NCBI GenBank assembly: GCA_014189675.1
Contig: DVAE01000035.1
Span: 1-33,757, forward strand
DNA: 33,757 bases
Source of the DNA: Candidatus Undinarchaeales archaeon SRR5007147.bin71
Lineage (GTDB): Archaea > Undinarchaeota > Undinarchaeia > Undinarchaeales > Undinarchaeaceae
Direction of reading: 5' to 3'
Of this stretch, positions 1-33,757 are shown one piece after another; within the stretch, counting starts at the first letter, position 1; each line of letters starts with the position of its first letter. A program made the translations under genes and the position numbers. The notes beneath the pieces were generated by a model. That model was not told where the DNA came from. It ran no database searches and saw nothing but the letters and a program-made list of their open reading frames with translations.

Positions 1-1
1 G

Positions 2-709
2 ATGAATATTTTTGAACATTGCTCAGAGATAGGGCTCGAAGATATATGCCTAAAATTAGAAAAAGAGGCTATGTTTCTTGATGAGCCTGATTCCAAGGCC
101 GAAGTTTTCATAGCCGCTTCCAGTCACTATAGCTCGGCAGGAAAACCCGCTATCGTAACTCATCCAACAGGTAATTGGGGTAAAGCGGAGCTCGGAGGGG
201 AAGAGCGAACACTCTCCCTGTCTTATCCAGCAGGCCAGAAAAAAGGACTCCAATACTTTGCGCAAAATCCCTTGGATGGCTTCGAAGTAACAATGGAAGT
301 AAGCCACCACGGTCCTACGAACTGGGAAAAGCCCTTATTTTTCATAGAAATAGGTAGTTCAGAAAGAGAATGGAAAATAAAAGATGCTGGTGAGTTAGTA
401 GCATCTGCAATTTCAGAAATAATAGATGATTCTAATGAGTACGACAGCGCCGTAGCCTTCGGCGGAACACACTACTGTCCCAGCTTCAACAGAATACAAA
501 TAGAAAACTCAAATATCGCAATAGGCCACATCGCTCCAAGATATGCCTCTGAATTCCTTGACGAAAAAATTGTACTGGAAGCTGCTAAAAAAAGCAGTGC
601 AGAACTGGCTATAATCGACTGGAAAGGTCTCAAAAGCGAGGCTAGGGGAAGAGTAATTTCAGCCCTTGAAGGGGCTGGAATTGAGTGGAAAAAGAGCTCA
701 GAACTGTAG
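2..709 (+). CDS. dtdA: D-aminoacyl-tRNA deacylase, archaeal DtdA/GEK1 type (probably 5' truncated by the window edge)
   Basis: THPTGNWG, EVSHHGPTN and AFGGTHYCPSF motifs typical of DtdA; N-terminus looks shorter than usual, so the start may lie upstream of the window. Confidence 0.85.
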   Translation: MNIFEHCSEIGLEDICLKLEKEAMFLDEPDSKAEVFIAASSHYSSAGKPAIVTHPTGNWGKAELGGEERTLSLSYPAGQKKGLQYFAQNPLDGFEVTMEVSHHGPTNWEKPLFFIEIGSSEREWKIKDAGELVASAISEIIDDSNEYDSAVAFGGTHYCPSFNRIQIENSNIAIGHIAPRYASEFLDEKIVLEAAKKSSAELAIIDWKGLKSEARGRVISALEGAGIEWKKSSEL

Positions 710-742
710 GTTTTTATACAGGCAGAACCACCAAATAATTGC

Positions 743-815
743 AGCCCCGTGGTGTAGTGGTCAATCATACCGGGTTTTGGTCCCGGCGACCTCGGTTCGA
801 ATCCGAGCGGGGCTA
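743..815 (+). tRNA. tRNA-Gln (TTG)
   Basis: AGCCCCG acceptor (743-749) pairs with CGGGGCT (808-814); anticodon loop TTTTGGT; T-arm CTCGGTTCGAATCCGAG; TATA-like tttttata about 29 nt upstream. Confidence 0.95.
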
Positions 816-820
816 TTCAA

Positions 821-1063
821 ATGAAACTGTACATATACGAAACATGCCCCTACTGCATGAAAGTCAGAAATACAATGAAGGAGCTTGGCTACGAGGAAGG
901 TAAAGATGTCATTCTTCTTGATGCCAACAAAGAGGAAAACGCCAAGGAACTCATAGAACTCGGTGGAAAGCTCCAAGTTCCCTTCCTAATAGATGGAGAG
1001 ACTATGATGTATGAAAGTTCTGACATAATGGAGTACCTGCGTGAAAAGAAAAATGAAAATTGA
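821..1063 (+). CDS. glutaredoxin-like thiol oxidoreductase
   Basis: N-terminal KLYIYETCPYCMKV with CPYC active site, VPFLIDG cis-Pro motif, 80 aa thioredoxin-fold length. Confidence 0.85.
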   Translation: MKLYIYETCPYCMKVRNTMKELGYEEGKDVILLDANKEENAKELIELGGKLQVPFLIDGETMMYESSDIMEYLREKKNEN

Positions 1064-2129
1064 TGTAGAGGCTATTTGGGACGCCGTAGAAATGCCCAAA
1101 CCTCTCCGAAGGCACTGTAAAACGGTCAAAAAAAGCTGTGACAGAGTCGTAAAGGCTTTGGAAGCTAGAGGCATTTATCCTGACCGTGAAATTGTAAACT
1201 ACGGTGCTCTTCTCCATGATGTCGGGAGAGTCATCGATGGAGGTGTAAGACAAGGTTTCGAAGGTTACAAGATACTTCTTGAACTCGGTGTCCCTGAAGA
1301 AGTTGCACTCTGCGCAAGAAACCACGTCGGTTCAGGAATCCCCAAAGAAGAAGCAGTTGTAAAAGGACTGCCTGAGGAAGATTTCATACCTGAAACACTC
1401 GAGCAAAAAATAGTCGCATACGGAGATAATCTGGTGGCCTTTGATAAAATAACAAGCTACACAGAATTCAGAGCCGGTTTTGTGGAAAAATTCGGAGAAG
1501 TTTCAACACAGGTTGAAATGAGCGACCTACTCAATTCTGAGCTGGCTGATTTCATAAGTCGTGATGAAATGCTAAATGCTGAACAAGCTTCCGAAATTCC
1601 TGTCCGCAAGCTTATGGATAATGTCGGAAAAGGTCTCGCAGAAATTCTTGACAAAAGATTCGGAGTCGAAGGAAAAAAAATAGCTATTTACTGCGGTCCC
1701 GGAAATAATGGAGGAGACGGCTATTCGGCAGCGCTTTATCTGAAGGAAAAGGGAGCAAATATAGAAGTTCTCTCCTTTGGAGAACCACACAGCCCTGAAT
1801 CAAAAGAGTTTAAATCCCTCTCTCTTGAAAAAAAGACAAATATTGCAGCCGTTCTTAGATCAAAGGATATTGAAAGCATAAAAGCCGATATAATTATTGA
1901 CTGTCTTCTGGGAACTGGCTCAGAAGGACCTGTAAAAGATCCAATAAAAAGCGCAATATCTAAAATAAACAATTCAAAAGCAGTGATAGTTTCTGTTGAT
2001 CTTCCTTCTGGTATAGGTACCAATGTCCACGTAAAACCCGACCTGACTGTGGCAATTCACAAAATAAAAAGAAAAATGGTCGGCTTCGGAAAAGTTGGCG
2101 ATACAATACTCCTCAATATAGGTCTTTAG
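1053..2129 (+). CDS. fusion protein: HD-domain phosphohydrolase (HDIG-like) + YjeF_N/NAD(P)H-hydrate epimerase domain
   Basis: N-terminal GALLHDVGR and ARNHVGSGIP (HD domain); C-terminal GPGNNGGDGYSAALYL, DCLLGTG and SVDLPSGIG (YjeF_N). Start 1053 reduces overlap with the upstream gene; track start is 1041. Confidence 0.8.
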   Translation: MKIDVEAIWDAVEMPKPLRRHCKTVKKSCDRVVKALEARGIYPDREIVNYGALLHDVGRVIDGGVRQGFEGYKILLELGVPEEVALCARNHVGSGIPKEEAVVKGLPEEDFIPETLEQKIVAYGDNLVAFDKITSYTEFRAGFVEKFGEVSTQVEMSDLLNSELADFISRDEMLNAEQASEIPVRKLMDNVGKGLAEILDKRFGVEGKKIAIYCGPGNNGGDGYSAALYLKEKGANIEVLSFGEPHSPESKEFKSLSLEKKTNIAAVLRSKDIESIKADIIIDCLLGTGSEGPVKDPIKSAISKINNSKAVIVSVDLPSGIGTNVHVKPDLTVAIHKIKRKMVGFGKVGDTILLNIGL

Positions 2130-2131
2130 AT

Positions 2132-2809
2132 CTAATTTTTCTCAGAAAGAACATAAAGGTCTTCAAAAAGATTTTCCTGAACAAGCTTTACCTTTCTGTC
2201 ATTTGCCAAATGAAGAAGCGGCATTAAAGTGTTTATCATATCTTCCCTAGTTTTCGAAGGTAAAAGGTCGTCAAAAGGTATTTTATCCCCATCACTCCCC
2301 ATTATTTTTTGATAAAGTTCCTCTATCTTCTCAGTTATATCAACTTCGTCAAATACCAGGACAAAGGGCTCCACCTTCACCTTCCTTTCCTTGGGTCGCA
2401 TAGAGACTTCAAGTTTCCCTATAAGATCTTCAAGCGTTATTTTTCGGAGATGCTTTCTCTTAGTTATTAAAGTAAGAAGAGGAACTTCCTCACTTGGTCC
2501 GCTTTCCTCGTCATCGTCTCCAAAGAGGAATTCTTCATCTCCTCCGAGAAGTTCCGCATATGCTTCCCTTTCTTCAGCGTCAACCAACCTGTCAGCTTTC
2601 ATTCTGAGTAGGATCGCCGCGGCCAAAAGAAGCCTGGCCGGAACTTTTAGATCAAACTCCTTCATCTGGTTAATTCTTTCTGTATACTTCTCTGTAAGCC
2701 GAGATATGTCAATATCCCAGGGATCTAAATTTTCCGAGCGAACAATATCCAGAAGAACATATTCCCAGGCTCTCTCACTTTGCAATATTTGGTCCAGATT
2801 AAGCTCCAT
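2132..2809 (-). CDS. scpA: segregation and condensation protein A (kleisin)
   Basis: LDPWDIDISRLTEKY and LLLAAAILLRMKADRL motifs; ATG overlaps the stop of the SMC gene. Confidence 0.9.
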   Translation of the reverse strand: MELNLDQILQSERAWEYVLLDIVRSENLDPWDIDISRLTEKYTERINQMKEFDLKVPARLLLAAAILLRMKADRLVDAEEREAYAELLGGDEEFLFGDDDEESGPSEEVPLLTLITKRKHLRKITLEDLIGKLEVSMRPKERKVKVEPFVLVFDEVDITEKIEELYQKIMGSDGDKIPFDDLLPSKTREDMINTLMPLLHLANDRKVKLVQENLFEDLYVLSEKN

Positions 2810-5298
2810 TAATTTATTTGTCCTCCCTTTTCTTCCAGTTCTCCCATGTCCATACCGACAAGCTGGGAGGTCCCTCCATCAGTCATTGAAACACCAAATA
2901 GTCTGTCTGCTTTTTTAATGACAGCATTATTGTGACTGACCAACAAAACCTGAGAATCTTTCATAATATCCGTTAGAAGATTTATGAAGCGCATTGAATT
3001 GTTTTGGTCAAGTGCGGCATCAACTTCATCAAGAACATAGAAGTGCGCTGGCTTGTATCTCTGCAGAGCGAAGATGAAAGCCAGAGCTGTCACAACCTTT
3101 TCCCCTCCGCTGAGAAGTTCAAGACTTGTGATTTTCTTCCCTGCGGGGCTTGCCTCTATATTCAGACCTCCAGAAAGAGGGTCCTCATCATTTTCAAGAT
3201 ACAATCTTCCCTCTCCCTTCATAGATAGTCTGGGGAAAATTGTGCTGAATTCCTCTGAAACTTTATCAAAGACTTTCATAAATACATCTTTCTTTTTTAG
3301 CTCAATATCTTCTATGAAATTAAGAACTGCATTTCGTTCATCCTGTAACTTTGTAAAGCGCTCATTAAAGGATTCAAAATCAGAAAGAGAAGTTTTGTAC
3401 AAGTCTATAGCTTTCATATTTACAGGCTCTAACTTTTCCATCTGCCTTTTTATTGTAGAAAGAGTCTTCTCCATTTTGTCAGAATCTATCTCCTGCATCT
3501 CTCGACCCTCAAATTTTTTCATACTTATCTGTAAATCAGTAAGTCCGGCATCCACTCTGGCCTTTTCTATTCTAAGATCACCAATGGATCTTCTGGCATT
3601 GTCACGCTGGGAAGATAAATCATCTCTTTTAACCTTAAGGCTGCTTATCTCTTCGAGAAGTGTTTCTCGCTCTTTCTGAAATCCTTCAAAATCCTGACCA
3701 AGTTGCTCAGACTGTACCTGTTTATGTTTCAGTTCTTTTTCAATCTCAGAAGTCTGCAGTTGTAGCTCCCCTATTTCATCCAGAAGCTTGTCCCTACTCT
3801 TTACATACTCATCTATTTCTGATGTAGCAGTTTTTCTTCTCTTCTTGAATCCTCCAGTTATTGCTCCGCTCCTCTCAGCCACATCTCCGTCGAGCGACAC
3901 CATTCTCATCTTCCCTATGAGACTCTTTACCTCTTTTAGGCTCTTGACAATATAGGTATTTCCAAGAACATAGCTGAATACATTGCTGTAGCGCTCATCA
4001 CAACTTATGAGCTTCCTGGCCGGACCTACTATTCCACTTCCACTTCTTGGCTCGGGCTTGGGACCTCGCATCTTATTAATTGGGAGGAAGGTTGCTCTTC
4101 CCATTTTTTCAGATTTCAGGAACTTGACACATTTTATAGCAGTGTCCTCATTTTCAACAATAATAAAATTGTTTCTGCTCCCAAGAGCTGATTCAATAGC
4201 TACTGCGTATTTCTGATCCACTGTAAAGAGTGATCCAACTGTTCCATAAACTCCATCTACCTCATCCTTCAGAGTATTGCAAATAGCACTTGTCCTCTCG
4301 CCACTCATAGACTGAAGCTTTGCTATAAGTCCGTCGAGGTGAGATATTTCTGACTGTTTTGACTCAGTCTTACTACCATTAATGGAAATTTGCCCGCTAA
4401 GGTGCTCTATCTCCGTAGATATATTGACACGATCTTCCCCTCCTTCTTTTATGAGTTTTGAATCTATATCAGAAAGGTGTTCTTCTTTGCTATCAAGATT
4501 TGAGCCTGTCTGTGAGTATTCCTTTTCTACTTCTGAAAGCTTTGCCTCCTCAGACGATAACTTCTCCTTGAAGCGGGCATCCTCCTTCTCAATATTCTTA
4601 AGTTTTGTATAGAGTAGATTCGCCTCAGTTTCGGAGAGCTCGTCTTTAAGAGAAAGATAAGTTTCCGCATCCTCTTTCTCCTTCTTTAGTCCGCTAAGAT
4701 GCTTCTTCCGCTCCCCCATCACTATAATAAGTTCTTTTACACGTGATTCTACCACATCGAGATCTTTTTGAGCCTTCAACTTTTTATCATCATATTCAGA
4801 TATCCCTGAAATATCATCAATTATCTGGCGCCTTCCTATAGGATCCATATCAATAAAATTCGTAACATCTCCTTGGAGGATTATATTATGCCCCTCTGGA
4901 TCAAAATCAGAAAAGGACAGCAAATCAACAATCTCAGTCCTCGTAACTTTCTTATTATTTATCCTGTAACTCATGGTCCCTTTTTGTGTGAGTCTTCTGC
5001 TTATGCAGACCTCATCCTCATCATAAGGGAGCTTCTTTAAAGAATTATCAAGAATCAGGGAAACTTCTGTTCTTGTAGCCGGTTTCTTCCCCTTCCCTCC
5101 GTTGAAAATTAACTGAGTCAGCTTTCCGGCCCGCATGGATTTTGCTGAGGTCTTTCCAAGAACAAAACAAATAGCATCGCTTATATTTGATTTTCCGGAG
5201 CCGTTTGGACCAACTACTGCTGTGAATCCTTTAGAAAGTGGAATAGATAATCTCTTATCAAAAGACTTGAAACCCTCAAGCTCTAGTCGTTTTATCAT
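2809..5298 (-). CDS. smc: SMC chromosome segregation ATPase, short-armed (829 aa)
   Basis: Walker A GPNGSGKSNISDA, hinge GVYGTVGSLFTVDQKYAVAIESALG, signature ELLSGGEK, Walker B HFYVLDEVDAALD. Confidence 0.95.
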   Translation of the reverse strand: MIKRLELEGFKSFDKRLSIPLSKGFTAVVGPNGSGKSNISDAICFVLGKTSAKSMRAGKLTQLIFNGGKGKKPATRTEVSLILDNSLKKLPYDEDEVCISRRLTQKGTMSYRINNKKVTRTEIVDLLSFSDFDPEGHNIILQGDVTNFIDMDPIGRRQIIDDISGISEYDDKKLKAQKDLDVVESRVKELIIVMGERKKHLSGLKKEKEDAETYLSLKDELSETEANLLYTKLKNIEKEDARFKEKLSSEEAKLSEVEKEYSQTGSNLDSKEEHLSDIDSKLIKEGGEDRVNISTEIEHLSGQISINGSKTESKQSEISHLDGLIAKLQSMSGERTSAICNTLKDEVDGVYGTVGSLFTVDQKYAVAIESALGSRNNFIIVENEDTAIKCVKFLKSEKMGRATFLPINKMRGPKPEPRSGSGIVGPARKLISCDERYSNVFSYVLGNTYIVKSLKEVKSLIGKMRMVSLDGDVAERSGAITGGFKKRRKTATSEIDEYVKSRDKLLDEIGELQLQTSEIEKELKHKQVQSEQLGQDFEGFQKERETLLEEISSLKVKRDDLSSQRDNARRSIGDLRIEKARVDAGLTDLQISMKKFEGREMQEIDSDKMEKTLSTIKRQMEKLEPVNMKAIDLYKTSLSDFESFNERFTKLQDERNAVLNFIEDIELKKKDVFMKVFDKVSEEFSTIFPRLSMKGEGRLYLENDEDPLSGGLNIEASPAGKKITSLELLSGGEKVVTALAFIFALQRYKPAHFYVLDEVDAALDQNNSMRFINLLTDIMKDSQVLLVSHNNAVIKKADRLFGVSMTDGGTSQLVGMDMGELEEKGGQIN

Positions 5299-5349
5299 AG
5301 TACCCGGGAATCCTATAGTTAGTATTTGCTTAAATCTCTTACTTGCCAG

Positions 5350-6663
5350 CTAAGGATGCAGTCTCTTCAAATCCCGTGGAAATAGAACTGTTTCTCTTAT
5401 GTTGTCCACTCCGCTGATAAGCATTGTAAGCCTGTCAACACCAATCGCCCATCCTGCGTGGGGCGGCATTCCATATTCGTAGAATTTTATTATATCAGCG
5501 AAGCTATCTGGATTTAGGTCCTTCGCCTTAAGATTTTCAATATACTGCCCTGCTTCGTGAATTCTTCTTCCACCTGAGCAGATCTCAATACCGTCAATAA
5601 GAAAGTCAAATCCATAGGAGAGCTTAGGATCATTTTCATGGTGTGCTATATAGAAAGGTTTCATCTCCATAGGATAATCATGAACAATGACTGGACCCTT
5701 ACTATGGTCTGTCAGCATTTTTTCCTGTTCACGACTTGTATCATCTCCCCACTTGAATTTTGTTCCTTTCTTATTTAGAAGATTAACTGCGTCGTCATAA
5801 CTCATTTTTTTAAACGGCATTTTCGGAACCTTTATCTTTTGTCCAAGTACTCCAAGCGCATCTTTTTGCTTTTTTGAAATATCTGAATAAATTCTAGTTA
5901 TAAGTCCCTCTAAAATTTTCCAGGTATCTTCTTCTGTTGCAAAACCCATCTCAATATCCATCTGTGTAACTTCAGAAAGGTGGTGTATTGTATCAGAGGG
6001 TTCCGCTCTGAAAACATGTCCTATCTCAAAGACTCTTTCAAAACAAGCTGTCATCAGTTCTTTATAAAGCTGGGGGCTCTGCCTCAGAAATGCTTCTTTC
6101 TCATAATATGACACCGGAAAAAGTGCTGCTCCTCCTTCTGAAGCCGATGCAATTATTTTCGGAGATTCAATTTCAATAAATCCCTGCTCTGTGAAGTATT
6201 TTCTGGAAGATTCGAGAATCTGGTTTCTTATCTTGAAAACAGCAAGATTCCTAGGCTTCCGTAGGTCAAGAACTCTCGAGTTCAGCCTCGTATCAAGGTC
6301 TGAGGGCGTCTTTTCGGTTATTTCCAATGGTAGTGGGGTTTTCGACTTGTTGAGAACAAGAATTTCAGAAGCAAGAACTTCAACACCTCGTGTAGTTTTC
6401 TCACTCTTCTTTATTTTTCCCTTAATTGCAATTACATCCTCTCGGTTCAGCTTCTGAGCCCTTTCAAATACCTTCGTTGTCTTCGGAAGAAAAGTTACCT
6501 GGCAATCCCCACTTCTATCAGCAAGAACTACAAATACCAAATTCCCTAGAAGTCTTATTTCTCTTGCCCAGCCCATTAACACTACGTCTTTGCTATCAAG
6601 AGTCGGAACTATTTCAGTAGCATAATGCGTCTTTCTGAGCTTTCCTATATTGTCTAAGTCCAT
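5350..6663 (-). CDS. aspS: aspartyl-tRNA synthetase (archaeal; Asp-only versus Asp/Asn specificity not determined)
   Basis: FRAEPSDTIHHLSEVTQMDIEMGF (class II motif 2) and GWAIGVDRLTMLISGVDNIRETVLFPRD (motif 3). Confidence 0.95.
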   Translation of the reverse strand: MDLDNIGKLRKTHYATEIVPTLDSKDVVLMGWAREIRLLGNLVFVVLADRSGDCQVTFLPKTTKVFERAQKLNREDVIAIKGKIKKSEKTTRGVEVLASEILVLNKSKTPLPLEITEKTPSDLDTRLNSRVLDLRKPRNLAVFKIRNQILESSRKYFTEQGFIEIESPKIIASASEGGAALFPVSYYEKEAFLRQSPQLYKELMTACFERVFEIGHVFRAEPSDTIHHLSEVTQMDIEMGFATEEDTWKILEGLITRIYSDISKKQKDALGVLGQKIKVPKMPFKKMSYDDAVNLLNKKGTKFKWGDDTSREQEKMLTDHSKGPVIVHDYPMEMKPFYIAHHENDPKLSYGFDFLIDGIEICSGGRRIHEAGQYIENLKAKDLNPDSFADIIKFYEYGMPPHAGWAIGVDRLTMLISGVDNIRETVLFPRDLKRLHP

Positions 6664-6929
6664 TAGATATTAAAGATAAGAACCCACGTAAACAGCCAGA
6701 AGCTTATAAAGGGGTATAGGGCATTAGATAGCCACCATTTTTTAGTATAATCTACTTCAGGATAAAGTGTTGGTATAAGTCTCGAGCTAAGTTGGGATGA
6801 TACAGCAAGAAAAATGACTACAACAAGAACACTTGTTAGTCCTCCCCCTATCAAATTAGAAGTAAAACCTACGATAGATCCGAGCCCAACGTGAATCAGT
6901 GCGGTTTTTTGTTCTATACCAAATTTCAT
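6663..6929 (-). CDS. small membrane protein, 88 aa, unknown function
   Basis: hydrophobic segments; overlaps both rnhB and aspS in an operon-like manner. Confidence 0.6.
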   Translation of the reverse strand: MKFGIEQKTALIHVGLGSIVGFTSNLIGGGLTSVLVVVIFLAVSSQLSSRLIPTLYPEVDYTKKWWLSNALYPFISFWLFTWVLIFNI

Positions 6930-7585
6930 TTATATTCCCCTAAATTTTTCTGCGTCTTATTTCCCAGTTTCGTAGAAACAGTTTTCCAACTATGCCTAAC
7001 CCACACAGGGAAGCTATTATGTTCATTGAGCCAGCGTGTTAAAAACTCTTTCGTTAATGGGTCACTGGGATAACCACTTCCAAAATCACCTACTTTGTTC
7101 TTCAGTTCAGAAACAGCATCCTCTCTTGCCTCTTTTGCAAGTATTGAAGCAGCACTTACTATCGGATATGTTGAATCTGCCTTATGCTCAATAACAAGTT
7201 TTGGATCAACACTAAGGTGATTAGCAAGCCTTCCCTTATATTTTAAAGGAGTAGTATCAACTGCATCAATAAAGACAGTGTCCGCCTTGAGATTATTTAT
7301 TATTTCAGAACTTTTGATTGCCTCTAGCTCATTGAGATTTATTCCTTCTTCTTTAGAACTATCAATTTCTGCCGCAGAAACTACTTCAAGCCTAGATTCT
7401 GCGAGAATTTGATCCAATTGCTCGTGTAATTCACCCCGTTTTTTATGAGTAAGCAACTTAGAATCCTTAACTCCAAGTTCTATTAGTTTCTCCTCATCCT
7501 TCTCATCAATAAGAGCTCCGGCAACAATTAAAGGTCCTATCACAGCTCCCCTTCCAGCTTCGTCCACTCCAAGAATCCTCGTCAT
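6926..7585 (-). CDS. rnhB: ribonuclease HII
   Basis: ILGVDEAGRGAVIGPLIVAG, DSKLL and DSTYPIVSAASILAKEARE motifs. Confidence 0.95.
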   Translation of the reverse strand: MTRILGVDEAGRGAVIGPLIVAGALIDEKDEEKLIELGVKDSKLLTHKKRGELHEQLDQILAESRLEVVSAAEIDSSKEEGINLNELEAIKSSEIINNLKADTVFIDAVDTTPLKYKGRLANHLSVDPKLVIEHKADSTYPIVSAASILAKEAREDAVSELKNKVGDFGSGYPSDPLTKEFLTRWLNEHNSFPVWVRHSWKTVSTKLGNKTQKNLGEYK

Positions 7586-7605
7586 AGCGCATACTTTAAT
7601 GGAAT

Positions 7606-7620
7606 AGTTTAAATATAATA
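7606..7620. promoter_or_regulatory. AT-rich TATA-like element between divergent rnhB and lysW
   Basis: gtttaaatataatag; about 27 nt from rnhB ATG, so it could serve leaderless rnhB and/or the lysW operon. Confidence 0.4.
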
Positions 7621-7756
7621 GTAACTAGGTTCAGGGGAAGCAAATGCATTCAGAAATATCTAAATCAAAGTGATACTAGAATCAGCTGGTTTTAGAGTGT
7701 CCTCTGTTTTTCAAAACCTTTTCACTCTAACCAAGTTTTATTCAAAGGAGGTAAAA

Positions 7757-7921
7757 ATGACCAAATGCATAGAATGTGAAGCAGAAATAAATCTTCCATC
7801 AGGCCTTGAAAAAGGAGAAGTCATCGACTGCCCGGAATGCGGCGTCGAGCTAGAAGTAGTCAATGCTGAAAAGGGAGAACTAAGAGTCGCTGAAGTTGAA
7901 GGCGAAGACTGGGGACAATAA
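7757..7921 (+). CDS. lysW: LysW/ArgW-like amino-group carrier protein with variant C-terminus EDWGQ
   Basis: CIEC...CPEC zinc ribbon, ELEVV core, C-terminal GEDWGQ; strong SD aaaggaggt at 7744-7752; followed by lysX-like, lysY, lysZ, lysJ. Confidence 0.9.
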   Translation: MTKCIECEAEINLPSGLEKGEVIDCPECGVELEVVNAEKGELRVAEVEGEDWGQ

Positions 7922-8764
7922 ATGCTACGTGTAGGCTTTCTCTACTCCAAGATAAGACAGGATGAAAAACTGCTTCTAGAGGAGATGAGAAAAAGGAATT
8001 TAGAAATCGTCAAAATAGATGACAAAGAGCTAAACTTGAGTCTGGAGAAGCAAGACTTTGGAATAGATATCTTACTAGAAAGAAGTGTAAGTCATTCCCG
8101 AGCACTATATGCTCTAAAATTCTTCCAGAGTTACGGAATTCCCACTGTAAACACCTTTGATGTTGCCACAGTCTGCGGTGACAAGGCATATACTTCACTA
8201 GCACTTGAGAACCACGGAATTCCAACACCTAAAACAAGGGTTGCTCTTACAGAAGAAACGGCTATCCAGGCTATGGAAGAGCTTGGCTGGCCCTGCGTCA
8301 TAAAACCTGTAACTGGTTCATGGGCAAGAATGTGCGCAAAACTCAATGACAAAGATGCTGCGGAAGCAGTTCTTGAGCACAAAAAAGTTCTCGGAGAATA
8401 TATGCACTCAATTTTCTATATTCAGGAATACATAGAGAAGCCTGGAAGAGATATAAGAGCCTTCGTAGTCGGTGATGAAACTATTGCAGCAATTTACAGG
8501 GAATCAGAGCACTGGATTACTAACACTTCCCGCGGAGCAAGCGCCAGAAACTGCGAAGTTACTGAGGAATTAAATGAAATTTGTCTCAAAGCGTCAGAGG
8601 CAGTCGGCGGCGGAGTTCTTGCAATGGACGTTTTCGAAGGAAAAGATGGTTTAATGATGAATGAAGTTAATTATACAATGGAATTCAAAAATTCTGTTGA
8701 ACCGACTGGCGTTGATATCCCTAAAAAGGTAATTGACTACGTCGTGGAGAAGGCACGTAAATGA
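7922..8764 (+). CDS. lysX: LysX/ArgX ATP-grasp ligase (LysW-alpha-aminoadipate or LysW-glutamate ligase)
   Basis: RimK-like ATP-grasp: [57 protein letters not shown]. Confidence 0.9.
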
Positions 8765-9753
8765 AAGCAGCAATTATTGGAGCATCTGGTTACACAGGAG
8801 CAGACTTAATAAGGATTCTTGATAGTCATCCGGATGTCGAAATAAGCGCGATCACATCCAGGAAGTATATTGGAAAATCCGTCTGGAAGGCTCATCCTAG
8901 CATGCGAAATCTGAATCTAAGATTTACTGAATACACAAAAGATGCAGACGCAGATGTTATATTTTTAGCTCTGCCTCATACAGCTTCAATGGAAAAAGTT
9001 CCGGAACTTCTAGAAACTGGTGTCAAGGTTATTGACCTGAGCGCAGATTTCAGGCTTAAAGACCTCAAAATTTGGGAAAAAACCTACGGAGCAAAACACA
9101 CAGCTCCAAATCTTATTGAGAAAGCAGTGTACGGACTTCCTGAGCTTCATCGTGAAGAAATTAAGAAAGCAGATTTTGTTTCAGGAACTGGCTGCGAAGC
9201 AACTGCAGGTATCTTAGCTCTAGCTCCTCTTCAGGGAAAGGCTGACAAAGCAATTATTGATGTCAAAGTCGGAGGCTCAGCTGCCGGATCTACAGGAAAT
9301 GCCGGAACTCACTATCCTGCCAGAGCAGGGAATGTCCGTCCTTACTCTCCAAGTAAACACAGACACCAGGAGGAAATTAAACAGGAAACCGGCTTTGAGG
9401 TTTCAATGACAGCTCATGCGGTTGATTTAGTCAGAGGAATCCTGGCGACCTGCCACATACCCAATTTTTCCGAAGATGTTTCAAAGCTCTACAGAGATTT
9501 CTACAAAGATTCTCCCTTCATCAGAATTACACCAAAGGATCCAAAATTCCTTCCAAATCCAAAATATGTTGTCGGCTCAAACTACTGCGATATCGGCATC
9601 GTGACTGATGAAGAGCACAAAAGAACAGTAGTATTCTCTGCTATCGACAATCTTGTTAAAGGCGCATCCGGCCAGGCTATCCAGTGCATGAACTTGATGT
9701 TTGGATTAAAGGAGGAGACTGGATTGGAGGCACTGCCTCTATATCCAGCTTAG
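8761..9753 (+). CDS. lysY: LysW-aminoadipate/glutamate semialdehyde reductase (ArgC-like)
   Basis: [56 protein letters not shown]. Confidence 0.92.
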
Positions 9754-9754
9754 G

Positions 9755-10534
9755 ATGTTCATAGTCAAAATCGGTGGAAGTGTTTTGAGCCAGAGCGAAG
9801 AAATTGTAAAAGATCTTGCAAACTATAAAGATTTTATTGTCGTTCACGGAAGCGGTCCCCAAGTTGACAAACTAACTAAGGAGAGGCTCGGAAAAGAGCC
9901 ACGCTGGGTCTATTCTGTCAGCGGAGTAAAGTGCAGATATACTGACTCTGAAGTTATTTTGCTTCATCAGGAAGTATGCAGAGAGCAAAGTTCAAAACTC
10001 GTTGAACTCCTAAAAACTAATGGGATGGACGCAGTCGGCTTCGCTGAAAGTCCAATAATTTTTGCCAAAAGAAAAGAAGCTATCAAAGTTATTGAAAACG
10101 AAAAAAAGAAAATTCTAAGGGGAGACCAAAGCGGAAAAATTGAGAGAATAGATTCCGAGGGTCTAAAATCAGTACTTTCTAAAGGAAAAATTCCAGTTAT
10201 ACCTCCTCTAGCAATTGGTCACAATGGAGAGCCCCTGAATGTTAATGGAGACCGAGTATGCGCTTACCTTGCCCGTGAGCTTGGGGTTGATACAATAATT
10301 AATCTGAGTAATATTCCAGGATTCCTAAGAAATGAAAAAGTAGTTCCTGAAATAAAACTTAATGAACTTGAACAACTTAGAAAGGAAACACGGGGTGGCA
10401 TGTCAATCAAACTTATTGGAGTTCAAGAAGCCATGAACTTTGGAGTTCAAAAATTCGTAATCTCATCCGGAGAAATAGATAAGCCAGTAAGCTCCGCACT
10501 AGCTGGAAAAGGAACGGTGTTCTTACATGGATAA
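9755..10534 (+). CDS. lysZ: LysW-aminoadipate/glutamate kinase (ArgB-like)
   Basis: FIVKIGGSVL, VVHGSGPQVDKL, NVNGDRVCAYLARELG, TRGGMSIKL. Confidence 0.92.
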   Translation: MFIVKIGGSVLSQSEEIVKDLANYKDFIVVHGSGPQVDKLTKERLGKEPRWVYSVSGVKCRYTDSEVILLHQEVCREQSSKLVELLKTNGMDAVGFAESPIIFAKRKEAIKVIENEKKKILRGDQSGKIERIDSEGLKSVLSKGKIPVIPPLAIGHNGEPLNVNGDRVCAYLARELGVDTIINLSNIPGFLRNEKVVPEIKLNELEQLRKETRGGMSIKLIGVQEAMNFGVQKFVISSGEIDKPVSSALAGKGTVFLHG

Positions 10535-11687
10535 GGAAGATAAATTTATTGAAAGCGTCTATTCAAAGAGAAAGATAGAGTTAGTTCGCGGCAAAGGTGC
10601 CATAGTATTCGATTCTGAAGAAAGGGAGTATATTGACTGTTTTGACGGACAAGGAGTTGCACTAGTCGGTCACGGCGTCGAAGAAATCAATTCCGCTGTA
10701 AAAGAGCAGATGGATAAAATTTCAGTTGTAGCTCTTAGTTTCTATAATGAGGTTCGCGCAGAGTTCGGAGAAAAACTTGCTTCAATCTCACCAAAAGGAA
10801 TGACGCAAGCTTTTCTGGCGAATTCAGGAACAGAAGCAATCGAATGCGCGATCAAACTTTCAAAAAAGTACACAGGAAAGCCAGGAATTGTTGCAATGAG
10901 TGGGGGATTCCACGGAAGAAGTCTCGGAGCCCTGAGCGCGACCTGGAAACCGATGTACAGAAAACAATACGAACCACTTCTTCCTGACTTCAGTCACGCA
11001 AAGTTCAATGATATTGAAAGCCTAAAACAGACAATTACAGATAAAACAGGAGCCGTTATGCTCGAGCTCGTTCAGGGAGAAAAAGGGGTAGTACTTTCAG
11101 ACAAGGAGTACGTAAAAGAGCTCAGGGAATTCTGCACTGAGAAAGAACTCTTGCTAATTATTGACGATGTACAGGCTTTTGCCCGTACAGGAAATTTCTT
11201 CAGCTCACAGACCTACAATATTGTGCCAGATATTACTACAATTGCAAAAGGGATGGCAGGTGGAATCCCAATGGGTGCCTGTATTGCAAGCCCGGAGATT
11301 ATGGACGCATTCAAGCCCGGAGATCACGGGACTACAATGGGCGGAAATCCAATTGCTTGTGCTGCCGGAACTGCAACTATTGATTATATACAAAAAAACA
11401 ATCTTATTGAACATGGCGCTTCCATGGGAGAAAGGATGCTGAAAGGTATGAAAGAACTCGAAAGCTTCGATGTAGTCAGAGAAGCAAGAGGTATCGGGGC
11501 AATGCTGGCTCTGGAATATAAGTTTAAAATGGCCGGAGTTCTTCCAAATATACAAGAGAATGGAGTAATACCTCTAACTTCAGGAAAAAGAGCTCTCCGA
11601 TTTCTTCCGCCCCTTTGCATAAGTGAAGAGCAAGCCGATAAAGTCATTGAAGTTACTAAAAAGGTCACGGAGGAGTTCAAACAATGA
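10527..11687 (+). CDS. lysJ: LysW-lysine/ornithine aminotransferase (ArgD-like, PLP class III)
   Basis: NSGTEAIECAIKLSKKYTGK, GGFHGRSLGALSAT, IIDDVQAFARTG, TIAKGMAGGIPMGA. Confidence 0.92.
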   Translation: MDKEDKFIESVYSKRKIELVRGKGAIVFDSEEREYIDCFDGQGVALVGHGVEEINSAVKEQMDKISVVALSFYNEVRAEFGEKLASISPKGMTQAFLANSGTEAIECAIKLSKKYTGKPGIVAMSGGFHGRSLGALSATWKPMYRKQYEPLLPDFSHAKFNDIESLKQTITDKTGAVMLELVQGEKGVVLSDKEYVKELREFCTEKELLLIIDDVQAFARTGNFFSSQTYNIVPDITTIAKGMAGGIPMGACIASPEIMDAFKPGDHGTTMGGNPIACAAGTATIDYIQKNNLIEHGASMGERMLKGMKELESFDVVREARGIGAMLALEYKFKMAGVLPNIQENGVIPLTSGKRALRFLPPLCISEEQADKVIEVTKKVTEEFKQ

Positions 11688-12352
11688 AGATTCTGATTTA
11701 CGATTGTCACAAGGGCAAAGTTCAGGAAAGCGAGAAAATTAAGAAAGCACTTCTAAGAGGGCATCCTGATTTAGAAATCGACATAGCCGAAGTAAGGAAA
11801 TTTCAATTTCCGGACACAGGGAATTACGATGCTTTTATTGTTTCCGGAGCTGACGGGCATTCTGAAAAGCACGCTTGGCCAAGACTAATTAAGGAGCAGA
11901 TTTCTAAGATTATTGAAATCGGTAAACCTGTACTCGGCGTCTGTTTCGGGAGCCAAATTCTTGCGGAACTTAATGGCTTTGAAATTATTACACTAAAAAA
12001 GCCTGAGATAGGTTGGGTACAAGTTAACTTAACAGATCTCGGAAAAGAAGACCAACTATTCAAGGAACTTCCTACCAGCCTGCCTATATACCAATACCAT
12101 ATTAGGGCAGTAAAAGGAGACGGCAAGGTGCTTGCAGAGAGCAAAAATTGCATACAGGCCGTCAAATACAGTGACACTATTTACGGGATACAATTCCACG
12201 CCGAGGAAAGCCCCGAATCCGGAAAAGAATATTTAAAAACAGACCGAAAATGTGAAAACTATGACGAAGCTAGTGCTCTGGCTCCAGAAGAATACATCGA
12301 ATGGAAAATTTATCGAAATTTTATCGATATTATAACCAAAACCGTTAAATAG
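11684..12352 (+). CDS. class-I glutamine amidotransferase / gamma-glutamyl hydrolase-fold protein, stand-alone
   Basis: nucleophile elbow PVLGVCFGSQIL (Cys codon 11942-11944) and YGIQFHAEESPE (His/Glu); ATGA overlap with lysJ stop. Confidence 0.85.
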   Translation: MKILIYDCHKGKVQESEKIKKALLRGHPDLEIDIAEVRKFQFPDTGNYDAFIVSGADGHSEKHAWPRLIKEQISKIIEIGKPVLGVCFGSQILAELNGFEIITLKKPEIGWVQVNLTDLGKEDQLFKELPTSLPIYQYHIRAVKGDGKVLAESKNCIQAVKYSDTIYGIQFHAEESPESGKEYLKTDRKCENYDEASALAPEEYIEWKIYRNFIDIITKTVK

Positions 12353-12376
12353 ACAGTCCATCAGAGACTTTTATCT

Positions 12377-12451
12377 AGCGGGATGGGGCAGCTTGGAGTG
12401 CCCGTCGGGCTCATAACCCGGAGGTCGATGGTTCAAATCCATCTCCCGCTA
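12377..12451 (+). tRNA. initiator tRNA-Met (CAT)
   Basis: AGCGGGA/TCCCGCT acceptor, three consecutive GC pairs GGG-CTCATAA-CCC in the anticodon stem, A1:U72, T-arm GATGGTTCAAATCCATC; TATA-like gttaaatag about 28 nt upstream. Confidence 0.95.
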
Positions 12452-12467
12452 CTAAGGTCACATTGTT

Positions 12468-13025
12468 ATGCCAGAGAAAATCCAGGTAAAACTGCCTGAT
12501 TCATGGATACATTTTTCAAAAGCAGGAGTTTCAATTCTCATTATGCTCCTTCTTATCAGGCTCGGCTTCGGAGTCGCCTGGAGCACACTTCTAACTATTT
12601 TAGCCTACATAGTCGCAGGTATGCTCTCAAGACTCCCTGTCAGATACGGTGGTTCCTCAGTCGCCGGTATAGAGCTTGCCACAACCCTGACAATTATTAC
12701 CTCAATACAATACGGTCCTATGGCCGGTTCAATAGTCGGCGCTTTTTCATACGGGCTTCCTATAATGTACACACGAGAATCTCCAAGTGATGTTTTCGTC
12801 GGAACTCTTGGCTACATTGTAATAGGACTTTTCGCAGGAGGACTTTATGGAATGCTCGGAAACCTCGCTATGACAGCTCTCGTAATAGTTATTCTCTATG
12901 ACTTAATTGAAAACCTCATATATCTCACACTAGGTCACACCTTAATTGGCTGCATCAAATTCTCTGTAATACACATACCTGCAGTCTATCTAATAACTAA
13001 ATATCTTGGCATAATTCTTCTCTAA
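12468..13025 (+). CDS. polytopic membrane protein, 185 aa, unknown function
   Basis: several hydrophobic segments with Gly-rich helices; ATG 16 nt after the tRNA-iMet 3' end. Confidence 0.7.
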   Translation: MPEKIQVKLPDSWIHFSKAGVSILIMLLLIRLGFGVAWSTLLTILAYIVAGMLSRLPVRYGGSSVAGIELATTLTIITSIQYGPMAGSIVGAFSYGLPIMYTRESPSDVFVGTLGYIVIGLFAGGLYGMLGNLAMTALVIVILYDLIENLIYLTLGHTLIGCIKFSVIHIPAVYLITKYLGIILL

Positions 13026-13055
13026 AAAAAGTGAGAGGGGCTTCCGCCCCAACTC
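13024..13055 (-). terminator. hairpin plus T-tract terminator downstream of the MC1 gene
   Basis: minus strand: GAG TT GGGGC GGAA GCCCC T CTC followed by ac and TTTTTTT, just after the MC1 stop. Confidence 0.7.
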
Positions 13056-13060
13056 CTAAA

Positions 13061-13351
13061 TTATATCTTGTTTATTCTCTCAACTCCGGACTTTCGGACA
13101 ACTGGTTTCTTGACTCTTGCAGGTAGCCAGCTTGGCCTGTTTTCAGGTGCATCCACAACTTTTACTGAGCCTTTGAAACAGTGGACTGAGTAAGTGCCAT
13201 CTTTATTCCTGCGCCCTCTTTCTCTTAGCATGATGCTAGAGTTTCCACGAGTTGCAGCTTTAAGAGCGGCCTGTCTTGGTGAAGAACCACTAAAAACGTG
13301 CTCAGTGTCACCACTCCTGTTCCTTAGAACATAGTACTTTTTTTCTGCCAT
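13061..13351 (-). CDS. MC1 family non-histone chromosomal protein
   Basis: KYYVLRNRSGDTEHVFSGSSPRQAALKAATRG, LRERGRR, VDAPENRPSWLP; SD aggaggt; ATG at 13351 preferred over the upstream GTG. Confidence 0.92.
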   Translation of the reverse strand: MAEKKYYVLRNRSGDTEHVFSGSSPRQAALKAATRGNSSIMLRERGRRNKDGTYSVHCFKGSVKVVDAPENRPSWLPARVKKPVVRKSGVERINKI

Positions 13352-13488
13352 AATTTCCACCTCCTATGACTTTACCGCATGATAGCGGTTTTGAACAAAA
13401 ACTGTTATGGGCTACCCCTTTATAAGTATATCGATTAGAAATAATTCTAAACTGAAACGCAAGATACTGGTTTTTCAGATGAAAATCC

Positions 13489-13818
13489 TTAGTCCTGCAC
13501 GGAAAGTATTGCTTTTGCTATATCATTCCCAGAGCTCTTGAGAGCTTCACGAGCTACATCTTCAGAAACACCAGTCTGCTTAACCACCATTTCAATATCA
13601 GACTCACTGGGTTCGGACTGTCCTTCAGAAACTGTGCCTGATATCTGGAAACTATCCTGCCCTTGCATGTTCATCTTTGCAACCTGTGGGTCTATGATTG
13701 TTATCTGACCGCCATCTCGGAGCTTTATCAGAACTTCCTCAGCGTCTATTTCATCGACGCTCATTCCCATTCTCTTCATTGCTTTCTCAAGCTGTTTTGG
13801 ATTTAGATTTGGAAGCAC
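13489..13818 (-). CDS. nac: nascent polypeptide-associated complex protein (archaeal aNAC)
   Basis: LNPKQLEKAMKRMGM, NAC core, C-terminal UBA ESDIEMVVKQTGVSEDVAREALKSSGNDIAKAILSV. Confidence 0.93.
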   Translation of the reverse strand: MLPNLNPKQLEKAMKRMGMSVDEIDAEEVLIKLRDGGQITIIDPQVAKMNMQGQDSFQISGTVSEGQSEPSESDIEMVVKQTGVSEDVAREALKSSGNDIAKAILSVQD

Positions 13819-15229
13819 TTTTCTTCACCCCTTTTTCTTTCTTAACTGCACTCTTCTTTACGACTGGTTTTTTCTCAGCCTTTTTATCCTTTGCCACGGG
13901 TTTTGGTTTCAGTGTTTTTCGTTCTGCCTTAGCCTTAGGAGTCTCAGAGCTCTTAGGGCTACCACTACGTTCCTTGTTCTTCTCTATTATATGTCTAAGG
14001 AAGGTATAATCCATAGCAAGAACACCAGGCCTCTTCTTCAGGAATCTTGGCTTTATAGAACCAATTATGAAGTTTATCCCCCTGTCTGATGCCTCTGTTA
14101 CCATTGTTTGCTCAAGCGGTCCGTCTACAAGAATTCCCTGGTACTGGTCTTCAGAAAGGTTTTTTATAACCTCTTTCAAATCTCCTTTTGGAATACTCCC
14201 CGCTTTCTTGAATTTTGAGCCTGTTTTCTTCAGAAGAAAAGCGTCTCCACTTCCTCTAAAATCTTCGGTCACGAGCTTGTTAAGAGCTTCCATCTCAGGA
14301 GTTATCTCTATCTGAGGTCTTGGTCTGTCATCCCTTCTTCGATCTCTTCTGCGGTCTCCTCTTCGTAAGTCCCTTCCCTTTGGAGCTTCTCTCCTTGGAG
14401 AACGCCCCTTTCCAAGAAAAACATCAAGTGGAACCTGACTTCTAAGAGCTTTCAGTATCTCTTTTTGTGTAATTTCTTCTACTTCAGTACCATTTGGAGC
14501 CACTGCGACATTTACAATATCTATAAGGTTTGTCAGTGCCTTCAATATCAAAATTCCTCCACGGTCTCCATCGAGAAATACACTTACCTTCTTACCTTTA
14601 CAAAGATCTTTTAGAGATTCAGGAACTTTTGTTCCTCCTGTGCTAAGGCAATTTCCAATACCTCCTTTTAGAAGGTTCAGGACATCTGCCCTTCCTTCAA
14701 CAAGGATTATCTCACTTGCATTCTCTACATCAGGACCGCCAGAAAGTTTGTCAGGACCGTAATCCTTTATTTCGCCGGTTTTTATTGCTGTCCGAACACG
14801 TGAAGAAAGTTCCTGTGATTCTGGAACACCCGCTCCAAGTTTCTCAAGAAGTGCCTGGGCTCTATCTACAACGTAGTCCCTTTTGGAAGACCTTACGTCT
14901 TCAATAGCCTCTACAGATATTGTAGAATTACTTGGGCCTATTCTTTCAATTGTCTCAAGACCGGCCGCAATTAGTGCGGTGTCTTCTTTGCTCAAGGAAG
15001 TTGGAATTTCTATCTTACCTTCAGTCTTACCGTCTTTTGTTTCCAGTTCGACCTCTATTCTTCCAATTCTTCCGTTTTTTTGAAGTTCGCGCAGGTCAAG
15101 ATCCTCTCCTAGCAAACCTTCTGTCTGCCCAAAGACTGCCCCGATTACGTCCGGGCGCTCAACCACTCCAGTAGTGGAAATTTTAGCGCGAACCATATAT
15201 TTTATTGCTGCTACTCCGATTTTTGCCAT
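13787..15229 (-). CDS. dnaG: archaeal DnaG-type primase with Arg/Asp-rich linker and Lys/Ala-rich C-terminal tail
   Basis: MAKIGVAAIKYMVRAKI start, SEIILVEGRADVLNLLKGG, VSVFLDGDRGG (TOPRIM); start placed at MAKIG. Confidence 0.9.
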   Translation of the reverse strand: MAKIGVAAIKYMVRAKISTTGVVERPDVIGAVFGQTEGLLGEDLDLRELQKNGRIGRIEVELETKDGKTEGKIEIPTSLSKEDTALIAAGLETIERIGPSNSTISVEAIEDVRSSKRDYVVDRAQALLEKLGAGVPESQELSSRVRTAIKTGEIKDYGPDKLSGGPDVENASEIILVEGRADVLNLLKGGIGNCLSTGGTKVPESLKDLCKGKKVSVFLDGDRGGILILKALTNLIDIVNVAVAPNGTEVEEITQKEILKALRSQVPLDVFLGKGRSPRREAPKGRDLRRGDRRRDRRRDDRPRPQIEITPEMEALNKLVTEDFRGSGDAFLLKKTGSKFKKAGSIPKGDLKEVIKNLSEDQYQGILVDGPLEQTMVTEASDRGINFIIGSIKPRFLKKRPGVLAMDYTFLRHIIEKNKERSGSPKSSETPKAKAERKTLKPKPVAKDKKAEKKPVVKKSAVKKEKGVKKSASKSKSKTA

Positions 15230-15291
15230 TTGTTTACCTCTTTTTCGGGCAGCGCTCAAAAGGAAAAGTATTCTGGAGACTTCTTTAGAGA

Positions 15292-15579
15292 TTACTCTTC
15301 GTTCTCTCTATCGTTTTTAGGGGAGAATGTTTTTCTAATTTCTTCCCATGTTGAGTCTGACTCCAGCACCTTTATCCTTGTGGTGCCTCCCGATATGATG
15401 TGAATGGAAGATTTTCTTCCAGTTGATTTCCGTATGGATTTTGTGAGAAACGAAAGGAGTTCTTTATTCGCTTTTCCCTCTTTCGCTTCGGATTGAACCC
15501 ACACAGTGAGTTCATGAGATCCGGTCACCTGTGCTCTCTTAGCGGGCGACCGCGGCTTTACTTTTACAGTAAACCTCAT
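15292..15579 (-). CDS. DUF167 (YggU-like) family protein
   Basis: FTVKVKPRSPAKR, VWVQSEAKEGKANKELLSFL, GGTTRIKVL. Confidence 0.85.
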   Translation of the reverse strand: MRFTVKVKPRSPAKRAQVTGSHELTVWVQSEAKEGKANKELLSFLTKSIRKSTGRKSSIHIISGGTTRIKVLESDSTWEEIRKTFSPKNDRENEE

Positions 15580-15583
15580 GATT

Positions 15584-15671
15584 AGTACCCAACTCGTTGC
15601 TAACTCCCAACTTCATAGACTGGCTAAGGCCGTCCTCCGTTGAGTAACCCTCGCAACGAGAATTGGGTACT
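15584..15671 (-). ncRNA. 88-nt structured RNA element (independent small RNA or DUF167 5' leader)
   Basis: arms agtacccaactcgttgc (15584-15600) and gcaacgagAAttgggtact (15653-15671) pair except for a 2-nt bulge; inner hairpin GAC GGC CUUA GCC A GUC. Confidence 0.6.
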
Positions 15672-15690
15672 GAATTAGTTGGATTACTAC

Positions 15691-15698
15691 TATAAATA
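15691..15698 (-). promoter_or_regulatory. TATA box for the structured RNA / DUF167 transcript
   Basis: TATTTATA on minus strand, about 20-27 nt upstream of the 15671 end of the hairpin. Confidence 0.55.
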
Positions 15699-15720
15699 CC
15701 TATTTTTAGTTTCGTGTCAA

Positions 15721-16284
15721 TTAATCTGAGGACCTTGCACAGGATCTACACAAAAATTTATCATCAACCTGCACAATCTCCTCTGCAAAATTACTACAGT
15801 TTTCACACTCTCCAGATCCTGTTTCTCTCAGATACTCATTAACATCGTCGAACTTTATAGATACCAGCTCCATCAGGAGCTCCAACTCTGCCGGTGCTAT
15901 CTTGGCTATATCCTCTGAAGTTATAATCCCTTTTAATTGATTATTCTCAACAACAGGAAGTTTCCGTATTTTGTTTGAACCCATGAATTTTGCAGCGTCT
16001 ATTATACTGGAATCAGGGGAAATAGTGAAGAGAGGTGAAGACATTACATCCCCTACTTTTGTTTCATTTATATCTGTACCATTTGATACAAAAATAACGA
16101 AATCATGCTCAGTAACAATTCCTACTGCTTCAGCCCCGTCCAGAACTATGATAGCCCCAATATCTTTATCTCTCATAAGTTTGGAAGCTTCCAATAAAGA
16201 GCTATCTGGTTTTATCGTTATAACAGGGGAAGACATAGAATCCCTCACAGAAACGTCCGATGGTCTTGTATTCTTTGGTGCCAT
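15721..16284 (-). CDS. tandem CBS-domain protein with C-terminal zinc ribbon
   Basis: two CBS repeats (VRDSMSSPVITIKPDSSLLEASKLM; VGDVMSSPLFTISPDSSIIDAAKFM) and CENCSNF...FLCRSC. Confidence 0.9.
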   Translation of the reverse strand: MAPKNTRPSDVSVRDSMSSPVITIKPDSSLLEASKLMRDKDIGAIIVLDGAEAVGIVTEHDFVIFVSNGTDINETKVGDVMSSPLFTISPDSSIIDAAKFMGSNKIRKLPVVENNQLKGIITSEDIAKIAPAELELLMELVSIKFDDVNEYLRETGSGECENCSNFAEEIVQVDDKFLCRSCARSSD

Positions 16285-16382
16285 TTCTCCCTCATAATAA
16301 ATAGTTCTCAGTACTATAAAACTCTTGTCTCGATAAATTTTTTTAAGAAAGCTTTTTAGCTAGCTTAGCATATTATTAGGGT

Positions 16383-16871
16383 ATGATTCTTGGAAATTCT
16401 GAGATAAAGCGCTTGATTGAGGATAAAAAACTCATAGAAGAGCACGAAGAACGAAATGTTCAGGGAGCGGGAGTAGATTTCAGGGCAAGAACCTTTTACA
16501 GACCAGCCGGAGACACAAAAGTTCATAAGGAAAGCAGAACTCTTCCAGAGATATCAGAAATATCTGGAGACAAGGTTTCAATAAATCCAAACGAGCTGAT
16601 ACTTGTAGAGACTATGGAAAAAGTGAATATGCCTTCAGACATAGCCGCAAGGATACTCCCCCGTTCAACCCTCTGCAGGTGCGGTGTCTATCTTCTTACA
16701 GCATTTATTGACCCTGGCTTCAGTGGCCGCCTTACTGTCGGTCTGAAAAATATGTCAAATCACAGTTTCGAGCTCGAGAAAGGGGCAAGAATAATGCAGG
16801 TTATGTTTGAGAAGACTGAAGGAGATACTGTCGACTACGAGGGAAGATATCAGGGCGGAAAAGTAGTATAA
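16383..16871 (+). CDS. dCTP deaminase/dUTPase superfamily protein, probably dUTPase-like
   Basis: MILGNSEIKRLI, RILPRSTLCRCGVYL, AFIDPGFSGRLTVGLKN, KGARIMQVMF; Gly at the position of the deaminase Glu in the G-R-L-T-V-x-L-x-N motif. Confidence 0.8.
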   Translation: MILGNSEIKRLIEDKKLIEEHEERNVQGAGVDFRARTFYRPAGDTKVHKESRTLPEISEISGDKVSINPNELILVETMEKVNMPSDIAARILPRSTLCRCGVYLLTAFIDPGFSGRLTVGLKNMSNHSFELEKGARIMQVMFEKTEGDTVDYEGRYQGGKVV

Positions 16872-17072
16872 TCAACGACCTGCAAGAGCGACGTCTTCTT
16901 TTCTCACAGTTTTTCTTTTCGCGTGGATAGCGTAAGATACTGCTTTTCGTGCCAAGTCAAGCGTTTGTTCTTCAACAGTGTCTCTTAGCCTTTCAGCGGC
17001 TTCCTCTGAAACGCGACCTGCTCCTGCTTTTTTCAAAAGACGCTCAAAAGGGGCTATAGGAAGTTCTGCCAT
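16872..17072 (-). CDS. archaeal histone
   Basis: [32 protein letters not shown]...[14 protein letters not shown], 66 aa histone fold. Confidence 0.95.
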
Positions 17073-17142
17073 ATTTCTACATTGGAAAAAACTGTTAAAT
17101 ACTTGTCGGAATTGTTAATAAGCTCCTCTTCTAATTCACTTT

Positions 17143-18009
17143 ATGTTTGGATACATAGCCCTTACTATACTTCTTACTGGCTCTATAGTTGGAAGCTGGA
17201 CAGACATAAAAATACGTGAAGTTTCTAACTGGCTGTCCTTCGGTCTAATTTTCTCAATGCTCGCAATACGTCTCGGGCAGGGAATTTATTTAGGGCAATA
17301 CGGCTACCTTCTAGAAGCTGCTACTGCCGGATTTCTCTTCCTAAGTCTTGGTGTTATTCTCTTCTATTCCGGACAATGGGGAGGGGCGGACTGGAAACTG
17401 CTAACAGCATATGGAATCGGATTCGGTTCTTTATGGGGGGAATTCAGTCCACTCTTCGAACCTATCTGGCCATTCTACTTAACTCTCCTGATGAACATAC
17501 TAGTAGTATCAGTTCTCTACACACTTCCTCTGGCTCTGCTATACGCACTGAGAAACAAAAAGGTTTTGTCAAAATGCAGGAAGGCAGTGGGAAGAAATGA
17601 AAATTTAGCTATGCTTCTAGGTTTCGGGGCTTCTGCTCTGGCAGTATCCTATACAGGAGAATCTGTTCTCTGGGTTTTCTCTCTTCTCGCACCTCTATAT
17701 GCTCTCTCAAAATTCCTCAAGCCAATTGAAAATACCTATCTTACAAAACTGAAAAAAATAAATGAACTAGTTGAGTTTGATATTCCTGTAAAAGATATAA
17801 AAGTCGGCGGAAAACTCATCATCTCCTCAGAGGGACCAAACGGAATGACACTTGCGAATCTAAAACAACTCAAAAAACTGGAAAAGTCAAAAAAGATTCC
17901 AGGAACAATGCTGGTTAAATGGGGATTTCCACTGGCTCCGGCATTTCCAATTGGCCTTGCCTTGAGTCTAATTTTTGGAGACTTTATAATCGCTTTTGCA
18001 TCTCTTTAG
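17143..18009 (+). CDS. A24 family prepilin/preflagellin peptidase-like membrane protease
   Basis: SWTDIKIREVSNWLSFG and GQWGGADWKLLTAYG aspartyl-protease motifs, multiple TM segments. Confidence 0.85.
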   Translation: MFGYIALTILLTGSIVGSWTDIKIREVSNWLSFGLIFSMLAIRLGQGIYLGQYGYLLEAATAGFLFLSLGVILFYSGQWGGADWKLLTAYGIGFGSLWGEFSPLFEPIWPFYLTLLMNILVVSVLYTLPLALLYALRNKKVLSKCRKAVGRNENLAMLLGFGASALAVSYTGESVLWVFSLLAPLYALSKFLKPIENTYLTKLKKINELVEFDIPVKDIKVGGKLIISSEGPNGMTLANLKQLKKLEKSKKIPGTMLVKWGFPLAPAFPIGLALSLIFGDFIIAFASL

Positions 18010-18944
18010 AAATAGTCAAGAAGGGTTCCTTTTGTTTTTCTTTTTCCATTTGATGCATGTGTTTCCTTAGCCCTCTTTACAGTTTTCAGTATTTTCTCTC
18101 TCTGTATATCCAAGGGAAACCAGGCGCCTGATTTTTGCATTGTGAAGCTGGCAAGTGCACTTCCAAGCCACCCAGCCTTGGCAACATTTCCAGTTCTTAG
18201 ATATTCTGAAATAAATCCCCCTGCAAAACTGTCCCCACATCCTGTTGTATCTGTTCTACTAGTCTTCAGAGCAGGGAAAAGGTGTATTTTTCTGCTTGTA
18301 CAAATTGCGGAGCCAAGTTCACCCTTTGTAAGAACAATTATTTTTGGCCCCTTTTTCTGCACGACCTTTACTGCATCATAAATATTTTCTTCATTGGAAA
18401 TTGATGAAATTTCATGGTTATTGCAGAAAAGTACGTCTGTCTTTTTAAGAAGATTAATAAAATTATCTGTATAGGAATCTAAATAAGTAGACCAAAGAGT
18501 CAGTGAAACAGACTGGTTTTTTCTATTTGAAAGACTCTCAAGAAAATTTTCCTGATGCTGAGGCTTCGCCGCCGAAAGGTGTATTTGTCTTGCATTCCTG
18601 TATGAATCTGGCATATCTGAGAAAGATAGAACGGAATCCGAGCTGAAGACCTCATTAAACTTTATTAGTCTCTTATTTCTGTTGTATGACAGCTCAAAGC
18701 GGGTGGATGTCTTCTTCTTTCCTAGGCCAGATGCATCGACACCAGACTTCTTGAGTTCATCAAGCCATCCAGAAGGATAATCTCTTCCAAGCTTTGAAAC
18801 TATTCCACACTTAGAACCGTTTGCGACCGCAGCAGTTGCTACTGCCGCCGCCGAGCCTCCCGGAACTCTGTAACATTTTTTATCAACTAAAATTGTATCT
18901 ATAGAGATGTTCCCGACTGTGACTAGGTCAAACTTTGATGCCAT
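18006..18944 (-). CDS. PfkB family sugar/nucleoside kinase
   Basis: VTVGNISIDTI, GGSAAAVATAAV, DTTGCGDSFAGGFISEYL. Confidence 0.88.
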   Translation of the reverse strand: MASKFDLVTVGNISIDTILVDKKCYRVPGGSAAAVATAAVANGSKCGIVSKLGRDYPSGWLDELKKSGVDASGLGKKKTSTRFELSYNRNKRLIKFNEVFSSDSVLSFSDMPDSYRNARQIHLSAAKPQHQENFLESLSNRKNQSVSLTLWSTYLDSYTDNFINLLKKTDVLFCNNHEISSISNEENIYDAVKVVQKKGPKIIVLTKGELGSAICTSRKIHLFPALKTSRTDTTGCGDSFAGGFISEYLRTGNVAKAGWLGSALASFTMQKSGAWFPLDIQREKILKTVKRAKETHASNGKRKTKGTLLDYF

Positions 18945-19001
18945 ATTGAATCTCCCACTCTAAAATAAAATAGAAAGTTAGAGGTTAAATAATTGTTCCT
19001 G

Positions 19002-20558
19002 CTACTCTAAAATTATTTCAATTGCTCTGGCGTAAGCCGGTCTTGCCACAAGAATTCCAATGAGAACTCCAATTATTGTAACTATTGCAAAACCACGAAG
19101 AGCATATAGGCCTGAGAATGCAGGATAGGCAAGGGACAGCATTGCGGCTATAGTTGTTGAAGCAGCCACCATAATTATAGTAAAAGCTTTCTTAATGTTC
19201 CTTCTCAGATTCCACAACTTCTCCTTTCCGCCCCTAAGAGCCCAGTCTGTTATGATTATTTGCTGGTCGACCCCTGTTCCAACAGCTGCTATGATTCCGG
19301 CAATTGCAGGAAGATCTATTGACCACTTTATCAAAGACGCAATTCCAAGAATTATTAGGACTTCAGAGAATACTATCAGCATTATCGGAAGTGTTATTTT
19401 GAGGAGCCTGTATCTAATAAAAACAACAAGTCCTACAGCCAGAAGAGCTCCAATAGAGGATATTAGAGCACCCCTCAGGAAATCCTTCCCTAATTTAGGG
19501 TCTATATAATCCTGTGATACAATTCTCAGTTCTTTAATTTCTCCGGGAAGTCGTCCTGCTTCAAGAACAATCTGAACCTCTTCCGCAAGTTCCTGTCCTC
19601 CCGTCTGAACAACAAGGTCCTTCGTAACTTCTCCAAACTTCCAGGTTTGATAAAGAGAAAATGATGCAGGGGCTGAAAAAGTTTCTCTGTCATCCAGCAG
19701 CATTCTTATATTTGGAAGGCAGATTCCTCCTGCAATAGTTGAGCTAGCACAACCATAACCCTCTGAGCAGTCAGTGTCCGAAGTGCACGAAGCCGGGCTT
19801 TCCGATGAAGCGCCGACATAAACATCCCTTAGCTGCCCTGCTGCCTTTGTATTAATTGTAAAAGGTACTTCCCATGAACCAGATTGGACATTTTTCTGCG
19901 GTTCTCCAATTGGGGGGACTATAGCTTCTCCGGAGAAAACAGATTCATTAATTATTTTCAGCTCGAATTTTCCAACAGATTTTACTATTCCTACAACTTT
20001 CTCAGAACCTTCTCCTGCCATTTCAACATCAATAAAACTTCTTCCAGACGAATCCGCAATAGTTCTTACAACCATATTCTTCAGCCCGTATACATTGAGC
20101 CTTGCTGTAAGAACTGAAGCAGTTGATGAAAGGACATCCTGAGTTATTGGAGTTCCATTAACCGTTATCGGCTCAAGCGTTACTCTTGCCCCTCCCTTTA
20201 AATCAAGTCCAAACTCAAGATTTACTCTGGAAGTTTCTCTTACAGTTATTCCCAGATCTGTAGTGTTCATCAGAAGTCCCCTATAGGTTCCTCCTTTAGT
20301 CTGAAGTGTAACTTGCGAATCAGGAGCAAGTTCTGATACAGCCGAAGTATACTGGTCCAGGGTTTTTATGGAATTTCCATTCAGCTCATATACATATTCA
20401 CCCTCATTTATATCTGCAAACACAGAATTGTCAGAAACATAGGCAACTTCCACTCCATCAGGCTGATATGTTGGAAGAACAAATAAAGATAACACTATGA
20501 AAAAGATAAGGGTCAAAACCCTTGGGTGCTTCAATATCCTCGTTATTTTTGATGCCAT
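19002..20558 (-). CDS. secD: SecD protein-export membrane protein, with N-terminal PDZ-like region and Cys-rich periplasmic insert
   Basis: FGLDLKGGARVTLEP, GTGVDQQIIITDWALRG; paired with secF. Confidence 0.93.
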   Translation of the reverse strand: MASKITRILKHPRVLTLIFFIVLSLFVLPTYQPDGVEVAYVSDNSVFADINEGEYVYELNGNSIKTLDQYTSAVSELAPDSQVTLQTKGGTYRGLLMNTTDLGITVRETSRVNLEFGLDLKGGARVTLEPITVNGTPITQDVLSSTASVLTARLNVYGLKNMVVRTIADSSGRSFIDVEMAGEGSEKVVGIVKSVGKFELKIINESVFSGEAIVPPIGEPQKNVQSGSWEVPFTINTKAAGQLRDVYVGASSESPASCTSDTDCSEGYGCASSTIAGGICLPNIRMLLDDRETFSAPASFSLYQTWKFGEVTKDLVVQTGGQELAEEVQIVLEAGRLPGEIKELRIVSQDYIDPKLGKDFLRGALISSIGALLAVGLVVFIRYRLLKITLPIMLIVFSEVLIILGIASLIKWSIDLPAIAGIIAAVGTGVDQQIIITDWALRGGKEKLWNLRRNIKKAFTIIMVAASTTIAAMLSLAYPAFSGLYALRGFAIVTIIGVLIGILVARPAYARAIEIILE

Positions 20559-21406
20559 AGTAGAAGATTTCCGTTTAGTATCCAGGTGTTTACAAGGTCT
20601 GCAATCAGTCCTATAAGAAGAACCAGACCAATTTGCTGAAGGACAATAGAGTTTGAAAGAATAACCAAAACCAACATGGCAGATATGGTACTCGCACTCA
20701 TCACAAGACCAGTTTTCATCGCGTCATATATTCTGTCGATAACCAGTCCTCCAGACTCCTTCAAAATTTTATTCGCAAGAAGTATATTCGAGTCAACTCC
20801 GTATCCAAGAATCATTAGAAGAGCAGCAATTGTTGCAAGGGACAATTTTATTCCAACAAGGGACATAAATCCCAATATAACCAGGATATCACAGAAAATT
20901 GCAAGGACTACAGTAAAAGAAGGATATGGAGTTCTGAAATAGATGAATACAACACTGGCCATGAAAATGAAAGCAAAAGTAAATGCCCACTTTGCCTGGC
21001 TCCAGAAAGTTATTGCAAGAGAAGAGCCGAGCATTTTTATAGAATATGTATTCGGAGCAAGAGTGATTCCAAAATAATCTTCGGCGGCTTCTACCAGATT
21101 CTCACCTTCTATATCTCCACTTGCAGATATGATGACTGTTTCCTGTTTTCTTGATGCTGGATTAGTCGTCGTTACAACATCAACATCAGCAACTCCTAGA
21201 AATTCTCTAATATTAGATTCTGCCTTAGAAATATCAACGGGATTTGAATAATGAATTGTTATCTGTGTCCCACCTTCCAAATCAATACCCTTCACAAGAA
21301 ATTCGCCTGTGTTGGAATAATTTATGAACAACATGGATACTGATGCTAAAATTAAAATTATTGGGATAACGACCAGCTTTTTATACGTTGATTCTGAAAT
21401 CTTCAT
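20543..21406 (-). CDS. secF: SecF protein-export membrane protein
   Basis: GIDLEGGTQITIHY, YFRTPYPSFTVVLAIFCDILVILGFM, GYGVDSNILLANKI. Confidence 0.93.
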   Translation of the reverse strand: MKISESTYKKLVVIPIILILASVSMLFINYSNTGEFLVKGIDLEGGTQITIHYSNPVDISKAESNIREFLGVADVDVVTTTNPASRKQETVIISASGDIEGENLVEAAEDYFGITLAPNTYSIKMLGSSLAITFWSQAKWAFTFAFIFMASVVFIYFRTPYPSFTVVLAIFCDILVILGFMSLVGIKLSLATIAALLMILGYGVDSNILLANKILKESGGLVIDRIYDAMKTGLVMSASTISAMLVLVILSNSIVLQQIGLVLLIGLIADLVNTWILNGNLLLWHQK

Positions 21407-21449
21407 GGCAACGTTGCATATAAATCAGAAGGTATTAATAACTTAGCCT

Positions 21450-22421
21450 ATGTCCTCAGAAATTCATGCCCGCCAGCAGCTGGCTATAGGGAAGAAGGAG
21501 CAGACAAAGCTTGAAAACTCAACTGTCTGTATAGTTGGAGTCGGCGGAACCGGCTGCGCAGTTGCAGGTCTTTTAGGAAGAGCAGGTGTCGATCTCATCC
21601 TTATAGACAGGGATATAGTTGAGAAAAGCAATCTCGGCAGACAGATACTCTATACTGAAAAAGACATAGGGACTCTCAAGGCTATAGCTGCCAAAAAGAA
21701 TATCTTGGCTGCAAACTCAGATGCAAAAATAACCACTATAACTGACGAGCTTAAAGCAGAGAATGCAGAGAGATTTCTTAACACTGACCTTATTATTGAT
21801 TGCACAGACAACATTGCTGCTAGATTTCTTATAAATGAAGTCTCACTTAAGAAAAAAATTCCCTGGATATACACTGGGGCAATAAAGAACGAAGGGATGG
21901 TCGCAATCTTCTCCGGAGCTGGAAAACCTTGCTTCAGGTGCATGGTTCCCCGTGTTCCAAAAGCGGGAAGCCTTGAAATTTGCTCAACAGCCGGAGTTCT
22001 CGGTCCTCTTCCCTCTGTTGTTGGAAGCATCGCCGCAAGAAGCGCTATTAAAACTCTTCTAGGTCATTCAGAAAACGGAAAACTTCTCAAAATAGACGAC
22101 ACCTTTGAAATGCTGAATATCAAAGGACGCGAATGGTGCGATACTTGCAAAAAGGAATTTCCAATACTCACAGGAAGGGAAAACCTTGAGAAAGCAATGC
22201 AGTTCTGCGGGGCAATTGTTCTCAAAAGCGATGTTCCGTTTTCTGAAGCACGGAAAAGGATGAAGAAAAATTCCAAAATCATCTCATCAAGCGGAACAGC
22301 AATTGTTGCCGAGCACAAAAATTCCAAGGTAATACTTCTAAAGAGCGGGAAAATCATCTTCAGAAATGTTCGCACTAAGAAAGAAGCAAATATTATATAT
22401 TCAAAACTAATTGGTAATTGA
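21450..22421 (+). CDS. ThiF/MoeB/HesA family E1-like adenylyltransferase
   Basis: VCIVGVGGTGCAVAGLLGRAGV, LIDRDIVEKSNLGRQIL, DCTDN, CFRC...EICSTAGVLGPLPSVVGS...WCDTC. Confidence 0.9.
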   Translation: MSSEIHARQQLAIGKKEQTKLENSTVCIVGVGGTGCAVAGLLGRAGVDLILIDRDIVEKSNLGRQILYTEKDIGTLKAIAAKKNILAANSDAKITTITDELKAENAERFLNTDLIIDCTDNIAARFLINEVSLKKKIPWIYTGAIKNEGMVAIFSGAGKPCFRCMVPRVPKAGSLEICSTAGVLGPLPSVVGSIAARSAIKTLLGHSENGKLLKIDDTFEMLNIKGREWCDTCKKEFPILTGRENLEKAMQFCGAIVLKSDVPFSEARKRMKKNSKIISSSGTAIVAEHKNSKVILLKSGKIIFRNVRTKKEANIIYSKLIGN

Positions 22422-22425
22422 TAAG

Positions 22426-22638
22426 ATGTCAGTATTACTAGATCGATGGAGAAGAAGGCACGTAGTTCTATTTTCCCTTATCATAGGTCTTTCAACTCTT
22501 TCCTTTGCCTGGGGAACCTGGAGACTTATGGATATTTACCTCTTCCCTACAAGTCCCGAAACAGCAGCCTGGTCTGCAATTTTCCTTGGTTTTTTCATAC
22601 TCTCAATAACTGGTTTTGTTAGTAAGGAATTAATATGA
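22426..22638 (+). CDS. small membrane protein, about 70 aa, unknown function
   Basis: two hydrophobic segments; ATGA-type overlap with the downstream trmI start. Confidence 0.55.
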   Translation: MSVLLDRWRRRHVVLFSLIIGLSTLSFAWGTWRLMDIYLFPTSPETAAWSAIFLGFFILSITGFVSKELI

Positions 22639-23378
22639 AAATACGGAAAAATGATTTAGTTCTCCTTATCGGAGACCGTGACTATCTTGTCCAAGCAGGA
22701 GCAGGAAAATTCGGAACCCGTAGAGGCGAGATAGACCTGAAAGAACTAGTAAAAAAGAAATACGGAGATACAATAAAAACTCACCTGGGCCAGTCCTATA
22801 CCGCCATCAAGCCTAGAACTGGAGACATATTAAAAAAAATAAAGAGGGCTCCACAGATAATCGGCCAAAAGGATGCCGGCTATATAATTGGGCGTGTTTG
22901 TCTGGGAAAAGATGACCTGGTTCTCGAAGCCGGAACAGGCTCGGCAGCGATGACAATATTCATGGCAGGAATTGCCAAAAAAATAGTTTCATACGAGCTT
23001 CGCGAAGATTTCTACAAAATTGCAAAGGGAAATCTTGAAAGATTTGGAATCAAAAATGTTACTATCCGGAACAAAAGCGCGGAAAAAGGATTTACAGAAC
23101 GAAATGCAGATATTGCCATGCTAGATATGGGCTCACCTGAACTCGTTATTCCACACATTCCAAAATCCCTTAAACCAGGGGGCTATCTGGTTGTATATTC
23201 TCCTGTCATAGAGCAGGTTCAGAGAGTTTACGACGCAATAAAAAATAGCAATTCATTCACTCAAGCTGATACTGAGGAAGTAATGATGAGGCGCTGGGAC
23301 ATCGGTGGAAACAAGACAAGGCCGAAGACCCAGATGCTTGGCCACACAGCTTTTCTGACATTTGCCAGAAGAATTTAG
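22635..23378 (+). CDS. trmI: tRNA (adenine-57/58-N1)-methyltransferase
   Basis: AGAGKFGTRRGEIDL, RAPQIIGQKDAGYIIGRV, VLEAGTGSAAMTIFMAG, AMLDMGSPE. Confidence 0.92.
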   Translation: MKIRKNDLVLLIGDRDYLVQAGAGKFGTRRGEIDLKELVKKKYGDTIKTHLGQSYTAIKPRTGDILKKIKRAPQIIGQKDAGYIIGRVCLGKDDLVLEAGTGSAAMTIFMAGIAKKIVSYELREDFYKIAKGNLERFGIKNVTIRNKSAEKGFTERNADIAMLDMGSPELVIPHIPKSLKPGGYLVVYSPVIEQVQRVYDAIKNSNSFTQADTEEVMMRRWDIGGNKTRPKTQMLGHTAFLTFARRI

Positions 23379-23419
23379 AAATCCTTTTAAGCTTTTCAAT
23401 CAAAGAGTAGTCGGGAGAA

Positions 23420-24346
23420 ATGGATCTGAAGGGGAAAGATATCATAACACTGGAAGATGTCAGCAAAGAAGATATAGAGTTCATTCTTGAAAACGCTGAA
23501 ATTTTTGAAGAGAAATTAAAGAAGGGACCTCTCAAAGTTCTTGAGGGTAAAATACTTGCAACAATTTTTCTTGAGCCCTCAACAAGAACAAGGCTGTCAT
23601 TTGAGAGTGCCATGCACAAACTAGGAGGCCGGGTTCTGACAGTTTCAAAAGACGAGATGACCTCCCTTGCAAAAGGGGAAAATCTCTCTGATATGGCTAG
23701 GGTTATAGAAGGTTACTGTGATGTCATAGCAATAAGGACTCCTATTGAAGGTGCTCCAAAAATGATTGCTGACATGGTAAGCGTTCCAGTGATAAATGGA
23801 GGGGACGGAGCCCACGCTCACCCAACTCAACCTTTCTTAGATTTGTATACACTAAAGAAGGAATTCGGAAAACTTGAAGGCTTAAAAGTTGCAATTATCG
23901 GAGATTTAAAATACGGAAGAACAGTTCACTCTCTGGCATATGCTCTCGCAATGATGGGAACGGAAATGGTCTTTGTATCTCCCAGGGAGCTCAGGATGCC
24001 AGATTCTATAATAAAAGTTCTGAAGAATAAATTTGGCGTTGAAGTTGAGGAGAAAACAAAAATTGAGGATATTATTTCCGAAGTTGATGTTCTCTATATG
24101 ACTCGAATACAAAGAGAAAGATTTCCACATGAAAGCGAATACAAAAAAATGAAAAACGTCTACAGGCTGGACAGCAAACTTATGAAAAACTCAAAAGAGG
24201 GAATGAAAATACTCCATCCTCTTCCAAGAATAGATGAGATTGCTCCGGAACTTGATGCAACAAAACATGCCTGTTATTTCAGTCAGGCACACAATGGTGT
24301 TCCCGTTCGCATGGCAATACTTGCAGGAGTTTTAGGAAAAATATGA
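23420..24346 (+). CDS. pyrB: aspartate carbamoyltransferase catalytic chain
   Basis: FLEPSTRTRLSFESAMHKLGG, DGAHAHPTQPFLDLYTL, GDLKYGRTVHSL, HPLPRIDEI. Confidence 0.96.
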   Translation: MDLKGKDIITLEDVSKEDIEFILENAEIFEEKLKKGPLKVLEGKILATIFLEPSTRTRLSFESAMHKLGGRVLTVSKDEMTSLAKGENLSDMARVIEGYCDVIAIRTPIEGAPKMIADMVSVPVINGGDGAHAHPTQPFLDLYTLKKEFGKLEGLKVAIIGDLKYGRTVHSLAYALAMMGTEMVFVSPRELRMPDSIIKVLKNKFGVEVEEKTKIEDIISEVDVLYMTRIQRERFPHESEYKKMKNVYRLDSKLMKNSKEGMKILHPLPRIDEIAPELDATKHACYFSQAHNGVPVRMAILAGVLGKI

Positions 24347-24807
24347 TAGAAAAAAAGGAAATAAAAGTAAGTAAGATAAGGAATGGGACAGTTCTTGATC
24401 ATCTTAATGAAGGTTCAGCACACAGAGTTCTTGAAATGCTAGGGGTGTATAATGATTATGGTAGCACAGTAATCGTGCTGATGGGAGCCAAAAGTAATTC
24501 CATAGAAAGGAAAGATGTAATAAAAATAGAGGATAAATTTCTTGAACCGGAAGAGACCGGAATGCTTGCCTTAATTTCTCCAAATGCCACAATTAGCATA
24601 ATAAAGAATTATAATGTAGTAAGCAAGCGGAAAGTCGTTCTTCCAAAAAAATTCATCGGAGTAGGTCAATGTCCAAATCTTAAATGCGTAAGCAATCAAA
24701 ATGAGCCAATATCAACAGTTTTCAAGGTTGAGACAAAAGACCCACTTACACTTAGTTGCGGATTCTGCGAAAATGTTGTGGATAGTTCTGATATTTCAGC
24801 GCATTAG
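24343..24807 (+). CDS. pyrI: aspartate carbamoyltransferase regulatory chain
   Basis: KISKIRNGTVLDHL-like N-terminus, zinc domain CPNLKC...CGFCE; overlaps pyrB. Confidence 0.95.
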   Translation: MIEKKEIKVSKIRNGTVLDHLNEGSAHRVLEMLGVYNDYGSTVIVLMGAKSNSIERKDVIKIEDKFLEPEETGMLALISPNATISIIKNYNVVSKRKVVLPKKFIGVGQCPNLKCVSNQNEPISTVFKVETKDPLTLSCGFCENVVDSSDISAH

Positions 24808-24920
24808 CCTGCAAGGCAATTTAATTCAAAATAGAAAAGATCATCGTCAAGCAAGACATTGAAAACAGGATGACTTTCTTCTAAAATACTATCTTCTTCA
24901 AATTCCACCACTTCTCTCAT
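24804..24920 (-). CDS. 38-aa acidic small ORF, MREVVEFEEDSILEESHPVFNVLLDDDLFYFELNCLAG (not in supplied track)
   Basis: ATG overlaps the TGA of hmgA (ATGA, 24917-24920); continuous to TAA at 24804-24806. Confidence 0.4.
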   Translation of the reverse strand: MREVVEFEEDSILEESHPVFNVLLDDDLFYFELNCLAG

Positions 24921-26110
24921 AACTTTTCCTTGGAATCTGAATTATTTAAACTTGATGTAGTTCCAGTTTTCTCTGATTCAGCCTTTTTTGAATGGAGTTT
25001 CATATGCCCCCTCTGTATTCCCTCAGTTGAGAGCGCTTTAAGAGCCGCCAAATTCTGGCAAAGTCCTACAGCTCCTATAATTTCAGCCAGCTCAGATGCA
25101 GAAGAGACTCCAAGAACATTCAGATTAGCCCTCGCTACAGGATGAGTTTTTGTTGCTCCTCCAACAATTCCAACGGCCATTGGAATCTCGAGCTCTCCTA
25201 TCAAATCTCCCTCACTATTTTTTCTGAAGCTTGTCACAGGAATATAACTTTCTCCTCTACCGGCATATGAGTGAACTCCGGCTTCAACAGCTCTTGTGTC
25301 ATTTCCGGTCGCTAGAACAAGCGCGGAAATTCCATTCATTACACCTTTATTATGAGTCGATGCTCTGTAAATATCAGCCTTCGCTATTTCCGAAATCTCA
25401 ACTATCGAATCAACAACATTCTCTCCTCCAAGCTCTTCTTTGTCAAAGACCGCCGAGCTTTTCACAAGCCTGTGAACAGCAAGATTCGAAAGGATTCTCA
25501 GAACAGCTTTTCCTCCAGACAGTTCTTCAAGAAGAGGGGCAATCCTCTCAGTCATAGTATTAACAGCATTAGCTCCCATCGCATCTCTACAGTCCACAAG
25601 AAGGTGAACCACCATAGTTTTCTCCAACTTCCTAATCTCCAAACCCTTTGCACCTCCTCCAAGACTTACAAGAGTGCTGTCACAGGAATTGCAAGTTTCA
25701 ATAATCTTCTCTTGTTCAGAAAGTATTTTCTTCTCTGCCTCATCCTGATTACTTACTCCGGAAAGATGAATCTGACCTATCATAACAGGAGCAGTAGTTT
25801 CAGATTTGACTCCTCCCTTTACACGGGAAATTTTCGCCGCGTTGCTCGCTGCCGCGATAACTGAAGGCTCTTCTGTTGCCATCGGAACAAGGTAGTCCTT
25901 ACCATTTATCTGAAAGTTTGCGGCAAAACCCAAAGGAACTGGAAGTGAGCCTACAGCATTTTCAATCATCTTATCAGCCTGCTCTGCCGGAAGAAAAGAT
26001 TTCTCAATAACTCCCCTATCCTCTCCAGAAAGGCCTGAGAACTCTGCAATAGCATCGAGCCTTTCCTTAGGGCTCAGTTTATAAAAACCTGGAATTCTTG
26101 AAGAAGTCAT
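24917..26110 (-). CDS. hmgA: hydroxymethylglutaryl-CoA reductase, likely class II (bacterial-type)
   Basis: SRIPGFYKLSPKERLDAIAEFSGLS, VDCRDAMGANAVNTMTE, ASTHNKGVMNGISALVLATGNDTRAVEAG, MAVGIVGGATKTHPVA. Confidence 0.92.
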   Translation of the reverse strand: MTSSRIPGFYKLSPKERLDAIAEFSGLSGEDRGVIEKSFLPAEQADKMIENAVGSLPVPLGFAANFQINGKDYLVPMATEEPSVIAAASNAAKISRVKGGVKSETTAPVMIGQIHLSGVSNQDEAEKKILSEQEKIIETCNSCDSTLVSLGGGAKGLEIRKLEKTMVVHLLVDCRDAMGANAVNTMTERIAPLLEELSGGKAVLRILSNLAVHRLVKSSAVFDKEELGGENVVDSIVEISEIAKADIYRASTHNKGVMNGISALVLATGNDTRAVEAGVHSYAGRGESYIPVTSFRKNSEGDLIGELEIPMAVGIVGGATKTHPVARANLNVLGVSSASELAEIIGAVGLCQNLAALKALSTEGIQRGHMKLHSKKAESEKTGTTSSLNNSDSKEKL

Positions 26111-26499
26111 TTTCGTGGTCTGAATTTATACCCGTAGCTTATCGCTCCGGCCTTTCCGTCCTCAGATATTTTTCGGAAACAGGATTCAACTTCAGCTCCG
26201 ATACTCACCTCTCCTTTATGGGCATCAACTATCTGGGCTGTAAGTCTGGGACCTTCTTCAAGCTCGATTATTGCAAGATAGTATGGTGTTTCATGTTCAA
26301 AACCCTCTGCCGCTGCGTGTATTTTTGTATAGGTTAATATCTTACCCAGTCCGCTGAGCTTGCTGGCCTCAAAATCAGATACTCCACAGTCCTTACATCG
26401 TTCTCTTCTCGGAAAATTGATTAAGTTACAGCCTGTACATTTCCCCCCTGCCAGATTGTATCTGGAAGGTATTTCTCTCCAGAATCGTGAAACACTCAT
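26107..26499 (-). CDS. DUF35 OB-fold/zinc-ribbon acyl-CoA-binding scaffold protein
   Basis: [19 protein letters not shown] zinc ribbon followed by an OB-fold; sits between hmgA and thiolase. Confidence 0.9.
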
Positions 26500-27656
26500 C
26501 GTGAAAATATATGGACAGCAGCAGTTCCGCCCGAACCTCCTACATTATGAGTCAAAACATATTCTACATCATCTATCTGCCTGTCTCCAGCCTCTCCCCT
26601 AAGCTGAAGTGAAGCCTCTATAGCCTGAGCGATTCCTGTCGCCCCGACTGGATGACCCTTTGTTTTCAATCCGCCTGATGTATTCACAGGCACTGATCCC
26701 TTAAGTCCGGTCTCTCCCTGCTCAGTAAACTTGCCACTGTCTCCCTTCTCACAGAATCCAAGGTCCTCAATAGCGCAGAGTTCCGCAATCGTAAAGCAGT
26801 CGTGAACTTCAGCCGCTCCAATGTCTTTTGAAGTAATTCCAGCCTGCTTATATGCCTGCCTTCCTGCCTCAACTGTTGCATTAAGAGTCGTCAGAGATTT
26901 TCTGGAATGAAGTGAAAGTGTATCGGATGCCTGTCCTGAACCAGCTATCCACACAGGGTTTTCACAAAGTTCCTTCGCTTTCTCGGCACTTGCCAGAACC
27001 AGAGCAGCTGCTCCGTCGCTTACTGGTGAGCAATCAAAGAGCTTTATAGGATCAGCCACCATCGGGGAGGAAAGAACAGACTCAATTGTTATCTCATTCT
27101 GAAACTGAGCCTTCGGATTTTTAGAACCATTATAATGATTTTTTACAGACACGCTCGCAAGCTGTTCTTCGGTGGTTCCAAATTCGTGCATATGCCGTCT
27201 CGCAATCATTGCATAGAGTCCCGGAAAAGTTGCTCCGAAACCTGCTTCCCACTCTTGGTCAGCTGCAGTTGCAAGAGCTCCCGTAGTTCTCGACGGAAGA
27301 ACATCTGTCATTTTCTCAGCCCCGGCGGCTATGACTACATCGTGCATTCCAGATTTTATGGACATATAGGCAGTCCTTAGTGCAAGTCCACCAGAAGCGC
27401 AGGCCGCCTCGACTCTGGTCGCCGGCTGGGGCGTCAAATTAGAATGGTCCATAATCAATGAAGCCAGATGCTCCTGCCCGATAAACTGTCCTGCACTCAT
27501 ATTTCCTCCAAATAGCGCTCCAATTTCCGTAGACTTGACTCCGGCATCTTCAAGGGCCTCGGCTCCGGCTTCAACAAAAAGCTGTCTGAATGAGCGGTTC
27601 CACAGCTCCCCAAATTTTGTCATTCCTATTCCAATTATCGCTACTTCCTGGCTCAT
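26496..27656 (-). CDS. acetyl-CoA acetyltransferase (archaeal thiolase)
   Basis: [68 protein letters not shown]. Confidence 0.92.
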
Positions 27657-28696
27657 TCCTTCTTTATTTTCCCCCTGTATTTCGCATAAGTTGCATAGTC
27701 AATGTAGTGCTTGTGCTCTATCTGAGATTCAACAGATGGTGCATTCTCTCGTACTTTCTCCAAACGTCCTGTCGTCTCCAAAATAAAACTGTCAGATCCG
27801 GCTCCCGAACCATAAGATGTAAGAAGAATTTTATCTCCTTCTTCAGCCTGGTCAAGAACTGCGGCAAGTCCAAGAACACTTGCCCCTGAATAAGTATTTC
27901 CTATTTTCTCAACCAAAAGCGATGGTGAAACCTGCTCCTCTGTAAATCCGAGTTTCTTCGCCGCAATCCTCGGAAACTTCCCATTGGGTTGGTGCGGAAC
28001 AAAATACTTGAAATCTTTAACTTCGTGTCCAGAATCTTTGAGAATTTGCTCAGTACAGCTTACAATGTGTTTGAAATATGCCGGTTCTCCTGTAAATCTG
28101 CCACCATGCTTAGGATAGGATTCACCAGGTCTTCTCCAGAAATCAGGAGTGTCCGTCGTAAAAGATGAAGTTCTTTCAATCTTAGCCAGCAAATTATCTT
28201 TCCCGATAATAAATGCAGCTCCTCCGGCCGCTGCTGTGTACTCAAGAGGATCGCCAGGAGCTCCCTGCGAACTATCAGCCCCGACAGCAAGTCCGTATTC
28301 TGCAATTCCGGATCCAACAAGCCCCATACAAATCTGCATTCCCGCTGTTCCGGCCTTACACGCAAACTCCAAATCCGCCGCTGTCATAGTTGGTGTTGCT
28401 TCAATAGCCTCAGCAACAATAGTCGAGCTGGGCTTTACAGAATAAGGGTGCGACTCAGAGCCGACATAAACAGCTCCAATTTTCTCAGGATAAATATCTG
28501 CCAGCGCAAGTGCATTCCTCGATGCCTCAGTCGCTATCGTTACAGCATCTTCATCAGGTCCCGGGACAGACTTCTCACTGACCATTAAACCTTTCTTAAT
28601 TGACTCAGGATTTGCTCCCCAAACACGGGCTATTTCCTCAGTCTTAATCCTGTAATAAGGTATGTAACTGCCATACCCCACAATTCCCACATCCAT
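27653..28696 (-). CDS. hydroxymethylglutaryl-CoA synthase (archaeal type)
   Basis: [41 protein letters not shown]-like segment, [34 protein letters not shown]. Confidence 0.94.
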
Positions 28697-28771
28697 CGCC
28701 TTGAAGGTTGGTTTATCTTTATTTAAGTCTTTGGAGAAACTTTAAGAACGCCAAAATCTAGTATATAATTT

Positions 28772-28897
28772 ATGGCAATTTTCCTTAGGAAAAAAACCTG
28801 CAGTGTTTGCGGAAAGGAATTTTCTCAATTCAAAGGCAGACAAAAAGATAAGGAGTGGTTCTGCAGTAAAGAGTGCTATCGCACAGTTACAGATTAA
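28772..28897 (+). CDS. 41-aa zinc-finger microprotein MAIFLRKKTCSVCGKEFSQFKGRQKDKEWFCSKECYRTVTD (not in supplied track)
   Basis: CxxC...CxxxC metal-binding pattern; 3' end overlaps the convergent tyrS stop by 11 nt. Confidence 0.6.
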   Translation: MAIFLRKKTCSVCGKEFSQFKGRQKDKEWFCSKECYRTVTD

Positions 28898-29888
28898 ACA
28901 AGGTTTTCTTCAGCTTCGCTACATCCTGGTTTTTCTTAAAATAAGTTCGAACCGGCTTCAGATAATCTGACATCGCTCCGGAAACAGCTTTTTTCAAATC
29001 TGCCGGATGCAAGTCTCCCTTCTTGAAAGCATCTTCCAATTCCTCATAATTTTTAAAACTCAAATCTCCACCGTACTTCTCAGGACGCTCAGCTTTTAAC
29101 TTTCCAAGTCTCGGGAAAATAATATAGCGGGCAATCTGAAGAACAGGATTTCCATCAAGATCGTCTGTTGTACAATAAGCCTTGTTAATCCTCTTCTCAA
29201 TCACTTCAGGACTGTCATCTACCATTATCATTGTCTCCGGAATAGAACTACTCATTTTATTTTCCGGACCTTTCAGCGAAACTATCAAAGGAGTATGGAC
29301 GCAAATCGGTGTCTTATACCCAAGTTTTGGAAGCTCCTCTCTCGCAACCATATGGATCTTCCTCTGCTCTATTCCTCCATAGGCAATATCGAGCTCCATA
29401 TGAGCTATATCAAGAGACTGCATCAGAGGATAAAACATCTGCGAAACGTGGGCGTGCTCAACATCCCTTGCTACCTGCTGCATACTCCTCATCGCCCGGT
29501 TTACAGTCGTATTCGTCGCCATACTGAAGAGATCCCGCATATATTTTTCAGTGAGTTGGAAATCAGAGCCAAGAACATAGTCAACTTTCTTCAGTCCCAG
29601 CGCCTTGAAACAATGTTTCCAGTACTCTACAGACTGCTTTATCCACTCAGGGTCGCCTTTCCTGTTCAGCCAAGTATGCATATCGGCAAAAAGAACCTTC
29701 ACTTTAAGCCCCGCTTCCTGAAAGTCCAGAAGTTTCGCAATGGAAAGTAAGTGTCCTAAATGCACAGGACCTGAAGTTTCATATCCGCAGTAAACTGAAA
29801 GGCTCTTCTTTCCCTTCAGAAGCTTTTTCAGCTCATCATTCTCAATAATTTCAAGAGTATTTCTAGCTATGAGGTCGTAGTCTTTCAT
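28887..29888 (-). CDS. tyrS: tyrosyl-tRNA synthetase (archaeal/eukaryotic type)
   Basis: SVYCGYETSGPVHLGHLLSIAKL, MQSLDIAHMELDIAYGGIEQRKIHMVARE, KMSSS. Confidence 0.92.
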   Translation of the reverse strand: MKDYDLIARNTLEIIENDELKKLLKGKKSLSVYCGYETSGPVHLGHLLSIAKLLDFQEAGLKVKVLFADMHTWLNRKGDPEWIKQSVEYWKHCFKALGLKKVDYVLGSDFQLTEKYMRDLFSMATNTTVNRAMRSMQQVARDVEHAHVSQMFYPLMQSLDIAHMELDIAYGGIEQRKIHMVAREELPKLGYKTPICVHTPLIVSLKGPENKMSSSIPETMIMVDDSPEVIEKRINKAYCTTDDLDGNPVLQIARYIIFPRLGKLKAERPEKYGGDLSFKNYEELEDAFKKGDLHPADLKKAVSGAMSDYLKPVRTYFKKNQDVAKLKKTLFNL

Positions 29889-29983
29889 TAAATTGAGTAT
29901 TACCTGAAACTATTATATAGCTTATGACTTTCTCTCAACACAGAGCCATTACATTTTTAACTTCATAGATACTACAGATTGTT

Positions 29984-30430
29984 ATGAAATTAACAAGCTC
30001 TTCTTTTGAAAACAATGACAAAATACCATCAAAATACACCTGCGATGGCGAAAATATTTCCCCACCTCTAAATTTTTCAGACATACCTCCTGAGGCAAAA
30101 AGCCTCGTCCTAATAATGGACGATCCGGACGCAATGAAGCCCGCCGGAAAAGTCTGGGATCACTGGATTGTCTTCAACATTCCGCCGGAGACTGAGGAAG
30201 TTTCCGAAGGAAACGAACCCCAAGGAACTCAGGGAACAACAAGTTTCGGAAGTACTGGCTATGGAGGTCCATGCCCTCCTGATGCCGAACACGGCTATAT
30301 CTTCAAACTCTATGCTCTTGACAGCGAGCTCGAGCTCTCAGAGGGGGAAAGAAAAGCGGATATAGAAACGGCGATGACAGGGCATATAATCAAAGAAAGC
30401 AAACTAATAGGTAGGTACGAAAGAAAATGA
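29984..30430 (+). CDS. YbhB/YbcL family PEBP/Raf-kinase-inhibitor-like protein
   Basis: YTCDGENISPPLNFSDIPPEAKSLVLIMDDPDA, WDHWIVFNIPP, GYGGPCPP. Confidence 0.93.
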   Translation: MKLTSSSFENNDKIPSKYTCDGENISPPLNFSDIPPEAKSLVLIMDDPDAMKPAGKVWDHWIVFNIPPETEEVSEGNEPQGTQGTTSFGSTGYGGPCPPDAEHGYIFKLYALDSELELSEGERKADIETAMTGHIIKESKLIGRYERK

Positions 30431-30702
30431 GATCTAAAAAAATATTGAAACTCTTTGAAAATAGCTATTCAAAAATTTTACATCAAATGTGCCACAGAGA
30501 CCGCGTTGACTCCGAAACAATTGTAGATACAGAAGAAAGAGAAATCAAAGTACTCTGCTTCCGGACAAATTCTATAAATAAAGCCGAGAGCGAAGAGGGA
30601 AACCATGGAATTATTGCAAGTTTCACCGATTTCAAAAACAAGGATATGCGAAAAATCAATATTTTCATTCCAATAGAAAACGTTCACTCACTTACAGAAT
30701 AG
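30427..30702 (+). CDS. hypothetical protein, 91 aa
   Basis: ATGA overlap with the PEBP-like gene; no recognised motif. Confidence 0.55.
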   Translation: MRSKKILKLFENSYSKILHQMCHRDRVDSETIVDTEEREIKVLCFRTNSINKAESEEGNHGIIASFTDFKNKDMRKINIFIPIENVHSLTE

Positions 30703-30737
30703 CCTTATCGCTAAGATTTTAAAGATAGCTCTCTAAT

Positions 30738-33179
30738 ATGACTTTTATGAAATACAAACTCTGTCTTCTTGACATAGACTATGTTATTGAAGGCGGAAAA
30801 GCAGTAATAAGGATTTTTGGCCGAACAGAAGGTGGAAAAAGCGCAGTTCTCATTGACAGAAATGTCGAGCCTTGGTTCTTAGTTCTCAGCGATAAAATAG
30901 GGAACGCAGAGAAATCCTTGGAAAATCTAAAAGGCGAGGGCTTTTCAATACAGAGAGTAGAAAAAGAGACTAGAGAATACCTCGGAGAAAAGGTAGAATT
31001 CCTAAAAGCATTTACAAAACTGCCTGGGGAAATCCGCACCGCCAGAGAAAAAGTCCGCACTCTTACTGGAGTAAAAGGAGTTTTCGAAGCAGACATACTA
31101 TTCACCCACCGCTATATTCTTGACAATTCATTGAGACCAATGGGTATGTTAGAAGTTGAGGCTGAGGAGGTCGAAAAGCCCGAAAAATTCGAACTGGACT
31201 TAGTTCTCGAAGCTCGTGGCTCTCCAAAATACACTGAAGGTGATATTCCAAAGCTAAACATCATGAGCTTCGATATAGAGGCATCAAATCCGAGGGGTAT
31301 GCCAAATGCTGACAAGGATCCGATAATAATGATGAGCGTAGCCTCTGATTCTGAAGAAAAAGTTATTTCCCAGAAAAAAACGGATGGTTCTCAGAAATAT
31401 GTTGAAGATGTAAAAGATGAGGCAGGCATCCTAAAAAGATTTGAAGAAATCGTCAGAGAACAAGATGTCGATATACTCGCAGCCTATAACTCGGACAACT
31501 TTGACTTTCCCTATATACGTGACAGAGCAGAAAAACTGAAGCACGAACTCAATATAGGAAGGGCAGGAGGGGCAGTCCGCTTCAAATCCCGTGGAAGATA
31601 CAGCGCTGCAGAAAGCAGAGGAAGAATCCACGCCGATCTCTTCCACTATGTTACAATAATCCTAAGGGGAGCCCTCGGTCAAATTAATTCACGCTCTCTG
31701 AAAAGCGTTGCCGAAAAGTTTCTTCCTGAAGATTCAAGAAAGAAGGATTTGGACTGGCGAAAGATGAACGAATACTGGGAAAAAGGCGGCAAAGAACTCA
31801 GGGAACTTTTTGACTACTCAATGGTTGATGCAACTGTAACAAAAAAACTCGCCGACCTTTTCATGCCCCGTGAATATGAACTCTCAAGGCTCGTCAGAGT
31901 TCCCCTCTTCGACGCAATGAGAACAACCTATGGTAGGCTCGTTGAAAACTACTTAATGTGGAATGCTATAGAGCGCGGACTTGTCATTCCAAACCGTCCT
32001 GAACAAGAGGAAATGGGGGAAAGAGCCGCAACAGGAGCAATAGAAGGCGCCTATGTCAAAGAACCCGAGAAGGGAATGCATGAAAATGTAGCAGTTATGG
32101 ACTTCAAGTCTCTATATCCGAGCATAATAATATCTCATAATATAGACGCAAGCACAGTAAACTGCGATTGCTGCAAAGAAAAGGCAGAAAAAGTCGAGGA
32201 CCTCGGAACCTGGATGTGTACAAAAAGCGAGGGATTAATGCCTATCGTTCTCAAAAACATACTGAAGGAAAGAACTGAACTAAAAAAGAAAATGAAGGAG
32301 CTCGAAAAGAACTCAAAGGAATATCAGACTCTTGACAACCGGCAGTACTCCCTCAAAATTCTGGCAAACAGCGCCTACGGCTATCTTGCTTTCCGCGGCT
32401 CCCGTTGGTACACAAGGAAGGGCGGAAGCACGACAACAGCTCTCGGAAGAATGTATACCCATAAAATTATTGACACTGCTGAGGACTTTGGTCTCAGATC
32501 AATCTACGGGGACACAGATTCACTCTTTGTTGTATCTGAAGAGGGAGATATAGAGAAAAAAGTGAAAAAATTCCTCAAGAAAATAAACTCAGAGCTCCCT
32601 GGAGTAATGGAACTGGAGTTTGAAGGTGTCTACAAACGCGGAATTTTCGTATCCAAAAAACGCTACGCAATGATAGACGAAAAAGGAGACACCCTAATAA
32701 AAGGCCTCGAGTTTGTCAGGCGGGACTGGAGTCCAATCGCAAAGAAAACCCAGAAAGAAGTCATCGAATCAATACTAGAAGATGGAAATTCAGAGAAAGC
32801 CTTCGAAATAGTCAGAGACACAATACGTAAAATCAAAAACCGCGAAATAAGCAAGGAAGATGTTGTCGTCTACACACAATTAACTCGACCACTCGATAAG
32901 TATAAGGTAACGGCTCCCCACATCAAAGTTGCCAAGGATATGAAAAATCGCGGAGAGGAAGTAGTAACTGGAACATCTATCGGCTATATAATAACAGAAG
33001 GTGGCGGCTCAATAAGTGAGCGTGCAAAACAGGTCGATGAAGTCGATGTGAAAAAAATAGACAGAAAATATTATGTCGAAAATCAGATAATTCCTGCAGT
33101 TTCAAGAGTCATGGAAGCCCTCGGATATGGAAAAGAAGATTTATTAGGTAAGAAACAAAGTACTTTAGAGGGATTCTAA
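30738..33179 (+). CDS. polB: family B DNA polymerase with 3'-5' exonuclease domain
   Basis: FDIEASNPRG (ExoI), AVMDFKSLYPSIIISHNI (region II), YSLKILANSAYGYL, YGDTDSLFV (region I), C-terminal PIP-like QSTLEGF; no intein seen. Confidence 0.97.
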   Translation: MTFMKYKLCLLDIDYVIEGGKAVIRIFGRTEGGKSAVLIDRNVEPWFLVLSDKIGNAEKSLENLKGEGFSIQRVEKETREYLGEKVEFLKAFTKLPGEIRTAREKVRTLTGVKGVFEADILFTHRYILDNSLRPMGMLEVEAEEVEKPEKFELDLVLEARGSPKYTEGDIPKLNIMSFDIEASNPRGMPNADKDPIIMMSVASDSEEKVISQKKTDGSQKYVEDVKDEAGILKRFEEIVREQDVDILAAYNSDNFDFPYIRDRAEKLKHELNIGRAGGAVRFKSRGRYSAAESRGRIHADLFHYVTIILRGALGQINSRSLKSVAEKFLPEDSRKKDLDWRKMNEYWEKGGKELRELFDYSMVDATVTKKLADLFMPREYELSRLVRVPLFDAMRTTYGRLVENYLMWNAIERGLVIPNRPEQEEMGERAATGAIEGAYVKEPEKGMHENVAVMDFKSLYPSIIISHNIDASTVNCDCCKEKAEKVEDLGTWMCTKSEGLMPIVLKNILKERTELKKKMKELEKNSKEYQTLDNRQYSLKILANSAYGYLAFRGSRWYTRKGGSTTTALGRMYTHKIIDTAEDFGLRSIYGDTDSLFVVSEEGDIEKKVKKFLKKINSELPGVMELEFEGVYKRGIFVSKKRYAMIDEKGDTLIKGLEFVRRDWSPIAKKTQKEVIESILEDGNSEKAFEIVRDTIRKIKNREISKEDVVVYTQLTRPLDKYKVTAPHIKVAKDMKNRGEEVVTGTSIGYIITEGGGSISERAKQVDEVDVKKIDRKYYVENQIIPAVSRVMEALGYGKEDLLGKKQSTLEGF

Positions 33180-33180
33180 A

Positions 33181-33757
33181 ATGGCGCGAAGAAAAAAGGA
33201 GGCAAAACAGGAACTCGAATTCGGAATTATTGTTCTTGCTCTTTTTGTCATAACTCTTCTTCTTACTTTTGTCTGGTATTTTAGTGCATTAGATACTGCA
33301 AAAGCTGACGCTCTTTCCAAAATACACTCATTTAAATCGCCCTGCCAGGACCTGGCAGCTCTCTCATCCGACTGCAGCATAGTGAATGATTTCTATCAGA
33401 TACAACACGATGCAATCTGCAATGATAAAATGGATGCCCAGCTCAGAGATCTGAAGGAAAAAGTCGTGACCAGTCAGAATCTGATTGAAGTTCTCTACAT
33501 CAAAAAAGTCCAGGAGCTCAGACCTCTGGAGGCAATTAATCAGGACTTAGTAACTATTGGAGAAGTTCTTCTTGGAACAGAATATTATCTTGAAAAAATG
33601 TCAGACAAGCAGGAAATAATGTACGATACAGGAATTCTTCTTGGAGACTGTCAGACAAATAGTCGAAAGCTTATGGTTGCCGCAAGCTGTGACCTCAGCC
33701 GCCTGGAGCTACTTCTACCTCTAAGTGGACGGGAGCTTTCACAGGACGCTTTCCAAA
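33181..33757 (+). CDS. membrane-anchored Cys-containing protein, unknown (3' truncated by window)
   Basis: open frame MARRKKEAKQELEFGIIVLALFVITLLLTFVWYFSALDTAKADALSKIHSFKSPCQDLAALSSDCSIV... to window end; one N-terminal TM segment, starts 1 nt after polB stop. Confidence 0.65.
   Translation, partial: MARRKKEAKQELEFGIIVLALFVITLLLTFVWYFSALDTAKADALSKIHSFKSPCQDLAALSSDCSIVNDFYQIQHDAICNDKMDAQLRDLKEKVVTSQNLIEVLYIKKVQELRPLEAINQDLVTIGEVLLGTEYYLEKMSDKQEIMYDTGILLGDCQTNSRKLMVAASCDLSRLELLLPLSGRELSQDAFQ

Follow-up and report, generated by a model that had tools for sequence, protein, structure and literature searches.

The lys operon of Candidatus Undinarchaeales archaeon SRR5007147.bin71 carries, in the position of the [LysW]-lysine hydrolase LysK, a gene for a class-I glutamine amidotransferase (GATase) with an intact catalytic triad. 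LysK and GATases exclude each other among the archaeal operons examined, and a second GATase of unrelated fold occupies the place of LysK elsewhere, which the original prediction for this locus could not have known. The enzyme is probably a stand-alone thiol gamma-glutamyl hydrolase that represents a non-orthologous displacement of LysK, an outcome reached at least twice; its substrate, its chemistry, and both reactions discussed below are inferred, in the absence of an enzyme assay.

The lys operon and its terminal GATase

The window, i.e., the whole stretch of 33,757 nucleotides that was analyzed, belongs to a genome (G000) of 624 kb in 39 contigs that is 83% complete. On its forward strand, the carrier gene lysW (7757-7921) is followed by genes encoding the carrier ligase LysX (7922-8764; TIGR02144, 352 bits, over the cut-off; motif GSWAR and substrate motif EFKNS), the reductase LysY/ArgC (8761-9753; TIGR01850, 391.8 bits), the kinase LysZ (9755-10534; NF010659, 206 bits, slightly under the cut-off of 223), and the aminotransferase LysJ (10527-11687; TIGR00707, 390 bits with a cut-off of 410; PF00202, 327.6 bits). 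The GATase gene (11684-12352) comes next, its ATG (11684-11686) overlapping the TGA of lysJ, and a tRNA-Met gene detected with ARAGORN (12377-12452) lies immediately 3' of the module.

The carrier shows the Zn ribbon and the acidic C-terminal tail of the LysW family (PF21344, 55.8 bits with a cut-off of 27) but fails the requirement for the C-terminal Glu of EDWGE and remains under the cut-off of 75 for NF041070 (62.8 bits). Like the carriers of G001 and G002, it ends in EDWGQ, with the terminal Gln encoded by a CAA codon (7916-7918). In the systems studied so far, this is the residue that LysX loads, with the amine of the cargo bound to the gamma-carboxyl of the terminal Glu of the carrier (PMC10433800).

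The GATase is a stand-alone protein of 222 amino acids, flanked by LysJ on one side and by tRNA-Met and a membrane protein on the other, and neither a synthetase partner domain nor an adjoining synthetase subunit was found. Its membership among class-I GATases is firm (PF00117, 65.4 bits with a gathering cut-off of 22.8). The triad comprises the nucleophile Cys87 (11942-11944) in the motif GVCFGSQ and the stretch His172-Ala-Glu174 (12197-12205; His172 at 12197-12199, Glu174 at 12203-12205) in the motif FHAE; it is invariant across G000, G002, and G003. The HAE that replaces the usual HPE is kept in both known orthologues (G002 and G003). The orthologue of G003 also matches the gamma-glutamyl hydrolase family Peptidase_C26 (PF07722, 33.5 bits with a cut-off of 20.5), for which no match was reported for the protein of the window. 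A structure prediction based on two sequences gave no usable model (pLDDT 42.5).

Gene order, motifs, and coordinates of the original prediction hold, as does its statement that the window lacks LysK; no M20 open reading frame was seen in the lys region. The absence of LysK is also borne out for the rest of the genome as far as the canonical enzyme is concerned, which was not found by searches with TIGR01902 in G000 (only 83% complete), G001, G002, or G003, but a single M20 peptidase was found in G000 on contig C4, outside the lys operon. It is ArgE/DapE-like (TIGR01910, 209.6 bits with a cut-off of 217.6) and stays under the cut-off of the LysK model (TIGR01902, 99.6 bits versus 163).

The association of the GATase with the operon is not due to chance, because the gene order and the EDWGQ carrier recur in G002, a member of the same genus, and the order and the GATase recur in G003, a 98% complete genome of the same order (lysS-lysW-lysT-lysU-lysX-lysY-lysZ-lysJ-GATase). 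The GATase of G003, encoded directly after lysJ, is 52% identical to that of the window; its carrier ends in EDWGE, and no M20 was found anywhere in this genome, which does not exclude hydrolases of other families. The GATases of G000 and G002 are 95% identical, with a dN/dS of 0.11 that is similar to that of lysX and falls within the range of 0.09-0.13 for lysW, lysX, lysY, lysJ, and the GATase; judging from these ratios, all operon genes compared are under purifying selection. In G001, a single deletion joins lysX at about codon 25 to the last approximately 25 codons of the GATase (L034:1482-1620 versus 7922-8000 and 12280-12352 of the window), after which lysW(Q) is an orphan and the tRNA-Met gene persists. 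Neither lysX nor a GATase of the window type was found in the relatives G004 and G005. A small Mrr/NERD-type nuclease-like gene lies 3' of the GATase in G003 (L030:7925-8389) and is missing from the window.

LysK and GATases in archaeal lys operons

A search for LysX in 394 archaeal genomes led to the extraction of 60 loci, and TIGR01902 was used to look for LysK in 59 genomes selected for the presence of LysX (with G001 added), all of them archaea. LysK exceeded the curated cut-off in 51 of the 59 genomes and fell below it in eight (G000, G001, G002, G003, G331, G382, G336, and G265), six of which have a GATase-fold gene inside the lys operon, either of class I (G000, G002, G003) or of class II (G331, G382, G336). 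None of the lys loci fetched from the 51 genomes with LysK contained a close relative of either enzyme (Fisher p 1.7e-7, not corrected for kinship), and LysK and a GATase never occurred together in one of the operons examined. The other two are G001, with the deletion described above, and G265 (L147:1-3100), which has an EDWGQ carrier and lysY-lysZ-lysJ, with no LysK over the cut-off in the genome and no GATase seen. The contig of G265 breaks off within lysJ, which leaves this case unresolved and a candidate for a further release enzyme.

The class-II enzyme is an Ntn-type GATase that starts with MCR, carries the motifs HAR and NGEL, and is unrelated in fold to the class-I GATase of the window. 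It is encoded between lysY and lysZJ in G331 and G382 (lysW(EDWGQ)-lysX-lysY-class II-lysZJ) and between lysY and lysZ in G336, whose carrier ends in EDWGE. Although a profile of the class-II protein recovered no further member in the fetched lys loci and close relatives among the 394 genomes were limited to G331, G382, and G336, the enzyme recurs in G424 (EDWGQ), G430, and G559 among 228 genomes of the phylum of G382. G559 harbors two operons; in one, W(EDWGQ)-X-Y-Z-J, the class-II gene sits exactly in the usual position of LysK, and the other, W(EDWGE)-X-Y-Z-J, ends in LysK. In two loci of family f126 (L071:10576-12579 and L073:10555-12564), lysZ and lysJ are fused and encode one protein of about 670 amino acids.

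The two unrelated folds imply at least two separate acquisitions. The trees of LysY, LysX, and LysJ require three to four switches between LysK and GATase, albeit with few independent lineages, and in the LysJ tree, the class-I operons group together (SH-aLRT 98), apart from those of class II. The LysY of the window's genus (8761-9753 in the window) is placed apart from that of G003 although LysJ and GATase group, which reflects either a mosaic operon or a long-branch effect.

Proposed release of the product from the carrier

Class-I and class-II GATases act via a gamma-glutamyl thioester. In the reaction proposed here, Cys87 would attack the gamma-carbonyl of the C-terminal Glu of the carrier and displace the completed product, lysine or ornithine, as the leaving group, and water would then resolve the thioester and regenerate a LysW ending in Glu. 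With ammonia as the leaving group, the same acyl-enzyme chemistry would convert the encoded LysW-Gln to a loadable LysW-Glu. Hydrolysis of LysW-gamma-Lys/Orn differs from deamidation of LysW-Gln only in the leaving group, and a single enzyme therefore probably carries out both the maturation and the discharge of the carrier in the genus of the window. Discharge of the product, which the original prediction had listed as a possible role, is quite likely even without an assay and is the best-supported of the two functions because the GATase of G003 accompanies a carrier that already ends in Glu, where it cannot be needed for deamidation, and this genome has no M20.

LysK, an M20 metallopeptidase (TIGR01902, PRK04443), shares with the GATases the operon position (window, G003, and G559) and the proposed reaction, in which the gamma-glutamyl amide that links the product to the carrier is cleaved. 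In both fold and chemistry, however, it differs from the enzyme of the window, which is a Cys-His-Glu thiol enzyme without a metal site. The class-I GATase fold serves as a hydrolase of gamma-glutamyl amides other than glutamine also in gamma-glutamyl peptidase 1 of Arabidopsis (GGP1; PDB 9k7i), in line with the role proposed here. However, GGP1 acts on glutathione conjugates (PMC3042935) and not on the tail of a carrier protein, and HPE is replaced by HAE in the protein of the window. Among class-II enzymes, EgtC cleaves a gamma-glutamyl amide in ergothioneine synthesis (PMC11993508) and is the nearest curated family of the proteins from G331 and G382, but the match is weak (24-27 bits with a cut-off of 218.7), and substrate and pathway differ.

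If the GATase served only to deamidate LysW-Gln to LysW-Glu, another hydrolase, such as the M20 peptidase of contig C4, would have to release the product. The encoded gamma-carboxamide is indeed not loadable by the chemistry of LysX, the exchange E54A in ArgW abolishes the pathway (PMC10433800), and G000-G002 do possess one M20. Such a restricted role is nevertheless unlikely, because G003 and G336 combine Glu-ending carriers and an operon GATase with the lack of a LysK over the cut-off, and G003 is without any M20 that could take over. Moreover, the M20 of the window's genus, itself under the LysK cut-offs, is present also in G001, where the genes from lysX to the GATase are deleted, and G005 has two M20s without lysX.

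Family searches leave room for a generic enzyme, either a glutamine amidotransferase or a glutaminase of the GuaA or PRK09065 type, whose place in the operon is fortuitous or whose role is to supply ammonia: the protein of the window matches GATase families only, the curated families that fit it best are general GATases, each with a score under its cut-off, and its strongest matches in the PDB are subunits A of GMP synthase, with GGP1 also included (E=1.9e-11). However, its score with the model of GuaA subunit A (PRK00758, 58 bits) does not meet the equivalog cut-off of 198, a GuaA-like subunit A is encoded separately in G000 (L026, 149.6 bits) and G003 (226 bits), and there is no adjacent synthetase partner. 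LysJ is a PLP transaminase, and the pathway has no requirement for free ammonia at any step. A generic function, which would leave the absence of LysK unexplained, is very improbable also because two genera have kept the gene directly behind lysJ, with orthologues found solely beside lysW-X-Y-Z-J. None of the findings that would have spoken against the original prediction, namely GuaA-type kinship, lack of co-occurrence with LysW, and a LysK elsewhere, was encountered. Decay of the carrier pathway in the window's genus, with Gln as a damaged tail, would agree with the deletion in G001 and with the lack of any match to LysS (homocitrate synthase) and of an ArgG (argininosuccinate synthase) over the cut-off in G000-G002, so that neither what the pathway starts from nor what it yields is clear for this genus; decay is hardly credible given the low dN/dS of the operon genes, the recurrence of EDWGQ in unrelated lineages, and the complete operon of G003.

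Displacement of LysK by thiol hydrolases, if true, would supply the release step that archaea without LysK seem to lack and would give the carrier-protein route to lysine and ornithine two further types of enzyme. It would also account for the Gln-ending carriers, which by the accepted chemistry look non-functional, and it leads to the prediction that glutaminase folds of class I and class II converge on the gamma-glutamyl amide of a protein tail. A literature search, which did not cover most subscription journals, returned no paper linking LysW or LysK with a glutamine amidotransferase.

Glutamine-ending carriers

The last residue of the carrier could be read in eight GATase operons; it is Gln in six (G000, G002, G331, G382, G424, and G559) and Glu in two (G003 and G336). 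Counted by family, Gln tails occur in 3 of 5 families with GATase versus 1 of 15 with LysK (Fisher p ~0.03), and this enrichment suggests an additional role of the GATases in deamidating the carrier, similar to that of Dop on Pup; a tree-based test had only one supported independent pair and therefore no power. The deamidation of EDWGQ envisaged in the original prediction is somewhat favored on this suggestive evidence, in the absence of an assay, but is less certain than discharge because one LysK family (f7) has a Gln-ending carrier. The co-occurrence expected along with it stands for the absence of LysK, in that six of the eight LysK-less genomes have an operon GATase, but not throughout for EDWGQ, given the EDWGE carriers of G003 and G336.

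Some actinobacteria encode a Pup ending in Gln; there, Dop is responsible for its deamidation as well as for the removal of the cargo (PMC8599861). The shared logic is the conversion of an encoded C-terminal Gln to Glu for ligation at the gamma-carboxyl and the removal of the cargo by the same enzyme, although Dop is glutamine-synthetase-like and uses ATP/Pi, and its carrier and cargo differ from those of LysW. The chances are about even that the lys operons converged on this logic, with a Gln-ending precursor that one glutaminase-type enzyme would mature and discharge via one gamma-glutamyl thioester. Such a system would have arisen at least twice from unrelated folds, each replacing LysK and freeing the last residue of the carrier to drift from Glu to Gln.

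The pairing of a Gln carrier with LysK in f7, a family inferred from its gene content to be Nitrososphaeria-like, is an unexplained exception, which implies either that Gln requires no GATase in the operon or that another deamidase exists. Most of the f7 loci (L087, L089-L093, L095, L097, L099, L101, and L104) encode two carriers; the LysX that accompanies W(EDWGE) has the glutamate-type motif EFKGL, the one that accompanies W(EDWGQ), adjoining LysK, has the Asn-type motif EYKNT/EYRNV, and L095 has only the Q set. A class-I GATase near the LysX of f7 was rejected as part of the same system; it is PRK07053-like and lies several genes off, beside an ADP-forming acyl-CoA ligase and outside the lys operon. 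EDWGQ-like patterns in G091 and on contig C161 of G360 were set aside, the former without a stop codon and the latter without a lys gene alongside. The LysX of the window carries GSWAR where most homologs have GSWGR, which is said to recognize EDWGE. GSWAR was rejected as a correlate of the Gln tail because G053 combines it with a Glu-ending carrier; it is present also in one LysX of G265.
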